Shown piece by piece: positions 1 through 64,000 of a stretch of 64,000 bases of DNA. Every line of letters begins with the position of its first letter. The stretch's first letter is position 1. The position numbers and the translations under genes were made by a program. The stretch comes from an uncultured Paracoccaceae bacterium. Its GTDB lineage: Bacteria; Pseudomonadota; Alphaproteobacteria; Rhodobacterales; Rhodobacteraceae. The notes below the pieces were generated by a model, which made no database searches, was not told the DNA's origin, and saw only the letters and a program-made list of their open reading frames with translations. The DNA lies in contig CANNFR010000005.1 in the NCBI GenBank assembly GCA_947503935.1, positions 124,001 to 188,000 of the forward strand. Direction: 5' to 3'.

Positions 1-1
1 C

Positions 2-715
2 CGGCTGATCGTCAGCGAGGGGATCGTGCTGAACGGTTTGAACGCAGAGCTGTCGACCGCGAACGGGCTGAGCGGCCGGTTCAACGGGCGTCTGGCCGGG
101 CAGGCGCCGCTGCAAGGCGTGCTGGCGCCCTCGCGCGAGGGGACGGCGGTGCGCATCCAGGCCGCCGATGCGGGCGCTGTCTTGCGCGCCTCTGGCCTTT
201 TGCAAAGCGCGCGGCGCGGCCAGCTGGACCTGACGCTGGTGCCGCTGCCGGGCGAGGGCCGCTATGACGGGCGCGTGGCGGTCAGCAACCTGCAGATCCG
301 CGGCGCGCCGGCGCTGGCCGATCTTCTGGGGGCGATCAGCGTGGTCGGCCTGATCGAGCAGCTGAACGGCCAGGGCATCGTCTTTGGCGAGGTGACGGGC
401 GAGTTCACGCTGGAGCCGCGCGGCATCACGCTCCGCCGTGGCAGTGCGGTCGGCCCGTCGCTGGGCGTGTCGATGTCGGGCATCTACGATCTGCGCTCGA
501 AGGTCATGGACATGCGCGGCACCGTCTCGCCCATCTATCTGCTGAACGGCATCGGCGAGATTTTTGGCCGCCGGGGCGAGGGGCTGTTTGGGTTCAACTA
601 CCGCCTTGCCGGGCCCGTCTCGCAACCGCGGACCGAAGTGAACCCCCTGTCGATCCTGACGCCCGGCATGTTCCGCGAAATCTTCCGCACCGCACCCCCA
701 CAGCTGACGCAATAG
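2..715 (+). CDS. AsmA-like/DUF3971 C-terminal region protein (5' truncated by window edge)
   Basis: The reading frame is open from base 2, so only the last 237 or so codons are present; the GTG at 26 is internal. The visible part is a repetitive beta-rich sequence with the layout of the AsmA-like C-terminal domain found in large envelope proteins of the YhdP/TamB-type superfamily, which are thought to help lipid transport between the two membranes. Near the end it reads as glycine-rich strands (LLNGIGEIFGRRGEGLFGFN) followed by the tail REIFRTAPPQLTQ. A diverged copy of this tail and stop codon occurs again at 2420-2470. The assignment is from sequence style only, and the upstream part would decide it. 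Confidence 0.6.
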   Translation, partial: RLIVSEGIVLNGLNAELSTANGLSGRFNGRLAGQAPLQGVLAPSREGTAVRIQAADAGAVLRASGLLQSARRGQLDLTLVPLPGEGRYDGRVAVSNLQIRGAPALADLLGAISVVGLIEQLNGQGIVFGEVTGEFTLEPRGITLRRGSAVGPSLGVSMSGIYDLRSKVMDMRGTVSPIYLLNGIGEIFGRRGEGLFGFNYRLAGPVSQPRTEVNPLSILTPGMFREIFRTAPPQLTQ

Positions 716-764
716 CGCCGCCACGAGACCAGCATGACCACCGCAGCCGCCACATTTGCTGCAG
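671..764. repeat. Copy A of a duplicated gene-junction sequence
   Basis: Bases 671-721, which encode the last codons and stop of the AsmA-like gene, match 2420-2470 at 43 of 51 positions by hand alignment. Bases 725-764, which lie beyond the stop, match 2541-2581 inside alaE (24 of the first 27 bases are identical). Relative to copy B, copy A lacks about 66 bases at the alaE stop. Read on the minus strand, 725-764 still translates like the alaE C-terminus (AAVVMLVS versus AAVIMLIS), so it is an alaE remnant. Confidence 0.7.
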
Positions 765-856
765 GTCGGCGAAGGTCCGCTCTTCCCGCCCCGAGCCGCC
801 AAAGAGTTAACACAATTGGCGATTATTGGAAGTTTTGATTTGATCAGGAGTTTGTC

Positions 857-2416
857 ATGATCCGTAATTTTTTCGTCCTCCCTGCGCTATGCGCGGGTTA
901 TTTTGCGTGCTCTGTAGCTGCTGTTGCACAAACCGATCCAGAAGACATTCGCAGCCGCCTGTTGGCCGCCGCTGCTGAGGATTCTGAGATCCGTGATTAC
1001 CTGCGTCGCACCGAAGCCATCCTTTCACGGAACGGTAAAGGGCAGGCTATGAGGCGGATACTTGCCTTGTTGTTTCAGGTATCTCCCCGGGGTGAAGTTT
1101 CGATCGGCGATATAACCAGACAACTGGAACAAGAGAGGGCCGCCCGCAGGGCCGGACACATATCGTCCGTGCTGTCCTGGGATCTCGACGGTGATGGCGC
1201 TCTGCAAAAAGCTGAACGGGACCAAATCATCGGAGCAGCGCGCGTCCAGATTGAGAGTCTCATTGCGGACGCTGACAGCAACGGCGACGAACAATTGTCC
1301 TTCGAGGAATTGCTTGCGGTCGCGGACGAGGCTGCATCTGCCAACACGAGCCACCAATACTCAATGCTGATGGTGTTCGATGTCGACCAGGATGGCACAG
1401 TCGTCGTATCGGAGGTCTCGGACACGCTTGATGTGCTTGGCGCGTTGCCGCTCGATCTCGGCCAACGCGCTAACCGCCCGCAGAGCCAGCCTCGTGCGAA
1501 TTGTGATGCACCCAAGCCCGCCGAGACCGACCAGGTCGTCGTGCTGAGCGGTTATGATGGCTCGGCCTTGTCGACCGTCACGATAGCTGGGCCGGACGCG
1601 GTCACCCAGGTTGCACGGCTGCGTATTGAAGAAGGCGAGCAGCCGATATACCTGTTCGTGACCGCGCATTCGAATGTTATCTGGGACGTTTCCGGTGCAA
1701 CCGGAAGGCTGAAGACGATGGTGGTGCAGGCTCGGAGCGCTGGCAATGGGATCGCTGGCGGTGTCATTGGCATGCCAAGCGAAAAGGTGCACTTTGTTCG
1801 AGATCAGAGCTGCATGCTGTCCTACGCCCCAATTGAAAGTCAGGAAGGAAGCCGCGCCCTCCAGCAGATAACTGGTGGGCTGGGCCGCGCGCCGGACCTG
1901 ATGCTTTCGTTCTATACGATCGGTCAACTCGATCTGCCCTCAGGTACGGGAACGACTGGTCAGGGCGAAGGCCGTGACATCATAGTCTACGGTGATCGGC
2001 GCTACCAATTCACGCCGGACGGCCCACGGGCAATTGATGAGGCTGAGGGCCAGCTTCCAGACAAGTACCCCTTCGGAGCAAGCATCGTCTACACTTCACT
2101 GCTTCGGTTCCATCCAGACGGTGTTCGCACAATCGATCCCGACAGCGTCGTTTCACCGATCGATCCGCAGAACTATGACGTCCTTCCGCAGGAGGCGGGC
2201 CTTTTGCAGTTGGTGCTGGACGGGCGCTTGAGGCGGGAACGAACCGGACCATTTACGATTGTCGCGCCAATCGAAAGGTTTCCCGCAGGCCTTAACGGTG
2301 CACATAGAGTGGACTTCGTACTTAGTCAGGACGTGCCGATGCCCGCGGGTTCACCGGGACATTCCTCTGTGTCCTCGGCAGAAACCGGAGAATGCCTTGC
2401 AGGTTTTTGCCGATAG
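857..2416 (+). CDS. Secreted EF-hand protein of unknown function
   Basis: The 519-residue product has a Sec-type signal peptide (residues 1-25, ending AAVAQ) and probably acts in the periplasm or outside the cell. EF-hand-like calcium loops occur at about 109-120 (DLDGDGALQKAE), 138-150 (DADSNGDEQLSFE, one residue longer than the canonical 12) and 175-186 (DVDQDGTVVVSE). The remaining 300 residues match nothing I recognise. The start at 857 follows a GGAG-like site. Base composition is less GC-rich than its neighbours, and the gene is bracketed by two copies of one gene junction, which suggests it was acquired as an insertion. The EF-hand call is firm; function is unknown. Confidence 0.8.
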   Translation: MIRNFFVLPALCAGYFACSVAAVAQTDPEDIRSRLLAAAAEDSEIRDYLRRTEAILSRNGKGQAMRRILALLFQVSPRGEVSIGDITRQLEQERAARRAGHISSVLSWDLDGDGALQKAERDQIIGAARVQIESLIADADSNGDEQLSFEELLAVADEAASANTSHQYSMLMVFDVDQDGTVVVSEVSDTLDVLGALPLDLGQRANRPQSQPRANCDAPKPAETDQVVVLSGYDGSALSTVTIAGPDAVTQVARLRIEEGEQPIYLFVTAHSNVIWDVSGATGRLKTMVVQARSAGNGIAGGVIGMPSEKVHFVRDQSCMLSYAPIESQEGSRALQQITGGLGRAPDLMLSFYTIGQLDLPSGTGTTGQGEGRDIIVYGDRRYQFTPDGPRAIDEAEGQLPDKYPFGASIVYTSLLRFHPDGVRTIDPDSVVSPIDPQNYDVLPQEAGLLQLVLDGRLRRERTGPFTIVAPIERFPAGLNGAHRVDFVLSQDVPMPAGSPGHSSVSSAETGECLAGFCR

Positions 2417-2419
2417 AGG

Positions 2420-2581
2420 ATCCGCGAGATCTTACGCACCGCCCTGCCACGGCTGGCGCAATAGCGCCGCTTAGCGCCGCCTGCGCGATAGCCCGTACCA
2501 TCGGCGCACCAGATCCAGCCAGAGCCCATAGGGCCGCCCTGAGATCAGCATGATCACCGCAGCCCCCGCGCTGGCATGCAG
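2420..2581. repeat. Copy B of the duplicated gene-junction sequence
   Basis: Immediately after the EF-hand gene stop, 2420-2470 repeats the 3' end of the AsmA-like gene (84 percent identical to 671-721). It still encodes REILRTALPRLAQ and a stop codon, but with no gene body in front. It runs straight into the intact alaE 3' end, whose stop is at 2471-2473; 2541-2581 corresponds to 725-764. This copy therefore preserves the convergent arrangement of the AsmA-like gene and alaE. Confidence 0.7.
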
Positions 2582-2890
2582 TACTTCTGGCCCAGCCGCC
2601 CCGCTCGACCACACGATGGCTGCGTAGAGCGGAACCTGGAAGCTGAGCAGGGCAAGGGTGTCAAACCAGAATGCCCGCATTGCTCCGCAATGTGTTGCGC
2701 CCGAGCGATCCATGACCCAGTAGCGCCAGAGGCCGTAGGGCCGTGCCGTCAGAACCATCAACGGCGCGCCGATCAGCCGCGCCTTGGCAACCTCGGACCA
2801 GTCCATTCCGGCGACATACCTCTCGTTGAGCATACCGGTCAGTGTGAAAAAGACGACCAGCGCCGTCGTGTCGGCTAGGAAGTTTCGCAT
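2471..2890 (-). CDS. alaE: L-alanine exporter AlaE family protein
   Basis: A 139-residue inner-membrane protein with about four hydrophobic segments, the usual size of AlaE (149 residues in E. coli). Recognisable family features are the N-terminal ADT motif, RLIGAPLMVLTARPYG after the first segment, DTLALLSFQVPLYAAI in the middle and a second PYG near 125. AlaE exports L-alanine by proton antiport and protects against alanine accumulation from peptides. The gene diverges from a MarR-type regulator; its probable promoter (TTGCGC, 17 bp, TATTAT, on the minus strand at 2924-2952) overlaps operator-like dyads. Its C-terminal coding end is partly duplicated at 725-764. Confidence 0.85.
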   Translation of the reverse strand: MRNFLADTTALVVFFTLTGMLNERYVAGMDWSEVAKARLIGAPLMVLTARPYGLWRYWVMDRSGATHCGAMRAFWFDTLALLSFQVPLYAAIVWSSGAAGPEVLHASAGAAVIMLISGRPYGLWLDLVRRWYGLSRRRR

Positions 2891-2908
2891 GATCTGTCGC
2901 CTGAATTA

Positions 2909-2960
2909 ATATGTGCGGCACATATAATAGAAAGATTGAACTATGTGCGCAACACACATA
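2909..2960. promoter_or_regulatory. Divergent alaE/marR promoters with two MarR-type operator dyads
   Basis: A perfect dyad ATATGTGC-G-GCACATAT lies at 2909-2925. A second related dyad (TATGTG, 7 bases, CACATA) lies at 2942-2960. A TATAAT -10 hexamer for the regulator sits at 2923-2928. On the minus strand TTGCGC (2947-2952) and TATTAT (2924-2929), 17 bp apart, form a good alaE promoter. The dyads overlap the shared -10 region and the alaE -35, which is where a repressor controlling both genes would bind. Confidence 0.65.
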
Positions 2961-2970
2961 TGTTGAGATT

Positions 2971-3462
2971 ATGACATCTATACATCCTGAGAATGTGGTG
3001 GGCGCTCTGGCGCTGACGCTCTCTGATCAGATCGTCGCGACGGCTGATACCTTTCTGCCGCGTCATGAACCCGCCAAAGCGATTGCCTTCATCGGTCGCG
3101 AAGCTGGGATCACCATCCAGCGGCTGAGTGATCAGATGCGCCTCTCCCATGCCGCGACGCTGCGGATGGTTGATCGGTTGGTGCAGGACGGAATGGTTTG
3201 CCGGTCTGCCTCTGCCGAAGACCGGCGGGCTGTTCTGCTTTCGCTGACGGAAGAGGGGCGTCGTATCTATGCCGACATTCTTGTCGCACGATCCGCATGT
3301 ATCGCTGAGGCGCTGGATGCCCTTACAAAGGCCGAGCGTGCGCAGTTTGGCCAGCTTGCAAGCAAGATCCTCGCCGCGCTTGCGACGACGCCCGATCAGG
3401 CCGCGCAAAGCTGTCGGTTCTGTGATGTTCCCGCTTGCAAGAATTGCCCGGTCGACGCCTGA
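2971..3462 (+). CDS. MarR family transcriptional regulator with C-terminal cysteine cluster
   Basis: I start the 163-residue protein at ATG 2971. An upstream in-frame ATG at 2911 lies inside the palindromic operator and before the likely transcription start, so it is unlikely. The winged helix-turn-helix is clear ([32 protein letters not shown] followed by [14 protein letters not shown]). The C-terminus carries four cysteines spaced C-x2-C-x4-C-x2-C ([12 protein letters not shown]), a tail seen in some MarR proteins and suited to metal binding or redox sensing. By its divergent position and the shared operators it probably represses itself and alaE. The inducer is not apparent. Confidence 0.8.
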
Positions 3463-3538
3463 CCACCATACCCTCACCCCTCTCTGGCAGGATGTTTTGG
3501 GGTTGCCTTCGCTGCCAGTTTTTGCGCATGCCAGCCCC

Positions 3539-4594
3539 ATGAAACTGTCGGATTTCGATTTTGATCTGCCCGAGGGGCGCATCGCCACGCGGCCTGCGCG
3601 GCCCCGGTCGTCGGCCAAGCTGCTGGTCGCCGTAAATGGCGGCATTGCCGATCATATCGTGCGTGATCTGCCGCAGATCCTGCGCCCTGGTGACCGGCTG
3701 GTTCTGAACGACACCAAGGTGATACCCGCGCGTCTGACCGGCACGCGATCCCGGGCCACCACCTCGGGCGATGGCGTGGCGAAGATCGAGGTGACGTTGC
3801 TCGAGCCGCAGGCCGATGGCAGCTGGGCGGCCCTGGCCAAGCCACTGCGCAAGTTGCGCATGGGCGAGGAGGTGGTGTTCTCGGACCACCTCTCGGCCGA
3901 GGTTGCAGCCTTGGCCGAAGGGCAGGTCCTGTTGCGCTTCAATCTGACGGGCGAGGATTTCGATGCCGCCCTGGCCGAGGCGGGCGCCATGCCGCTGCCG
4001 CCCTATATCGAGCGGCTCCGCGCCCCCGACGCGGCCGATCGCGAGGATTATCAGACCGTCTGGGCCCGCCAGCCCGGCGCCGTCGCCGCGCCCACCGCCT
4101 CGCTGCATTTCGATGCGCCGCTTCTGGCGGCCCTGAAAGAGGCCAGCGTTCAGTTCACCCATGTCACCCTGCATGTCGGTGCGGGCACTTTTCTGCCGGT
4201 GAAGGTCGACGACGTGACCACCCACAAGATGCATGCCGAGAGGGGCGAGATCACCGCCGAAGCGGCCGCCCAGATCAACGCCACCCGCGCGGCCGGCGGG
4301 CGTGTCATCCCCGTCGGCACCACGGCCTTGCGCCTGATCGAAAGTGCTGCAGCGAAGGACGGCACGCTTCAGGCCTGGCAGGGCGAGACGGATATCTTCA
4401 TCTATCCCGGCTACCGGTTTCGCATCACCGACGGGCTGATGACCAATTTCCATCTGCCGAAATCGACGCTTCTGATGCTGGTCTCCGCCCTGATGGGACA
4501 GGACCGGATTCGCGATATTTACGATCATGCAATCAATCACGATTACAGGTTTTTCAGTTATGGCGATGCGTCGCTTCTGATTCCCGCGCCGTAA
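3539..4594 (+). CDS. queA: S-adenosylmethionine:tRNA ribosyltransferase-isomerase QueA
   Basis: QueA transfers and isomerises the ribosyl group of SAM onto 7-aminomethyl-7-deazaguanine in tRNA, giving epoxyqueuosine. The 351-residue product has the usual family length and motifs: the [16 protein letters not shown] start, [37 protein letters not shown] and the C-terminal [15 protein letters not shown]. The frame stays open upstream to 3269, but family alignment and the ATG at 3539 fix the start. The next gene on the same strand begins 87 bp downstream and need not be functionally linked. Confidence 0.95.
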
Positions 4595-4681
4595 GCGGAC
4601 CCCAGGCTGTCGCGGGTGGGCTATACGCGGGCCGGAAGGCGCGATACCGAAGCCACAACTTTCCGCTGAAAGGCGCATCTG

Positions 4682-5944
4682 ATGTTTGGCGTGCTGCGAA
4701 CCACCTGGCCCCTCTTTTTGGGGCTTTTGTTCCTGATGCTGGGCAACGGCATGCAGGGCACCCTCCTGGGCGTGCGCGGCGATTACGAGGGGTTTTCCAC
4801 CGGCCAGATGTCGCTGATCATGTCGGCCTATTTCGCGGGGTTCCTCGTCTCCAGCAAGGTCGCGCCCGAGCTAATCCGCAAGGTCGGACATGTGCGGGTC
4901 TTCGCGGCACTTGGCTCGTTCATTTCGGCGATCCTGATTCTCTTCCCGACGGTGACCGAGGTCTGGGCCTGGATCGCGCTGAGGGCGCTTATGGGGTTTT
5001 GCTTTTGCGGCGTCTATATCGTGGTCGAAAGCTGGCTGAATGACAGCGCCACCAACGAGACGCGCGGCCGGTCGATGTCGCTTTACCTGATCGTGCAGAT
5101 GACAGGCGTGATCGCGGCCCAGGGCATCATGAATGTGGGCGATCCGCGTGAATACATCCTCTTCGTGATCCCCTCGATCCTGGTGTCGATCTCCTTCGCG
5201 CCGATCCTTTTGTCGGCCAACCCCGCGCCGTCCTTCAGCACCACCAAGAGGATGAGCCTCGGCACCCTCTTCCAGACCTCGCCGCTCGGCTGCGTTTCGG
5301 TCTTTCTGCTGGGCGGCGTCTTCTCGGCCATCTTCGGCATGGCCTCGGTCTTCGGCACGCAGGCCGACCTCAGCGTGCGAGACATCTCGATCTTCATCGC
5401 GGTGATCTACACCGGTGGATTGCTCTGCCAATACCCTATCGGCTGGTTTTCCGATCGCATGGACCGCCGGTTGCTGATCCTGGCGCTGGCGGCATTTGGC
5501 GCGGTATCGCTGTTGCTGGGCGTTTTCTTTTGGAACAATTACACCGTGCTTCTGGTGGCGGGCTTCATCATCGGAGGGGCCGCCAACCCGCTTTATTCGC
5601 TGGCCATCGCCTATACCAATGACCACGTCGATAACGATGATATGGCCGCGGCCTCGGCGGGGCTTTTGTTCATAAACGGGGTGGGCGCTATTGGCGGGCC
5701 GCTGGCCGTCGGCTGGATGATGGGCCTTGTCGGCCCGGGCGGATTCTTCTTGTTCAACGCGGTGCTTCTGGCGGTCATGGCGGGCTACGCTGCCTGGCGG
5801 ATGACACGGCGCCCGACGCCTGTCTCTTATGAGGCGGGCGCCTATGTGCCGATCGCACCCACCTCGACCACAATCGCGACAGAGGCCACGATCGAGGCAG
5901 GATATGACGATTTCGAAACCGATCGCGAAGCCGCTAAATCATAG
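4682..5944 (+). CDS. MFS transporter, YcaD-like
   Basis: A 420-residue polytopic protein with about twelve membrane segments and the YcaD/UMF2-like layout (LRALMGFCFCGVYIVVESWLN in the fourth to fifth segment region, and PIGWFSDRMDRRLL as the conserved loop between halves). An AAAGG site precedes ATG 4682. The hydrophilic tail of about 50 residues has many Thr, Glu and Ala. Substrate cannot be read from the sequence; the family is poorly characterised. It is convergent with the DUF1513 gene of the iron operon, with a 50-bp gap and no obvious terminator. Confidence 0.8.
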   Translation: MFGVLRTTWPLFLGLLFLMLGNGMQGTLLGVRGDYEGFSTGQMSLIMSAYFAGFLVSSKVAPELIRKVGHVRVFAALGSFISAILILFPTVTEVWAWIALRALMGFCFCGVYIVVESWLNDSATNETRGRSMSLYLIVQMTGVIAAQGIMNVGDPREYILFVIPSILVSISFAPILLSANPAPSFSTTKRMSLGTLFQTSPLGCVSVFLLGGVFSAIFGMASVFGTQADLSVRDISIFIAVIYTGGLLCQYPIGWFSDRMDRRLLILALAAFGAVSLLLGVFFWNNYTVLLVAGFIIGGAANPLYSLAIAYTNDHVDNDDMAAASAGLLFINGVGAIGGPLAVGWMMGLVGPGGFFLFNAVLLAVMAGYAAWRMTRRPTPVSYEAGAYVPIAPTSTTIATEATIEAGYDDFETDREAAKS

Positions 5945-5994
5945 CGCGTAGGGTGCGGGCTCTGCGTCGTCCTGGGGCGCCGCAAGGCACCTTT

Positions 5995-7065
5995 CTACAA
6001 CGCAACAATGTGATTGTCCCAGGCGCAATCCTGACGCGCCAGAACTGTCGGTCCGTTCCGCCCGATGGCGATCAGGCCGCCCAGCCCGTCGCTGGCCAGA
6101 TATCCGTCTTTCCGCGTCGCGAGGCCGCAGATGTCGGACCGGGACACTGCACTGAGGAATGTTCCGCCATCCGAAAAGCGGTGCAACCGCCCGCCGCGTG
6201 GCGAGGTGATGGCCAGTTCCGATCCGTCGCCACTGAATGCCACGCTGCCCGCATAGCCTTGCATCGCCAGTTCGTCCGCCAGCGGCGCCTCGGCCAGAAC
6301 GGGCGCGCGGCCCATGCGATGCAGGCCCAACAGCGGCACGGCCGCGCCCGGATCGCCTTCCCATTGCATCGCAAAACCCACCAGACCATCGGCGCGGATT
6401 GCCAGATGGCGGATCGAGTTCTGGTGTAGGTCGGCCTCCAGTTCCAGCCGGTCCTGCCGCGTGCCGTCCAGTGACAGATAACTCAAATTCGGACGCATCG
6501 TCTCCAGGTTCAGCTTGCGGCGGTCGGCAGGGTCCGTGGCGATGCCGCCATTGGCGACGACCAGGGTTTGACCATCAGGCATCAGGCGCAGATCGTGCGG
6601 CCCGATGCCACCGCTTTCGATGGCGCCGATGCGCCGATAGCCAGCCTCAACATCCCAAAGGCCGATCATGCCGACGCTGCTATCGCTTTTCTGCTCGCTG
6701 GTCAGCAGCAGCGCGCCGCCTTCGGCAAAGACGCCGTGTCCGCTCAGGTGGTGCCCGCCCGGCGGTGACAGATTGTGCAGAATGTCACCGGTGGCGCAGT
6801 CGATCACCAGAGCGAACGTGCCAGGGCGGCGGGCAAAGGCGACGGCTTCGGCGCGGCGCGGGTGACGGGCGCCGGCATGGCCCCGCGCGGGCAGGGGCAC
6901 ATGGAAGGTGGGCCTGCTGCTTTCGGACAAGCCAAAAAGTGCAAAGCCTCGGTCAGGGGTCCTGGCGGCTGCCAGGTAGGCGGGGTTGCCGACCGACGCC
7001 CAGCCAAAATGCGGCGCGGTTCCGGCGGCCAGCAACGATGCGAGGAAGCCCCGGCGCGTGGTCAT
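5995..7065 (-). CDS. DUF1513 domain protein, last gene of imelysin-type iron operon
   Basis: The 356-residue product starts with a twin-arginine-like signal (TRRGFLASLLAAG), so it is probably exported folded to the periplasm. The body is repetitive with WD-like blades (for example GHGVFAEGGALLLTSEQK and GPHDLRLMPDGQTLVVANGG), typical of DUF1513 beta-propellers. Genes of this family regularly follow imelysin and di-heme DUF1111 genes and are assumed to assist ferric or organically bound iron acquisition; the exact role is unknown. Its start lies 3 bp after the preceding imelysin gene, so the four minus-strand genes very likely form one operon. Confidence 0.85.
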   Translation of the reverse strand: MTTRRGFLASLLAAGTAPHFGWASVGNPAYLAAARTPDRGFALFGLSESSRPTFHVPLPARGHAGARHPRRAEAVAFARRPGTFALVIDCATGDILHNLSPPGGHHLSGHGVFAEGGALLLTSEQKSDSSVGMIGLWDVEAGYRRIGAIESGGIGPHDLRLMPDGQTLVVANGGIATDPADRRKLNLETMRPNLSYLSLDGTRQDRLELEADLHQNSIRHLAIRADGLVGFAMQWEGDPGAAVPLLGLHRMGRAPVLAEAPLADELAMQGYAGSVAFSGDGSELAITSPRGGRLHRFSDGGTFLSAVSRSDICGLATRKDGYLASDGLGGLIAIGRNGPTVLARQDCAWDNHIVAL

Positions 7066-7068
7066 GGG

Positions 7069-8055
7069 TCAATCTCCGTCCAGCGCGTTAAAGCCCGGTT
7101 CAATGCCATATTCTGCGCCGATTTCAACCTCGATCGTCTGACGCAGGTCGGCCACGGCCTGTTGCAAGACCTCGGCGCGCAATCGGCCCTGAGGGGCGGC
7201 CACATCCTGAAAGGCGGGGTCTTCGATCCGCTCGGCGGCCAGCCGGACCCTCCCAAGGGCAGCGTCCGTTTCGGGCAGGTCCCAATCGGCCAGGGCCGCT
7301 GCCAGATCATGCGCGGCCTCGGCGGCCAGCACCACGTTGCGCAAGCTCCGCCTGGACCGGCGCGCTTCGGCCAGGGTGGGGCGCGGGCGGTCGAAACTGC
7401 CCATCGGCTGCCCCAGGCGGCGGTCGGTGGTGAATTCCACCGATGACAGGATCTGCGTGTAGAGGGCTCGCAGGGCTTCGTCCGGGGAAAGGTAGGTCGC
7501 GTTCCCGGCGTCGCCCGCGCTGCGGAGTGTTTGCGCGAAGTCGGTCTGCCAGGCCCTGTCCAACGCGGCCGCCTGATGGCCCAGATCGGCGGCAATCGTC
7601 GTGACCAGATCGCAGGTGTAGCTGCCGGGTGCATAGTCCGCGAAGGCCGCATCGTAGAGCAGCATTTCCAGCGCGAAGAGGCCCCGCGCGGCGATTGAGA
7701 CCTCGGCGTAATCCTGCGGATTGAGGGCGACGGGATCCTCCTCGGCGATGAAGCGCGCAAGGGTGCGCTGGGTGGCGCCGCGCGGGTCGGGCCAGAAGGC
7801 CACCGACAACGCACCGGTCTCGGACGGCCCAAGGCGCAGGTCGGCCACTGGCATCCAGGCGTCGAAGGCGGCCTGATAGGCCGGGCGTACGGCCTCGGGC
7901 CGACAATCGAGCGCGGCGGTCTGGGCCAGTGCATCGGCCCTGTCGGCAAAGGCCGCGAAGGCGGGCAGGATATGCCGATCGAGCGCTGTCTCAACATCCG
8001 CCGATGCGGGCAAGGCCAAGCCAAACGTTAGCGCAAGGATCGGCAGCGCCCTCAT
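7069..8055 (-). CDS. Imelysin-like periplasmic protein lacking the GxHxxE motif
   Basis: A 328-residue protein with a Sec signal peptide (residues 1-19, ALPASA). It has the helical imelysin fold pattern, with a mid-protein helix RGLFALEMLLYD where metal-binding imelysins have G-x-H-x-x-E. The histidine is absent here, so this copy probably does not bind iron the way its upstream paralogue could. Its ATG overlaps the stop of the di-heme gene (ATGA), indicating translational coupling. Pairing of one canonical and one degenerate imelysin in an operon with DUF1111 and DUF1513 is a recurring arrangement; the division of labour is unknown. Confidence 0.8.
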   Translation of the reverse strand: MRALPILALTFGLALPASADVETALDRHILPAFAAFADRADALAQTAALDCRPEAVRPAYQAAFDAWMPVADLRLGPSETGALSVAFWPDPRGATQRTLARFIAEEDPVALNPQDYAEVSIAARGLFALEMLLYDAAFADYAPGSYTCDLVTTIAADLGHQAAALDRAWQTDFAQTLRSAGDAGNATYLSPDEALRALYTQILSSVEFTTDRRLGQPMGSFDRPRPTLAEARRSRRSLRNVVLAAEAAHDLAAALADWDLPETDAALGRVRLAAERIEDPAFQDVAAPQGRLRAEVLQQAVADLRQTIEVEIGAEYGIEPGFNALDGD

Positions 8056-9608
8056 AGGCTTTCCAGAAAGCGGATCAGGGCATCGCGATCAGCGGGCGGC
8101 ATCTCGGCAACGCGGTCGCGGGCGGCCTGCCCCTCGCCACCATGCCAGAGGATCGCCTCCAGCAGGGACCGCGCGCGCCCATCATGCAGGAAATAGGTAT
8201 GGCCCGACACGGTTTCAGTCATCCCAATCCCCCAAAGCGGGGCGGTGCGCCATTCCCGCCCATCGGCACGGCCCTCGGGGCGGTTATCAGCGAGGCCCGG
8301 CCCCATGTCATGAAGCAGAAGGTCGGTGTAGGGCCAGATCAATTGAAAGCTGGCCGGGTCGTCGCCCGTCAGTCGGTGGGTGACATAATTCGGCCGATGG
8401 CAATCAGCGCAGCCGGTATCGAAGAACACCGCGCGCCCGCGCAAAACCTCTGGGTCATCGACGTCGCGCCGGGCGGGAACGGCCAGCGTCTGGCTGTAGA
8501 ATGTCACCAGGTCGAGGCCCACCTGATCGATCTCAAGCCCGCCCTGTTCCGCATCGTCACCGTGCAGGGCTGCGATGCAGTCTACTTGCGCCTTCGTGCA
8601 GTCGCCGGAACCCGCCCGGTGGATCGGGTTGGAAATGCCGATATCGCCCGCGAAGGCCCCGGCGGTCTGTTCCAGAACGGTCGGGTTGCCGGCCTTCAGG
8701 CCAAAGCGGCCCAGCATTGGGCGATCGTGCACGTGTGACCAGACGATCTGCGGCTTGCCCGAGATGCCGTCGCCATCGGCATCGTCGGGATCGGCCCAGG
8801 CCAAAATGTCCTCAGCCGGGATCGCCTCAAGAAGGCCCATGCCGATCATCTGAGGGGCGACACGCGGCGACAGCATCGCCTCGTCGTGCAGCGGACCGTA
8901 ACCCAGATCGGCGGCCCTATAGGTCGGCGCGCGCAGGGTGACGATCTGGCCACCCGACAGCTCGACCTCGGTCTCGGTATAGTCGATCTGCAACCGATAT
9001 TCCGAGGCGTGACCCGGCAGGCTGAAATCCTGCAACTGGGTGCCATAGGTCGGATCGGGCGCGGTGGGTTGGGTGCCCGCGATATAGGTGGCGACGGCCT
9101 TCGGATCCGGCTCTTGTGCGGGAATGGATATGCGCAGAAACATTGAGACTGTGCCGTCGTCGGGCCCCTCGGGCGGATGGCCGCGCCCGTCCTTCAGGTG
9201 ACAGCGCTGACAGGACCGCGCGTTGTACAGCGGGCCCAGCCCGTCCGACGCGATGGTCGAGGCGGGGGCAGAGACCCAGAGACGCCGAAACAAGCCGTTG
9301 CCAACGCGAAAATCCAGCTCTTGTTCGAATGTCAGGTTGTTCGCGGGCTGCGAAAAGGCGTCCGATGTCGGCCTCGCCCGCACGGTCTGGGCGCCGGCTA
9401 CATTCTCCTCAAAGGCCCAGGCCGCCGAGAAATCGGTGGGCATCGCGGTGACCGCGGCGATGCGGGCGCGCTCCTCCTCGGTGCGGGGTACGATATCGAG
9501 ATGCACATCCTCAAGACCCATCCATGGCAGGCTGCTGACCTCTTGCGCGGCGGCAAGCGGCGGGATGATCAAGGCGGCCAAAAGGGGGGCGAGGATACGG
9601 GTCATCAT
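8052..9608 (-). CDS. Di-heme oxidoreductase-like protein (DUF1111)
   Basis: A 518-residue periplasmic c-type cytochrome related to thiol oxidoreductase/DUF1111 proteins. Two heme-binding CxxCH motifs are visible: CQRCH in the N-terminal third and CADCH in the C-terminal third. I start at ATG 9608, which gives a clean signal peptide (MMTRILAPLLAALIIPPLAAA); a GTG at 9653 overlapping the upstream stop (GTGA) is the alternative and would signal translational coupling. Lying between two imelysin genes it probably supplies redox chemistry for iron release or reduction in the periplasm, as inferred for similar operons. Substrate is not known. Confidence 0.85.
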   Translation of the reverse strand: MMTRILAPLLAALIIPPLAAAQEVSSLPWMGLEDVHLDIVPRTEEERARIAAVTAMPTDFSAAWAFEENVAGAQTVRARPTSDAFSQPANNLTFEQELDFRVGNGLFRRLWVSAPASTIASDGLGPLYNARSCQRCHLKDGRGHPPEGPDDGTVSMFLRISIPAQEPDPKAVATYIAGTQPTAPDPTYGTQLQDFSLPGHASEYRLQIDYTETEVELSGGQIVTLRAPTYRAADLGYGPLHDEAMLSPRVAPQMIGMGLLEAIPAEDILAWADPDDADGDGISGKPQIVWSHVHDRPMLGRFGLKAGNPTVLEQTAGAFAGDIGISNPIHRAGSGDCTKAQVDCIAALHGDDAEQGGLEIDQVGLDLVTFYSQTLAVPARRDVDDPEVLRGRAVFFDTGCADCHRPNYVTHRLTGDDPASFQLIWPYTDLLLHDMGPGLADNRPEGRADGREWRTAPLWGIGMTETVSGHTYFLHDGRARSLLEAILWHGGEGQAARDRVAEMPPADRDALIRFLESL

Positions 9609-9649
9609 GGGCCGGGAAGAGGCGGGGGTCGCCGCACCTCTCCGCAGGG

Positions 9650-10912
9650 TCACTGGAAAACGGCAGAGGGATTGTCGAGGCTGTCGGACCCCTCGATCTT
9701 GATCCCGCCGAGGTCCAGCGCGGCGACAACCCGTTCGATCGACCGGGTCTGCGCGATCAGCCCTTCGACGCCGCCCATGATCAGTGCCTCACCGCCTTCA
9801 TTGCCGCGCCTTAGCATCTCGTCATAGGCAAAGCCCGCCTCGGCGGCGGTCTTGATCCGGCCCAGGGCCAGCACGGCCGCGGAGAGCCGCGTGCGCATTT
9901 CCATGTCCAGCCCCGGGTCGTTAGCGGCGACGAGGTTGGACAGCGACGGGCCGCTGACCATCGTGCCGTCAACGCGCACATATTGGCCCAGATAGACGCT
10001 CTGAATGCCTATGCCGTTGTAATAATGGTCATTATGGGTGTTGTCGGCAAAGCATGAATGCTCTTCCTCGGGATCGTTCAGCATCAGGCCAAGGCGCATG
10101 CGCTCGCCCGCGGTCTCGCCGTAAGAGAGGCTGCCCATGCCGGTCAGGATCGCCGACAGACCGGCCTTCTCATCGGCCATCAGCGCCGTACGCGCCGCGC
10201 CGCCTTCGGCCCATTGCGCGGTGATCCAGTCCAGATCGGACACCAGTAGATCGGTCGCGACATTCAGGTAAGCGGCCCGCCGGTCGCAATTGCCGTTCGT
10301 GCAGGCGTCACCTTCTGCATAATCGCTCCACGGGCGGTCGCCCGCACCATCGCCGTGGCCGTTCAGGTCCTGCCCCCAGAGCAGGAATTCGATGGAGTGA
10401 TACCCGGTCGCGACATTGGCCTCGATCCCGTCCGCCTCATGCAGCGCCTCCCTCAGAAGATCCGGCGTGATCTCGGTGGCGTCGATCTCGGTGCCCGACA
10501 GGGTAAAGGTCGGGTTGGCGATGACGTTGAGCGCGGCAAGCTGGTTTGCATCGGTCGGGCCGCCATAGGTGCTGTCGACATAATCGATCAGGCCTTCGTC
10601 CAGCGGCCAGGCGTTGACCTGCCCTTCCCAGTCGTCGACGATCGGGTTGCCGAAGCGGAAGACTTCGGTCTGCTGATAGGGCACGCGCGCTTCCAGCCAG
10701 GCCTGGCGTGCGGCGGTCATCGTTGCGGCCGAGGGGGTTTCGGTCAGCGCGGTCACGGCGTCTTTCAGCGCCTCTGCCGTGCGCAGGCTGTCAGCATATT
10801 TCGCCTCGGCGATGTCAGCATAGGTTTCAAGCACATCGGCGGCGGTTTGCGCCTGCGCGGCATTGGCCATCAGAGCCACGACCATTGCGGTCGTCAGGGA
10901 AGTGCGGAGCAT
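9650..10912 (-). CDS. Imelysin family protein (iron-regulated, IrpA/ICMP-like)
   Basis: I start at ATG 10912, preceded by an AGGA site; this gives a signal peptide (MLRTSLTTAMVVALMANAAQAQ) and a 420-residue protein. An upstream in-frame extension to 11023 is arginine-rich and unlikely. The canonical imelysin motif G-x-H-x-x-E is present as GYHSIEFLLWGQD, and DEGLIDYVD and CFADNTHND are also family-like. Proteins of this family (for example cyanobacterial IrpA) are induced by iron limitation and sit in the cell envelope. It is the first gene of the operon, and a 20-bp dyad about 185 bp upstream could be its iron-responsive operator. Confidence 0.88.
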   Translation of the reverse strand: MLRTSLTTAMVVALMANAAQAQTAADVLETYADIAEAKYADSLRTAEALKDAVTALTETPSAATMTAARQAWLEARVPYQQTEVFRFGNPIVDDWEGQVNAWPLDEGLIDYVDSTYGGPTDANQLAALNVIANPTFTLSGTEIDATEITPDLLREALHEADGIEANVATGYHSIEFLLWGQDLNGHGDGAGDRPWSDYAEGDACTNGNCDRRAAYLNVATDLLVSDLDWITAQWAEGGAARTALMADEKAGLSAILTGMGSLSYGETAGERMRLGLMLNDPEEEHSCFADNTHNDHYYNGIGIQSVYLGQYVRVDGTMVSGPSLSNLVAANDPGLDMEMRTRLSAAVLALGRIKTAAEAGFAYDEMLRRGNEGGEALIMGGVEGLIAQTRSIERVVAALDLGGIKIEGSDSLDNPSAVFQ

Positions 10913-11352
10913 GTCTTTGTCCTGTTTTGGTATTGCGACGGTGCGCGCCTGGCAGCGCGTGAAGGTAAGCGACGTGACCCGCGATGCCGAGGCCCGACAA
11001 GAGCGGGCGGCGATCGTAGGCATCGAGCGTTCCTGAACTTGCTGCGGTCATTCCGACCTCTTCGCCGAATCTATCACGATCGGTTAAAAGTTGACTGATT
11101 ATGTCGGAATTATCAATACCTGACTTTTATACTTGGGATTGTGGGGCAGGGTGCAGCTCCAGCCGCGTCGTCGGTCCGGTGAGGTGCAGGAGGATGAAAC
11201 GGCTGGAGATTGGCAACGCCTTCCCGGCATCCTTCCCGGCCAGGTCTTTTCGGATGGTTGACTTTCGCCACCATCCTGCAATCGTCCCCTGGCAACGGGC
11301 TGTGAGGGCACTGCGAGAACAGCAGCCCGGCCCCGACACGGGAGGATATCAA
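10913..11352. other. 440-bp divergent intergenic region between iron operon and TRAP operon
   Basis: No gene is supported here; the open frames read as low-complexity shadows. It holds a 20-bp imperfect dyad at 11096-11115, a TATACT hexamer at 11128-11133 that could be a plus-strand -10 element, and a 7-bp inverted repeat GGATGGT/ACCATCC at 11252-11276 with an 11-base loop in the TRAP leader. A strong GGAGGA Shine-Dalgarno site at 11341-11346 serves dctP. The 5' leader of the TRAP operon could thus be more than 200 bases long. Confidence 0.6.
11096..11115. promoter_or_regulatory. 20-bp dyad, candidate iron-responsive operator
   Basis: TGATTATGTCGGAATTATCA has matching ends (TGAT/ATCA) and a partly symmetric core. 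It is AT-rich against a GC-rich background and lies upstream of the imelysin operon. TGA...TCA dyads of this general form are described for iron regulators (RirA/iron-Rhodo-box type) in alphaproteobacteria. The link is an inference from position and shape. Confidence 0.4.
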
Positions 11353-12402
11353 ATGACAACGATCACCAGACGGGCTCTTGGACTTGCCGCCTCGGCGCTG
11401 GCGCTTTTGGGCGCAACCGGTGCCATGGCGCAGGACTACACCTTCAAGCTGCATCAGTTTCTGGGGGCCCAGGCCCCGGCGCAGACCCAGATGCTCGAGC
11501 CCTGGGCGCGCGCGGTTGAGGAAAACTCCGGCGGGCGCGTGAAGATTGAGATCTTTCCGGCAATGTCGCTGGGCGGGCGGCCGCCGGAGCTGATCAATCA
11601 GGTGCGCGATGGCGTGGTCGATCTGGTCTGGACGGTGAACGGCTATACGCCGGGCCTTTTCCCGCGCACCGAAGTGATCGAGCTGCCGGGGGTGTATGAG
11701 AACGACCCGCGCGCGGCGAACCTGGCGCTCTACGACATGCTGCAATCGGGCGATATTGCCGACGATTATGCGGGCGTTGAGGTGATGTTCCTGCACGTCC
11801 ATGCCGGGCAGGGGCTGCACACCACCGAAAAGGCCGTGCGCACACCGGCCGATGCAGCGGGTCTGAAACTGCGCGTGCCGACCCGCACCGGCGCCTGGAT
11901 CATCGAGGCGCTGGGGGCCGCCCCGGTCGCGATGCCGGTGCCCGAACTGCCCTCGTCGCTGCAAAAGGGTGTGGTCGACGGCGCCTTCATCCCGTGGGAG
12001 ATCATCCCGGCGCTGAAAATTCAGGAACAGACGCGATATCAGATCGAAGGCGCCGACAAGTGGCGCTTTGGCACGACGACCTTCCAGGTGTCGATGAACC
12101 AGGCCCGCTGGGACGGCTTGCCTAAGGACATCCAAGCCGCGTTCCGCGATGCCTCAGGCCCCGACTGGCTGGCCGAGGTCGGCGATATCTGGCGCGGCAC
12201 CGAGGAGTTCGGCATTCAGATGGCCATCGATAGCGGCAATGAGCATATCACCCTGACCGAGGCCGAAACCCAAGCCTTCCGCGACGCGCTTGAGCCGGTG
12301 GTCGAGCGCTGGGTCGAAGAGGTGACCGGCAAGGGCATCGATGGGGCCGGGCTGGTCGAGAAGGCCCGCGCGGCAATCGCCACCCATTCCCAGGCGATGT
12401 GA
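11353..12402 (+). CDS. TRAP transporter substrate-binding protein DctP family
   Basis: The start at ATG 11353 is fixed by GGAGGA eight bases upstream and by the signal peptide that follows (TRRALGLAASALALLGATGAMAQ). The 349-residue mature protein has the DctP fold signature: LHQFLGAQAPAQTQMLEPWARAVEENSGGRVKIEIFP, then EVMFLHVHAGQGLH and the conserved AAGLKLRVPTR with the carboxylate-binding arginine. It captures an organic acid in the periplasm for DctQM. Three genes follow with 3-bp spacing or overlap, ending in a ThDP enzyme, which suggests that the ligand is a 2-oxo acid or a precursor of one. Confidence 0.9.
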   Translation: MTTITRRALGLAASALALLGATGAMAQDYTFKLHQFLGAQAPAQTQMLEPWARAVEENSGGRVKIEIFPAMSLGGRPPELINQVRDGVVDLVWTVNGYTPGLFPRTEVIELPGVYENDPRAANLALYDMLQSGDIADDYAGVEVMFLHVHAGQGLHTTEKAVRTPADAAGLKLRVPTRTGAWIIEALGAAPVAMPVPELPSSLQKGVVDGAFIPWEIIPALKIQEQTRYQIEGADKWRFGTTTFQVSMNQARWDGLPKDIQAAFRDASGPDWLAEVGDIWRGTEEFGIQMAIDSGNEHITLTEAETQAFRDALEPVVERWVEEVTGKGIDGAGLVEKARAAIATHSQAM

Positions 12403-12405
12403 GGG

Positions 12406-12921
12406 ATGGAAGCGCCCCCCGAGGCCCAAAATCGCACGGGCTTCTTCGGTGCGGTCACCCGGATCACGGTGATCTGGGCGCTTTTGGGGGGCGTCGTGCT
12501 GACGGCGGTTGTTCTGGTGAATGTCGCGACCGTGCTGGGCGGTATCGTGGGCGTGCCCTTTCCGGGTGATTTCGAGTTGACCGAGATCGGCGTGGCGGTG
12601 GCGGCCTTCATGTTCCTGCCCTACTGCCAGATCACCGGCGCCAATGTGACGGCCGATATCTTTACCGCCCGCGCGGGGCCCCGAACCCTGGCCGCCTTTG
12701 CGCTTCTGGCGTCGCTTGTGGCCTTGGGCTTCAGCCTGCTTTTGCTCTGGCGGATGCAGGCGGGCATGGCTGACCAACGCGCCTACGGCTATGAAACCGC
12801 CATTTTGCAGGTGCAGATCTGGTGGGGCTTCGTGCCGATCCTGGTGTCCCTGGCGCTGTTGGCCGCCGCCTCGGCGGTGACGCTGGTTGAGGCCGCCCGC
12901 GGCATCGGACGGCGCGCATGA
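12406..12921 (+). CDS. TRAP transporter small permease DctQ
   Basis: A 171-residue integral membrane protein with four predicted helices and the conserved DctQ patch FPGDFELTEIGVAVAAFMFLPYCQ between helices two and three. DctQ joins the large permease and the binding protein in the tripartite, sodium- or proton-driven transporter. ATG 12406 lies three bases after the dctP stop, and its end overlaps the dctM start by four bases, so expression is coupled. Confidence 0.9.
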   Translation: MEAPPEAQNRTGFFGAVTRITVIWALLGGVVLTAVVLVNVATVLGGIVGVPFPGDFELTEIGVAVAAFMFLPYCQITGANVTADIFTARAGPRTLAAFALLASLVALGFSLLLLWRMQAGMADQRAYGYETAILQVQIWWGFVPILVSLALLAAASAVTLVEAARGIGRRA

Positions 12922-14273
12922 CCGATCCGGTGACGCTGGGCCTTTTGGCCCTGGCCATTCTGGTGGGCCTGATCGCCATTCGCATGCCCATTGCCTATGC
13001 GATGATCCTTGTGGGGGGCGTGGGGGTCATGCTGGTGAACGGCCCCGCCCTGGTGCTGAGCCAGCTCAAGACCCTCGCCTATGGCCAGTTCGCGATCTAC
13101 GACCTGTCGGTCGTGCCGATGTTCGTGCTGATGGGGGCGCTGGCCTCGAAAACCGGGCTGTCGCAGGCGCTGTTCCGGGCGGCCAATTCCTGGCTTGGCT
13201 GGATGCGCGGCGGCACGGCGATGGCTGCCATCGCGGCCTGCGCGGGGTTCGGGGCGGTCTGCGGGTCATCACTCGCCACGGCCTCGACCATGGGCAAGGT
13301 CGCGCTGCCGGAACTGCGCCGCTACAGATATTCCGGCGCGCTGGCGACAGGGTCGCTGGCGGCAGGCGGCGTGCTGGGCATCCTGATCCCGCCCTCGGTC
13401 GTTCTGATCATCTATGCGATCCTGGTCGAGGCGAATATCGTTACCATGTTCGCCGCCGCGATGATTCCCGGCGCGCTGGCGGTGATCTTGTTCATCCTGA
13501 CCATCGCGATCTACGTGCTGATCCGGCCCGAGGCGGGGCCGCGCGGCACGCCCGAAACACGCGCCGAGTTCATCGCCGCCACCATCGGCATGCTGCCGGT
13601 TCTGGTGATCTTCGGTATCGTTCTGGGCGGCATCTATGCGGGCTTTTACAACCCCACGCCGGCGGCGGCCGTGGGTGTCGCACTGGTCTGGCTCTACGGG
13701 CTTTTGCGCCGCTCGCTCAGCATCGCGGGCACGATTGAGGCGTTCAAGGAGACGGCCAGCACAACCGGCATGATCTATCTGATCCTGCTCGGTGCAGAGC
13801 TGATGAAGATCTTCATGTCGCGCATCGGTCTGCCGCAGCAGGCCGCCGCCTGGATCGGCAGTTCGGGGATGGAGCCGATGACGGTTCTGATCTTGTTGCT
13901 GCTGGCGCTGATCCTGCTCGGCTGCCTGATGGATTCCCTGTCGATGATCCTTCTGGTGATCCCCTTCTTCTGGCCCGTGCTGGTTGAGCTGAACGGGGGT
14001 CTTTTCCAGGGCGCCGAAGGCGCGGGCTTCGGCATGTCGACGGACGATCTGAAGATCTGGTTCGGCATTCTCGCACTTGTGGTGGTTGAGCTGGGCCTGA
14101 TCACGCCGCCTGTCGGCATGAACGTCTTCGTAATCTCGGCCATGGCCAAGGACACGCCGATGATCGAGACCTTCAAGGGCGTGATGCCGTTTTTCGGGGC
14201 CGAGTTGGTGCGGGTGGGCCTGTTGCTGGCCTTCCCGGCGCTGACGCTGTGGCTGCCTTCGGTGCTGTCATGA
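12918..14273 (+). CDS. TRAP transporter large permease DctM
   Basis: A 451-residue protein with about twelve helices, the catalytic membrane subunit. Family signatures include FVLMGALASKTGLSQALFRAAN, the GFGAVCGSSLATASTMGKVALPEL stretch, and GILIPPSVVLIIYAILVE. The start overlaps dctQ (ATGA) and its stop overlaps the ThDP-enzyme start (ATGA), so the four genes form one tight transcription unit. Confidence 0.92.
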   Translation: MTDPVTLGLLALAILVGLIAIRMPIAYAMILVGGVGVMLVNGPALVLSQLKTLAYGQFAIYDLSVVPMFVLMGALASKTGLSQALFRAANSWLGWMRGGTAMAAIAACAGFGAVCGSSLATASTMGKVALPELRRYRYSGALATGSLAAGGVLGILIPPSVVLIIYAILVEANIVTMFAAAMIPGALAVILFILTIAIYVLIRPEAGPRGTPETRAEFIAATIGMLPVLVIFGIVLGGIYAGFYNPTPAAAVGVALVWLYGLLRRSLSIAGTIEAFKETASTTGMIYLILLGAELMKIFMSRIGLPQQAAAWIGSSGMEPMTVLILLLLALILLGCLMDSLSMILLVIPFFWPVLVELNGGLFQGAEGAGFGMSTDDLKIWFGILALVVVELGLITPPVGMNVFVISAMAKDTPMIETFKGVMPFFGAELVRVGLLLAFPALTLWLPSVLS

Positions 14274-15979
14274 CCGACTTCACGGCTGGTGGCGCGATCT
14301 TTCCCCGGCTGAAGGCGCTGGGCGTCGATTTCGTGTTCTGCAATTCCGGCACTGATTTCCCGCCGATCATCGAAGGTCTGGCCCAGGCCGCGGCCGAGGG
14401 TCAGGACCTGCCGCAGGCGATCGTCGTGCCGCATGAACATGCCGCGATGGGCATGGCCCACGGGGCCTATCTGGTCAGCGGCCGGGGCCAGGCGGTGATG
14501 CTGCACACCAATGTGGGGCTGGCCAACGGCGCCATCGGGGCGCTGAACGCGGCCTCGGCCAATGTGCCCGTCTTGATGATGTCGGGGCGCACGCCCGTGA
14601 CGGAGAGCGGCCGTTTTGGCACCCGGACCGTGCCCATCGCCTGGGGTCAGGAGATGCGCGATCAGGCGGCGCTGGTGCGCGAGGCTTGCAAGTGGGAGTA
14701 CGAACTGCGCTATCCCGAACAGATCGGCCCGGTCCTCGACCGCGCCCACGCCATTGCGAATTCAACGCCGAAGGGCCCGGTCTACCTGTCTCTGCCGCGT
14801 GAGGTTCTGTGCGAGGCGTATCCGGGTGACGTCTCCGCACCGCCAAGCCTGGCCCCGGTCACCGGAGCGCCAAATCTGGCCGACATCGCCGCGGCCGCCC
14901 AGCTTCTGGCGGCGGCGGAGGCCCCGCTGGTCATCGCGCAGCGCGGCGCGGGCGACGCGGCAAGTTTTGCGGCCTTTGCCGAATGGGCCGAGGCTTGGGC
15001 GATGCCGGTGTCCTCCTGGTGGGCCACGCATCTGGCCATCCCGACAAATCATCCCTGCCATATCGGCGCCGATCCCGGGCCCTGGCTGGCCGAGGCGGAT
15101 GTGGTTTTGGTGATCGATAGTCTGGCGCCCTGGTGGCCCGACAAGCATCCGTTGAAAACCGACGCAAAGGTGATCCATCTCGGCCCCGACCCGCTGTTTT
15201 CCCGCACGCCGATACGCGGCTTTCCCGCCCATCTGGCGATTGCCGGCGAAACCGCGCTGGCCCTGCCGGCGCTGATCGACGCGATGCAGGATCTGCCCCG
15301 CAACGCGGCCGGGATTGACGGCCGCAGGGCACGCATCGCGGGCGAGGCCGCCAAAATCCGCGCCAAGGCGAAAGCTGGTGCGATGGGATCAAAAGGCAAA
15401 GGTCTGACCAAGGCCTGGGTCTCGCTCTGTCTGGGCGAGGCGTTGCGGGCCCGAACCTCGTCGGTCTTCTCCGAATTGGGAACGGCTCTCGGAACGCTTG
15501 AGCGGACCGAACATAATAGCTGGTTTCAGGAACCGCATTCGGGCGGCCTCGGCTGGTCCTTTCCATCCGCTCTTGGGGCCAGTCTGGCCGATCCCGCACG
15601 CCTCTCTGTCGCCACGATGGGCGATGGCAGCTATATCTTCGCCAACCCGGTGGCCTGCCATCAGATCGCCGAAAGCCTGGGCCTCGCGCCGCTTGTCATC
15701 GTGTTGAACAATGCCGAATGGGGCGCCGTGCGCGGCTCGGTGACGGGGCTCTATCCCGATGGACAGGCCGTAAAGTCAAATCGGATGCCGTTGACGGATT
15801 TGGGCCCGAGCCCCGATTTCGCAGCCATCGCCAAGGCAAGCCGCGCTTGGGCAACGACCGTCGTCTCGCCGGACGAATTGCCCAAGGTGATTGAGGCGGC
15901 GCTGGGTGTGATTGAACGGGAAGGGCGGCTTGCTCTTCTGGACGTAAAGGTCGTGCCAGACGTGCCGCCGGGGGGATGA
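14270..15979 (+). CDS. Thiamine-diphosphate-dependent enzyme (acetolactate synthase/decarboxylase-like)
   Basis: I place the start at ATG 14270, overlapping the dctM stop; a GTG or ATG seven codons earlier lies inside dctM. The 569-residue product has the three-domain layout of the POX/ALS/benzoylformate decarboxylase family. The cofactor-activating glutamate is in the N-terminal PYR domain (VVPHEHAAMGMAHG). The C-terminal ThDP/metal motif starts GDGSYIFANP and ends about 30 residues later in NN. The second half of the typical FAD-binding middle domain is shortened. Probable substrates are 2-oxo acids, consistent with co-transcription with a TRAP importer, but the exact reaction cannot be read. 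There is no small regulatory subunit nearby, which argues against a biosynthetic acetolactate synthase. Confidence 0.85.
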   Translation: MTDFTAGGAIFPRLKALGVDFVFCNSGTDFPPIIEGLAQAAAEGQDLPQAIVVPHEHAAMGMAHGAYLVSGRGQAVMLHTNVGLANGAIGALNAASANVPVLMMSGRTPVTESGRFGTRTVPIAWGQEMRDQAALVREACKWEYELRYPEQIGPVLDRAHAIANSTPKGPVYLSLPREVLCEAYPGDVSAPPSLAPVTGAPNLADIAAAAQLLAAAEAPLVIAQRGAGDAASFAAFAEWAEAWAMPVSSWWATHLAIPTNHPCHIGADPGPWLAEADVVLVIDSLAPWWPDKHPLKTDAKVIHLGPDPLFSRTPIRGFPAHLAIAGETALALPALIDAMQDLPRNAAGIDGRRARIAGEAAKIRAKAKAGAMGSKGKGLTKAWVSLCLGEALRARTSSVFSELGTALGTLERTEHNSWFQEPHSGGLGWSFPSALGASLADPARLSVATMGDGSYIFANPVACHQIAESLGLAPLVIVLNNAEWGAVRGSVTGLYPDGQAVKSNRMPLTDLGPSPDFAAIAKASRAWATTVVSPDELPKVIEAALGVIEREGRLALLDVKVVPDVPPGG

Positions 15980-15981
15980 CC

Positions 15982-16002
15982 CGCGCGCTGGAACAACGCG
16001 CG
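15982..16002. terminator. Possible hairpin between convergent genes
   Basis: CGCGCG at 15982-15987 pairs with CGCGCG at 15997-16002 around a 9-base loop, three bases after the ThDP-enzyme stop. There is no T-tract on either side, so it would be a weak terminator at best. Confidence 0.25.
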
Positions 16003-16012
16003 AGCCACGAGG

Positions 16013-16276
16013 TCACGAGTCGAGTTCGGCCAGCATCTCGTCGTAGTAAGCGCAAGCCTCTCCCAGATTGCTGCCATCCTGAAAGCGGGTCGCGGCTTCC
16101 TGCATCTTGGGCATCAGGTCGGCCATCTTGGCCGGATCGGTTGCTGCAAGCGCCTGGATCTTGGTGCTGACTTCCATGGCCTTTGTCTGAACCGTCTCGG
16201 CGGTGCAGTCCTCGGCAAAGGCGGGGGCGGCCGCGAGGCCCAGAATGGCGGTTGCAGTAAAAAGAACGCGTTTCAC
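16013..16276 (-). CDS. Small secreted protein of unknown function
   Basis: The start is GTG 16276, preceded by AAGGAG seven bases upstream; longer frames starting at 16345 lack such a site. The 87-residue product begins with a clear signal peptide (KRVLFTATAILGLAAAPAFA, cleavage before EDC), leaving a mature domain of about 66 residues. It has two cysteines (DCTAETV and EACAYY) that could form a disulfide, and is otherwise helical. Such small helical periplasmic proteins are common in Rhodobacterales, but I cannot assign a function. It is convergent with the TRAP/ThDP operon. Confidence 0.75.
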   Translation of the reverse strand: MKRVLFTATAILGLAAAPAFAEDCTAETVQTKAMEVSTKIQALAATDPAKMADLMPKMQEAATRFQDGSNLGEACAYYDEMLAELDS

Positions 16277-16457
16277 GATAATCTCCTTCAAGAGTGTCGT
16301 TAATGTCGATGTGTCTCCAGCGGCGCGACACTCGGAAAAAAGCACTCAATTTAAACCGCTTAAGCACAGGGCTGTGAGCTAACGGGTGCCTCGCGCGGCC
16401 ACAAGCGGGGTCTTCGTTATGGTGGGGTGCATAGGCGGAAAATTGCTGTCTGATCGG

Positions 16458-18050
16458 CTAGCCATATTGCTGAAGAAGCGCTTCGAGGTCGGCCAGCGTG
16501 TTGGCCTCCTCCACCGGCTTGTCCTCGCGCCAGCGCAGCATCCGGGGAAATCGCAGGGCGACGCCCGACTTGTGGCGCGTGCTGGCTTGGATACCTTCAA
16601 AGGCGATCTCGAACACATGCCGGGGCGTCACACGCCTGACCGGCCCGAACCGCTCAAGAGTATTTTTGCGCACCCAGGCGGTGATGCGGTTGAACTCGGC
16701 ATCTGTCAGTCCGGAATAGGCCTTGGTGAACGGCACAAGGTCGGGCCCGTCCCAAACCGCGAAGGTAAAATCGGTGTAAAGGTTCGCGCGCCGTCCATGC
16801 CCGGCCTGCGCATAGATCATTACCGCATCGATGGTCAGCGGGTCGACCTTCCATTTCCACCAATCCCCCTTCCTGCGGCCCGACAGGTAAGGAGCCGCGC
16901 GGCGTTTGAGCATCAGGCCTTCGACACCCGCCTCGCGCGACCCTTCGCGTTGGGTCGCAAGGCCGGTCCAGTCCGTAAAGGCGGCCTCGGGTGACAGGCG
17001 GATCGGGGCCTCTGGGGGCAGGTCTTCGACAAGCCGCGTCAGACGGGCGCGACGCTCGCCAAAGGGTATCTCGCGGATGTCCTGGCCGCCCTCTTCCAAG
17101 AGGTCATAGGCCATCAGCACAACCGGCGCTTCGGCCAGCACCTTTTTGGGAACGGTCTTGCGGCCGATGCGGCGTTGCAGGGCAGCGAAGGGCAGGGGGT
17201 GCCCGTCGGCAAATGCCAGGATCTCACCGTCCATCACCGTGCCATCGGGCAACCAATCCCGCGCCGCGGCCAGTTCGGGAAACCGGTCGGTCATCAGCTC
17301 CTCGCCGCGCGACCAGAGGAAATGCTCGCCCCCGCGGCAGATCAGCTGGCCCCGTATCCCGTCCCACTTCCACTCGGCGAACCAATCGTCGGGCGGGCCC
17401 AGATCTTCGGCCGCGCCCTCGATCTGATAGGCCAGGTAGAACGGATAGGGCCGCGACAGGCGGGCGGTCGGGTCGTCCGTCAGGATCAGCGCCTCCCAGG
17501 AGGTCGCCTCGGCCGACCAATCGCCCATCAGGCGGTGGGCCAGATCGGGCTCCGAGATGCCAGTGGCCTTCGACAGGGCGCGCGTCATCAGCGTCTGGCT
17601 GACACCCATACGGAAGCCGCCCGTCAGAAGCTTGTTGTAAAGAAACCGCTCGGTTCCGCCGAGGGCCTCCCATGCGGCCAGGATGCGGGGCTTCTTGGCG
17701 ACCTCGTCCAAAGCCGCCAGTTGCCGCACCTCGGCAATCCAGTGTGACAGCGGCAGATCAACCTCCTCGGCTGGGGGCGGCAGGATCAGCGCGATCGTCT
17801 CGGCCAGATCGCCAACGATCGTATAGCTTTCCTCGAAAAGCCACAGCGGCAGCCCGGCCCGCTCGGCCGCCCATTCCCGCAGCCGCGTCGCTGTCACCGC
17901 GCGCTTCGGGCGCCGCCCCGACAGGATCGCCACGGTCCAGAGCCGGTCGGCCTCGGGCGCGCGATCGAAGTACTCGGCCAGTGCCGCGACCTTGGCGTTG
18001 GTCCGCGTCGTCTGATCAAGCGCGGTGAAGAGGCGGGCAAACTCCCTCAT
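16458..18050 (-). CDS. ATP-dependent DNA ligase
   Basis: A 530-residue ligase with the N-terminal DNA-binding domain, a nucleotidyltransferase core and a C-terminal OB domain. The adenylated lysine is K228 in the motif EWKWDGIRG; motif III (VLMAYDLLEEGG) and motif V/VI (EGLMLKRR, WWKWKVDP) are also present. These ligases seal nicks in a repair pathway parallel to the NAD-dependent LigA, and in many Proteobacteria are clustered with a ligase-associated exonuclease, a Lhr-type helicase and the phosphoesterase PdeM. Here the exonuclease is present two genes upstream, but helicase and PdeM are not. Its ATG overlaps the stop of the upstream esterase gene. Confidence 0.93.
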   Translation of the reverse strand: MREFARLFTALDQTTRTNAKVAALAEYFDRAPEADRLWTVAILSGRRPKRAVTATRLREWAAERAGLPLWLFEESYTIVGDLAETIALILPPPAEEVDLPLSHWIAEVRQLAALDEVAKKPRILAAWEALGGTERFLYNKLLTGGFRMGVSQTLMTRALSKATGISEPDLAHRLMGDWSAEATSWEALILTDDPTARLSRPYPFYLAYQIEGAAEDLGPPDDWFAEWKWDGIRGQLICRGGEHFLWSRGEELMTDRFPELAAARDWLPDGTVMDGEILAFADGHPLPFAALQRRIGRKTVPKKVLAEAPVVLMAYDLLEEGGQDIREIPFGERRARLTRLVEDLPPEAPIRLSPEAAFTDWTGLATQREGSREAGVEGLMLKRRAAPYLSGRRKGDWWKWKVDPLTIDAVMIYAQAGHGRRANLYTDFTFAVWDGPDLVPFTKAYSGLTDAEFNRITAWVRKNTLERFGPVRRVTPRHVFEIAFEGIQASTRHKSGVALRFPRMLRWREDKPVEEANTLADLEALLQQYG

Positions 18051-18967
18051 CTGGCGGTTGCGTTGAATGCCTGGGCCAGAAACGCGCCCATCCGCGCCAC
18101 GGCCCGGTCCGCCGTCGCACTCCAACCGGCGTTCAGCTGCCAGACATGGGCCACATCATCGAAGCGTTCCAGCACCACCTGGCCGCCCCCCGCCCGCAGC
18201 CGCTCGGCAATGGCGAGGCCCTGGGGCTCCAGCATCTCATCGGTCGCGATATGGATGCAGGTGGGCGGCGCCTGATCAAGCTGGCCATGGAGGGGCGAGG
18301 CGACCGGATCGGCCGGGTCGCAATCGGCGAGGTAACACCGGACCGCCCGCTTGACCCAGGTCTGCGGCAACAGCCGGTCGGGTTTCGCGGGCTTTGGCTG
18401 CGCGTCCAGAGCCAGATCGACGACTGGTGACAGCAGCCCCAAAGCCGCCGGACGCGGCAACCCCTCGGCGGTGATGCGATGCAGCAGCGACAACGCCAGG
18501 CAGCCTCCGGCGCTGTCCCCGGCTATGGCGATCTGATCGGCCGAGATGCCCTGCTCCAACAGCGCCCGATAGGCGACCAGCACGTCGTCAGGGGCGGCCG
18601 GGAAGGGGTGTTCGGGCGCCAGCCGATATTCCACGAAGAGCGCCCGTGCCCCTGCAGCTTGCGCCAGCCGGGCCGAGAGGTGGCGGTGGGTCGCAAAGCC
18701 ACCGATGGTGAAGCCGCCGCCATGCAGATAGATCAACACCGGCGCCTCTTCGGCCACACCGGGCGGGCGTTGCCAGATCGCGCTGACCTTAGTGCCTTCA
18801 GGCCCCAGCATGACCTTCTCAACCGCGACACCCCACAGCGGCCGCGCGGTCAGCCAGAGTTGCAGCGCGAAAGCCCGGCGGAGCAGTTTTTGCGGCCTGA
18901 TCGCATAGAGCGCGGGCTTTTGTACTGCGGTGGCCAGCAGGTTGAACGCGCGGTCAGCAAAAATCAT
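18047..18967 (-). CDS. Alpha/beta hydrolase, hormone-sensitive-lipase type esterase
   Basis: The 306-residue protein carries the oxyanion motif HGGG at 82-85, the nucleophile elbow GDSAGG with Ser152, and the late DV-H motif (DDVAHVWQ). This is the HSL (family IV) esterase/lipase signature, acting on short-chain carboxylic esters. No signal peptide is visible, so it is cytoplasmic. It sits between the ligase-associated exonuclease and the ligase with 4-bp overlaps on both sides, so all three are co-transcribed. A metabolic esterase inside a DNA-repair operon is unexplained. Confidence 0.88.
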   Translation of the reverse strand: MIFADRAFNLLATAVQKPALYAIRPQKLLRRAFALQLWLTARPLWGVAVEKVMLGPEGTKVSAIWQRPPGVAEEAPVLIYLHGGGFTIGGFATHRHLSARLAQAAGARALFVEYRLAPEHPFPAAPDDVLVAYRALLEQGISADQIAIAGDSAGGCLALSLLHRITAEGLPRPAALGLLSPVVDLALDAQPKPAKPDRLLPQTWVKRAVRCYLADCDPADPVASPLHGQLDQAPPTCIHIATDEMLEPQGLAIAERLRAGGGQVVLERFDDVAHVWQLNAGWSATADRAVARMGAFLAQAFNATAR

Positions 18968-19983
18968 TCGACCACATCCTCTTCCGGCGCATCGAGGCTT
19001 TCGCCTTCGTATTGCGTGGTGATGACGCCGGCCTCATAGCCCTGATCCTCCAGCCAGCGTCGGAAGACGGAGGTATAGCCATGGGTCGCGATCACGCGGG
19101 TCGCGCCGGTCTCAGTGATCGCCTGACCGAGGCCCGCCCAATCGGCATGGTCCGAAATCACGAACCCCCGATCCGCCGCGCGCCGGCGCCTGACACCGCG
19201 CAGCGCCATCCAGCCGCTGGCAAAGGCAGTCGAGGCCTGCCCGAACCGTTTCATCCATGGGCCGCCCATGGCCGAGGGCGTGGCGATGACCAAGGCGCCG
19301 GGATGCTCTTTCAGATCGATCTCGGGCGTGACGCGGAGCGTGTCGGGCAGGGGCAACCCCTGGCCGCGCAGCACGTCGTTCACGTTCTCGACCGCGCCGT
19401 GGGTCAGGATCGGCCCTTGGCTACTGTCGATCCCGGCCAGCAGGCGCTGCGCCTTGCCAAGCGCATAGGCCCCGAGGACGGAAAACCGCCCCTCAGCCCG
19501 GTTCTTGGCCCACCAGGCATCGATCTCGGCCATCGCCTCGGCCTCGGCCTGCCAGCGAAAGATCGGCAGGCCGAAGGTGCATTCGGTGATGAAGGTGTCG
19601 CAGCGCACAGGCTCAAACGGTTCAGACAGGCGGTCGGGGGCGACCTTGTAATCGCCCGAGGCCACCCAGACCTCACCCTTGTGCTCAACCCGGATCTGGG
19701 CCGAGCCTGGCACATGGCCCGCAGGATGGAAGCTGACATTCGTCGACCCGATCCGGCGCTCTTCTCCGTAACGGATCGTCTCCACGGCCACGCCCAGACG
19801 GTAGCGAATAACAGGAGCCGCAGCCTCGGTCGCGAGATAACGCGCATGTCCCGGCCGCGCGTGATCGGCATGGCCATGGGTGATCAACGCCCGGTCAACC
19901 GGACGCCAGGGGTCGATGTAAAAATCACCTGCGGCGCAGTAGATACCGGCCTCGGCGACGGTGAGCAGATCGGGCTTTGCCAT
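18964..19983 (-). CDS. Ligase-associated DNA exonuclease (metallo-beta-lactamase fold)
   Basis: I start at ATG 19983 (MAKPDLLTVAEAGIYC), which fits the family start; a GTG at 20001 is possible. The 339-residue protein has the metallo-beta-lactamase motif HGHADH at 36-41, the CPSF/Artemis-like middle region and the late DHADW motif. Family members resemble Artemis/SNM1 nucleases and are called ligase-associated DNA damage response exonucleases; they probably trim ends before sealing by the ATP-dependent ligase in the same operon. Confidence 0.9.
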   Translation of the reverse strand: MAKPDLLTVAEAGIYCAAGDFYIDPWRPVDRALITHGHADHARPGHARYLATEAAAPVIRYRLGVAVETIRYGEERRIGSTNVSFHPAGHVPGSAQIRVEHKGEVWVASGDYKVAPDRLSEPFEPVRCDTFITECTFGLPIFRWQAEAEAMAEIDAWWAKNRAEGRFSVLGAYALGKAQRLLAGIDSSQGPILTHGAVENVNDVLRGQGLPLPDTLRVTPEIDLKEHPGALVIATPSAMGGPWMKRFGQASTAFASGWMALRGVRRRRAADRGFVISDHADWAGLGQAITETGATRVIATHGYTSVFRRWLEDQGYEAGVITTQYEGESLDAPEEDVVE

Positions 19984-20111
19984 GGGATGAAAGCCTAGCA
20001 CATTGTCTTGCAGCGGCCAGTGCCGCCGCTATTCTCCGGGTCCTTTCCGAGACAGATGCCAGGAGGCGCCGCTGCTGGACGGCCAGAGGTCTGTAATGAG
20101 CCCAATTCGAC

Positions 20112-20408
20112 CTATCGGACGACCATCTCTGTACGCACGTGAAACTCCGTTCGTCCATGGATGTCTTCCATCGCGTAGGGTTCACTTATATCAATGACTA
20201 TGCCTCTAACTGAGGTCGAAACGACTTTACACTCTAGATCAACGTCGATCGGAAGGATGGTTTCTCCTTCCACGTAGTCTACTCCGATGACTGGAAGTTT
20301 TTCATGGATGACGACGACTTCCCCCGATAAGTCAGCGAACTCAAAAGATCCAAAGAACGGGAAACTGTGGTCGACAATTCTTGTGAGCGATACTCTGATG
20401 ATCGCCAT
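20112..20408 (-). CDS. Orphan small protein, AT-richer than its surroundings
   Basis: The start ATG 20408 has an excellent GGAGGG site seven bases upstream, which supports expression of this 98-residue protein. It has no signal peptide, and alternating hydrophobic residues suggest a beta-strand protein (for example GEVVVIHEKLPVIGVDY). The mix of codons is visibly less GC-biased than the flanking genes, which points to recent acquisition. I do not recognise a family, and no neighbour gives a clue. Confidence 0.6.
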   Translation of the reverse strand: MAIIRVSLTRIVDHSFPFFGSFEFADLSGEVVVIHEKLPVIGVDYVEGETILPIDVDLECKVVSTSVRGIVIDISEPYAMEDIHGRTEFHVRTEMVVR

Positions 20409-20632
20409 AGTGATCCCTCCGGTCAGCAGGTTGACAGGAGGATCCGCTCTTTCATGTACTCGCGCAAGGCGGATATGTTCCTGGAAAAATTCTCTACGGC
20501 AGCTTCGTCTCGCATAGCGGGTGCAAAGGCACGTGCGAAAACACTCGCCCCGCGCCCATGTTCGACACACGGGTTGCGCCTTTGGGGGCGGGCGACCTAT
20601 GTGTTTGGCAAATGAATGAAAGAGGTCTCCTT

Positions 20633-22456
20633 ATGCTGCACCAATGGTCCTGTCCCGTCTTCGATGCCAATGCTTCCGCGGGGGGCGATTTCGGCGATCT
20701 GCCGGAATGGGACCTGACCGACCTCTATGCCGCGCCCGACGCACCGGAAGTGGCCCGTGATATGGACTGGCTGGAAGGGGCCTGCGCCGATTTTGCGGCA
20801 AAGTACGAGGGCAATCTGGCAGGCCTTGAGGCGGCCCAGATGCTGGACTGCGTGCTGGCCTATGAGAAGATCGAGGCGATTGCCGGGCGCCTCATGTCCT
20901 ATGCGGGCCTGCGCTATTATCAGAACACGCTGGACCCCGAACGCGCCAAGTTCATGTCCGATTGTCAGGACCGGGTGACGGTGGCGACCACGCCTTTGGT
21001 GTTCTTTTCGCTGGAGGTGAACCGGATCGAGGATGCGCGCATCGAGGCTCTGTTCGCCGCCGATGCCGATCTGGCAAGGTTCAAACCGGTCTTTGACCGC
21101 CTGCGCGCGATGCGGCCGCATCAGTTGTCGGACGAGCTTGAGAAATTCCTGCACGATCAATCGACCGTTGGCGCCTCGGCCTGGAACAAGCTTTTTGATG
21201 AGACGATGGCGGGCCTGGGGTTCGAGGTGCAGGGCGAGGCGCTGAACCTGGAGGGCACGCTGAACCTTCTGACCGATACCGACCGCGCCAGGCGCGAGGC
21301 GGCGGCGCGGGAATTGGCACAGGTCTTCGGCACCAATATCAAGCTGTTCGCGCGGGTCCACAACACGCTGGCGAAAGAGAAAGAAATCGAGGATCGTTGG
21401 CGCAAGATGCCCACGGCCATGCATGGGCGCCACCTGGCGAACCATGTTGAACCCGAGGTGGTCGAGGCGCTGCGCAATGCCGTGGTCGCGGCCTACCCGA
21501 AACTCTCGCACCGCTATTATGCGTTGAAAGCCAAATGGATGGGTCTGGACAAGCTTGAGGTCTGGGACCGGAACGCGCCCCTGCCGATGGAGGAAAAGCG
21601 CATCGTCGGCTGGGACGACGCGCGCGAGACAGTGCTGTCGGCCTATGCCGGGTTCGACCCCAAGATGGCCGATCTGGCGCAGCCGTTTTTCGAAAAGGGC
21701 TGGATCGATGCGGGCGTGAAGCCCGGCAAGGCGCCCGGCGCCTTCGCCCATCCGACGGTGACGGATGTGCACCCTTACGTGATGCTGAACTACCTCGGCA
21801 AACCGCGCGACGTGATGACGCTGGCGCACGAGCTGGGGCATGGCGTGCATCAGGTGCTGGCCGCAGATCAAGGCGAGCTCTTGTCGTCGACCCCGCTGAC
21901 CCTGGCCGAGACCGCCAGCGTCTTCGGCGAGATGCTGACCTTCCGCAAGCTTCTGGACGGCGCGGCCAGCCCCGAGCAGAAGAAGGTTCTGCTGGCCGGC
22001 AAGGTCGAGGACATGATCAACACGGTCGTCCGCCAGATCGCGTTCTACGATTTCGAGGTCAAGCTGCACGCCGCCCGCCGCCAGGGCGAGTTGACGCCCG
22101 ATGACATCAACGATCTCTGGATGTCCGTGCAGGGCGAAAGCCTCGGCCCTGTCTTCACCTTCATGGAGGGGTACGAGACCTTCTGGGCCTATATCCCGCA
22201 TTTCGTGCACTCGCCGTTCTACGTCTACGCCTATGCGTTCGGTGACGGTCTGGTGAACGCGCTTTATGCCGTCTACGCCGAGGGTGACCCGGGCTTTCAG
22301 GAGAAGTATTTCGAGATGCTGAAAGCCGGCGGATCAAAGCACCACAAAGAGCTTCTGGCCCCCTTCGGCCTCGACGCCTCCGACCCCGCCTTCTGGGATA
22401 AGGGCCTTTCCATGATCTCGGGCTTCATTGATGAGCTGGAGGCGATGGAGGGGTAG
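20633..22456 (+). CDS. M3 family oligoendopeptidase (PepF-like)
   Basis: I choose ATG 20633, preceded by AGAGG; in-frame ATGs at 20612 and 20558 add a non-family-like extension. The 607-residue cytoplasmic zinc peptidase has the metal site HELGH (His399, Glu400, His403) and the downstream conserved glutamate region LAETASVFGEML. Length and layout match the PepF/M3B oligoendopeptidases, which degrade short peptides. No operon partner is apparent; the downstream membrane-protein gene begins 84 bp later. Confidence 0.9.
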   Translation: MLHQWSCPVFDANASAGGDFGDLPEWDLTDLYAAPDAPEVARDMDWLEGACADFAAKYEGNLAGLEAAQMLDCVLAYEKIEAIAGRLMSYAGLRYYQNTLDPERAKFMSDCQDRVTVATTPLVFFSLEVNRIEDARIEALFAADADLARFKPVFDRLRAMRPHQLSDELEKFLHDQSTVGASAWNKLFDETMAGLGFEVQGEALNLEGTLNLLTDTDRARREAAARELAQVFGTNIKLFARVHNTLAKEKEIEDRWRKMPTAMHGRHLANHVEPEVVEALRNAVVAAYPKLSHRYYALKAKWMGLDKLEVWDRNAPLPMEEKRIVGWDDARETVLSAYAGFDPKMADLAQPFFEKGWIDAGVKPGKAPGAFAHPTVTDVHPYVMLNYLGKPRDVMTLAHELGHGVHQVLAADQGELLSSTPLTLAETASVFGEMLTFRKLLDGAASPEQKKVLLAGKVEDMINTVVRQIAFYDFEVKLHAARRQGELTPDDINDLWMSVQGESLGPVFTFMEGYETFWAYIPHFVHSPFYVYAYAFGDGLVNALYAVYAEGDPGFQEKYFEMLKAGGSKHHKELLAPFGLDASDPAFWDKGLSMISGFIDELEAMEG

Positions 22457-22540
22457 GGTATTCCCCACTTCACAGGCCTTATCTGATCACGGGTTATTGA
22501 ACGGGGCGGCAAACTCCATACGTTTTTATCCCAGGGGGGC

Positions 22541-23452
22541 ATGGATTTTCCATGGCCCTGTCTGGGCAAACGATGGAGATTGCCCTTGCCCCTTTTCCTA
22601 CACGCTTTGCCTTTATCCTTTCAGACTTTCTGGCGTTATCTGCTTTTACTCCCATTTCTCGCAATCGCGGCTTTCCTGATGTCGCTGGCCAGCATTATCC
22701 CCGTGGTCGGCCTTGTCGTGCCGGGCACCGTCAGCGCCTTTTGCCTTATCGTTGGCCTGCGCTGCGCATTGGCGGCCCGGGGCTACGCGAATGAGCCCGA
22801 TTTCGGACAGCTTTTGCGGGTGAGCCTTGTCTTTTGCATCATCAACATCATCGCGACCTATCTGATTGAGCTTGTGGCCGGCCTCGGGTTTCGGGGGATC
22901 ATGCTGGCGCTGACGGAAACCGGCGCTATGTCGGACGGCGCACCGGGCTCTGCCCTTCTCTGGCTGGGGGGTGGCACGCTTTTGGTGTATTCCATTCTTC
23001 TGGCTCTTTACGCCAGCGCAATCGCCGTACCGATGACCAGCGCGGCCGCGGCGGCTTCTACGAAGGGCTATGGTGACGGGGCGTTCTTCGGCTTCGGCGT
23101 CGGCCTTTTCAGCCTGACCGTGGTGATGTTGGTCTGGGTGTTCGGTGGGCATATCTTTGCCATCTTCGGCGAGGTCTGGACGATGTTCGCCATGGTGGCC
23201 AGCGCACTCTTTGCCTTAGCGAGCGGCAATGAAATCCCGTGGCGCTGGAGTGGAAGTCTCACATCGCTGATGGGCGGCACGCTTTTCATGACATGGGCGT
23301 CCAGCTGGTTCTTCGCCACCGCCGTTCTGGCCTGGGAGAAGGCAGGCGAGCGCCGCAAAGCGGCTGCTTCCGCGGCGACCAGCGTGCAGCGCGTCAGCAG
23401 CACAGATATCCGCGCGCTGCGCGAGCAACGCTCACGATCCGACGCTAGTTGA
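22541..23452 (+). CDS. Polytopic membrane protein of unknown function
   Basis: A 303-residue protein with about six hydrophobic segments (roughly 30-55, 60-80, 95-120, 140-165, 190-225, 245-270) and a basic, Ala/Arg-rich cytoplasmic tail ending RSRSDAS. ATG 22541 has a G-rich tract (AGGGGGG) just upstream; a TTG at 22580 would also give a hydrophobic start but with an unusually close GGAG. No domain is recognised. It is convergent with the DUF4389 gene, with a 20-bp gap. Confidence 0.65.
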   Translation: MDFPWPCLGKRWRLPLPLFLHALPLSFQTFWRYLLLLPFLAIAAFLMSLASIIPVVGLVVPGTVSAFCLIVGLRCALAARGYANEPDFGQLLRVSLVFCIINIIATYLIELVAGLGFRGIMLALTETGAMSDGAPGSALLWLGGGTLLVYSILLALYASAIAVPMTSAAAAASTKGYGDGAFFGFGVGLFSLTVVMLVWVFGGHIFAIFGEVWTMFAMVASALFALASGNEIPWRWSGSLTSLMGGTLFMTWASSWFFATAVLAWEKAGERRKAAASAATSVQRVSSTDIRALREQRSRSDAS

Positions 23453-23472
23453 CCTTGGCGCTAGGTGGGGCG

Positions 23473-23901
23473 CTAGTCCCCCCACTTTCCCCATGGGAAC
23501 GGCTTTTCCTCGCTGACACCGGTCAGAAACCGTGTGGCGCCGGCCATCCAACGGGACAGGCTTTTGCCGAAATCGGTGACGTTGTCGTTCTTCTCCTTGG
23601 CAAAAGCCATCCAGAGGAACTGGATCAATGCGGCGATCATCAAGATCCAGAGGGCCACGTAGAACAGCCCGCCGATCACCAGCATCCAGAGCCCGCGCAT
23701 CCAGGGGATCTCGCGGTCATCCTCGTCCCAATCGTCGTCATCCTCATCATCGTCCCGGTCATCTTTGCGCGCGGCCTCACGCTTGGGGCGTGATCTGGCC
23801 GGCGGGGTGGGGCGCTCAGGCTCGTCCAGCGCGACGGGATCGTCGTCGACCTCTTCGGCTTTGCTTTTGCGCGAGGTGGTGTTTCGGGGCTTGGTGGCCA
23901 T
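23473..23901 (-). CDS. DUF4389 membrane protein
   Basis: A 142-residue protein. The first 63 residues are disordered and charged, with a long acidic run (DDRDDDEDDDDWDEDD). A membrane region follows (about 70-100) with LWMLVIGGLFYVALWILMIA, then a DFGKSLSRWMAGATRFLTG amphipathic stretch that matches DUF4389 proteins. The function of the family is unknown. It sits alone on the minus strand, about 80 bp ahead of the oxidoreductase gene's end. Confidence 0.7.
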   Translation of the reverse strand: MATKPRNTTSRKSKAEEVDDDPVALDEPERPTPPARSRPKREAARKDDRDDDEDDDDWDEDDREIPWMRGLWMLVIGGLFYVALWILMIAALIQFLWMAFAKEKNDNVTDFGKSLSRWMAGATRFLTGVSEEKPFPWGKWGD

Positions 23902-23981
23902 GCTCAGAGCGCTCCCTGCGGCGGTGTTTCGGTGGTGTCGGGCAAAAGGTTAACGCGCGCCGTCCGGCATGTCACGGGGGG

Positions 23982-24956
23982 TCAGGCCGACACCTCGCCC
24001 GCGAAGGCCATGTCGAGCATGCGTTGCGTGCCCTTGGCCTGCTCCAGCGGCCAGATGTAATCGTCACCGCTCCGCGCAGACCGGCAAAAGGCCTCAACCT
24101 GCAAGACATAATGATTGGCCGCGGGAAACCGCTCAACCGTCGTGGTCATGCCGCGATGCAACTCAACCCGGGCCTCGCCGAAAACGCCTGCATTGAAGGG
24201 CGCGGTCAGCCGCAGCACGCCGTCTGCGCCGTGAAAGGTCATCTCCTGGCGGGGATGCATCCGCATCGAGGTGGTGGCCGAAAAGGTGAAGCCGGGGAAC
24301 TGCGCATCGACATGGGCGGTGACATCGACACCATTTTCCCACGTGATGCGCGAGGACACCTCGGTCGGCTCCTGCCCCGTCGCAAAGCGTGCCGCGCCGC
24401 AGGTATAGACCCCGATATCGGGCAGGCTGCCGCCGCCGGTCTCGGGCTTGTTGCGGATATTGCCGGGGTCGGCGCTGTTGTCATAGCTGAAAAACCCGTC
24501 GACATGCAGCAATTCGCCCACCGCGCCGTCTGCCAGAAGCTTGCGCGCATGCTGCCATTGCGGATGGTGCACGATCATATAGGCCTCGGCCGCCAGAAGG
24601 CCCGAGGCGTCACGGGCCGCGATCAGACGGTCGATCTGATCGGCCTGCATGGCGATCGGCTTTTCGCACAGCACATGCTTGCCGGCCGCAAGTGCCTTTT
24701 CGGTCCACGCCACATGCAGGTGGTTGGGCAGGGGGATATAGACGGCATCGATGCCGGGGTCGTCCAGCAAGGCCTCATAGCTGTCGTGCACATTCAGACC
24801 GGGGCAGAAAGTCTGAAACCCGGCGGCCTTCTGGCGCGCGGATGTGGCCAGCGCGGCCAGCTCTGCCCCTTCGGCGGCATGAATAGCCCGGGCCATATGG
24901 TCGCGCGCGAACTTTGCCGCGCCAAGGATGCCCCAGCGGACCCGGCCGGGCGCCAT
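23982..24956 (-). CDS. Gfo/Idh/MocA family oxidoreductase
   Basis: The 324-residue product has an N-terminal Rossmann fold with the dinucleotide motif GILGAAKFA and the catalytic EKP motif of the family (CEKPIAMQ). Members oxidise or reduce hydroxyl groups of sugars, inositols or similar compounds with NAD(P). No signal peptide is visible. It follows pmtA by 4 bp on the same strand, so it may be transcribed with the phospholipid genes, but a chemical link is not obvious. Confidence 0.88.
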   Translation of the reverse strand: MAPGRVRWGILGAAKFARDHMARAIHAAEGAELAALATSARQKAAGFQTFCPGLNVHDSYEALLDDPGIDAVYIPLPNHLHVAWTEKALAAGKHVLCEKPIAMQADQIDRLIAARDASGLLAAEAYMIVHHPQWQHARKLLADGAVGELLHVDGFFSYDNSADPGNIRNKPETGGGSLPDIGVYTCGAARFATGQEPTEVSSRITWENGVDVTAHVDAQFPGFTFSATTSMRMHPRQEMTFHGADGVLRLTAPFNAGVFGEARVELHRGMTTTVERFPAANHYVLQVEAFCRSARSGDDYIWPLEQAKGTQRMLDMAFAGEVSA

Positions 24957-24960
24957 GGTC

Positions 24961-25578
24961 TCAGCCTGCTTTCCGCAAGGCCAGGAAGGTCATCATCCGC
25001 AGCGGCGGCAAGATGTGCTCCTCCTCGACCGAAAGCGAGGGCTCGCCCAGAACGCGGGATTTGTCGAAATCGGAATGCCAGCCCAGCGTGTTGGCGAAGG
25101 GGGCCGTGACTTTCTCGACCGAGGCCAAGAGGCCGGTCTCGCGGGCGAAGTGATTGGTGATCACGACATGCCCGCCCGGTTTGCAGACGCGCGCAATCTC
25201 GGCCATCACACGCTCAGGTTCGGGCACGACCGACAGGATATGCATCGCGACGACGGTATCGAAACTGGCATCGGCAAAATCGAGGCTGCGCGCGTCCATC
25301 TGGCGGAGCGATTTGACATGGGTCAGCTTTGCCTCCGACACCTTCTCGCGCGCCTTGTCCAGCATGTCCTCGCTGAAATCGATGCCGCTCACCTGCAAGG
25401 CCGGGTCATAAAGCGGCAGGGCCAGCCCGGTGCCGACGCCGACCTCCAGCACCGACCCGCCTTGCGTGTTGACATAGGCCACCGCGTATTTCCGCGCGGC
25501 GTTGGTGAGGATGCCGAAAGTCTTGTCATAGATCGGCGCCCAGCGGGCATAAGAGCTTTTGACAGCCTGCAATTCCAT
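24961..25578 (-). CDS. pmtA: Phosphatidylethanolamine N-methyltransferase
   Basis: The start ATG 25578 (MELQAVKSSYARWAPIYD) gives 205 residues and matches the Rhodobacter-type PmtA, which methylates phosphatidylethanolamine three times with SAM to make phosphatidylcholine. The SAM-binding motif I is VLEVGVGTGLALPLYD, followed by the acidic VSGIDFS strand and the VAMHILSVVPEP motif. The frame is open far upstream (to 26049), but that part overlaps pssA. Two bases separate it from pssA, completing an operon that converts phosphatidylserine to phosphatidylcholine. Confidence 0.9.
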   Translation of the reverse strand: MELQAVKSSYARWAPIYDKTFGILTNAARKYAVAYVNTQGGSVLEVGVGTGLALPLYDPALQVSGIDFSEDMLDKAREKVSEAKLTHVKSLRQMDARSLDFADASFDTVVAMHILSVVPEPERVMAEIARVCKPGGHVVITNHFARETGLLASVEKVTAPFANTLGWHSDFDKSRVLGEPSLSVEEEHILPPLRMMTFLALRKAG

Positions 25579-25580
25579 GT

Positions 25581-26333
25581 CTACTCCTGTGGTTCTTCGG
25601 TCGGCTCGCGGGTGCGCCAGGCCCAGATCAGCGCGACAATATAGGCAATGTCCAAGGCCACAAGTGTGGCCCACGGATATGTCAACAAGGCTGCGACCAA
25701 GGCCACGAAGCCGATCACGACGAATTTGATCTGTTCTGCATAGAATTTGGCCGCTTTCAGCGATGGCGTGGGCATCCGGCTGATCATCAGAAGGCCGATC
25801 AGCACCATGTAGGCCGCGATCACCAGTTCGGGCATCGGGTGCAAGGCCGGCAAGAGGAAGGCCAGGTAGAGCGGCAGCATCACCAGCATCGCACCGGCCG
25901 GTGCGGGCACGCCGACGAAAGAGGCCGGGTCGAGCTTGGCCGCCTCGCTGCGATTGCCGACGTTGAAGCGGGCCAGACGCAAGACGCAGCAGATCGCGAA
26001 GATCAAGACGGCGATCCAGCCGGCGCTGCGCGCCTCCTGCAAGGCCCAAAGATACATCACCAGGCCGGGTGTTACCCCGAAATTCACGAAATCGGCCAGC
26101 GAATCCAGTTCCGCCCCGATCTCGCTTTCGCTTTTCAAGAGGCGCGCTAACCGGCCATCCATGCCGTCGAGGGCGGCGGCCAGCACGATCAGGGCGGCCG
26201 ACATCTCAAAATTGCCCTGGAACGCAAAGCGGATCGCCGTCAGGCCTGCGCAGATCGCACCCACGGTGACGAGGTTCGGCAGGATTTGCAGCAGCGAAAA
26301 CTGGCGCGGAGGTTTTCGCGGGGTCTCGGCCAT
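25581..26333 (-). CDS. pssA: CDP-diacylglycerol-serine O-phosphatidyltransferase
   Basis: A 250-residue integral membrane enzyme that makes phosphatidylserine from CDP-diacylglycerol and serine. The CDP-alcohol phosphatidyltransferase signature with its DGxxAR, G and two D residues is seen as DGMDGRLARLLKS, then GAELDSLADFVNFG. About seven hydrophobic helices follow. The N-terminus is short and basic-rich (PRKPPRQFSLLQILPNLVT). It lies 3 bp from psd upstream and 2 bp from pmtA downstream. Confidence 0.93.
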   Translation of the reverse strand: MAETPRKPPRQFSLLQILPNLVTVGAICAGLTAIRFAFQGNFEMSAALIVLAAALDGMDGRLARLLKSESEIGAELDSLADFVNFGVTPGLVMYLWALQEARSAGWIAVLIFAICCVLRLARFNVGNRSEAAKLDPASFVGVPAPAGAMLVMLPLYLAFLLPALHPMPELVIAAYMVLIGLLMISRMPTPSLKAAKFYAEQIKFVVIGFVALVAALLTYPWATLVALDIAYIVALIWAWRTREPTEEPQE

Positions 26334-26336
26334 CGC

Positions 26337-27023
26337 TCAGGCTACCTTGCCGGTGCGGGCGGGCTCATCCGAGGTCAGATCGGCCAGCACCGTTTCACCG
26401 GCCACCATGTTTTGCCCCAGCACCACCATCGGCGCCACGCCATCGGGCAGATAGACATCCACGCGCGAGCCGAAACGGATCAGCCCGAAACGCTCGCCCG
26501 TTTCCAGCATGTCGCCCTCTTTCACGAAGCACACGATCCGCCGCGCCACGAGGCCCGCGATCTGCACCACCGCGATGCGGCGCCCATCGGCGATCTCGAT
26601 GCTGAGGCTGTTGCGCTCATTATCGCTGCTGGCCTTGTCGAGCGAGGCATTCAGGAACGCGCCGGGACGGTAGGCGATCGCGGCCACCTTGCCCGCGATG
26701 GGCGTCCGGTTCACGTGGCAGTTGAAGACGTTCATGAAAACGCTGACCCGGGTCAGCGCCTCGGGGCCCATGCCCAGTTCTTCTGGCGGCACGGCGGGTT
26801 CGATCAGCGACACCACGCCATCGGCGGGGCTGACCAGCAGCCCCTCGCGCTGAGGGACGGCGCGCTTGGGGTCGCGGAAGAAGTAATAGCACCAGATCGT
26901 CAGCCCCGTGCCGATCCATCCCAGCGGCTCCCACACCCAAAACAGCACCAGTGTCACACCCGCGAAGATCGCCACGAAGCGAATGCCTTCGCGGTGCATC
27001 GGTTTTAGGAAGGTGTCGAGCAT
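26337..27023 (-). CDS. psd: Phosphatidylserine decarboxylase (PSD-A/archaeal-like type)
   Basis: I choose ATG 27023 ([13 protein letters not shown]), with GGGAG 11 bases upstream; GTG 27035 overlaps that site and is less likely. The 228-residue enzyme decarboxylates phosphatidylserine to phosphatidylethanolamine. It has one N-terminal hydrophobic region and the self-cleavage Gly-Ser that forms the pyruvoyl group ([11 protein letters not shown] near the C-terminus). The short length fits the alphaproteobacterial class. It is the first gene of psd-pssA-pmtA; the order is opposite to the order of use in the pathway for the first two genes. Confidence 0.92.
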
Positions 27024-27108
27024 GGTCTGCGTCACTCCCGAGGGTCTTTGTCGCCCCTTCCCTAGAGGCCTGTGGCGCAGGTTTCAATGGCGCGCAGCAG
27101 TGGCCCAG

Positions 27109-28161
27109 TTATTGAAATTGCTTGGCGGCTCTGCGGATGAGCTCAAGCGATTCTGCATAACCTTGTGCATAGGTGCTGTCCCACTGAGTTGCTTCGCCTT
27201 GGGCCTTTCGCTGATCACATCGGTCGGCCGCATGCTGGGCTTCGGCTTCGAAGTCTTGCAAGATTGTGCGGGGGTCAGCGCCATAGTCCAACAAGAGGCG
27301 CACTTTCTTTGTGTTGTATCCGGCCGCCAGCAACATTGGGCATGTGGCCGCACATCCCGGTGTGTCTGCTTCAACCGGCGGCGCATTCGGATCAGCGCCG
27401 TTGCGCAAAAGCGCCTCCACCTCCACCTCGTCACCTTCAAAGACGGCGCGATAAAGTGGGGTCCAACCCCAATGCGTGCGGGCCTCGATCTGGGCGCCAT
27501 GAGTGACAAGACACTCAACGATCGCTGACAATACCTCAAGCGGCGGATTGGGATAGTTGGTGTCGGCAATCTGTTGGAGGGCATTGTACCCCTCAGATGT
27601 CGTATACTGGGCATCCGCTCCTGCAGAAATCAGGCGCTGAACCGTTTCGGCATTTCGCCCTTCGGCCCGCAAAGCCCAGAAAAGTGGGGACGATCCGAAT
27701 TTGTCCGTGAATCCGTTCAGGTCCACGCCCTCGGCCAATACCCGGTCCAGCGCGTCGAGATCCCCGTCTTCGATCGCGTCCCGCAGAGTGTCATAAGGCG
27801 GTGGCAGAGTTTCAGGCCGATATTCGGGCGGCAAGATTGTTTCGGAGTTTGCCCGTTGTTCCGCCCAGGCCTGCTCAAGCTGCGCTTCAAGTTGGGCAAC
27901 TCGATCCGTATCGCCAGCCAGTTCGGCTAATCGCACCTCTTCAACAAGCGCAGCCGAGCGCATCTGTAGCGCTTGAAGGCGGTCGATCGATCCGGCTAAT
28001 TCATCAAGCTTTGGAAGCAGCTCGGTCATCTCGGCATTTGATCCTGAATGCTTGCCGACGATTTCACGGGCGCCGGAGAGCAGGTCTTTCAATCCGCCCA
28101 TGTCCTCCCGACCGAGGTTCTCGAGCATCAGTTTCTGAAGCTTTTCGACATCGTCATTCAA
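27109..28161 (-). CDS. Coiled-coil and ankyrin-repeat protein
   Basis: The 350-residue protein has a charged, helical N-terminal third rich in Leu, Glu and Gln (about 1-105, a likely coiled coil). Ankyrin repeats follow from about 120, for example DAIEDGDLDALDRVLAEGVDLNG, FWALRAEGRNAETVQRLISAGAD and GWTPLYRAVFEGDEVEVEALLRNGADPN. No signal or membrane segment is visible, so it is a cytoplasmic protein-interaction module. Four cysteines cluster in the last third. It lies downstream of rpoH, separated by a strong terminator. Function unknown. Confidence 0.78.
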   Translation of the reverse strand: MNDDVEKLQKLMLENLGREDMGGLKDLLSGAREIVGKHSGSNAEMTELLPKLDELAGSIDRLQALQMRSAALVEEVRLAELAGDTDRVAQLEAQLEQAWAEQRANSETILPPEYRPETLPPPYDTLRDAIEDGDLDALDRVLAEGVDLNGFTDKFGSSPLFWALRAEGRNAETVQRLISAGADAQYTTSEGYNALQQIADTNYPNPPLEVLSAIVECLVTHGAQIEARTHWGWTPLYRAVFEGDEVEVEALLRNGADPNAPPVEADTPGCAATCPMLLAAGYNTKKVRLLLDYGADPRTILQDFEAEAQHAADRCDQRKAQGEATQWDSTYAQGYAESLELIRRAAKQFQ

Positions 28162-28176
28162 AAGACCACTCCCAAT

Positions 28177-28204
28177 AAAAAAACCGGGTTCACGAGGAAC
28201 CCGG
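28177..28204 (-). terminator. Intrinsic terminator of rpoH
   Basis: On the minus strand a 7-bp stem (CCGGGTT pairing with AACCCGG, 28184-28190 and 28198-28204) with a 7-base loop is followed by seven T residues (read as A at 28177-28183 on the plus strand). It lies 35 bp after the rpoH stop and ends before the ankyrin gene start. Confidence 0.88.
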
Positions 28205-28238
28205 CCAATATGCTCGATATTCAGAATATGGGAAAGGG

Positions 28239-29138
28239 TCAGGCCGGGGCGGGGATGCCGCGGTCCTTGGCCAGTTCGCGCATGCGCTTTTGCAGCTTTT
28301 CGAAGGCGCGCACCTCGATCTGGCGGATGCGTTCGCGGCTGACGTCGTATTGGCCTGACAGCTCTTCCAAGGTGACCGGGTTTTCCTCAAGCCGGCGCTG
28401 CATCAGAATGTCCTTCTCGCGGTCGTTCAGCACATCCATGGCCTGCACCAGCAACGCGCGACGCGCCTCAAGCTCGTCCTGTTCGGCATAGGCCTCGGCC
28501 TGGTTGGCGTCTTCATCTTCAAGCCAGTCCTGCCACTGCGCCGTCGCATCGCCATCGGCCGATCCGACGGTCGCGTTCAGTGATGCATCGCCGCCCGACA
28601 GGCGCCGGTTCATCGAGATCACCTCTTCCTCGGTGACGTTCAGGTCATGGGCGATCTTGGCGACGTTCTCGGGCCGCAGGTCACCATCCTCCAGTGCGCC
28701 GATACGGGCCTTGGCCTTGCGCAGGTTGAAGAACAGCTTCTTCTGGGCGCTGGTCGTGCCCAGCTTCACCAGACTCCACGAGCGCAGGATGTATTCCTGG
28801 ATCGAGGCGCGGATCCACCACATAGCGTAGGTGGCCAGACGGAAGCCCTTTTCAGGGTCAAACCGCTTGACGGCCTGCATCAGGCCTACATTCGCCTCGG
28901 AAATCACCTCGGCCTGCGGCAGCCCATAGCCGCGATAGCCCATGGCGATCTTGGCGGCCAGCCGCAGGTGGCTGGTCACCATCTGGTGGGCGGCCTCGGT
29001 ATCCTGATGATCGACCCAACGCTTGGCCAGCATGTATTCCTGCTCGGGCTCAAGCATCGGAAACTTGCGGATTTCCTGCAAGTATCGGTTCATCCCCTGT
29101 TCGGGGGACGGTGCCGGTAGATTTGTATAAGTGCTCAT
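28239..29138 (-). CDS. rpoH: RNA polymerase sigma-32 factor RpoH
   Basis: The 299-residue heat-shock sigma factor has region 2 (VGLMQAVKRFDPEKGFRLATYAMWWIRASIQEYIL), the RpoH-box core QKKLFFNLR and region 4 helix-turn-helix (VTLEELSGQYDVSRERIRQIEVRAFEKLQ). It directs RNA polymerase to heat-shock promoters. ATG 29138 has an AGGCAT upstream with no classical site. A good sigma-70-type promoter lies 45-73 bp upstream, and a terminator follows the gene, so it is probably a single-gene transcript. Confidence 0.95.
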   Translation of the reverse strand: MSTYTNLPAPSPEQGMNRYLQEIRKFPMLEPEQEYMLAKRWVDHQDTEAAHQMVTSHLRLAAKIAMGYRGYGLPQAEVISEANVGLMQAVKRFDPEKGFRLATYAMWWIRASIQEYILRSWSLVKLGTTSAQKKLFFNLRKAKARIGALEDGDLRPENVAKIAHDLNVTEEEVISMNRRLSGGDASLNATVGSADGDATAQWQDWLEDEDANQAEAYAEQDELEARRALLVQAMDVLNDREKDILMQRRLEENPVTLEELSGQYDVSRERIRQIEVRAFEKLQKRMRELAKDRGIPAPA

Positions 29139-29182
29139 CGTTTTATGCCTCCCGATCGGTCCGCGCGCGGCGGTCAGATGTC

Positions 29183-29211
29183 TATATAGCGAACTAAACC
29201 GATCAGTTCAA
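29183..29211 (-). promoter_or_regulatory. Sigma-70-type promoter of rpoH
   Basis: On the minus strand TTGAAC (29206-29211) and TATATA (29183-29188) are separated by 17 bp, 45 bp ahead of the rpoH start. The preceding C gives CTTGAAC, which also resembles a heat-shock -35 element, so some self-control is possible, but the -10 does not fit that class well. Confidence 0.7.
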
Positions 29212-29306
29212 GTTTTGATCTGTCTCTCTATCACGTCGCAGTATGGCCGCAAATCGCATCTGGGGAAGCCAGATGTCAGCCGTATCACGTCGATGTGCAT
29301 ATTTTG

Positions 29307-30341
29307 TTAACGTCTCAGCGCCCGGATCAGATCCGCCATGTCGTCGGGAAGGGGCGCCTCGAAGGACAGCTTTTCGCCGGTGATCGGGTGTGAAAACCCC
29401 AAAGTGGCCGCATGCAGCGCCTGCCTGGGAAAGGCAGCGGCAAGGGCGGCAGCGCCCGTGCCAACCGCCTTTTCGGCAAGCTTGCGGCGCCCGCCATAGG
29501 TGGCATCGCCGATCAGGCCGTGCCCGATATGGGCCATGTGGACGCGGATCTGATGGGTGCGTCCGGTCTCAAGCCGGCATTCCACCAGCGCGGCCACGAC
29601 AGGCTGACCGAAGGTCTCAAGGCTGCGCACCCGCGTCACCGCATGCCGCCCGCCATGAAACAGCACCGCCTGGCGCTGTCGGTCGGTCTTGTGGCGGGCC
29701 AGTTGCGTCGTGATGCGCAAGACGCCGCCGGCTTCGAAATGGGTGCCCTTCACGCCACGCAGGCGCGGATCGCCCGGATCCGGCGCGCCGTAGCACAGCG
29801 CCAGATACCGCCGCTCAACACTGTGCTTCTCGAATTGCAGGGCCAGCCCGTGATGGGCCCGGTCCGACTTGGCCACCACCAGCAACCCCGAGGTATCCTT
29901 GTCGATCCGGTGCACGATGCCTGGGCGCCGTTCGCCGCCGATGCCCGACAGCGTGTCACCGCAATGGTGCAAAAGCGCGTTGACCAGCGTGCCCGAGGGC
30001 GAGCCCGGGGCAGGGTGCACCACCAGCCCCGCGGGCTTGTTCACCACGATCAGATCGTCGTCTTCCCAGACAACCTCAAGCGGGATGTCTTGGGCCTGCG
30101 TTTCGGTTTCAACGACGGCGGGCAGCGTGATCTCAATCATCTCGCCCTCGGCCACCTTCGCCTTCGCATCGCTCAGCACCATGCCGCCCCGCCGCACGCA
30201 GCCCTCGGCGATCAGCTTTGCCAGGCGCGAGCGCGACAGCTCGGCCGCCTCTGGCACGTCGCGCGAAAGCGCCTTATCAAGGCGCGAGGGCGGATCGGCT
30301 GCGATTTGCACAATCAGACTGCGCGAAGGGTCGTCGGACAT
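29307..30341 (-). CDS. rluD: Ribosomal large subunit pseudouridine synthase, RluD-type
   Basis: I start at ATG 30341; the longer frame to 30542 runs through the divergent DUF6476 gene. The 344-residue enzyme has an N-terminal S4 RNA-binding domain (about 18-75) and the RluA-family catalytic motif HRIDKDTSGLLVVAK with Asp147. RluD makes pseudouridines in helix 69 of 23S rRNA. The ATG overlaps that of the opposite-strand gene by two bases (CATG at 30339-30342), so both genes' promoters must lie inside each other's coding sequence or they are leaderless. Confidence 0.92.
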   Translation of the reverse strand: MSDDPSRSLIVQIAADPPSRLDKALSRDVPEAAELSRSRLAKLIAEGCVRRGGMVLSDAKAKVAEGEMIEITLPAVVETETQAQDIPLEVVWEDDDLIVVNKPAGLVVHPAPGSPSGTLVNALLHHCGDTLSGIGGERRPGIVHRIDKDTSGLLVVAKSDRAHHGLALQFEKHSVERRYLALCYGAPDPGDPRLRGVKGTHFEAGGVLRITTQLARHKTDRQRQAVLFHGGRHAVTRVRSLETFGQPVVAALVECRLETGRTHQIRVHMAHIGHGLIGDATYGGRRKLAEKAVGTGAAALAAAFPRQALHAATLGFSHPITGEKLSFEAPLPDDMADLIRALRR

Positions 30342-30642
30342 GGATGAGGCTCCGCCGCCGGAAGGGTTCGAACCGGCCAATATCAGGTTTCTCAGGCGGC
30401 TGGTCACTCTGCTGACCGCCACGATGATCGCAGGCCTTCTAGCCATCGTGGCGCTGATTGTCATCCGTTTCTCCGCCGCGCCGGATTTGGTGTTGCCCGA
30501 CGCGCTGACACTGCCCGACGGCGCCCAGGCCCTGGCCTTCACGCAGGGGGCCGACTGGTACGCAGTTGTGACCGATGACGAGATCCTGATCTACGACCGC
30601 GCGACAGGCCAGCTGAGGCAGACAGTGCGGATCGAGCGGTAG
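30340..30642 (+). CDS. DUF6476 family single-pass membrane protein
   Basis: The start ATG 30340 gives 100 residues and overlaps the rluD start on the other strand. The sequence is a short cytoplasmic head (PPPEGFEPANIRFLRRLVTLLT), one membrane helix (about 23-45) and a soluble C-terminal domain of about 55 residues ending TGQLRQTVRIER. This fits the small DUF6476 proteins found next to rluD/rpoH in Rhodobacterales. Function unknown. Confidence 0.8.
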   Translation: MDEAPPPEGFEPANIRFLRRLVTLLTATMIAGLLAIVALIVIRFSAAPDLVLPDALTLPDGAQALAFTQGADWYAVVTDDEILIYDRATGQLRQTVRIER

Positions 30643-30742
30643 GTGGCCTGGTTCGGAACGCCGCCGGGCTTTTCTTCGGTCGGCAAGACTTCGGAAAAAG
30701 CAGCGCCGTTCTTCGGCTTAATCTGACCTAGTTCTAGTCATT

Positions 30743-30793
30743 TCTGGTCCAATTTCGGCAGTGCGGGACTCTGGTCCAATTTCGGCAGTGCGG
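30743..30793. repeat. Two 24-bp direct repeats with 27-bp period
   Basis: TCTGGTCCAATTTCGGCAGTGCGG is repeated exactly at 30743-30766 and 30770-30793, with a 3-base spacer. It sits just before an AT-richer orphan gene. It could be a relic of a mobile-element end or a slippage product; no transposase is visible. Confidence 0.75.
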
Positions 30794-30805
30794 ACGAAGC
30801 GGACA

Positions 30806-31750
30806 CTAGTTGATTTCAAAATCCTCAATCAAACGGCCTACTTCTGATCGAAGCGCGGGTATCTCTAGAATTTCTTCTTTCCATTTGCTGAGGTCGGCAT
30901 TTGCCAAATGAGCTTCAAAAGTGCTCTTGAATTTTGAAACTCGGCCTTTAGGGAAAATAGCCTCGGCTACGATTGTGTCGCCTTGCATTCTGCCCACGAC
31001 ATGAGACCCATCCCAGCCGATACTTGGGTTCTTATTATTGCGGTTTGCAGTCCATTCATCAAATTGATTAGGGAACTTGATACGTCCGTTCAGCAAGGGA
31101 CGCGCTCCAACATGCCAAGTCAGCAACTGTGCACGCCAGTACGGGCAGTCGATTGAAAAAATCGAATCCACCCAGCCTTGGAGTTCCTTGTCTCCGATCA
31201 AGCGAAGACAGACTACAAGCGACGCGGCAAGGTCGCCGCTCACGTTCGCCCAACCCCACCGTTTCGCGGGGTTATTGTTCGACGGATAAAGAATGTTACC
31301 AACGACTATCTTGCCGTCCTTCCATCGATTTTCAGCCATTATGACTTGCCCGAGCGTGCTAAGAACTTCATCGCCGTCATACGCATTCCGACCCCTGTGA
31401 CTGGTCGCAAGATCAACTTGCAAGAAGGCGCTACACAGGCTTTCGAACAGCCAATCTACAATGCGTTCGTGGCATCGCGGCACAACTCTCGGCAACAGAT
31501 GGCGGAACCAAACCTCCCATTCTTCATGAAGGCTAAAGGCGCTCGCGCCGCCTGCGATTTCTTGTAGCACTTCCTGCAAGTATTCAGTTGATACGGTCTC
31601 AGAATCATCGCTTAGCTCGGTGAACATTTTTCGTGTTTCACCCATAAACCAAGCCTCACCCATCAGAATGTCTGGTTGCGGCGCTCCCTTGCGCATTGAA
31701 GCAAGCGCTGTCTCGCAAGGGCCTACGCCCGGTGTCCAGTTAAATCCCAA
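30806..31750 (-). CDS. Orphan protein of unknown function in AT-richer patch
   Basis: The longest frame starts with TTG at 31750 (314 residues); ATG 31696 is a sensible alternative (MRKGAPQPD) and gives 296. No signal peptide is visible. The protein is rich in Trp (for example EEWEVWFRHLLPRVVPRCHERIVDW and NRWKDGKIVVGNILYP) with mixed helices and strands and no recognised motif. Codon choice is clearly less GC-biased than in neighbours, and it is flanked upstream and downstream by about 160-180 bp of non-coding AT-richer DNA and by the 24-bp direct repeats, so it was probably acquired. Confidence 0.6.
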   Translation of the reverse strand: MGFNWTPGVGPCETALASMRKGAPQPDILMGEAWFMGETRKMFTELSDDSETVSTEYLQEVLQEIAGGASAFSLHEEWEVWFRHLLPRVVPRCHERIVDWLFESLCSAFLQVDLATSHRGRNAYDGDEVLSTLGQVIMAENRWKDGKIVVGNILYPSNNNPAKRWGWANVSGDLAASLVVCLRLIGDKELQGWVDSIFSIDCPYWRAQLLTWHVGARPLLNGRIKFPNQFDEWTANRNNKNPSIGWDGSHVVGRMQGDTIVAEAIFPKGRVSKFKSTFEAHLANADLSKWKEEILEIPALRSEVGRLIEDFEIN

Positions 31751-31934
31751 GTGCTTGCTCCGAATTGGTGATCGATTAGAAAACCTACTCGCACTTCAAA
31801 ATCAGTCTAGTCAAAAAATGAACCGTCTGACGCCCGTAGGTTTGGGCTCGCACAGCGTTCATTTCCCGCAACCGCAACTTGGCGCTTTGGGTCACGTCAG
31901 GACATGAAGATCAAAGTTGTTCGACGTCGCGCAG

Positions 31935-32900
31935 CTAGCAGGCGGTCGAGACTTGAGCGTCCCAGGCATGCCCGTTATCGAACATCGCAGTGATCGCGTC
32001 GAAGAACCGGGCGCGGATCTCGGGCGTTTCCATCAGGATTTCATGTTCGCTGCCGGGATAGGTTTCGAAAACCCCGCCCTGCCAGCGGGCCATGACGGCG
32101 CGCATTTCATTGGCATCGACGATGCGCTCGGCGCCGCCGACGGCGCAATATCCCGGGATCTTCGGCAAGGGCATTGCGCGGAGCGCGCGAAGCTCCTTCA
32201 GAGCCTCGTGAACCCATGTCAGGCTGGGCCCGCCCAGGGCCAGTTCGGGATGGGCGCGCAGCTGGCGCTGCATATAGTCGTACATGTCCCGGTCGCGGGT
32301 CAGCTTGTTGCCCTCAAACGGTTCGGCCAGAACGTAGGTCTGCGCCTCGGTGCCCGGTGCGTATTTGTGGCCGAACCCGAAATTGCCGGCCGCCCCCGTC
32401 ACCGCCCGCGCAAAGGGCCGCATGAACGGCTTGATGATGATCCCCCACATCGGGGCCGAAAATGCCGCCGTTTCAAACGGGGCCCCCTCAACGACCGCGC
32501 GCAGGCCGATGGCGCCGCCCATGGAATGGCCGGCCAGATGAAAAGGCTTCGGTAGCGAAAGGGCGTCGGCCGCGGCCAGAACCGCGTGAACATCAAGCTG
32601 ATATTCGGTGAAATCGTTCACATGACCTGACGAGCGGTCGGGCAGGGGCCTGTCGGCCAGGCCCTGGCCGCGCCAGTCAACCGCGACAGAGGCATAACCG
32701 CGCGCCGCCATATCGGCGGCCGCGCGGCCATATTTCTCAACATATTCGGTGCGGCCGGGGAAAAACAGTACGGTTCCCCGCGCGTCTTCGGGCATCCAGG
32801 CGCCCATGCGGACGCGCACGCCGTCACTCGCTGTCAACCACCAGGCGGCCCCCCCGTCGGGACCATCGGCAACCTCTGCAAAAAACGGCGCGCTCTCCAT
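31935..32900 (-). CDS. Alpha/beta hydrolase, lysophospholipase-like
   Basis: A 321-residue serine hydrolase with nucleophile motif GHSMGG (Ser126), the oxyanion region LFFPGRTEYVEKYGRAA and VAVDWRGQGLADRP, and a late SEHEI histidine. The RTEYVEKY / DWRGQG pattern is the one seen in PldB-type monoacylglycerol or lysophospholipid hydrolases. No signal peptide is visible. It precedes the SCP2 gene's end by 3 bp on the same strand, so the two are probably co-expressed; a lipid-binding partner would make sense. Confidence 0.85.
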   Translation of the reverse strand: MESAPFFAEVADGPDGGAAWWLTASDGVRVRMGAWMPEDARGTVLFFPGRTEYVEKYGRAAADMAARGYASVAVDWRGQGLADRPLPDRSSGHVNDFTEYQLDVHAVLAAADALSLPKPFHLAGHSMGGAIGLRAVVEGAPFETAAFSAPMWGIIIKPFMRPFARAVTGAAGNFGFGHKYAPGTEAQTYVLAEPFEGNKLTRDRDMYDYMQRQLRAHPELALGGPSLTWVHEALKELRALRAMPLPKIPGYCAVGGAERIVDANEMRAVMARWQGGVFETYPGSEHEILMETPEIRARFFDAITAMFDNGHAWDAQVSTAC

Positions 32901-32903
32901 GGC

Positions 32904-33191
32904 TCAGCTCAGAACGGCGCCCAGGCGCATGGCAGCACCCATATCGCCGTCAACGCTCAGCTTCTGGGTCATGAACGCGGTCGTCGGGTTCAGTTCGCCG
33001 TCCAGAATGGCGCGAAAGGTTTCGGTGTCAGCCGACATGGTCACATCCGCCTCCTCATCGCCCGCGCGGGCGCCATTGCTGTCGATCATGATCGCGCCTT
33101 CGTCTTCGATGACGAATTTTGCCACGCCATCGAAACCGCCCGACATTTTCTCGTTCAATGCCGCTACGGCGGCCGTAATCACTTCGCTCAT
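32904..33191 (-). CDS. SCP2 sterol-binding-fold protein
   Basis: I start at ATG 33191, with GGAGAG upstream; a longer frame to 33224 is not needed. The 95-residue protein has the SCP2 pattern AALNEKMSGGFDGVAKFVIEDEGAIMID and the ADVTMSADTETFRAILDGELNPTTAFMTQKLSVDGDM module, with the G-D-M-x-x-A end. SCP2 domains bind lipids or acyl-CoA in a hydrophobic tunnel. It is immediately upstream of the lysophospholipase-like gene. Confidence 0.85.
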   Translation of the reverse strand: MSEVITAAVAALNEKMSGGFDGVAKFVIEDEGAIMIDSNGARAGDEEADVTMSADTETFRAILDGELNPTTAFMTQKLSVDGDMGAAMRLGAVLS

Positions 33192-33256
33192 CCCAAGTCT
33201 CTCCAGTTTGTGAGCAACAACCACTCGATTTCGTCGAAACTCACGTTACACTGGTA

Positions 33257-33835
33257 ATGGTTATGAGCTTACACACGTCAATTTCCAATCGTATCGTTGC
33301 GGCACTGGTGCTAGGAGTATGGTTTTCCTTACCCTGGTGGAATTCCGCCGACGCCCAGACCGCCGAGCTGGACCAGCTGTTTGAGCGGTTGCAGGAGCCT
33401 GTCTTGCCCGAATGGCAGCGGGTTGAGGACGATATCTGGCGTGAGTGGTCGCGCTCGGGCTCGCCCGCGATGGACCTTTTACTGCAGCGCGGGCGCGAGG
33501 CGATGGAGGAGGGCGATATCGAGGCCGCGATCGAACATCTGACCGCGCTGACCGATCATGCACCCGACTTCGCCGAGGGCTGGAATGCGCGCGCCACCGC
33601 GTATTTCAATGCCGGTCTCTTCGGCCCGTCCCTGGCCGATATCCAACGCACATTGGCGCTGAACCCGCGCCATTTCGGGGCCATGGGCGGCCTGGCCCTG
33701 ATTCTGGAAGAGATCGGCCAGCCCGACAAGGCGCTTGAGGCGTGGCAGGCCGCGCAAGCTATACATCCTCATCGCCCCGGCATAAACGAGGCCATCGACA
33801 GGCTCGAACGGCAAGTCTCGGGCACCGACCTGTAA
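33257..33835 (+). CDS. TPR-repeat periplasmic protein
   Basis: The 192-residue product has an N-terminal signal peptide (SNRIVAALVLGVWFSLPWWNSADAQ), so it is exported. Tetratricopeptide-like helical pairs follow at about 75-105 (RGREAMEEGDIEAAIEHLTALTDHAPDFAEG), 109-140 (ARATAYFNAGLFGPSLADIQRTLALNPRH) and 143-175. ATG 33257 or 33263 are both possible; neither has a strong ribosome site. The partner is unknown. It precedes the helicase gene by 11 bp. Confidence 0.8.
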   Translation: MVMSLHTSISNRIVAALVLGVWFSLPWWNSADAQTAELDQLFERLQEPVLPEWQRVEDDIWREWSRSGSPAMDLLLQRGREAMEEGDIEAAIEHLTALTDHAPDFAEGWNARATAYFNAGLFGPSLADIQRTLALNPRHFGAMGGLALILEEIGQPDKALEAWQAAQAIHPHRPGINEAIDRLERQVSGTDL

Positions 33836-33846
33836 AAGGCAGCCCC

Positions 33847-36780
33847 ATGGCGGAACGCGCGCGGGTGGTGGCCGTTCTCGGCCCCACCAATACCGGCAAG
33901 ACCCATTACGCAATCGAACGCATGTTGGCCCACCGCACCGGTGTGATCGGCCTGCCGCTGCGCCTTTTGGCGCGCGAGGTCTATGACCGGATCGTGGGCC
34001 TGCGCGGCCCCTCGGTGGTGGCGCTGGTCACGGGCGAGGAGCGAATCGTTCCCGACCGCGCGCAATATTGGGTCTGCACGGTTGAGGCGATGCCGCAGGA
34101 GATTGGCGCCGATTTCGTGGCGGTGGACGAGATCCAGCTTTGCGCTGACCCTGAGCGGGGGCATGTCTTCACCGACCGGCTCTTGCATGCGCGCGGCCTG
34201 CACGAGACGCTGCTTCTGGGTTCCGACACCATGCGCGGGGCCATCGCGGCCCAGGTGCCGGGGGCGCAATTCATGCGACGCGAGCGGTTTTCGGAACTCA
34301 GCTATACCGGCCAGAAAAAGCTCAGCCGAATGCCCGCGCGGTCGGCCATCGTCGGGTTCTCGGTGGAAAACGTCTATGCGATCGCCGAGGTGATCCGCCG
34401 CCAGAAGGGCGGCTGCGCTGTGGTCATGGGGGCCCTGTCGCCGCGCACCCGCAATGCCCAGGTCGACCTCTATCAGAACGGCGACGTCGATTACCTGGTG
34501 GCGACCGATGCCATCGGCATGGGGCTGAACCTGGATGTGGGCCATGTGGCGTTCTCGGCGCTGTCGAAATTCGATGGCCGACGGATGCGGCCCCTCATGC
34601 CCAACGAGCTGGCGCAGATTGCAGGCCGCGCCGGGCGCTACATGACGCCCGGCACCTTTGGCGTGACCGGCGAGGCGCGGCCTCTGGACGAAGAGGTGGT
34701 GGGCGCCATCACCGACCATCGCTTTACGCCGATCAAGCGGCTGGAATGGCGCAACACACGGCTTGATTTCGGATCGGCCGAGCGTCTGGTCGCCTCGCTT
34801 GAGGCGCCGGCGCAAGACGAATGGCTGGGCCGGGCGCGCGAGGCAGATGACCTGACCGCCCTGAAAACCCTGATGGCAGAGGCCGAGGTTCGCACCCGAT
34901 TGCGCGACGCGCGCGATGTGGCGCTGCTTTGGGATGTCTGCCGCATCCCCGATTTCCGCGGCATCTCGCCCACCGAACATGCGGGCCTTCTGACCCAGCT
35001 TTACGGCTTTTTGCACGATGGCGGCGCCGTGCCAACCGATTGGTTCGCGCGCCAGATCGCGCGGATCGACCGCACCGATGGCGATATCGACACCCTGTCG
35101 AAACGGCTGGCTTACATCCGCACCTGGACTTACGTCGCGCAACGCAAAGGCTGGGTTATGGAGGAAAGCCATTGGCGTGGCGAGACTCGCGCGGTAGAAG
35201 ACCGCCTGTCGGATGCGCTGCACGGCGCGCTGACGCAACGATTTGTGGACCGGCGGACCAGCGTGCTGCTTCGCCGGCTCAACGCGAAGGAGAGCCTGGT
35301 GGCTGAGGTGAACGACAAGGGCGAAGTGACGGTTGAGGGCGAATTCGTCGGCCGTCTGGAAGGATTTCGCTTTCAGCAGGACAAATCCGGCAGCCCCGAT
35401 GAGGCCAAGACGCTCAGGCAAGCCAGCCTGCAGGCGCTGCGGCCCGAGCTGCATCTGCGCGCCGACAGGTTCTACAACGCGCCCGATACCGAGATGGATT
35501 ACACCGAACAGGGCGGCCTGATGTGGGGCAATTTCGCCATCGGCAAGCTGGTGGCCGGTGCCGACCCGCTGAAGCCGCAGGTGCAGGCCTTTGTCGATGA
35601 GGAAGCAGGCGAAGAGGTGGCCGAAAAAGTGCGCCGCCGCCTTCAGCACTTCATCGACCGCAAGATCGCCACCCTGTTCGAGCCGCTTCTGGCGATGAGC
35701 CGGGATGAGACATTGGCCGGTCTGGCGCGCGGTTTCGCCTTCCAGATGGTCGAGGCGATGGGCATCATTCCGCGTGACAAAGTGGCCGATGACGTCAAGG
35801 CGCTGGATCAGGAGGCGCGCGGTGCGCTGCGCAAACATGGCATCCGGTTCGGGCAATACACGATCTTTCTGCCGCTTTTGCTGAAACCCGCGCCGACGCG
35901 GCTGCGCCTTGTGCTCTGGTCGCTGGCCAAGGGGCTGCAGGAGTTTCCCGAAAGCCCGCCGCCGGGCCTTGTGACCATCCCGAACGTTCAGGGGGTCGAC
36001 GCCGAATTCTATGGCCTCGCCGGGTATCGCCCCGCCGGTGATCGCGCGATCCGCATCGATATGCTTGAACGTCTGGCCGATCTGGTACGCAACATGGATG
36101 GCCGCTCGGGGTTCGAGGCGACCGCCGACATGTTGTCGATCACCGGCATGACGCTGGAGCAATTCTCGGGCCTGATGCAGGGCTTGGGCTATGCCGCCGA
36201 GCGTGGCGAGCGTGAGAAGAAGAAGGCCGCCCCCGTCGACGCGCCGAAAGCGGTCGCTGAGAGTCCTGCGTCGGAGGATGCAAGTGTCGCCGACGCGCAG
36301 CCCGAGGCCGACACCCCGCCTGTGGTCGACCCTGGCGGCGATGGCGCAAGCGAGGCCGAGGCGCAGCCTGATGCGCCTGGTGAGGTGGTCGCCACGCCCG
36401 AGATTGAGGAGACGTCCCCGACCGAGGAGGCATCCTCGACTGACGAACCCAAGGCGCACGCATCCGAGGCAGAGACGCCTGCGCCAGAGGCATCCGATGC
36501 CACGCCAGAGGCGCCCGAGATCGAGGTGTTCTATACCTTCACCTGGGCCCCGCGCCGGGCGCCCCGCAGCGATCGCCCGCGCGGGCAGAAACCGGGCCAG
36601 CGCGCCGAAGGCGGCAAGCCGCGCCGTGACGACAAGCGCGGGGCCAAAGGCAAGGGCAAAGGCAAACCGCAGGGCGGTGACCGCCAGAAAAGCTTTGAGG
36701 CGCGCCCGGCCAGGAAAGACAAGATCGACCCAGACAACCCCTTCGCCGCCGCGCTGGCGGGGTTCAAACCCAAGGAATAG
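33847..36780 (+). CDS. Suv3-like RNA/DNA helicase with low-complexity C-terminal tail
   Basis: The start ATG 33847 (MAERARVVAVLGPTNTGKTHYA) gives 977 residues. Walker A is GPTNTGKT (Lys18), the DExH-type box is DEIQ (FVAVDEIQLCADPERGHVFT), and helicase motifs V/VI are DAIGMGLNLDVGHVAF and QIAGRAGRYMTPG. This is the SUV3/Mgr-type superfamily 2 helicase known from mitochondria and alphaproteobacteria, where it works in RNA turnover. The last 190 residues are an Ala/Glu/Pro-rich acidic stretch followed by a Lys/Arg/Gly-rich tail (for example GAKGKGKGKPQGGDR), likely disordered and RNA-binding. It is followed closely by S4 and ferredoxin genes on the same strand. Confidence 0.88.
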   Translation: MAERARVVAVLGPTNTGKTHYAIERMLAHRTGVIGLPLRLLAREVYDRIVGLRGPSVVALVTGEERIVPDRAQYWVCTVEAMPQEIGADFVAVDEIQLCADPERGHVFTDRLLHARGLHETLLLGSDTMRGAIAAQVPGAQFMRRERFSELSYTGQKKLSRMPARSAIVGFSVENVYAIAEVIRRQKGGCAVVMGALSPRTRNAQVDLYQNGDVDYLVATDAIGMGLNLDVGHVAFSALSKFDGRRMRPLMPNELAQIAGRAGRYMTPGTFGVTGEARPLDEEVVGAITDHRFTPIKRLEWRNTRLDFGSAERLVASLEAPAQDEWLGRAREADDLTALKTLMAEAEVRTRLRDARDVALLWDVCRIPDFRGISPTEHAGLLTQLYGFLHDGGAVPTDWFARQIARIDRTDGDIDTLSKRLAYIRTWTYVAQRKGWVMEESHWRGETRAVEDRLSDALHGALTQRFVDRRTSVLLRRLNAKESLVAEVNDKGEVTVEGEFVGRLEGFRFQQDKSGSPDEAKTLRQASLQALRPELHLRADRFYNAPDTEMDYTEQGGLMWGNFAIGKLVAGADPLKPQVQAFVDEEAGEEVAEKVRRRLQHFIDRKIATLFEPLLAMSRDETLAGLARGFAFQMVEAMGIIPRDKVADDVKALDQEARGALRKHGIRFGQYTIFLPLLLKPAPTRLRLVLWSLAKGLQEFPESPPPGLVTIPNVQGVDAEFYGLAGYRPAGDRAIRIDMLERLADLVRNMDGRSGFEATADMLSITGMTLEQFSGLMQGLGYAAERGEREKKKAAPVDAPKAVAESPASEDASVADAQPEADTPPVVDPGGDGASEAEAQPDAPGEVVATPEIEETSPTEEASSTDEPKAHASEAETPAPEASDATPEAPEIEVFYTFTWAPRRAPRSDRPRGQKPGQRAEGGKPRRDDKRGAKGKGKGKPQGGDRQKSFEARPARKDKIDPDNPFAAALAGFKPKE

Positions 36781-36786
36781 GGCGCG

Positions 36787-37155
36787 GTGCCGGGCAAGAC
36801 ACCGCGCGAAACGATCCGTCTCGACAAATGGCTGTGGCACGCACGGTTCTTCAAGACCCGCAGCTTGGCCGCACGCGTGGTCGCCGACGGCAAGGTCCGG
36901 GTGAATACCGAACGCACCGACAAACCCGCCCGCGCGGTGGGGCAGGGCGATGTGCTGACCTTTCAGCAGGGTCGCGCGGTGCGGGTGGTGCGCGTTCTGG
37001 CGCCGGGTACCCGACGCGGCCCGGCGCCTGAGGCCGCCGCCCTCTACGACGATCTGACGCCCGAGGCGCCAGCCACACACCCGCGCGAGGGGCCGCGCCC
37101 CACCAAGCGCGATCGTCGCGTCATGGAACAATGGCGTCGCACCCCGCTTGAATGA
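36787..37155 (+). CDS. S4-domain RNA-binding protein (Hsp15/HslR-like)
   Basis: Starts at GTG 36787, 6 bp after the helicase stop. The 122-residue protein has an S4 domain over residues 8-65 (RLDKWLWHARFFKTRSLAARVVADGKVRVN) and a basic C-terminal tail. Hsp15-type proteins bind stalled 50S subunits carrying peptidyl-tRNA; here co-transcription with the helicase suggests a role in RNA metabolism. The HslR label rests on length and domain only. Confidence 0.85.
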   Translation: MPGKTPRETIRLDKWLWHARFFKTRSLAARVVADGKVRVNTERTDKPARAVGQGDVLTFQQGRAVRVVRVLAPGTRRGPAPEAAALYDDLTPEAPATHPREGPRPTKRDRRVMEQWRRTPLE

Positions 37156-37204
37156 TCGCGCGCGCTCGTCTAGCTAACCTTACGAACGTCGAAGGGGTGA
37201 ACCG

Positions 37205-37543
37205 ATGACCTATGTCGTCACCGACAATTGCATTGCCTGCAAATATACCGATTGCGTGGAAGTCTGCCCGGTGGACTGCTTCTACGAGGGCGAGAATATG
37301 CTGGTCATCCATCCCGATGAATGCATCGATTGCGGCGTCTGCGAACCCGAATGCCCCGCCGACGCGATCCGCCCCGATACCGAGCCGGATATGGAGAAGT
37401 GGGTTGAGTTCAACCGTAAGTATTCCGAGGCCTGGCCGGTGATCATCACCAAGAAGGATCCGCTGCCCGCCGCCGAAGACCGCGACGGCGAGGCGGGAAA
37501 GCTAGAGAAATACTTTTCCGAGAATGCCGGCGAAGGCGGCTGA
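37205..37543 (+). CDS. fdxA: Seven-iron ferredoxin FdxA
   Basis: The 112-residue protein matches 7Fe ferredoxins carrying a [3Fe-4S] and a [4Fe-4S] cluster. The first cysteine series ([17 protein letters not shown]) and the second ([12 protein letters not shown]) are intact, followed by the long C-terminal extension with [12 protein letters not shown]. It is a low-potential electron carrier. ATG 37205 has AAGGGG upstream. It is 49 bp from the S4 gene and could be co-transcribed or have its own promoter. Confidence 0.95.
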
Positions 37544-37849
37544 GCGAACCGATTCGCCCCTCAGCGCCCGGGTTGCGTGCCCGAGATGTCGCAAAGCCTT
37601 GATTCCCATGGGAATCATAACCACATACCCAATCAGGCGCAGCCCTTTCAAAATGGCCCGATTTTTGATACAGTGCTGGTACAAATACCACGTGAGCAAC
37701 AGCAGATAACGTGATCATAACCGCCCTATCGCAGCGCTTTTGGCCTGCGTGGGATATTTCTGCGGCAGATGAGGCCTTGTGCGAAAACACTTGTGTTTTC
37801 GACGGCTTTTTTGTCGCTTCGCACTGGGGAAACTGTCGAGGTACGTCGT
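37544..37849. other. 306-bp leader region upstream of carD with two perfect dyads
   Basis: No gene is convincingly supported. It contains a perfect 16-bp palindrome GATTCCCATGGGAATC at 37601-37616 and a 20-bp dyad CGAAAACAC-TT-GTGTTTTCG at 37782-37801. The second is just ahead of a T-rich stretch (37806-37812), in a position to act as an operator or attenuator for carD. A 65-codon minus-strand frame at 37502-37699 looks membrane-like but has only a TTG start. Confidence 0.55.
37782..37801. promoter_or_regulatory. Perfect 20-bp dyad upstream of carD
   Basis: CGAAAACAC and GTGTTTTCG are exact inverted copies separated by TT. The very short spacer favours protein binding over a stable hairpin, although the T-rich run just after could support attenuation. 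It lies 49 bp ahead of the carD start codon. Confidence 0.4.
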
Positions 37850-38359
37850 ATGGCAAAAGATAAGAAACTGGATTTCCGCCCGAACGAGTTCGTGGTTTAC
37901 CCCGCGCACGGCGTTGGCCGCATCGTGTCAATCGAAGAGCAGGAGGTTGCCGGCATTAACATGGAGCTGTTCGTGATCTCGTTCGAGAAAGACAAGATGA
38001 CGCTCAGGGTTCCGACCAACCGGGCGACGCAGGTGGGCATGCGCTCGCTCTCGACGCCGGATGTCGTGTCGAAGGCGATGTCGACGCTGAAAGGCAAGGC
38101 CAAAGTCAAGCGCGCCATGTGGTCGCGCCGGGCGCAGGAATACGAGCAAAAGATCAATTCCGGCGACCTGATCGCCATCGCCGAGGTCGTGCGCGATCTG
38201 CACCGTGCCGATGACCAGCGCGAGCAGAGCTATTCCGAACGTCAGCTTTATGAAGCCGCGCTGGAACGCCTGACCCGCGAAGTCGCGGCTGTCAGCGGCA
38301 CCGACGAGCTTCTGGCCGCCAAGCAGGTCGACGAGGTGCTGATCGGGCGCGCGGCCTAA
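37850..38359 (+). CDS. CarD family transcriptional regulator
   Basis: The start ATG 37850 (MAKDKKLDFRPNEFVVYPAHGVGRI) gives 169 residues, the usual CarD/CdnL size. The N-terminal RNA-polymerase-interacting domain (about 8-65) has the VVYPAHGVGRIVSIE and VPTNRATQVGMRS motifs; the C-terminal half is helical with SRRAQEYEQKINSGDLIAIAEVVRDL. CarD proteins bind RNA polymerase beta and stabilise open complexes at many promoters. A GAGG site sits about 10 bp upstream. It is followed by a strong terminator. Confidence 0.93.
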   Translation: MAKDKKLDFRPNEFVVYPAHGVGRIVSIEEQEVAGINMELFVISFEKDKMTLRVPTNRATQVGMRSLSTPDVVSKAMSTLKGKAKVKRAMWSRRAQEYEQKINSGDLIAIAEVVRDLHRADDQREQSYSERQLYEAALERLTREVAAVSGTDELLAAKQVDEVLIGRAA

Positions 38360-38379
38360 GAATATTTAAACGGGCTCTG

Positions 38380-38414
38380 GAAAGGCTGTAGCGATGCTGC
38401 AGCCTTTCTTTTTT
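38380..38414 (+). terminator. Intrinsic terminator of carD
   Basis: GAAAGGCTG (38380-38388) pairs with CAGCCTTTC (38400-38408) around an 11-base loop and is followed by TTTTTT (38409-38414), 20 bp after the carD stop. Confidence 0.9.
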
Positions 38415-38431
38415 GGCCAGAGCGAACTGGA

Positions 38432-39466
38432 TTAGTCTTTCAGTATGATCGGCCCCATAGCTGGGGCAATGGTGCCGGCCGCTGGGGCAATCGCCCTTGC
38501 CGCGTGGACGATCCTGAGGGCTGCGGCGATCCCGGCTGCGTTGTTGAGAGGCCCACCCGCAAACCAGAGCGCAGGTATGAAATCATCCAGCAGAACAAGA
38601 GTGATAAGCGCGCCAGCGGCAACGTAAGCGCCGACCAGGCGCCAGTTTATGTCATCATTGACAGGGTCGGGCCGCGAGGACGGTGCGGGTATGAAAACGG
38701 GTAGACCTGGCGGTGGCGGCAGGTGAATGGGAAGGTCATCGGCGCGCGGCTCGACCTCGATCACAATCTTGACCTGCTTGGCGCCGTAGACCCAGTCGCC
38801 GAGACTGCCTTTAAGCTCTGGGTAGTGGATTTCGCCGGTCATCTTGCCGGTTCTCTGTTCCGAGTCCCACTTGAAACCGAAGGCAACTTTGGGAGATCGC
38901 GCATGGTTGCTTCTGACGATCATCATGTTCTTATAGGTCGCCTTTCCCAGTTTTCGATCGATCGAGAAACTGGTGCTGCTGGTCAGCGTGAAAAAGGCGC
39001 CTTCCGCCTCGCGCTGAAGCTTTGCGGCAAATCCATCGGTCCCGATGTAAACCGGCGGAATGTATTGCTTGGTGCTGAGGATCACCGTGCCCTGTAGCTT
39101 GATCGTGGCCTTGTATCCCGGGCCGAATAGGACGATGGGCGGAGAATCTTCTAGCTTAACACCGTAGGTGAAAGAGATTGAATTGTCGGTCTGCTCCTCG
39201 GCCAAAGGGCCGATCGGGGGGTCGCGTTGCGGAAGGTTGGTAGGAACAGGCTCGCCCTCGATCACGGGCAGTCGGATGATGTCTCCGGGATAGATCTCAT
39301 CGGGGTTGGTGATCTTTTTCCCGCCCAGTTTCACGATATTCGGGCGGTTGTTGAACCTGAAAATGCGAGGCCACTCAGCGCCCGACCCTAGATGTTTCTG
39401 CGCAATACTCCAAAGCGTATCGCCTTTTTGCACGACATAGGTTTTTCCCTGTAGGATCAATTCCAT
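38432..39466 (-). CDS. LysM-domain protein with C-terminal membrane segment
   Basis: The 344-residue protein starts directly with a LysM domain (about 9-68, YVVQKGDTLWSIAQKHLG through DIIRLP) and has no signal peptide. A beta-rich middle part of about 180 residues follows (for example ATIKLQGTVILSTKQYIPPVYIG), then a proline-rich linker (HLPPPPGLPVFIPAPSSRPDP) and one or two hydrophobic helices near 278-305. N-terminal LysM without a signal is more typical of phage or contractile-machine tail adaptors than of secreted cell-wall enzymes, but no tail genes are nearby. Codon use is a little less GC-biased than in carD and xth. GGGGGT precedes ATG 39466. Function unknown. Confidence 0.75.
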   Translation of the reverse strand: MELILQGKTYVVQKGDTLWSIAQKHLGSGAEWPRIFRFNNRPNIVKLGGKKITNPDEIYPGDIIRLPVIEGEPVPTNLPQRDPPIGPLAEEQTDNSISFTYGVKLEDSPPIVLFGPGYKATIKLQGTVILSTKQYIPPVYIGTDGFAAKLQREAEGAFFTLTSSTSFSIDRKLGKATYKNMMIVRSNHARSPKVAFGFKWDSEQRTGKMTGEIHYPELKGSLGDWVYGAKQVKIVIEVEPRADDLPIHLPPPPGLPVFIPAPSSRPDPVNDDINWRLVGAYVAAGALITLVLLDDFIPALWFAGGPLNNAAGIAAALRIVHAARAIAPAAGTIAPAMGPIILKD

Positions 39467-39566
39467 ACCCCCTTCGTCTAAATATGATCTCTCTATCAGG
39501 CGTTCTTAACGCGGGTGTGACGCGGGCCGGGGCGCTGACTAAGCTGCGGGGTCCGGGGCTGCGCCG

Positions 39567-40346
39567 TCAGATCGCAAGCTCAAGCCAGACGGGCACGTGG
39601 TCGGACGGCTTTTCGCGGGCGCGGACATCGCGTTCTATCCAGCAACCCGCCATCAGATCGGCGGCTTGCGGTGTCAGCAGATGGTGGTCAATGCGGATGC
39701 CGTCGTCGCGGTCCCAGGCGCCGGCCTGGTAGTCCCAGAATGAGTAATGGCCCGGGCCAGCCGTCCGGGCACGGAAGGCCTCGGTCAGGCCTAGATGCAA
39801 GAGCCGGCGATAGGCCGCGCGGGTCTCGGGCCGGAACAGGGCATCCTCGCGCCAGGCATCGGGGCGTTTCGCGTCTTCGGCCTGCGGGATGACGTTGTAA
39901 TCGCCCGCGAAGACAGCCGGCATCTCTTCGGCGAGAATGTCCTGCACGCGAGCCTTCATGCGGCCCATCCACGCCAGTTTGTAATCGTATTTTGGACCGG
40001 GCGTAGGGTTGCCGTTGGGCAGGTAGAGGCAACATAGCCTGACCGCTTGGTCGCCCACGACAATCGCCTCGATCCAGCGGGCCTGCTCATCACTGTCGTC
40101 ACCGGGTAGGCCCCGGGTCACATCCTCCAGCGGCAGGCGAGAGAGGATCGCGACGCCGTTAAAGCCCTTTTGCCCGTGTGTTTCGACATTATAGCCGCGT
40201 TCTTCGAACAGCTCCCGAGGGAAGCCTTCATCGACGGATTTGATTTCCTGCAGGAGGGCGACATCGGGTTTGGCCTCGTCCAGCCAGGCCAGCAGAGTTT
40301 CGATCCGCGCCTTGACACCGTTGATGTTGAATGTCGCGATTTTCAT
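39567..40346 (-). CDS. xth: Exodeoxyribonuclease III (AP endonuclease)
   Basis: I start at ATG 40346 (MKIATFNINGVKAR), giving 259 residues; the longer frame to 40511 lacks homologous sequence. Catalytic motifs of the Mg-dependent EEP family are in place: FNINGV, LLQEIKS (metal-binding Glu), AGDYNV (Asp and Asn) and SDHVPVWLEL (His). It repairs abasic sites and 3' blocking groups. It is divergent from the CDP-alcohol phosphatidyltransferase gene, with 127 bp between. Confidence 0.94.
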   Translation of the reverse strand: MKIATFNINGVKARIETLLAWLDEAKPDVALLQEIKSVDEGFPRELFEERGYNVETHGQKGFNGVAILSRLPLEDVTRGLPGDDSDEQARWIEAIVVGDQAVRLCCLYLPNGNPTPGPKYDYKLAWMGRMKARVQDILAEEMPAVFAGDYNVIPQAEDAKRPDAWREDALFRPETRAAYRRLLHLGLTEAFRARTAGPGHYSFWDYQAGAWDRDDGIRIDHHLLTPQAADLMAGCWIERDVRAREKPSDHVPVWLELAI

Positions 40347-40473
40347 CTGCTGGCCTCCGGCCGTTATCTTGCCGGGATCGGGGGGGATGCACAAGCGCCC
40401 GCCTCTCGCTTGTGTGACTTGCGTGGGCGCGCGCGATACGGCAACGGGGGGACGCAGCGAAGGGAGAGTGCCG

Positions 40474-41079
40474 ATGCTGGACGGGATGATGCGCAAGGTG
40501 ATTGACCCCACGCTGAATCAGTGGGGGCGCAGCTTGGCCCGCAAGGGATATGGCGCGGATCATGTGACCTTGGCCGGTCTGGCCGTCGGCCTGTTAGCGG
40601 CGGCGTTCATCGCATTTGGCTGGACCTGGATGGCTTTGGTGCCGCTTTTGGCATCGCGCCTTGCCGATGGGTTGGACGGCGCCGTGGCGCGAGCAACCAA
40701 GCGGACGGATTTCGGCGGGTATCTGGATATCGCGTCGGATTTTCTGTTCTACGGTGCTGTGCCGTTTGGCTTCGTGCTGATGGACCCAGCGGCGAATGGC
40801 ATTGCCGGGGCGTTTCTTATCTTTTCGTTCTATGTGAACGGCGCGACCTTTCTGGGCTTTGCAATCCTGGCCGAGAAGCGCGAGATGAAAACCTCGGCGC
40901 GCGGCACCAAGTCGCTCTACTTCACAGGCGGTTTGCTTGAGGGCACCGAGACGATCGTGTTCTTCGTGCTGATCTGCCTCTGGCCCGCCGCTTTTCCTGT
41001 TTTAGCCTGGATATTCGGCGCCTTGTGTTTCGTCACGGCCGTCAGCCGCGTTCTGCTGGCCCGCAAGGTCTTTCCGTAA
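40474..41079 (+). CDS. CDP-alcohol phosphatidyltransferase family protein
   Basis: The start ATG 40474 has GGGAG ten bases upstream and gives 201 residues. The membrane enzyme carries the full family signature DGLDGAVARATKRTDFGGYLDIASD (two short blocks at about 71-79 and 85-95) with its four Mg-binding aspartates, and about six hydrophobic helices. It condenses a CDP-linked lipid with an alcohol, but the alcohol is not readable; it is not the pssA seen at 25581. This gene has no phospholipid-gene neighbours. Confidence 0.85.
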   Translation: MLDGMMRKVIDPTLNQWGRSLARKGYGADHVTLAGLAVGLLAAAFIAFGWTWMALVPLLASRLADGLDGAVARATKRTDFGGYLDIASDFLFYGAVPFGFVLMDPAANGIAGAFLIFSFYVNGATFLGFAILAEKREMKTSARGTKSLYFTGGLLEGTETIVFFVLICLWPAAFPVLAWIFGALCFVTAVSRVLLARKVFP

Positions 41080-41108
41080 GCGTCCAATTCGCGTCTCTCG
41101 GAAGAAAG

Positions 41109-42320
41109 CTATGCCGCCTGAGCGCTGCTCCGCCGTGCGATTTCCGTGCCGGCAGCAAAGCCTGAGGACCATGCCCACTGGAAGTTGTACCCGCCCAGCC
41201 AACCGGTGACATCCACAACCTCGCCGATGAAGAACAGGCCCTGGACCGACAGGGATTCCATCGTGCGCGGGTTCAGACCGGCCGTCGATACGCCGCCCAC
41301 CGTCACTTCGGCGGTGCGATACCCCTCGGACCCCGTCGGGCGCAGGCGCCAGGCCGTCAGTTGATCGCAAAGCGCGCGGAGGCGCGTATCGGACATGTCG
41401 CCCAAATTGCAGTTCAGGCCCGTCGCGGTCACGATATCGGCCGCCAGGCGTGCGGCCAGGATGCTGGCCAGCGCATTGCCCATCGATTTCTTGCCAGCCT
41501 CGGTGCGAAGGGCGCGCAACTGCTGATAGGGGTCGGCACTGGGCGCAAGATTGATCTCAATCTCGCTACCCTCGCGCCAATAGGATGAGATCTGCAGGAT
41601 CGACGGACCCGAAAGCCCGCGATGGGTAAAGAGCATGCCTTCTTCAAAACTGATGCCACCGCCCGTCACCTTTGCCGGCAGGCTGACGCCGGCCAGTTTG
41701 CCGAAGCGGTCGATCATGCGCGGCTCAAACGTCAGCGGGACGAGGCCGGGCCGGGTTTCGGTAACGCGATGGCCAAAATCCTCGGCCACGCGGTAGCCCA
41801 CCCCGCTTGCGCCCATTTTGGGGATCGATTTGCCGCCCGTGGCCACGATCAGGTTTCTGGTGCGCGCCACGGCGCCGTCGGACAGCGCCACCTCAAACCC
41901 GTCATGGCGCCGGTCAATTGAGGTGGCCGAGGTGCCAAGCCGCAACTCGGCAGGCCGCATCTCGGCCAACAGCATCGAGATGATCTCTTTCGAGGAGCCG
42001 TCACAGAACAGCTGGCCCAGCGTCTTCTCGTGAAAGGCAATGCCGTGCCGTTTCATCAGATTGATGAAATCCCATTCGCTGTAGCGCGAGAGCGCCGATT
42101 TGGCGAAATGGGGGTTTTCCGAAATGAACTGGGCAGGCGTGGTGTTCAGATTGGTGAAATTGCACTTTCCGCCGCCTGAGATGCGGATTTTTTCCCCGGG
42201 TGCGCGCGCATGATCGACAACGATCACCCGGCCGCCGCCCCGTGCCGCGAAGGCCGCCGCTTGCAAACCCGCAGCACCAGCGCCCAGGATTAACGCGTGA
42301 CAATTCAACACTTGCGCCAT
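41109..42320 (-). CDS. NAD(P)/FAD-dependent oxidoreductase, YhiN/HI0933 family
   Basis: I start at ATG 42320 (MAQVLNCHALILGAGAAGLQAA), giving 403 residues; an upstream ATG at 42365 is less likely. The FAD-binding GxGxxG motif is GAGAAGLQAA, with the family motifs SGGGKCNFTN, ATGGKSIPKMGASGVGY and a C-terminal TVGGVSTAGLNPRTMES. Members of this family are flavoproteins of unclear substrate. It is downstream of erpA on the same strand, 163 bp away. Confidence 0.9.
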   Translation of the reverse strand: MAQVLNCHALILGAGAAGLQAAAFAARGGGRVIVVDHARAPGEKIRISGGGKCNFTNLNTTPAQFISENPHFAKSALSRYSEWDFINLMKRHGIAFHEKTLGQLFCDGSSKEIISMLLAEMRPAELRLGTSATSIDRRHDGFEVALSDGAVARTRNLIVATGGKSIPKMGASGVGYRVAEDFGHRVTETRPGLVPLTFEPRMIDRFGKLAGVSLPAKVTGGGISFEEGMLFTHRGLSGPSILQISSYWREGSEIEINLAPSADPYQQLRALRTEAGKKSMGNALASILAARLAADIVTATGLNCNLGDMSDTRLRALCDQLTAWRLRPTGSEGYRTAEVTVGGVSTAGLNPRTMESLSVQGLFFIGEVVDVTGWLGGYNFQWAWSSGFAAGTEIARRSSAQAA

Positions 42321-42483
42321 GTCAGTTCGTTCCGTTTTTGCCTTCTGGCCCGCCATGACGGCCATTCATACAAATCCCACCTTAGGCGGACTTGGCCTAG
42401 CAAAGCCTTAACCTGAATAGCTTGTTTCGGATTTTAACGAAATGACCGCGACAGGCGCAATCACGACCCTTTTTCGGCCTTTT

Positions 42484-42816
42484 TCACATTGAGAAACTGG
42501 TGCCGCAACCGCAAGATGAGCTGGCATTGGGGTTCTCAATTGTGAACCGCGCGCCGATCAACTCTTCGGAAAAATCGATCACGGCATTGGCCAGAAACGG
42601 CAGCGAGACCGAATCGACCAGCACTTTCTGGCCATCCTTTTCCAGCACCAGATCGTCGTCCGCTGGGTCATCGAGCCGGATATCGTACTGAAATCCAGAA
42701 CAGCCGCCGCCCTCGACGGCCACGCGCAGTGCCTTGCCCTCACCGGTATCGGCGTTGATCTCGGCCAGCCGGGCAAAGGCCCGGTCGGTCACTTTGGGGG
42801 GAAGGGTCAGGTCCAT
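42484..42816 (-). CDS. erpA: Iron-sulfur cluster insertion protein ErpA (A-type carrier)
   Basis: I start at ATG 42816 (MDLTLPPKVTDRAFARL), giving 110 residues; ATG 42852 is an alternative. The A-type carrier cysteines are complete: CSGFQY in the middle and the C-terminal CGCG (SSCGCGTSFSM). It delivers iron-sulfur clusters to target apoproteins. It is divergent from dgt, with 78 bp between, and could be relevant to the ferredoxin and cytochrome genes in this window. Confidence 0.92.
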   Translation of the reverse strand: MDLTLPPKVTDRAFARLAEINADTGEGKALRVAVEGGGCSGFQYDIRLDDPADDDLVLEKDGQKVLVDSVSLPFLANAVIDFSEELIGARFTIENPNASSSCGCGTSFSM

Positions 42817-42894
42817 CAGGTGCGCCCATGTCAATTTGGCTGTGCTTGACATATATGATGCCGCAAAACGCACGACAAGAACAGGCAGACCGAT

Positions 42895-44031
42895 ATGCTG
42901 GCCCCTTATGCGTGCCAACCGGGCGAAAGCCGCGGGCGGCTCTACCCCGAAAAGGTCTCGACCTTCCGCTCGCCGTTTCAGCGCGATCGCGACCGGATCA
43001 TCCATGCCTCGGCCTTCCGGCGGCTGAAACACAAGACCCAGGTCTTCGTCGAGCATGAGGGTGACTATTATCGCACCCGCCTGACCCATACGATCGAGGT
43101 GGCGCAGGTCGCGCGCACGATTGCGGGGGCGCTGGGCCTGAATGTCGAACTGGCCGAGGCGGTGGCACTGGCGCACGATCTGGGCCATCCGCCCTTCGGC
43201 CATACGGGCGAGGATGCGCTGCATGGGCTGATGGCCCCCTTCGGCGGGTTTGATCACAACGCCCAGGCCATCCGCATCGTGACCGCGCTCGAGCGTCACT
43301 ACGCCGATTTCGACGGGCTGAACCTGACGTGGGAGGCGCTTGAGGGCATCGCCAAGCATAACGGCCCGGTCGAGCCGCCGCTGCCCCATGCCCTGGCCGC
43401 CTACAATGCCCGTCATGATCTGGAACTGCACACCTATGCCAGCGCCGAGGCACAGGTGGCCGCCATTGCCGATGACGTGGCCTACAACCACCACGACCTG
43501 CATGACGGCCTGCGCGCGGGCCTCTTTACCGAGGCCGATCTGATGGAGCTTCCGGTGACGGGCCCGGCCTTTGCCGAGGTCGACGCCCTCTACCCCGGTC
43601 TTGACCCGATGCGGCGGCGCCATGAGGCGCTTCGCCGGGTGTTTGGCGTGATGGTCGAGGATGTGATCGCGGTGGCCGAGGCCCGTCTGGGCGCGGCCGA
43701 ACCCCAAAGTGCGGATGAGATCCGCGCCATGGGCACGACGATCATCCGGTTTTCGAAAAAGCTCTATCAGGAGCTGAAGGCAATCCGGTCGTTCCTGTTC
43801 CACCACATGTACCGCGCGCCCTCGGTGATGGACGAACGGGCGCGGGTCACGGCAGTGGTCAATGACCTCTTCCCGATGTTTCTGGCCGATCCCACCGTGC
43901 TACCGACGGATTGGCAGCCCGACATCGCCGCGGCCACCGATGAAACGGCGTTGGCCCGCGTGATCTGCGACTACATCTCGGGCATGACCGACCGCTTCGC
44001 CCTGCAGGAGCATGCCCGTTTGGTGGGCTGA
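42895..44031 (+). CDS. dgt: Deoxyguanosinetriphosphate triphosphohydrolase-like HD protein
   Basis: The 378-residue protein starts at ATG 42895 and carries the HD-domain metal motif (HTIEVAQVART and AHDLGHPPFGHTGEDAL) and the substrate-loop FRRLKHKTQVF. Members hydrolyse dNTPs to deoxynucleosides and triphosphate and help set dNTP pools. The 3' end including its stop codon lies within a 16-bp tandem repeat (44020-44051). The gene is separated from the next by only 22 bp, convergent. Confidence 0.9.
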   Translation: MLAPYACQPGESRGRLYPEKVSTFRSPFQRDRDRIIHASAFRRLKHKTQVFVEHEGDYYRTRLTHTIEVAQVARTIAGALGLNVELAEAVALAHDLGHPPFGHTGEDALHGLMAPFGGFDHNAQAIRIVTALERHYADFDGLNLTWEALEGIAKHNGPVEPPLPHALAAYNARHDLELHTYASAEAQVAAIADDVAYNHHDLHDGLRAGLFTEADLMELPVTGPAFAEVDALYPGLDPMRRRHEALRRVFGVMVEDVIAVAEARLGAAEPQSADEIRAMGTTIIRFSKKLYQELKAIRSFLFHHMYRAPSVMDERARVTAVVNDLFPMFLADPTVLPTDWQPDIAAATDETALARVICDYISGMTDRFALQEHARLVG

Positions 44032-44051
44032 CATATTGGTGGGCTGACATA
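44020..44051. repeat. 16-bp tandem duplication across the dgt stop codon
   Basis: TTGGTGGGCTGACATA occurs at 44020-44035 and again, exactly, at 44036-44051. The first copy contains the last two codons and TGA stop of dgt; the second is non-coding and touches the end of the convergent gene. It looks like a recent slippage duplication. Confidence 0.9.
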
Positions 44052-44053
44052 CG

Positions 44054-45145
44054 CTAGGTCACGGTTTCTGACTGCATAGGGGGCAGGAAGGGCCGGTTCC
44101 AGGTGACAAAGAGCCAGGCTGAGGCCACGACCATCATTGGCGCGATGAGAAAGCCAACCGCCCATGCCAGCACGGCGATCAGCGCCACACCGGGGTTGAA
44201 AATGCCATTTCGCACGGCTTCCAAGGCCCTGAATGGCGAGGAGGCGAAGATGTTCAACGCTTCCGCAAGGGTCGGGATCAACATCACCAGAAACAATCCG
44301 CCCGCAATCCACCAATCTCGGCGTCGCGAAGCGCCTTGGTGATGCAGGCCGGCCAAAACACCAAGGATCAGAATGCCGGCAGCAGGGTGTGCCAAGTGTC
44401 TAAGCGGCACATTGCCCAGAACAGCTTCCAAAACGGCATGTAGGCGCTGGGTCGGTGCCATGATTGCAAGCGCCTCAACCAGATAGGGCAGATGAAAGGC
44501 GATCCAGGGCAGGACCCAGTAGACAAGAAGAAAAATCAGCCAGGGCAGGCTTTGACCGGGCAGCCGTTTCCGACGCCAAAGATAGCCCGCCAGAACCGAG
44601 ATGAGGAGGATTGCCACGGCGTTGGGATAAAACCGTCCCAGACCCGCCCCGTGCAGGGCAAACAATCCCGCAAGGATCACCACCACGGCCAACCCGATCG
44701 CGCGGCCCGTGCGTGACGCCATCCTTAGGGTCAGCGCCAGGGCAAGTGCCAGAAGTGATAGGACATCCAGCACCTTGATCATGCCGAGTAGGAGGGTGTT
44801 CTCAAAGCTGCTCATGAAAAGCGCACCGCTGGTTGCCCACATGATCCAACCGATCATCAACAGCGCAGCGCCACTTGCGACGCCTGCGGCAAGGCGGGCT
44901 GTCTTCCCGGCCGTTGGGGGCAAGGCTGCAAGAAACAGGAACGGCAGCACGGCCATCAGAGTTATACTCTGGCCGAATGTGACGCTCTGGTATGCCCATA
45001 ACGCCATGCCGTCGCGTAGTCCGTCGACTGCCAGAAAGAAGCTGGATGGTATCGTGACGATCAAAAGCGTCAGAACCGACGCCACGAATGTCAGAAAAAG
45101 GGCTGTGGTCACCGCGCGGCCATCGGCCCAGTTGTTCTGCTCCAT
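44054..45145 (-). CDS. Polytopic membrane protein of unknown function
   Basis: A 363-residue protein with about nine hydrophobic helices spread over its length (for example [59 protein letters not shown]). No catalytic or transporter motif is visible. It is divergent from argS, with a gap of 77 bp, and convergent with dgt. I can only call it a membrane protein. Confidence 0.7.
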
Positions 45146-45222
45146 CCCAAATCCTCAATCCAAACATTGACGTTCTATCCAGCCATGTTAGTCGGGGGCG
45201 GAACCAGAATGGAAGACGTGCT

Positions 45223-46965
45223 GTGAACCTCTTTGCCGATATCCGTGGGCTTGTGCTGTCGTGTCTTGAGGCATTGACGGCTGATGGCCTGCTTCCCGAT
45301 GGCCTCGATTTTGCGAATGTCGCGGTTGAGCCGCCGCGCGATGCCTCGCACGGCGATATGGCCACGAATGCCGCGATGGTGCTGGCCAAGCCTGCAGGGC
45401 TGCCACCGCGCCAGATTGCCGAGGCTCTGGCGCCCCGCCTGATGGCCGACCCGCGGGTTGAGACGGCCGAGGTTGCCGGCCCGGGCTTTCTGAACCTCAG
45501 ACTGGCGGCGGGCGTCTGGCAGGACCTTGTGCAGGTGGCGTTGCAGCAGGGGCAGGCCTATGGCCGCTCGGATCTGGGCAAAGGCCAACGCGTCAACGTG
45601 GAATTCGTCTCGGCCAACCCCACTGGCCCGATGCATGTGGGCCATGTGCGCGGCGCGGTTTTCGGCGACGCATTGGCCGCGCTTCTGGCCTATGCGGGCC
45701 ATGAGGTGACGCGCGAATACTATATCAACGATGGCGGCGGGCAGGTCGACGTGCTGGCGCGGTCCGCCTATGAGCGGTATCGCGAGGCCCACGGCCTGTC
45801 GCCCGAAATCGCCGAGGGGCTCTATCCCGGCGATTACCTCAAGCCCGTGGGCGAGGCGATGAAGGCCAAGTTCGGCGACACGTTCCTGGACAAGGGCGAA
45901 CAATACTGGCTGGCCGAAGTGCGCGACTTTGCTACCGAGGCCATGATGACGATGATCCGCGAGGATCTGGCCGCTTTGGGCGTGACGATGGATGTCTATT
46001 CGTCTGAAAAAGCGCTCTACGGCACGGGCAAGATCGAAGCCGCGATCGACCGGCTACGCGATATGGACCTGATCTATGAGGGCGTGCTGGAACCGCCCAA
46101 GGGCAAGACCCCCGAGGATTGGGAGCCGCGCGAGCAGACGCTCTTCCGCTCGACCGCGCATGGCGACGATGTCGATCGCCCGGTCAAGAAATCCGATGGC
46201 AGCTGGACCTATTTCGCGCCTGATATCGCCTATCATTACGACAAGGTGACACGCGGCTTCGATTTGCTGATCGACGTTCTGGGCGCCGATCACGGCGGCT
46301 ATGTGAAACGGCTCAAGGCCGTCGTCGCGGCCCTGTCGGAAAACCGCGTGCCGCTGGACGTCAAGCTGATCCAGCTGGTGAAGCTCTGGAAAAAGGGCGA
46401 ACCGTTCAAGATGTCGAAACGTGCGGGCACCTTCGTGACGCTGCGCGATGTGGTCGATGAGGTGGGCGCCGACGTAACCCGCTTTGTCATGCTGACCCGC
46501 AAGAACGACGCGCCCTTGGATTTCGACTTCGACAAGGTGCTGGAGCAATCCAAGGACAACCCGGTCTTCTACGTGCAATACGCCCATGCGCGCATCCGCT
46601 CGGTCCTGCGCAAGGCCGAGGAGGCGGGGCTGGACGTGTCCGATGCCGCCCTGGCTAAGGCCGATCTGGCCCAGCTGGCGCACGAGGCCGAGCTGGCCGT
46701 GGCCAAGAAGCTGGCCGAATGGCCGCGTCTGGTAGAAATCGCCGCCAAAGGCAACGAACCCCACCGGGTGGCCTTTTACCTCTATGATCTGGCGTCCGAG
46801 TTCCATTCGCTGTGGAATCGGGGCAACGATTTGCCTCATTTGCGCTTTTTGCAAGAGGATGAGGCCGCCTCGACGGCAAAAATCGCCCTCGCACGTGCCA
46901 CGGGCGTTGTGATTTCCGCAGGTCTTGGTATTCTAGGCGTGACCCCGGTTGAGGAAATGCGCTGA
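45223..46965 (+). CDS. argS: Arginyl-tRNA synthetase
   Basis: I start at GTG 45223 ([17 protein letters not shown]), because the longer upstream frame to 45088 covers the divergent gene. The 580-residue class I enzyme has the ArgS N-terminal domain (about 1-110), the HIGH-type motif HVGH at 138-141 within [17 protein letters not shown], a KMSKR variant ([13 protein letters not shown]) and the C-terminal anticodon-binding helix bundle ([15 protein letters not shown]). It attaches arginine to tRNA-Arg. It heads a same-strand run with the SPOR, nagZ, scpA and scpB genes. Confidence 0.96.
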
Positions 46966-47035
46966 GCAACGGCGCCCCGTCCGGGATCGAGCAGTAAGAA
47001 AAGCCCCGCATAAGACGGGCGCGGACGAGGCAGAA

Positions 47036-47932
47036 ATGGCGGATCTCGATTATGACGGGTTCGGCCCCGGTGAGGCCGATGACGTATATTACCCTGCACG
47101 CGCAAGTCGCGTTGGGCGGGTTGTGAATTTATTGGGCGCGGTGATGTCGCTGGCGCTGGTGGTGGGTGTGGCCGTCTGGGGCTACAAGCTGCTGGTGCGC
47201 GATGTCACGGGCATCCCAGTAGTGCAGGCGATGGCCGGGCCGATGCGGGTGCAGCCCGATGACCCCGGCGGCGACCGTGCCGCCCATCAGGGCCTGGCGG
47301 TCAACCGCATCGCCGCGTTGGGCGAGGCCGCGCCGCCGCCGGACGAGATCGTTCTGGCCCCGCGCTCGGCCGATCTTGAGGCGGAAGACATGGCCCAGGG
47401 CGCCTTGCGGACCCAGCCACAGATCCAGCCCGCCGTTCTGCGCGAAGCGCCCGAAACACCGGTCGAGGCCGCTGTGCTGGAAGCCACGACCCAGGTCATG
47501 ACGGCCGAGGTCGACCTGGCCGAAGAGCCGACGATCGAGGTGATCCCGGCCTCGGTGCCCGGCCCCTCGCGGTCGCTGCGCCCGCGTTTGCGCCCCGCGT
47601 CGTTCGTGACGCGCGTGGCAGCGCCGGCGCCTGCCGCGGCGCCTGCGGATGTGGCCGAAGTGGATGTCACCACCTTGCCCGCAGGCACGCGCCTTGTGCA
47701 GTTCGGCGCCTATGACAACGCCGCCGATGCGCGCGCGGCCTGGGGCAGGCTTGCCGACCAGTTCGGCGGGCTGCTGCAAGACAAGGAGCGCGTGATCGAA
47801 GAGGCGACGACCGGTGGGCGCGTGTTCTTCCGCCTGCGCGCCATGGGCTTTGCTGATCTGGCCGATGCGCGCCGTTTCTGCGCCGCCTTCGTAGCCGAAA
47901 ACGCCGATTGCATCCCGGTCGTCACCCGGTGA
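47036..47932 (+). CDS. SPOR-domain membrane protein
   Basis: The start ATG 47036 follows GAGG and gives 298 residues. A cytoplasmic head of about 25 residues, a single membrane helix (about 25-50), a long Ala/Pro/Glu-rich periplasmic linker and a C-terminal SPOR domain (about 220-298, RLVQFGAYDNAADARAAWGRL onward) follow. SPOR domains bind denuded septal glycan, and such proteins often take part in cell division. It lies between argS and nagZ, and its stop overlaps the nagZ start by four bases. Confidence 0.9.
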   Translation: MADLDYDGFGPGEADDVYYPARASRVGRVVNLLGAVMSLALVVGVAVWGYKLLVRDVTGIPVVQAMAGPMRVQPDDPGGDRAAHQGLAVNRIAALGEAAPPPDEIVLAPRSADLEAEDMAQGALRTQPQIQPAVLREAPETPVEAAVLEATTQVMTAEVDLAEEPTIEVIPASVPGPSRSLRPRLRPASFVTRVAAPAPAAAPADVAEVDVTTLPAGTRLVQFGAYDNAADARAAWGRLADQFGGLLQDKERVIEEATTGGRVFFRLRAMGFADLADARRFCAAFVAENADCIPVVTR

Positions 47933-48939
47933 GTGCCCCCGGGGCCGTCATTCTGGGCTGCGAGGGGTTGACGCTCAGCGCCGATGAGCGTGCGTTCTTC
48001 CGGGCCGCGAACCCCTGGGGCTTCATCCTTTTTGCCCGCAACCTGAAAAAGCGCAGCCAGATCCGCAAGCTGACCCAGGCCCTGCGCGAGGCCGTTGGCC
48101 GCGAGGCGCCGATCTTCATCGACCAAGAGGGCGGGCGTGTGCAGCGCCTAGGCCCCCCGCGCTGGCGGGGCTGGATGGCGCCGCTCGACCAGATGCAGGC
48201 CGCGGGCGACAACGCCGCACGCGCCATGTGGCTGCGCTATCGCCTGATCGCGGACGAGCTGCGGGCGATCGGCATCGACGGCAATTGCGCGCCCATGGCC
48301 GACATCGCCGAAGAGGCGACCCATCCGTTTCTGAAAAACCGCTGCTACGGCACTGATCCGGCCATCGTTGCCGAGGCGGCGGGCGCGGTGGCCGATGGCC
48401 TTCTGGCAGGCGGCGTGCTGCCGGTTCTCAAGCACATTCCGGGCCATGGCCGGGCCGTGGCCGACAGCCATCTAGACCTGCCGCATCTCGACGCCGCCCG
48501 CGCCGATCTGGCGGGCCATGACTTCGCGCCGTTCCGGCACCTGGCCGACCTGCCTCTGGCGATGACGGCGCATATCGTCTACCGCGCGATTGACCTCAAA
48601 CACCCCGCCACGCTCAGCCGGGCGGTGATCCGCGCCATCCGCGACGATATCGGATTTGCGGGCCTTCTGATGACCGACGATATCTCGATGAAGGCGCTGA
48701 CCGGCTCTTTGGCCGATCTCAGCCGCGCCTCGCTGGCGGCTGGCTGCGATGTGATCCTGCATTGCAACGGCGATCTGGCCGAGATGGAGGAGGTCGTTGC
48801 CGCCTCAGGCCGCCTGTCTGCCGCGGGCCAGCAAAGGGCTGACGCAGCGCTCGCCCGCCGCAAGCGCCCCGAATCCGTTGACATCCCTGCCCTGGAAGCC
48901 GAGCTTGAGGCGCTTCTGGCAGGACATGGGAATGGCTGA
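47929..48939 (+). CDS. nagZ: Beta-N-acetylhexosaminidase NagZ (GH3)
   Basis: The start is GTG 47929, overlapping the previous stop (GTGA). The 336-residue enzyme removes N-acetylglucosamine from muropeptides in peptidoglycan recycling. Family motifs are LFARNLKKRSQIRKLT, FIDQEGGRVQRL, KHIPGHGRAVADSH and MTDDISMKAL (catalytic Asp region). It is cytoplasmic, with no signal peptide. The scpA start lies within its end, so expression is coupled. Confidence 0.93.
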   Translation: MSAPGAVILGCEGLTLSADERAFFRAANPWGFILFARNLKKRSQIRKLTQALREAVGREAPIFIDQEGGRVQRLGPPRWRGWMAPLDQMQAAGDNAARAMWLRYRLIADELRAIGIDGNCAPMADIAEEATHPFLKNRCYGTDPAIVAEAAGAVADGLLAGGVLPVLKHIPGHGRAVADSHLDLPHLDAARADLAGHDFAPFRHLADLPLAMTAHIVYRAIDLKHPATLSRAVIRAIRDDIGFAGLLMTDDISMKALTGSLADLSRASLAAGCDVILHCNGDLAEMEEVVAASGRLSAAGQQRADAALARRKRPESVDIPALEAELEALLAGHGNG

Positions 48940-49717
48940 AGACACTTGGGATGATGCAGAGGATGACGTCTCGGCCCGCCTCGCGGCGGAGGCGCTGATC
49001 GTCGATGTCGACGGGTTCGAGGGGCCGCTGGATCTGCTCCTGACGCTGTCGCGCACCCAAAAGGTCGATCTGCGCCGGATCAGCGTGTTGCAACTGGCCG
49101 AGCAATATCTGCTTTTCGTCGAAAAGGCGCGGGTGCTGCGCATTGAACTGGCCGCCGATTATCTGGTGATGGCCGCCTGGCTGGCCTTCCTCAAATCGCG
49201 CCTGCTGCTGCCGCCCGACCCGACCGAAGAGGGCCCCTCGGGCGAAGAACTGGCCGCCCATCTGGCATTTCAGCTGGAACGGCTTGAGGCGATGCGCGAG
49301 GCCGCCGCCCGCCTGATGGGCCGCGACCAGCGGGGCCGTGATTTCTTCGTGCGTGGCGTGCCCGAGGATGTGGCCCGGATCCGCACGGTCAAGTACACCG
49401 CCACGCTTCTGGACCTGATGCAGGGCTACGCGCGCATCCGCACCCGCGACGAATTCCGCCCCTATGCGTTCGACCGGACGAACGTCTTCACGATGGAGCA
49501 GGCGCTGGAGCGTCTGCGCGGCCTTATCGGCTATGCGGGCGATTGGGCGGGGCTTGAGACCTTTTTGCCCGATGGCTGGCATGCCGACCCCGCGCGCCGC
49601 CGTTCGGCCACGGCGGCCACCTTCGCGGCCACGCTTGAGCTTGCCAAGGAGGGGCGGCTGGAACTACGTCAGGGCGAAACCTTCGCGCCGATCCAGATCA
49701 GACGGAAAGACCAGTGA
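48932..49717 (+). CDS. scpA: Segregation and condensation protein A
   Basis: I start at ATG 48932 (MAEDTWDDAEDDVSARL); an ATG six bases earlier is in the same frame. The 261-residue kleisin has the ScpA core motif FEGPLDLLLTLSRTQKVDLRRISVLQLAEQY and the C-terminal winged domain (FTMEQALERL, TFAATLELAKEGRLELRQ). It bridges the SMC heads in the condensin complex that segregates chromosomes. It overlaps nagZ by 8 bp and scpB by 4. Confidence 0.94.
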   Translation: MAEDTWDDAEDDVSARLAAEALIVDVDGFEGPLDLLLTLSRTQKVDLRRISVLQLAEQYLLFVEKARVLRIELAADYLVMAAWLAFLKSRLLLPPDPTEEGPSGEELAAHLAFQLERLEAMREAAARLMGRDQRGRDFFVRGVPEDVARIRTVKYTATLLDLMQGYARIRTRDEFRPYAFDRTNVFTMEQALERLRGLIGYAGDWAGLETFLPDGWHADPARRRSATAATFAATLELAKEGRLELRQGETFAPIQIRRKDQ

Positions 49718-50361
49718 CCGAAACCGACCCCTCTCTCTTCGCGGCGCCGCCCATCGCCGAGCAGGAACGCATGGTCGAGGCCATCCTCTTCGCCACGGCC
49801 GAACCCGTGACGGTGACCGAGCTTGCCGCCCGCATGCCCCATGGCTCGGACCCCGCCGAGGCGCTGGTGCATCTGCGCAAGCGCTATGAGGGGCGCGGCG
49901 TGCGCGTGGTCAAGGTGGGCGATGCCTGGGCGATCCGCACCGCGCCTGATCTGGGCTTTTTGATGCAGAAGGAAACGGTCGAGACGCGGAAATTGTCGCG
50001 TGCGGCCATCGAGACCCTGGCGATCATCGCTTATCACCAGCCCGTCACCCGCGCCGAGATCGAAGAGATCCGCGGCGTGTCCGTCTCACGCGGGACGGTC
50101 GATCAACTGCTCGAGCAGGACTGGATCCGCTTCGGCCGCCGCCGGATGACGCCCGGGCGCCCGGTGACCTATGTGGTGACGCAGGAATTCCTCGATCAGT
50201 TCGGGCTGGAAAGCGCCCGCGACCTGCCGGGCCTGAAGGAGCTGCGCGCGGCCGGCCTTCTGGACAATCGCCCGCCGCCCGGCATCGGTGGTCTGCCGGG
50301 TGGAGACCAGGAAGACGAGGACGAGACCGAAGAGGGTCAGAGCGAATTGTTCGAAGACTGA
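49714..50361 (+). CDS. scpB: Segregation and condensation protein B
   Basis: A 215-residue partner of ScpA. Two winged-helix domains are visible: EQERMVEAILFATAEPVTVTELAARMPHG, and then TLAIIAYHQPVTRAEIEEIRGVSVSRGTVDQLLE. It ends in an acidic tail (DQEDEDETEEGQSELFED). ATG 49714 overlaps the scpA stop (ATGA). It is convergent with the MFS gene; the two 3' ends overlap by 25 bp. Confidence 0.95.
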   Translation: MTETDPSLFAAPPIAEQERMVEAILFATAEPVTVTELAARMPHGSDPAEALVHLRKRYEGRGVRVVKVGDAWAIRTAPDLGFLMQKETVETRKLSRAAIETLAIIAYHQPVTRAEIEEIRGVSVSRGTVDQLLEQDWIRFGRRRMTPGRPVTYVVTQEFLDQFGLESARDLPGLKELRAAGLLDNRPPPGIGGLPGGDQEDEDETEEGQSELFED

Positions 50362-51515
50362 CCGCCTTGCCCGCGTGAGGCGCTGCCTCTGGCCCGGGTG
50401 ATCGCAGGCTCCAAAGCGGCCATCAGAACGATCATGCCCGCGATCCATCCCGCCGCCGCAAAGCCCCAGAGCTCGACAATCGGGCGGAAGGCCAGCGCGG
50501 CGATGGCGGCCGCCAGATACGTGACCGCAGAGTTCAGCCCCATGACAGCGCCACGCCGCGTCGGATCAAGCGCGGTCAGCCGCCCGACGGCCAGATTTAG
50601 GGCCAGATGGTTGGCCATGCCCCACCCGAACGCCGCCGCAAGGATGAGGGGGTAGGAAGACGCCCCCGTGCCCAGCGTGACAAGAACCAACGCCACCGCG
50701 CAAAAGACCCACGGCGCCAGCCTGGCATAGCCCAGCCGGTCGATCAGCGGATCGAGGCGCGAGGCAAGCCCGAAACCCGTTCCATAGGCCAGAACGGGTA
50801 GGGCGGCAGCGGTGGCCGACAGGCCCAACGTCTGGGTCAGATGTGGGCCCAGATAGGTGTAGGGCCCATAAAACGACAGCATCAGGACGGCGACCACGAA
50901 TAAACCCCGGGCTATGCCGGGCACGGCCAAGGCGCTCAGCGAAGATCGCGCGCCGGTCGGTCGCGGCGCAGGCGCCTCGATGCGCGCCAGGGCAAGCGCA
51001 ATCAGCCCGGCAGTGGCGGCGAGCAGGCCGAAAACCATGCGCCAATGGATCAGATCGGTGATCAGCGCGGACAGAGTAACACCGAAGACCAGGCTGATGG
51101 TCCAGCCCGTCAGGACACGGCCCAAGACGCGGCCCTGCTGGCCGGGTGGCGCGATTTCGGCCGCCAGCCCGTAGGCGGCGGGCAGTGCCACACCCGCGGC
51201 CAGCCCGGCCAGGGCTTGCGATCCGATCAGGATGGCAAGGGCAGGGGCCGCCGCGCTGCAGGCCAAAGCGATGGCAAGACCGACCAACGATATCGCCAGA
51301 CACCGCGCCGCGCCGAACCGGTCGGTCAGATGCGCAAGCCCGATCGCCGAGATCGCCGTGCCCAAACCATAGGCCGCGGTGGCTGTCATCACGTCTGAGG
51401 CGATGACATCCGGAAATGTGCCTGCGACCGCACCTGCAATTGGCGGGAGGGCCAGTGAATTGGCGCCGATGACACCGACAGCAGCGGTCAGCATGGCAAC
51501 GATATTGCGTGACAT
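50337..51515 (-). CDS. MFS transporter (DHA1-like drug/metabolite efflux)
   Basis: I start at ATG 51515 (MSRNIVAMLTAAVGVIGANSLALPPIAGAV), giving 392 residues with about twelve helices. The conserved loop between helices two and three is LTDRFGAARCLAI, and helix five has the antiporter-type VLGRVLTGWTISLVFGVTLSALI. These features fit drug or metabolite exporters of the 12-helix DHA1 type. It is divergent from an Lrp-type regulator that probably controls it; export of an amino acid or related compound would fit. Confidence 0.82.
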   Translation of the reverse strand: MSRNIVAMLTAAVGVIGANSLALPPIAGAVAGTFPDVIASDVMTATAAYGLGTAISAIGLAHLTDRFGAARCLAISLVGLAIALACSAAAPALAILIGSQALAGLAAGVALPAAYGLAAEIAPPGQQGRVLGRVLTGWTISLVFGVTLSALITDLIHWRMVFGLLAATAGLIALALARIEAPAPRPTGARSSLSALAVPGIARGLFVVAVLMLSFYGPYTYLGPHLTQTLGLSATAAALPVLAYGTGFGLASRLDPLIDRLGYARLAPWVFCAVALVLVTLGTGASSYPLILAAAFGWGMANHLALNLAVGRLTALDPTRRGAVMGLNSAVTYLAAAIAALAFRPIVELWGFAAAGWIAGMIVLMAALEPAITRARGSASRGQGGQSSNNSL

Positions 51516-51629
51516 CTCCGCATTCCCCGAATAACATTCCGATACCTGGCTATTTCGCTTAATCAAGATCGGCAAGATACTCTGCCGGTTAATGCGGCAA
51601 ATACAGATGGCATTCGGTGGAGATGGCGC

Positions 51630-52118
51630 ATGACCCGCCCGGTAGACGATGCGGACAGAAGAATATTAGGCGCCTTGGCGCGCGATGCCGGGCTCAGCTA
51701 CGCAGCCCTCGGTGCCGAAGTGGGCCTGTCGGCGCCCGCGGTTCATGAAAGGGTCAGGCGTCTGCGGGCCGCGGGCGTCATTCAAAGGACGGTTGCCGTA
51801 CTGGACGGGGCGGCTTGCGGCAAGCCGCTTCTGGCGTTTGTGCATGTCGATACCAGTGGCTGGGGCAAGACCCGGGCGCTGACGGCATTGGCCGATTTGC
51901 CGGAATTGGAGGAGATCCATTCGGTCACGGGCGATTCCTGCCTGATCCTGAAAGTCAGGGTCGCCTCGACCGACGCATTGGAGGGGTTTCTGGCCAAGGT
52001 CTACGATCTGCCGGGCGTGCGCGGAACGAAGACCTATATGTCGCTCTCGACATATCTTGAGCGGACGCCGCAGGCCGAGATCACGGATGCGCTGGCCGAG
52101 GGACAGCACATCCGATGA
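51630..52118 (+). CDS. Lrp/AsnC family transcriptional regulator
   Basis: A 162-residue regulator with the AsnC-type helix-turn-helix (DADRRILGALARDAGLSYAALGAEVGLSAPAVHERVRRLRAAGVIQ) and the C-terminal RAM ligand-binding domain (ALTALADLPELEEIHSVTGDSCLILKVRVASTDALEGFL). The start at ATG 51630 has a GGAGATG upstream. It is divergent from the MFS exporter, with 114 bp of AT-richer DNA between, and probably senses an amino acid that the exporter moves. Confidence 0.9.
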   Translation: MTRPVDDADRRILGALARDAGLSYAALGAEVGLSAPAVHERVRRLRAAGVIQRTVAVLDGAACGKPLLAFVHVDTSGWGKTRALTALADLPELEEIHSVTGDSCLILKVRVASTDALEGFLAKVYDLPGVRGTKTYMSLSTYLERTPQAEITDALAEGQHIR

Positions 52119-52122
52119 GGCC

Positions 52123-52809
52123 TTAGTAGCTGCGGATCAGCCCGACCAGACGGCCCTGAACCTTGACCTGGTCCGAGCGCAGCATCCGCGTCTCATAGGC
52201 CGTATTGGCCGCCTCAAGCGCGATCATGTCGCCCCGGCGGCGAAACCGTTTCAGCGTCGCCTCATGCCCTTCCACCAGGGCCACGACGATATCCCCGTTC
52301 TCGGCCGTCGTCTGCTCGCGGATCACGACGACATCGCCATCGTTGATCCCGGCATCGATCATCGAGTCGCCCTTGACCTCAAGCGCGTAATGCTGACCGC
52401 TGCCACCCAGCATGCTGCCCGGCACGGCGACGGTGTGCGAGACCTCGCTGATCGCCTCGATCGGCGTACCGGCGGCGATGCGGCCCATCACCGGCAATTC
52501 CATCGCGTCGACCGAGGCCACGGGCAGGGCCTCCCGCGGGCGATCCGCCCGGTCGCCTTCGATCACACGCGGACTAAAGCCCTTTTTCTCCATCGCGTCG
52601 GGCAGCTTGACGATCTCGATCGCGCGCGCCCGATGCGCCAGACGCCGGATGAACCCACGCTCCTCCAAAGCCGTGATCAGCCGGTGGATGCCGGATTTCG
52701 ACCGCAGATCCAGCGCTTCCTTCATCTCGTCGAACGAGGGCGGTACGCCGTCACGCTGCACACGTTTATGAATGAACTCAAGAAGATCGAGCTGCTTTCG
52801 TGTCAGCAT
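52123..52809 (-). CDS. lexA: SOS repressor LexA
   Basis: The start ATG 52809 has GGAGG seven bases upstream; 228 residues. The N-terminal winged helix is [33 protein letters not shown]. The self-cleavage Ala-Gly is in [11 protein letters not shown], and the catalytic Ser and Lys are in KGDSMIDAG and GHEATLKRF. LexA represses DNA-damage genes until RecA filaments trigger cleavage. An SOS box GTTC-N7-GTTC lies 34-48 bp upstream, so it is self-regulated. Confidence 0.95.
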
Positions 52810-52832
52810 GGGGTCCTCCACCATGGAAATTC

Positions 52833-52857
52833 GTTCACGAACGTTCTACGCACGTTC
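52833..52857 (-). promoter_or_regulatory. SOS box (LexA operator) upstream of lexA
   Basis: GTTC-TACGCAC-GTTC at 52843-52857 is a perfect alphaproteobacterial GTTC-N7-GTTC box. A third GTTC at 52833-52836 precedes it with a 6-base spacer, so a second, imperfect half-site is adjacent. It sits just ahead of the lexA start. Confidence 0.9.
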
Positions 52858-52945
52858 CCGTTTTGTGTCAACGCATTTGTCAAGATGGCAACGGCCTGGT
52901 CCGTAGGGCGCGCGCGCTGTGCGGCCGGAAACCTCTGCCGGCCGG

Positions 52946-53770
52946 TTATCGCCCCTTGATCTCGACGGAAAAACTGCGCCGGGCGCCAGGAGGGGGAGGC
53001 GGGAAGGGGCCTGCGTTCCGCACCACCTGCAGGGCGGCCTGATCCAGTTGTGCATTCCCGGAAGATCGCGCGATGCCCACAGCGGCCAAGGCCCCGTTTT
53101 CAGCGATGGACAGCCGGACGATGGCCGCCCCGCGCGCTGTCACACGCGGCGGTCGGACCCGCGCGATCTGGCGCAGGACGAGGCCGGGGTAACTCGATGC
53201 GGCGGCATTTGCCCGCTGGGTCGTCTGAGGCGCGGATCGCGGGGCGGCTTTTACGGCCGTGGCGTCGGGTGTGCCGTCGCTGGCGCCCCGCGTCGCTGCG
53301 CTTTCGGCATTGCCCGCAGGGCGGGACGCCAGCGCCTGCGGTGGCGCCCGGGGCCGTGGGCGGGGCGAGATATCGGGTGCGGACAGCGCCTCGGGCAGGG
53401 CCGCAAGCCTCTCTCCGGGCGCCATCGGCTGCAGTGTTTCGAGGGGCGTTGCCGCGCGCGCGGTTTCAGGCGGCAGAGGCGCCACCGGGGCAATTTGCGA
53501 AGGGACCGGTTCGACGGCGGCGGAAGGGTCCGGAGGATTGTTGGGCATCGCGTCGGGCCGCACCGGGTCCAGTTCCAGATCGGCAGGCTGCGGGGTCAGT
53601 TCACCTTGCACCATGTCGGCGAAACTGTCGCCCAGCCTGGCGACCGGCTGGGCCGCGCCGCCTGCGATTTCTGGTGCCTCCTCGGCGTGGCGAAGACTCA
53701 ACCCCGCGCCGTGGAGCGCCAGAGACAGACCAAACGCCAGCGCCGCGATCACCAGGCTTGAGCGGATCAT
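52946..53770 (-). CDS. tonB: Energy transducer TonB
   Basis: A 274-residue protein with an N-terminal membrane anchor (SSLVIAALAFGLSLALHGAG), a long Pro/Ala-rich periplasmic spacer, and the TonB C-terminal domain (about 195-270, SYPGLVLRQIARVRPPRVTARGAAIVRLSIAENG). It passes proton-motive force from ExbB/ExbD to outer-membrane receptors. It is the last gene of the exb operon beside the heme receptor, and its start overlaps the upstream exbD stop. Confidence 0.9.
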   Translation of the reverse strand: MIRSSLVIAALAFGLSLALHGAGLSLRHAEEAPEIAGGAAQPVARLGDSFADMVQGELTPQPADLELDPVRPDAMPNNPPDPSAAVEPVPSQIAPVAPLPPETARAATPLETLQPMAPGERLAALPEALSAPDISPRPRPRAPPQALASRPAGNAESAATRGASDGTPDATAVKAAPRSAPQTTQRANAAASSYPGLVLRQIARVRPPRVTARGAAIVRLSIAENGALAAVGIARSSGNAQLDQAALQVVRNAGPFPPPPPGARRSFSVEIKGR

Positions 53771-54150
53771 TTCACCCCCCGCTCGGTCACGATCATCACG
53801 CGGGCGGCCCCCGCGCGCCGCATGTCGGACGCGATCGCGACCAATGCGGTGGCGGGTAGCGCCCTGTCGGGCACAAGGCGCGCCACGAGGGTTTCTCCAG
53901 TCAGCGTGGCCACGTAGTCCTCGGCACTGTCCAACGGCTCGCCCCGGTAGAGCAGGGTGCCATCGGCGGTGATGACCAGCGCATCAGGGGCCGGGCTGCC
54001 TTGCAGAAGATGGGTGTCGATCAGCCGGACCTCTGGGGCGAGCGGCGGCGCGAGAGTGCCCGCGACCATGAAGAAGATCAGCATCAGAAAGACGATGTTG
54101 ATCAGTGCAATGGTGGGCTCGCGGTTGGCGCGTGGGCGGGCGCGACGCAT
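53767..54150 (-). CDS. Biopolymer transport protein ExbD (second copy)
   Basis: A 127-residue protein with one N-terminal membrane helix (PTIALINIVFLMLIFFMVAGTLAPP) that includes the conserved aspartate-free I-N-x-x-F pattern of the ExbD/TolR family, and a periplasmic domain of about 90 residues. The usual membrane Asp is replaced by Asn (LINIVF), which makes this copy atypical. Its start overlaps the stop of the upstream ExbD gene by one base, so both are made together. Confidence 0.85.
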   Translation of the reverse strand: MRRARPRANREPTIALINIVFLMLIFFMVAGTLAPPLAPEVRLIDTHLLQGSPAPDALVITADGTLLYRGEPLDSAEDYVATLTGETLVARLVPDRALPATALVAIASDMRRAGAARVMIVTERGVK

Positions 54151-54527
54151 CAGGCTGACCCCAGGACGATGACCGGCAGATCGGGAAACGGGGCCAGGGT
54201 GACAAGCAGATCGCTGAGCCGCTGCGCGCTGGTCCCGGCTGCAAGACTGACGACAAGCCGGGCGCCGTCCGCCCGCCCGCGCAATGTCTCGGGCAAGGTC
54301 GCAAGCTTTGCGGCCTGGCCGTTCAGCGTCAGGTCGGTTTCGCCAAGTTGCAGGAACAAGGTCTCCTGCTCGGCCGCAATGCCGCCTGCGCCACCGGCGC
54401 TGAGCTCAATCTCGGCGAACCGGGTGAAGGTCGAGGACAGCATGAAAAAGAGCAACAAGAGAAAGATGGCATCGATCAGCGACGTCATCGACAAACGGCG
54501 TTTGCGGCGCAGGGTCTTACGCGACAT
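54150..54527 (-). CDS. exbD: Biopolymer transport protein ExbD (first copy)
   Basis: I start at ATG 54527; upstream frame to 54656 is inside exbB. The 125-residue protein has the ExbD membrane helix with the proton-conducting aspartate (MTSLIDAIFLLLLFFMLSSTF) and the periplasmic domain. It overlaps exbB by 11 bp. It works with ExbB and TonB to energise outer-membrane uptake. Confidence 0.88.
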   Translation of the reverse strand: MSRKTLRRKRRLSMTSLIDAIFLLLLFFMLSSTFTRFAEIELSAGGAGGIAAEQETLFLQLGETDLTLNGQAAKLATLPETLRGRADGARLVVSLAAGTSAQRLSDLLVTLAPFPDLPVIVLGSA

Positions 54528-55161
54528 CGGCCATTCCGGCCTGCGGCGCCTCGCCGCCGGGGGCCAGGATCGTCGTGATCGCACGGTCGGCAAAGACCCG
54601 CTCTGCCTCCATCCGGCCCTCGAACCACGACAGGACCATGGCGGTCGGCATGGCAACGCCCAGCCCCACGGCGGTGGTCAGAAGCGCAACCCAGATGCCG
54701 CCCGCCAGAAGCGACGGATCGACCGCGTCGCCGGCCTGTTGCAATGCCTGAAACGCCTCGATCATGCCCAGAACAGTGCCGAACAACCCCAAAAGCGGGG
54801 CGATTTGTGCCACCGTATCAAGAAACCGCAACCCCCGCTCAAGCCGCAGGAACCGCGTCTCAGCCTCGGCACGCAGGCGGTCGGGCAGGTCCCGCGCCCC
54901 ACCGCCTGCCACCGCCAGCGCGACGACGCCTGCCAGATAGCTGCGCGCGCGGGCCAGATCACGCTGGGTCTGGGCGGCGTCGCCCCGGTCCCATGCCGCT
55001 ATCGCGGCGGCCAATGCCTGATGGCGGCCCACGCCTGCGGCCCGAAACTGCCAGATTTTGTAGAAGATCACGGCGCCCGTGACGACCGATACCGCCAGCA
55101 GCAGCGCGACGACCGGACCGCCCAGGTCGAGGACCGAGATCAGATTGGACAGATCGATCAT
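54517..55161 (-). CDS. exbB: MotA/TolQ/ExbB proton channel protein
   Basis: A 214-residue protein with three membrane helices (about 14-35, 120-145, 160-185), including the family signature IAPLLGLFGTVLGMIEAFQAL and VALLTTAVGLGVAMPTAMVLSWF. It forms the stator channel with the two ExbD subunits encoded next. It follows the small secreted gene by 3 bp. Confidence 0.9.
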   Translation of the reverse strand: MIDLSNLISVLDLGGPVVALLLAVSVVTGAVIFYKIWQFRAAGVGRHQALAAAIAAWDRGDAAQTQRDLARARSYLAGVVALAVAGGGARDLPDRLRAEAETRFLRLERGLRFLDTVAQIAPLLGLFGTVLGMIEAFQALQQAGDAVDPSLLAGGIWVALLTTAVGLGVAMPTAMVLSWFEGRMEAERVFADRAITTILAPGGEAPQAGMADVA

Positions 55162-55164
55162 GGG

Positions 55165-55587
55165 CTACCCCCTCATCTCGATCGCGACGCGGCTGGAGGT
55201 GGTCAGACCATCCCGGCAGATATCGGCCTCGGTCCCGCCGACGCGGCAGCTTTCCGCGCCGTTGATCAGAACCATGCCCAACCGGTCGCACGACACGTCG
55301 GGGATCTGGAACTGGCGCACGCGCGGCAGGCCGGCGGGCAGGTCTCCGAAATCAAAGAGCGTCATCAGGGTCACCCGCCCCTCATCCGAGAAGAGGACGG
55401 TTTCGAACACAGCCTCGTCCACCGGCGCGTCGGTGCCATTCGTGATCACGAAGGTCAGCCGGCAACTATCCCCGATCGTGTCGATGGCATTCAGTTCCAG
55501 CCCGATCTGCGCGGGCGTTTCGGCCGAGGCGCTGCCTGACCAGAGGCAAAGCGCAAGGGCGGCGGTCATGTGGCGGTAGGGCTGCAT
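55165..55587 (-). CDS. Secreted protein of unknown function in heme operon
   Basis: The start ATG 55587 has GGGGGAGG upstream and gives 140 residues. A signal peptide (MTAALALCLWSGSASA) is followed by a beta-rich domain of about 115 residues with four cysteines (DSCRLTFV, VSCDRLG, ESCRVGG, ADICRDG), likely two disulfides. It is between the heme receptor and exbB in Rhodobacterales-type heme loci, and is found with them often enough that I call it part of the uptake system, but the role is unknown. Confidence 0.8.
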   Translation of the reverse strand: MQPYRHMTAALALCLWSGSASAETPAQIGLELNAIDTIGDSCRLTFVITNGTDAPVDEAVFETVLFSDEGRVTLMTLFDFGDLPAGLPRVRQFQIPDVSCDRLGMVLINGAESCRVGGTEADICRDGLTTSSRVAIEMRG

Positions 55588-55601
55588 GTGATCCTCCCCC
55601 A

Positions 55602-57578
55602 TCAGAAGCTTTTGGCAAGCGTCAGCTTGAAATTGCGCCCTGCGGCCGGACGGGTGGACAGGCGCGGTGTGTAGGTCTTGTCGAAGAGGTTTTCGACGCC
55701 AAAGCGCACCTCGGCGCCGTCCAGTACCGCGGGTTTCCATGTTGTGCGCAGATTGTGCACGACAAACCCGGGGCTGACCGTACCGCCTTCGTCATAGCGG
55801 CGGTTGGCGACGGCCTCCCAACTCAGGTCCAGCTCTTCACCAAATCTGCGTCCGAAGGTGGCCCGTAGGCTGTCGGCAGGGTTCTCCGACCAATCGACCG
55901 TCGTGCCATCCTCGCGCAGCGCCTCACCGGTTGAGATCGTGGCGTTGAGGTCCATGTAGACGCCGTTTTCCAGGGTATAGGCGGCCTCAAGCTCCAACCC
56001 CCGGCGATCGACCTCGATCACTCCGGTGCCGGGCGACATGCTGCCATAGGATGTCGCGTCCCAGAGGCGGGTGTCATAGGCCACGGCCTTGAGGGCCAGG
56101 CTGTCACCGCCGGTGAACACATCAAGCGCGTCGTAAGAAACACCCAGTTCAAGCGTGCGTGCTTTTTCGCTTTGCTCCATCAGATCCGGATTGCCCAGAT
56201 CGTCGATGATCGGCAGGTTCTCGGTATAGGCGGCACTTCCGAAAACCGCCCAGCCGCCTTGGAAGGCGTAGCGCACGGACAGACCGCCCATCAGGGCGGA
56301 ATTGTCAAACTCTCCGTCATTGGGGGCGGTCGATCCCTCGATATCCGATGTCTCAAACCGGATGGCGGGGGTGATCGTCCAGGCCTGCCCGAGGGCCATC
56401 TCGTTCACCGCATAGACGGCCACCCTGTTATCGGTGCCGCCGGGGGCCGCAAAAGCGTCAAGGCGGTCGCGGCGGATGAATTCAATCCCGGTCCTCAAGC
56501 TGTGCTCGATCGCGCCGGTTTGAAACAGGGCCGTGTTGCGAAAGCGAAGCGTCGTCGTTTCATAGCGGTGGTCCGCGTCCAAAAGCGGCGAGCCGGGGGT
56601 GATCGGATCGTTCGTGACCTCTTCGTCGGCATATGCCAGTTCGACTGTCAGATCGATCAGGTCGTTTCCCACGGGGTTGTAATTGTACCGCAACGTCGCT
56701 GTCCGGTTCTGAATGAAGCGATCGACATTGCCGAAATCGGCCAGACCGAAGCTGTCATACGGCACGTCACGCTGATCCGATTGCGTGTCGGTCAGGCTGA
56801 ATGTCAGCGACTGATCGCGATTGTTGCCAAAGGTATAGCGGGCTTTCAGAAGCCATGACGGGTCATCCAGATCGCCAGCGGCGGGATTGATCGGATTGCC
56901 ATCGCCATCGTCTTGCGTGTCCAGCGTGCGGCGGGTGTAATTGGCAAGAAACTCAAGGTTCTCCGAGGGCTGCCAGGCCAGAATGGTCGAACTGGTGATG
57001 CCTTCGCCGTTTGAGCTGAACTCAAGGGTCTGGCGCCCGGCGAACCCGACCTCTCCGCCGGTGAAATCGGCCGCATCCTTCGTCTCAAGGCGCACTACGC
57101 CGCCCACAACGCCCGAGCCGTATTCGAAACTGCCCACCGTGCCGCGCAGCACCTCGACCTCGCGGTAGAGAAACGGATCGGTGAACAGCTGGGTGCCGAT
57201 CCGGTAAAGCTCCTCGCTACCCTTGGTGGCCCCGTCGATCTGGATCAGGATCTTCTGGTCGGTGCCGAAAGTGCCGTTCGCACCGAACCCCCGCAGGTTG
57301 ATCCCCGATCCGGCTGCCGTCGCCCCGTTGACCAGCGTCACGCCGGGGACCGTATCGATCAGTTCGGCGACGGTTCCGGCCTGCCGGTCTTCGATTTCAT
57401 CCTGATCGACGATGGTTTGCGGTGTTGCGGTGTCGGTTTGAACCTCGCGCTTGCTTTCGCCCAGAAAGATCGTGCCGAGGAAATCGTCTTCTTGCGTCTG
57501 GGCCTGCACCGCGCCGGTCCAGCCGCACACAAAGCACACGGCGCCCGTGCGCACCATATCAAGGCGTCTTGCCACCAT
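55602..57578 (-). CDS. hmuR: TonB-dependent heme/hemoglobin receptor
   Basis: A 658-residue outer-membrane receptor. The signal peptide ends near TGAVQAQ; the TonB box region is ESKREVQTDTATPQ, then the plug domain (ELIDTVPGVTLVNGATAAGSGINLRGFGANGTFGTDQKILIQIDG) and a 22-strand beta-barrel ending in the typical C-terminal Phe (NFKLTLAKSF). It matches the hemoglobin/transferrin/lactoferrin receptor family, which pulls heme or heme-protein across the outer membrane. ATG 57578 has an AGGGGA site. The divergent hmuSTUV genes process and import the cargo. Confidence 0.9.
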   Translation of the reverse strand: MVARRLDMVRTGAVCFVCGWTGAVQAQTQEDDFLGTIFLGESKREVQTDTATPQTIVDQDEIEDRQAGTVAELIDTVPGVTLVNGATAAGSGINLRGFGANGTFGTDQKILIQIDGATKGSEELYRIGTQLFTDPFLYREVEVLRGTVGSFEYGSGVVGGVVRLETKDAADFTGGEVGFAGRQTLEFSSNGEGITSSTILAWQPSENLEFLANYTRRTLDTQDDGDGNPINPAAGDLDDPSWLLKARYTFGNNRDQSLTFSLTDTQSDQRDVPYDSFGLADFGNVDRFIQNRTATLRYNYNPVGNDLIDLTVELAYADEEVTNDPITPGSPLLDADHRYETTTLRFRNTALFQTGAIEHSLRTGIEFIRRDRLDAFAAPGGTDNRVAVYAVNEMALGQAWTITPAIRFETSDIEGSTAPNDGEFDNSALMGGLSVRYAFQGGWAVFGSAAYTENLPIIDDLGNPDLMEQSEKARTLELGVSYDALDVFTGGDSLALKAVAYDTRLWDATSYGSMSPGTGVIEVDRRGLELEAAYTLENGVYMDLNATISTGEALREDGTTVDWSENPADSLRATFGRRFGEELDLSWEAVANRRYDEGGTVSPGFVVHNLRTTWKPAVLDGAEVRFGVENLFDKTYTPRLSTRPAAGRNFKLTLAKSF

Positions 57579-57673
57579 TTCGTTCCCCTATTTTCAGCTT
57601 TGCTGAACCCGGGCTTGCGAAAGGCTGGCGCGGTTTGTCGTGATATTGATTTTTGATCGTCGCAATCGACGCA

Positions 57674-57708
57674 TTGATTTTGTAGCGAATCCCTACTAAA
57701 ACTGTCAA
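57674..57708. promoter_or_regulatory. Divergent hmuR/hmuS promoters over an operator-like dyad
   Basis: On the minus strand TTGACA (57703-57708) and TACAAA (57679-57684) with an 18-bp spacer point to hmuR. On the plus strand TTGATT (57674-57679) and TAAAAC (57697-57702) with a 17-bp spacer point to hmuS. Between and over them lies an imperfect dyad (ATTTTGTAG, 7 bases, CTACTAAAA, 57677-57701). A repressor here would shut off both halves of the heme locus, most simply an iron regulator. Confidence 0.6.
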
Positions 57709-57806
57709 CAATGATTTGGGCAGCCGTCGCCCAACACGAAGCCACGCCTGCCAAGCAGGGCGCAGCCACTCCCCCGAAAACCAAATGACTGTCAGAAGGG
57801 AACGCC

Positions 57807-58859
57807 ATGAGTGTGCAGGCCGTCCTTGCCCCGTCCGATATCCGCGCCTATCGCGCAGATCGCATCAAGATGCGTGAACGCGATCTGGCCGAGGCGCTGT
57901 CAATCTCCGAAGCGCAGCTGGTCGCCGCCCATAGCGGGCATGGTGTGACGCATATTCCGGCCCATCCCGATCAGGTGATGGAGATCGCCCAGACCCTGGG
58001 CGAGGTGATGGCGCTGACGCGCAACCTGTCCTGTGTGCACGAAAAGGTGGGCGTCTACGACAATTATCATTCCGGCGCGCATGCCACGATGATCCTGAAC
58101 GAAGAGATCGACCTGCGTATGTTCCCGCGCCACTGGCGCCACGCCTTCATGGTCGAGAAAGAGACCGAGGCCGGACTGCGGCGCAGCCTGCAGGTTTTCG
58201 ATGCAGCTGGCGACGCGGTGCACAAGATTTTCCTGCGCGATGCCTCGAACTTGGCGGCCTGGGATACGGCCAAGGCGCGTGTCGCGCTTGCGGCCCAGCC
58301 CGACCGTATCGAGGTTGCCGCCCGCGCGCCGGTCGAGGCACCCAAGGCCGACCCGTCCAAGGCCGATCTTCTGCGCGCCGAATGGAAGAAGATGACCGAC
58401 ACGCATCAATTCCTGCGCCTTTGCTCGAAGCTCAAGATGAACCGTCTGGGGGCCTACCGGATCGCCGGTGCCCCCTTCGTGCGTCCGCTGGCCCCTGCCG
58501 CCGTCGATACGATGCTGCACAAGCTGGCGGCAGAGGGCACGCCGGTGATGATCTTCGTCGGCAATCCCGGCTGCATCCAGATCCATAGCGGCCCGGTGAA
58601 AACGCTGAAACCCATGGGGCCCTGGCAGAATGTGATGGATCCGGGCTTCAATCTGCATCTGAGGCTTGATCACGTGGCCGAGGTCTGGGCGGTCGACAAG
58701 CCGACACAGCGGGGGCCTGCGCTGTCGGTCGAGGCCTTCGACGCCGAGGGTGGCCTCATCTTTCAGATCTTCGGGATCGGCAAGGACGGCATGGACAGCC
58801 GCCCTGACTGGCGCCGCCTTGTCGAGGCCCTGCCCGAAGCGGAGGACGCCCGATGCTGA
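57807..58859 (+). CDS. hmuS: Hemin-degrading/heme-trafficking factor HmuS
   Basis: A 350-residue cytoplasmic protein with the two-domain HemS/HmuS repeat: one domain about 45-175 and a second about 215-345, each with a similar HEKVGVYDNYHSG / RPLAPAAVDTMLHKLAAEG-type core. It receives heme from the inner-membrane transporter and either stores it or takes part in its breakdown. AAGGG precedes ATG 57807. The hmuT start overlaps its stop. Confidence 0.92.
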   Translation: MSVQAVLAPSDIRAYRADRIKMRERDLAEALSISEAQLVAAHSGHGVTHIPAHPDQVMEIAQTLGEVMALTRNLSCVHEKVGVYDNYHSGAHATMILNEEIDLRMFPRHWRHAFMVEKETEAGLRRSLQVFDAAGDAVHKIFLRDASNLAAWDTAKARVALAAQPDRIEVAARAPVEAPKADPSKADLLRAEWKKMTDTHQFLRLCSKLKMNRLGAYRIAGAPFVRPLAPAAVDTMLHKLAAEGTPVMIFVGNPGCIQIHSGPVKTLKPMGPWQNVMDPGFNLHLRLDHVAEVWAVDKPTQRGPALSVEAFDAEGGLIFQIFGIGKDGMDSRPDWRRLVEALPEAEDARC

Positions 58860-59698
58860 CCCGCCGCACCTTTGGTTTAGCCGTCACTACCGCCTGTCTG
58901 GCCCCGGCTTTGGGACGGGCGGCGCCCTCGCGCGTTCTGTCGATCGGCGGGGCGGTGACCGAAACCGTCTATGCGCTGGGCGAGGGGCACCGCCTGGTCG
59001 CGCGCGATACCACATCGACCTTCCCCGCCGAGGCCAATGACCTGCCCGATGTGGGATATGCCCGGGCCCTGGCCCCGGAAGGCGTGCTGAGTGTGAACCC
59101 CGAACTGATCCTGGCCGAAGAAGGCGCGGGCCCCGCCGAGACCATCGACATCCTGCGCGCGGCCGCCATCCCGTTTGTCATCGCGCCGGACGGCTATACC
59201 GGGGCGGGCGTGGCCGAAAAGATCCGCGTTGTCGGCGATGCGCTGGGCGTGCCCGACCGGGCCGAGGCGCTGGCCGCGACCGTGACAGAGGACATCGCGG
59301 CAGCGCAGGCGCTGGCTCCTGAAACGGGCCGTAAGCGGGTTCTGTTCGTGCTTTCAACGCAAGGCGGGCGCATCCTGGCCTCTGGCACCGATACGGCGGC
59401 CGACGGGATGATCGCCTTGGCAGGGGGCACCAACGCCATTACCGGCTTTACGGGCTACAAGCAGTTGAGCGACGAGGCCGTGGCCGCCGCCGCGCCCGAT
59501 GTCATCTTGATGATGGACCGGGGCGGCGATCACGGCGCGCCTGACGAGGTTCTGCTGCGGATGCCCGCGATCCTTCCGACACCGGCCGCGCGCGACGGGG
59601 CTGTGATCCGAATGAACGGTCTTTACCTGTTGGGGTTCGGGCCGCGGACCGGGCAGGCGGTGCGCGATCTGAACGCGGCGCTTTACCAACAGACCTGA
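58853..59698 (+). CDS. hmuT: Heme ABC transporter substrate-binding protein HmuT
   Basis: The 281-residue protein starts with a twin-arginine-like signal (LTRRTFGLAVTTACLAPALGRA) and has the two-lobed cobalamin/heme-binding fold (RVLSIGGAVTETVYALGEG, and VLSVNPELILAEEGAGP). It carries heme in the periplasm to HmuUV. It overlaps hmuS by 7 bp and hmuU by one base. Confidence 0.92.
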   Translation: MLTRRTFGLAVTTACLAPALGRAAPSRVLSIGGAVTETVYALGEGHRLVARDTTSTFPAEANDLPDVGYARALAPEGVLSVNPELILAEEGAGPAETIDILRAAAIPFVIAPDGYTGAGVAEKIRVVGDALGVPDRAEALAATVTEDIAAAQALAPETGRKRVLFVLSTQGGRILASGTDTAADGMIALAGGTNAITGFTGYKQLSDEAVAAAAPDVILMMDRGGDHGAPDEVLLRMPAILPTPAARDGAVIRMNGLYLLGFGPRTGQAVRDLNAALYQQT

Positions 59699-60753
59699 TG
59701 GTTGCAATCTCCGATACGGGGCCGCGCCGCGACCGGCGCCAGACGGCCCGCGCGGCGCATTTCTGGCTGCTGATCCTTCTGGCACTCAGCATGGTCGCCA
59801 GCCTGGCTATCGGGGCGTCGGGCGTCTCGCTTTGGGCTGTGCTGGGCAAGCTTGCCACCGCGCAGCCCCTTGATCTGGCTGAACATGTGGTGTTGTTCGA
59901 CATCCGCCTGCCGCGTCTGCTGACGGGCATCGTTGTCGGCGCGGCGCTGGCGGTGTCTGGGGCGCTGATGCAAGGCCTTTTCCGCAATCCGCTGGCCGAC
60001 CCCGGCATCGTCGGCGTCAGCGCGGGCGCGGGGCTGGGCGCGGTGGTGGCGATCGTGCTGGGCCCGGTTCTGCCGATCGCCGTGCTTGGGGCTGCCCTGT
60101 TGCCGCTGGCCGCGTTCATCGGCGCCTGGGCCTCGATGCTGATCCTCTACCGCGTGGCCACGCGGGCCGGGCGCACATCGGTGGCCACCATGCTGCTGGC
60201 GGGGATTGCGCTGGCCGCGCTGGCAGGGGCTGCCTCTGGCCTTCTGGTCTATCACGCGGATGACGATCAGCTGCGCGATCTGACTTTTTGGCAACTCGGC
60301 TCGCTGACCGGGGCGTCCTGGGCCAAGATGGCGATTGCGGGGCCGGTTATTCTAGGCGCCCTTCTGATTGCGCTGACATTGGGGCGCGGGTTGAACGGCC
60401 TGGCCCTGGGCGAGGCCGCCGCCCATCACATCGGCATCCCGGTGCAGCGCACCAAGACCACCGCCATCCTCTGCGTCGCCGCCGCCACCGGGGCGGCGGT
60501 GGCGATTTCGGGCGGCATCGGGTTCATCGGCATCGTGGTGCCGCATCTTCTGCGGCTTGCCACCGGCCCCGATCATCGCATGCTTCTTCTGAACTCGGCG
60601 CTGCTGGGGGCCAGCCTGCTGCTTTTGGCCGATGTGATCAGCCGCGTTGTGATCGCGCCTGCCGAACTGCCCATCGGTATCGTCACCGCGGTACTGGGGG
60701 CGCCTGTCTTCATCTGGATCCTCCTCAGGCAGCGCGGCGTGGTGGATCTGTGA
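59698..60753 (+). CDS. hmuU: Heme ABC transporter permease HmuU (FecCD family)
   Basis: A 351-residue inner-membrane protein with about nine to ten helices and the FecCD motif RLPRLLTGIVVGAALAVSGALMQGLFRNPLADPGIVGVSAG. The late GGIGFIGIVVPHLLRL helix is the cytoplasmic coupling region to HmuV. The start overlaps the hmuT stop (TGATG), and the stop overlaps the hmuV start. Confidence 0.95.
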   Translation: MVAISDTGPRRDRRQTARAAHFWLLILLALSMVASLAIGASGVSLWAVLGKLATAQPLDLAEHVVLFDIRLPRLLTGIVVGAALAVSGALMQGLFRNPLADPGIVGVSAGAGLGAVVAIVLGPVLPIAVLGAALLPLAAFIGAWASMLILYRVATRAGRTSVATMLLAGIALAALAGAASGLLVYHADDDQLRDLTFWQLGSLTGASWAKMAIAGPVILGALLIALTLGRGLNGLALGEAAAHHIGIPVQRTKTTAILCVAAATGAAVAISGGIGFIGIVVPHLLRLATGPDHRMLLLNSALLGASLLLLADVISRVVIAPAELPIGIVTAVLGAPVFIWILLRQRGVVDL

Positions 60754-61526
60754 ACCTGTCCGCCCGGAACATCACGGTCTCGCTGGGCCGCAAAACCGTT
60801 CTGCACGATGTCGATATCGATGTGCGGGCCGGTCAGGTCAGCGCGATTGTCGGCCCCAACGGGTCGGGCAAGACGACGCTTTTGCGCGCGATCTGCGGGG
60901 ATGTGGCGCATGAGGGCCAGGTCCTGCTGAACGGGCGCGATGTGGGCACCCTGAAACCCTGGGAGCTGGCGGCGATGCGGGCGGTGCTGCCGCAGGCCTC
61001 GACCCTTGCTTTCCCGTTCCAGGTGATCGAAATCGTCCGACTTGGGCTGCAATCGAGCAGCGAGGCCGAGAGTGATGAGATTGCCCATGCCGCGTTGTCC
61101 CGCGTGGGGCTCGGTGGTTATGGCTATCGCTTTTATCAGGAATTGTCCGGGGGCGAACAGCAGCGCGCGCAATTGGCCCGCGCGCTTTGCCAGGTCTGGC
61201 ACCCGGTGTCAGGTGGTCAGCCGCGTTGGCTGCTCTTGGATGAACCGGTCTCAAGCCTGGACATCGCGCACCAATTGCAAGTGATGGAGATCGTTCGCGA
61301 TTTTGCCGCGGCGGGCGGTGGGGTTCTGGCGGTGATGCATGATCTGAACCTGACCGCCCGGTTTGCCGATGCCCTTATCTTGGTGAAGAGTGGTCGAATT
61401 TTGTCGCAGGGCGCGCTGAGCCACGTTCTGACCGATGAAAACCTGTCCCATGCCTACGGCTATCAATTGCGCGCCAATCAACCGCCGCGCGATGGCGGCT
61501 GGTTCCTTCTGCCGCAGACAATCTGA
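60750..61526 (+). CDS. hmuV: Heme ABC transporter ATP-binding protein HmuV
   Basis: The start is GTG 60750, overlapping the hmuU stop (GTGA). The 258-residue ATPase has Walker A GPNGSGKTT, signature LSGGEQQRAQLARAL, Walker B LLLDEPVSSLD and the switch histidine in AVMHDLNLTA. It powers heme import through HmuU. The insertion WHPVSGGQPRW before Walker B is typical of HmuV proteins. Confidence 0.94.
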   Translation: MNLSARNITVSLGRKTVLHDVDIDVRAGQVSAIVGPNGSGKTTLLRAICGDVAHEGQVLLNGRDVGTLKPWELAAMRAVLPQASTLAFPFQVIEIVRLGLQSSSEAESDEIAHAALSRVGLGGYGYRFYQELSGGEQQRAQLARALCQVWHPVSGGQPRWLLLDEPVSSLDIAHQLQVMEIVRDFAAAGGGVLAVMHDLNLTARFADALILVKSGRILSQGALSHVLTDENLSHAYGYQLRANQPPRDGGWFLLPQTI

Positions 61527-61564
61527 TCTGCGACGGACGAGCGCCCGCAGGGCGATCCTGGCTG

Positions 61565-62737
61565 TCAGAGGGGCAGGTATGGCACGTCGCGCCCCCGGGT
61601 AATCGGGCCATCGGCGGGTTGGCGGATCAGAAGGGCATTTGCCTCGGACAGGATCGACAGAAGCGAGCTGTCCTGACGGTCAAAGGGTGTGATCGTGCCG
61701 TCCACAAGCCTGGCGCGCATGTAGTGGGCGCGGGGGCCGTTGGCCGGCAGGTCGGTGCCTAGTGTGGCTGTCAGTGGCGCGGCGATCGGGTCGGGCAGGC
61801 CCTGCATCGCGCGCAGCATCGGCATCAGAAAAACCTTGCCGCAGACCAGCGCCGAGACCGGGTTGCCCGGCAGGCCCAGCATCGCGGTCTTGCCCATGCG
61901 ACCCGACATCAGCGGCTTTCCCGGGCGCATCGCCACCTTGTGGAACGCCATCTCAACGCCGAGGCTTTGGGCGACGCCCGCCACCAGATCATGCTCGCCC
62001 ACCGAGGCGCCGCCGATTGTCACCACCAGATCGGCGCCCTCGGCCAGCGCGAAAGTGGCCTTCAGCGAGGCGTTGGTGTCGCGCGCGATGGGTAGAAGGC
62101 GGGCGCGGCCGCCCTCGGCCTCGATCATCGCCTTCAGGCCAAAGAGGTTCGAGGCCACGATCTGGTCAGGGCCGGGGGCGGTGCCGGGCATCACCAGCTC
62201 ATCGCCCGTGCCGATGATGGCGACCTCCGGGCGCCTGATCACGGTCAGCGTGGCGACATTCATCGCCGCGATCAGCGCCAGGTCCGACGGGCGCAGGCGC
62301 CGTGGCGCCGTGACGCGGTCGCCTGCGCCGAAATCGCCGCCTTTGGGCCGAATGTTCGTACCCTGGCCGAGGGTCGGCAAAAGCGTGATCCGGTCGCCGT
62401 CGCGGGCCACATCCTCTTGAATGACGACATGGTCGGCGCCCTCCGGCACGGGCGCGCCCGTGAAGATGCGCACGGCCTGGCCCGCGCCGAGTGTGCCGGA
62501 AAACCCCGCGCCGGCGGCCGCTTCGCCGATGACGTCAAAGCTGGCACCCGCCGCAACCTCGGCCCCGCGCAAGGCGTAGCCATCCATGGCCGAGGCATCG
62601 AAGGGCGGCTGCGCGCGGGTGGCGACGGCGTCTTCGGCCAGCACCCGGCCTGCGGCGTCGGCCAGCGGGACCGCCTCGGTGGGCAAGGGGGCCGCCAGCG
62701 CCAGAACGCGGGCCAGCGCCTCGCTGACCGAAATCAT
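61565..62737 (-). CDS. moeA: Molybdopterin molybdenumtransferase MoeA
   Basis: I start at ATG 62737, overlapping the moaC stop. The 390-residue enzyme inserts molybdate into adenylated molybdopterin. Family motifs are PPFDASAMDGYALRG, IFTGAPVPEGADHVV, VAIIGTGDELV and TIGGASVGEHDLV, with MLGLPGNPVSALVC near the end. It is the last gene of the trpC-moaC-moeA run and is convergent with hmuV, 38 bp away. Confidence 0.94.
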   Translation of the reverse strand: MISVSEALARVLALAAPLPTEAVPLADAAGRVLAEDAVATRAQPPFDASAMDGYALRGAEVAAGASFDVIGEAAAGAGFSGTLGAGQAVRIFTGAPVPEGADHVVIQEDVARDGDRITLLPTLGQGTNIRPKGGDFGAGDRVTAPRRLRPSDLALIAAMNVATLTVIRRPEVAIIGTGDELVMPGTAPGPDQIVASNLFGLKAMIEAEGGRARLLPIARDTNASLKATFALAEGADLVVTIGGASVGEHDLVAGVAQSLGVEMAFHKVAMRPGKPLMSGRMGKTAMLGLPGNPVSALVCGKVFLMPMLRAMQGLPDPIAAPLTATLGTDLPANGPRAHYMRARLVDGTITPFDRQDSSLLSILSEANALLIRQPADGPITRGRDVPYLPL

Positions 62738-63213
62738 CAAGCGCCCTCGTAGCGGCCCGATTTGCCGCCGTCTTTCAGAACCACGCGGATGGCACCGATT
62801 TCCATCGCCTTGTCGGCGGCCTTGACCATGTCGTAAATGGTCAGCGCGGTGATGCTGACCGCACTCAGCGCCTCCATCTCGACCCCGGTCTGGCCGGTGG
62901 TCTTGACCGTCGCCTCGATCTGCACGCCGGGCAGGGCGGGATCGGGTGTCAGATCGACCGTGACCTTGGTGATCGGCAGGGGATGGCAAAGCGGGATCAG
63001 GGCCGAGGTCTGCTTGGCGCCCATGATCCCGGCAAGGCGCGCCACGCCCAGAACGTCACCCTTACCGGCGCGGCCTTCGACAATCAGATCAAGGGTTTCG
63101 GGCGCCATCCTGACCTGGCCGCGCGCCACGGCGACCCGCGCCGTGACGGCCTTGTCGGAGACGTCGACCATCTGTGCCTGACCGCCTTCGTCGAAATGGG
63201 TGAGCTTGGGCAT
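62737..63213 (-). CDS. moaC: Cyclic pyranopterin monophosphate synthase MoaC
   Basis: The start ATG 63213 overlaps the trpC stop (TGATG) and gives 158 residues; a GTG one codon earlier is possible. The enzyme makes cyclic pyranopterin monophosphate for molybdenum cofactor. The motifs [31 protein letters not shown] (active-site His) and [20 protein letters not shown] are all present, with the catalytic Lys in [11 protein letters not shown]. Confidence 0.95.
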
Positions 63214-64000
63214 CACTGGGTTCCGGCGGTCAGCGGGCTGGACAAGAGGCGCCGCGTGGCGGCGGCGACATCGTCCTGCCGCATCAGGCTTTCGCCGATC
63301 AGGAAGGCGCGGGCGCCGTAACGGGCCAGATCGGCAAGGTCATCGGGGGTGGAAAGGCCGCTTTCGGCCACGATGGTCCGATCGGCCGGAACCAGCCGCG
63401 ACAATTTCCGTGTTACTTCAAGGTCTGTCACGAACGTATTGAGATCACGATTGTTTATGCCGATGAGGCAGGATTTCAGCAGGGCAGCGCGCTCAAGCTC
63501 GGCCTCGTTGTGCACCTCGATCAGCGCGTCCATGCCCCAGTCCATGGCGGCGGCCTCAAGCTCGGCGGCCTGGGCATCATCGACCGAGGCCATGATGATC
63601 AGGATGCAATCGGCATGCAGCGCGCGGGCCTCGGCCACCTGATAGGGATCGTAGAGGAAATCCTTGCGGAGCGCGGGCAGGTCGACCGCCTCGCGCGCGT
63701 CGGTCAGGAAGGTGTCGTCGCCCTGAAACGAGGGGCCGTCGGTCAGCACCGACAGGCAGGTCGCGCCACCTTCGGCATAGGCCTTGGCCAAAGCGGGCGG
63801 GTCGAAATCGGCGCGGATCAGGCCTTTCGACGGGCTGGCCTTCTTGATCTCGGCGATCAGGCCATACCCCTCGCGGGTCGCGTCGATCAGCCGATCAGCG
63901 AAACCACGCGGCGGCGGCGCGGCCTTGGCGGCGGCCTCAACCTCGGCCAGCGGATGCGCGGCCTTGCGGGCGGCGACCTCGTCCAGCTTGTAGGTCTTGA
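63213..64000 (-). CDS. trpC: Indole-3-glycerol-phosphate synthase TrpC (5' truncated by window edge)
   Basis: The frame is open to the window end, where it reads [23 protein letters not shown], a few residues after the normal TrpC start, so only about eight codons are missing. The visible 262 residues have the catalytic barrel motifs [69 protein letters not shown], and [12 protein letters not shown]. It makes indole-glycerol phosphate in tryptophan synthesis. It is joined to moaC-moeA by a one-base overlap, a common Rhodobacterales arrangement. Confidence 0.95.

Follow-up and report, generated by a model that had tools for sequence, protein, structure and literature searches.

How did an EF-hand gene come to lie between an AsmA-like gene and alaE, and why is the junction of these two genes present twice, once on either side of the newcomer? 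Both questions are raised by a locus near the start of the 64-kb stretch of DNA that was analysed as a whole and is called the window below. The answer that we consider probable, if with some reservation, is that the EF-hand DNA was inserted with duplication of the AsmA/alaE junction, in a two-stage history in which alaE and its neighbour marR would have arrived first.

Results

Two copies of one gene junction bracket the EF-hand gene

The original prediction held that the 3' end of the AsmA-like gene recurs behind the EF-hand gene, and 671-721 and 2420-2470 are indeed identical at 43 of 51 positions. Comparing 401-856 with 2351-2950 by blastn aligned the AsmA part of the junction (672-721 with 2421-2470) at 43/50 bases (E 5e-13) and the alaE part (712-751 with 2528-2567) at 34/40 (E 3e-9). 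The second recurrence, that of the alaE 3' region, had been placed at 725-764; it holds as far as 751 (24 of 27 bases shared by 725-751 and 2541-2567), but 752-764 match no better than random sequence. Homology to alaE beyond 751 was rejected, since random 52-mers of the window scored as high as the extension past 751/2567, or higher, in 63 of 300 cases.

GC-rich DNA lifts background matching, and the two junction copies could in principle resemble each other by chance. This explanation is refuted by the E values together with a window-wide repeat scan, and we regard it as practically negligible. As predicted, the similarity lies above chance level: the best other placement of either junction 51-mer in the 64-kb window reaches 31/51, and the two junction pieces are the sole direct repeats of at least 36 bp, spaced within 6 kb, that pass 78% identity. 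When 660-860 was searched against the whole genome, no third junction copy emerged; besides the query itself and copy B, there were four matches of 16-48 bp with E values of at least 0.12.

The matching pieces are spaced by 1749 (AsmA part) and 1816 (alaE part), which indicates one collinear junction of which copy A lacks ~67 bp present in copy B. In copy B, the missing stretch is bounded by ATAGCGCCGC (2461-2470) and ATAGGGCCGCC (2528-2538), and a single ATAGCGCCGCC stands in copy A where copy B has both. Copy A is the junction of copy B minus ~67 bp, with the loss falling between two 10-11-mers that are nearly identical. In each copy, the half retained is just the one that adjoins a living gene, in collinear order. 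Between the copies, GC content drops from 0.80 to 0.35 at ~801, inside the insert, and copy B starts 4 bp after the stop codon of the EF-hand gene (Table 1). The alaE product passed the Pfam test for the AlaE exporter with 142.8 bits (cut-off 25).

Table 1 Features of the AsmA-queA interval in the window
Feature	Coordinates	Strand	Basis or remark
AsmA-like gene, 3' part, intact	2..715	+	whole open frame 1107 aa, start outside window
Junction copy A, AsmA part (living gene end, stop codon 713-715)	672..721	+	blastn, spacing
Junction copy A, alaE remnant, noncoding, antisense of alaE 3' part	712..751	+	~67 bp of junction missing before remnant
Non-repeated insert between junction copies	752..2420	.	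sharp GC fall at ~801
EF-hand gene, 519 aa	857..2416	+	N-terminal signal-peptide-like stretch by eye; EF-hand loops; conserved uncharacterised C-terminal half
Junction copy B, AsmA 3' end relic, noncoding	2421..2470	+	blastn, comparison with relatives
alaE, L-alanine exporter family, intact	2471..2890	-	PF06610, E 9.9e-42; 2528-2567 is the counterpart of the copy A remnant
MarR-family regulator, divergent from alaE	2911..3462	+	ATG at 2971 as alternative start
queA, usual downstream neighbour of AsmA-like gene	3539..4594	+	

Relatives carry AsmA followed by queA

Scanning the named genomes with the C-terminal part of the AsmA-like protein yielded 366 stretches that encode a relative, and the comparison used the best 80 loci. 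In every one of these 80, queA comes after AsmA and lies on the same strand; the gap between them measures no more than 141 bp in 79 loci and 1094 bp in one (L057). The ~1.1 kb between AsmA and queA in that locus (L057 3612-4705) represent a separate insertion in the same interval.

Neither alaE nor marR nor the EF-hand gene was detected in any of the 80 fetched stretches, which come from other genera. The original prediction had proposed looking for strains without the EF-hand gene, and all 80 loci lack it beside AsmA; it had also expected relatives with an AsmA/alaE junction and missed the usual order, AsmA then queA. Relatives of the AsmA-like gene occur in 368 of 394 family genomes and matches to alaE, some of them weak, in 17; at 16 alaE-hit loci of other genomes, the flanks (up to 1.5 kb) contained none of AsmA, queA, marR, and the EF-hand gene. 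Because relatives have AsmA then queA without alaE or marR, the AsmA/alaE junction is derived and alaE-marR is an earlier insert between AsmA and queA. The order of arrival follows from the scar itself, since both junction copies already contain alaE. Among the relatives compared there was no empty AsmA/alaE site, no donor, and no genome of the same genus.

The divergent gap between alaE and marR (2908-2960) holds two palindrome-like sites, TATGTGCGGCACATATA and TATGTGCGCAACACACA. A pattern drawn from these same sites gave 10 matches, 8 of them overlapping 2908-2960, against 1.2 expected. The sites are possibly MarR-type operators.

Changes in the two junction copies

The AsmA parts of copies A and B differ at seven positions, and the three nearest relatives are unanimous at four of these, siding with copy B at 679 and 697 and with copy A at 685 and 696. 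Both changes private to copy A are synonymous. The two private to copy B alter amino acids, F to L and P to L; the former falls in a REIF motif kept by nearly all of the best 80 relatives, a count for which the motif is pushed out of the aligned stretch by an added end in some tails, and the site of the latter is P in most of the 80. Silent changes in copy A and amino acid changes in copy B are what would be expected if one junction was duplicated, with copy A remaining under selection as a gene and copy B free. This polarity rests on four sites, too few to decide. Over the AsmA tail, the copies agree with each other at 37/44 positions, barely more than either agrees with L058, from another genus (35/44), so either their divergence is old or they stem from two sources related to each other.

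The EF-hand gene belongs to a small, patchily distributed family

The protein encoded by the EF-hand gene matches PF00036 with 26.4 bits (cut-off 25.4) and has EF-hand loops at about positions 109-120, 132-155, and 172-195. A profile made from four family members matches calmodulins over positions 109-207, among the 60 matches listed only within profile positions 96-208, and a Pfam scan of four members returned only EF-hand models, plus a weak dockerin match in one member. The C-terminal half of the family is long and conserved and has no Pfam match. XopAW, an NCBIfam type III effector family, matches 857-2416 with 37 bits against a cut-off of 120, and the protein is therefore not filed under XopAW; the match seems to reflect EF-hand similarity only. 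A single-sequence structure prediction gave a mean pLDDT of 34. Judging from its loops and its signal-peptide-like N-terminus, the protein would be exported and calcium-binding.

Strong matches to the C-terminal half were found in four of 394 family genomes, namely this one, G310 (54%), G003 (40%), and G388 (39%); weak partial matches in two further genomes bring the number to six. At the level of the class, four of 376 genomes passed E 1e-15, with this genome itself and partial matches counted. All four members align to the very C-terminus, which indicates that the gene in the window is complete. The loci of the other members are L143 3758-5329, L144 4728-6269, and L145 4174-5829. The family gene is flanked by genes for a UvrD-type helicase and a universal stress protein in G388, a solute-binding protein and an OmpA-type protein in G310, and an epimerase-type protein and YebC in G003. 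No repeats bracket these three loci in a comparable manner, the only matches being of 22-27 bp at 71-77%. Searches of plasmids, phages, and IMG/VR did not recover the EF-hand gene, nor did PHROGs.

The patchy distribution in unrelated contexts and the absence from the same place in close relatives both point to horizontal acquisition, as does an atypical composition: GC3 is 0.62 in the EF-hand gene and 0.63 in marR, compared with 0.76 in alaE, 0.79 in queA, and 0.89 in the AsmA part. Because marR is also low, the two inserts cannot be told apart by composition alone. Taken together, the EF-hand gene is a rare and probably foreign, imported one.

Clues to the mechanism

Neither the insert nor its surroundings showed a transposase, an integrase, or a tRNA (1-8000 covered for tRNA); the original prediction, too, had noted no transposase. 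The EF-hand frame fills the insert; there is no pair of inverted repeats at the ends of the insert to suggest a transposon, and no integrase gene in 752-2420 to suggest an integrative element. Ku (PF02735) has no match in this genome (G000), with control matches obtained in Bacillus subtilis, which speaks against Ku-dependent end joining, and we rejected that route. Insertions in plants have been modelled as paired-nick repair. DNA uptake is conceivable, since the genome encodes a ComEC-family protein, although the clue is weak because the family was also matched in 10 of 14 control genomes, including E. coli. Gene transfer agents are particularly well conserved in Rhodobacterales, as stated in an excerpt of PMC9836097. 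Single crossover and homology-facilitated illegitimate recombination (excerpt of PMC3240628) as well as duplication on transformation (excerpt of PMC3784515) could each, as known processes, leave a scar of this kind.

Discussion

Three findings uphold the claim that the EF-hand gene was inserted and has an AsmA/alaE junction on either side: its absence from this place in the relatives, the rarity of its family, which has other neighbours elsewhere, and its low GC3. We envisage that in a first stage alaE-marR would have entered between the AsmA-like gene and queA. In a second, a foreign segment of at most ~1.67 kb with the EF-hand gene would have entered the AsmA/alaE junction and duplicated at least 147 bp of it (2421-2567 in the coordinates of copy B). 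The left side would then have held AsmA whole with a broken alaE end behind it, and the right side alaE whole with a broken AsmA end in front; the unused halves would have decayed, copy A losing ~67 bp between two short near-repeats. Most likely, incoming DNA recombined by means of a junction copy: a linear or circular molecule carrying the EF-hand gene beside such a copy could have joined the chromosome by a single crossover (Campbell type), or by homology on one side combined with illegitimate joining on the other. We infer such an origin in one step from the form of the scar. No direct trace of circular or linear donor DNA is left at the locus, and it counts against the two-stage insertion that neither a donor nor an empty AsmA/alaE site was found in the best 80 of the 366 loci, as does the lack of flank repeats around the other three EF-hand genes.

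A related species could instead have supplied a segment with the EF-hand gene beside its own AsmA/alaE junction, so that copy B (or A) was different on arrival. The identity between the copies, close to that of either with L058, would suit such an origin, as would copy B keeping the relatives' bases at 679 and 697, where copy A differs, and the conservative nature (G/A and I/V) of the changes at three codons of the alaE remnant. However, copy B alters an F that is nearly invariant and a P that is commonly conserved, changes that are unlikely in a living donor gene, and the best 80 loci held no donor, just as plasmids, phages, and IMG/VR held no EF-hand gene. A diverged donor for copy B is possible, but it is not needed, and we give it a minor though real chance. 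Of the proposal that the gene entered with or via a diverged second junction, the insertion thus stands and the diverged donor is the less probable part, since the pattern of decay fits one duplicated junction.

An identical end product would result if the AsmA/alaE region was first doubled in tandem and most of one alaE and one AsmA was then deleted or replaced by the EF-hand gene. The 67-bp loss from copy A shows that deletions occur at this locus, but such a history requires more steps, and copy B begins so close behind the EF-hand stop codon as would be expected of a single join; we hold it to be unlikely. Integrative elements at gene 3' ends leave a relic 3' end on the far side, and the scar, with its insertion at a gene 3' end and a relic at the far side, could be read as that of an element which used the AsmA 3' end as its attachment site, brought in a replacement end for the gene, and lost its integrase later on. 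Yet the repeat also takes in part of alaE past the AsmA stop codon, the 1.67 kb leave no integrase-sized frame besides the EF-hand gene, no tRNA lies in 1-8000, and the other EF-hand loci are without flanking repeats, all of which makes this reading quite improbable. Still more improbable is that the EF-hand family travels as single-gene cargo by a transposase-free route, matching no known element, that leaves duplications of ~150 bp at gene ends.

Insertion with duplication of the junction, the reading that we prefer, makes this scar a small but clear record of gene gain without a visible mobile element. The approximate limits of the foreign DNA can be read from it, and its two copies decay in mirror image. 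The locus also draws attention to a small family of EF-hand proteins, uncharacterised and probably secreted, whose C-terminal half is conserved.

The protein resembles EF-hand calcium-binding proteins (PF00036) in its Pfam-recognised loops and its matches to calmodulins, and is unlike them in its long C-terminal half. The target sequence on both sides of the insert recalls the target-site duplication of transposons, but here it measures ~147 bp, and neither a transposase nor terminal inverted repeats were seen. In the merodiploids made by transformation of Streptococcus pneumoniae, DNA uptake likewise ends in duplicated chromosomal sequence, although the duplications described in the excerpt of PMC3784515 span ~100-900 kb and arise between repeats, compared with ~147 bp here. 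In Campbell integration and homology-facilitated illegitimate recombination, homology at one site links incoming DNA to the chromosome, and after a single crossover the homologous segment flanks the insert on either side, as at this locus (excerpt of PMC3240628). The system in that excerpt is experimental and fresh, whereas ours is deduced from an old scar whose copies diverge by 14-15% and for which no donor was found. The class of mechanism is already established, and the locus adds a further example of a known, ordinary kind of event.
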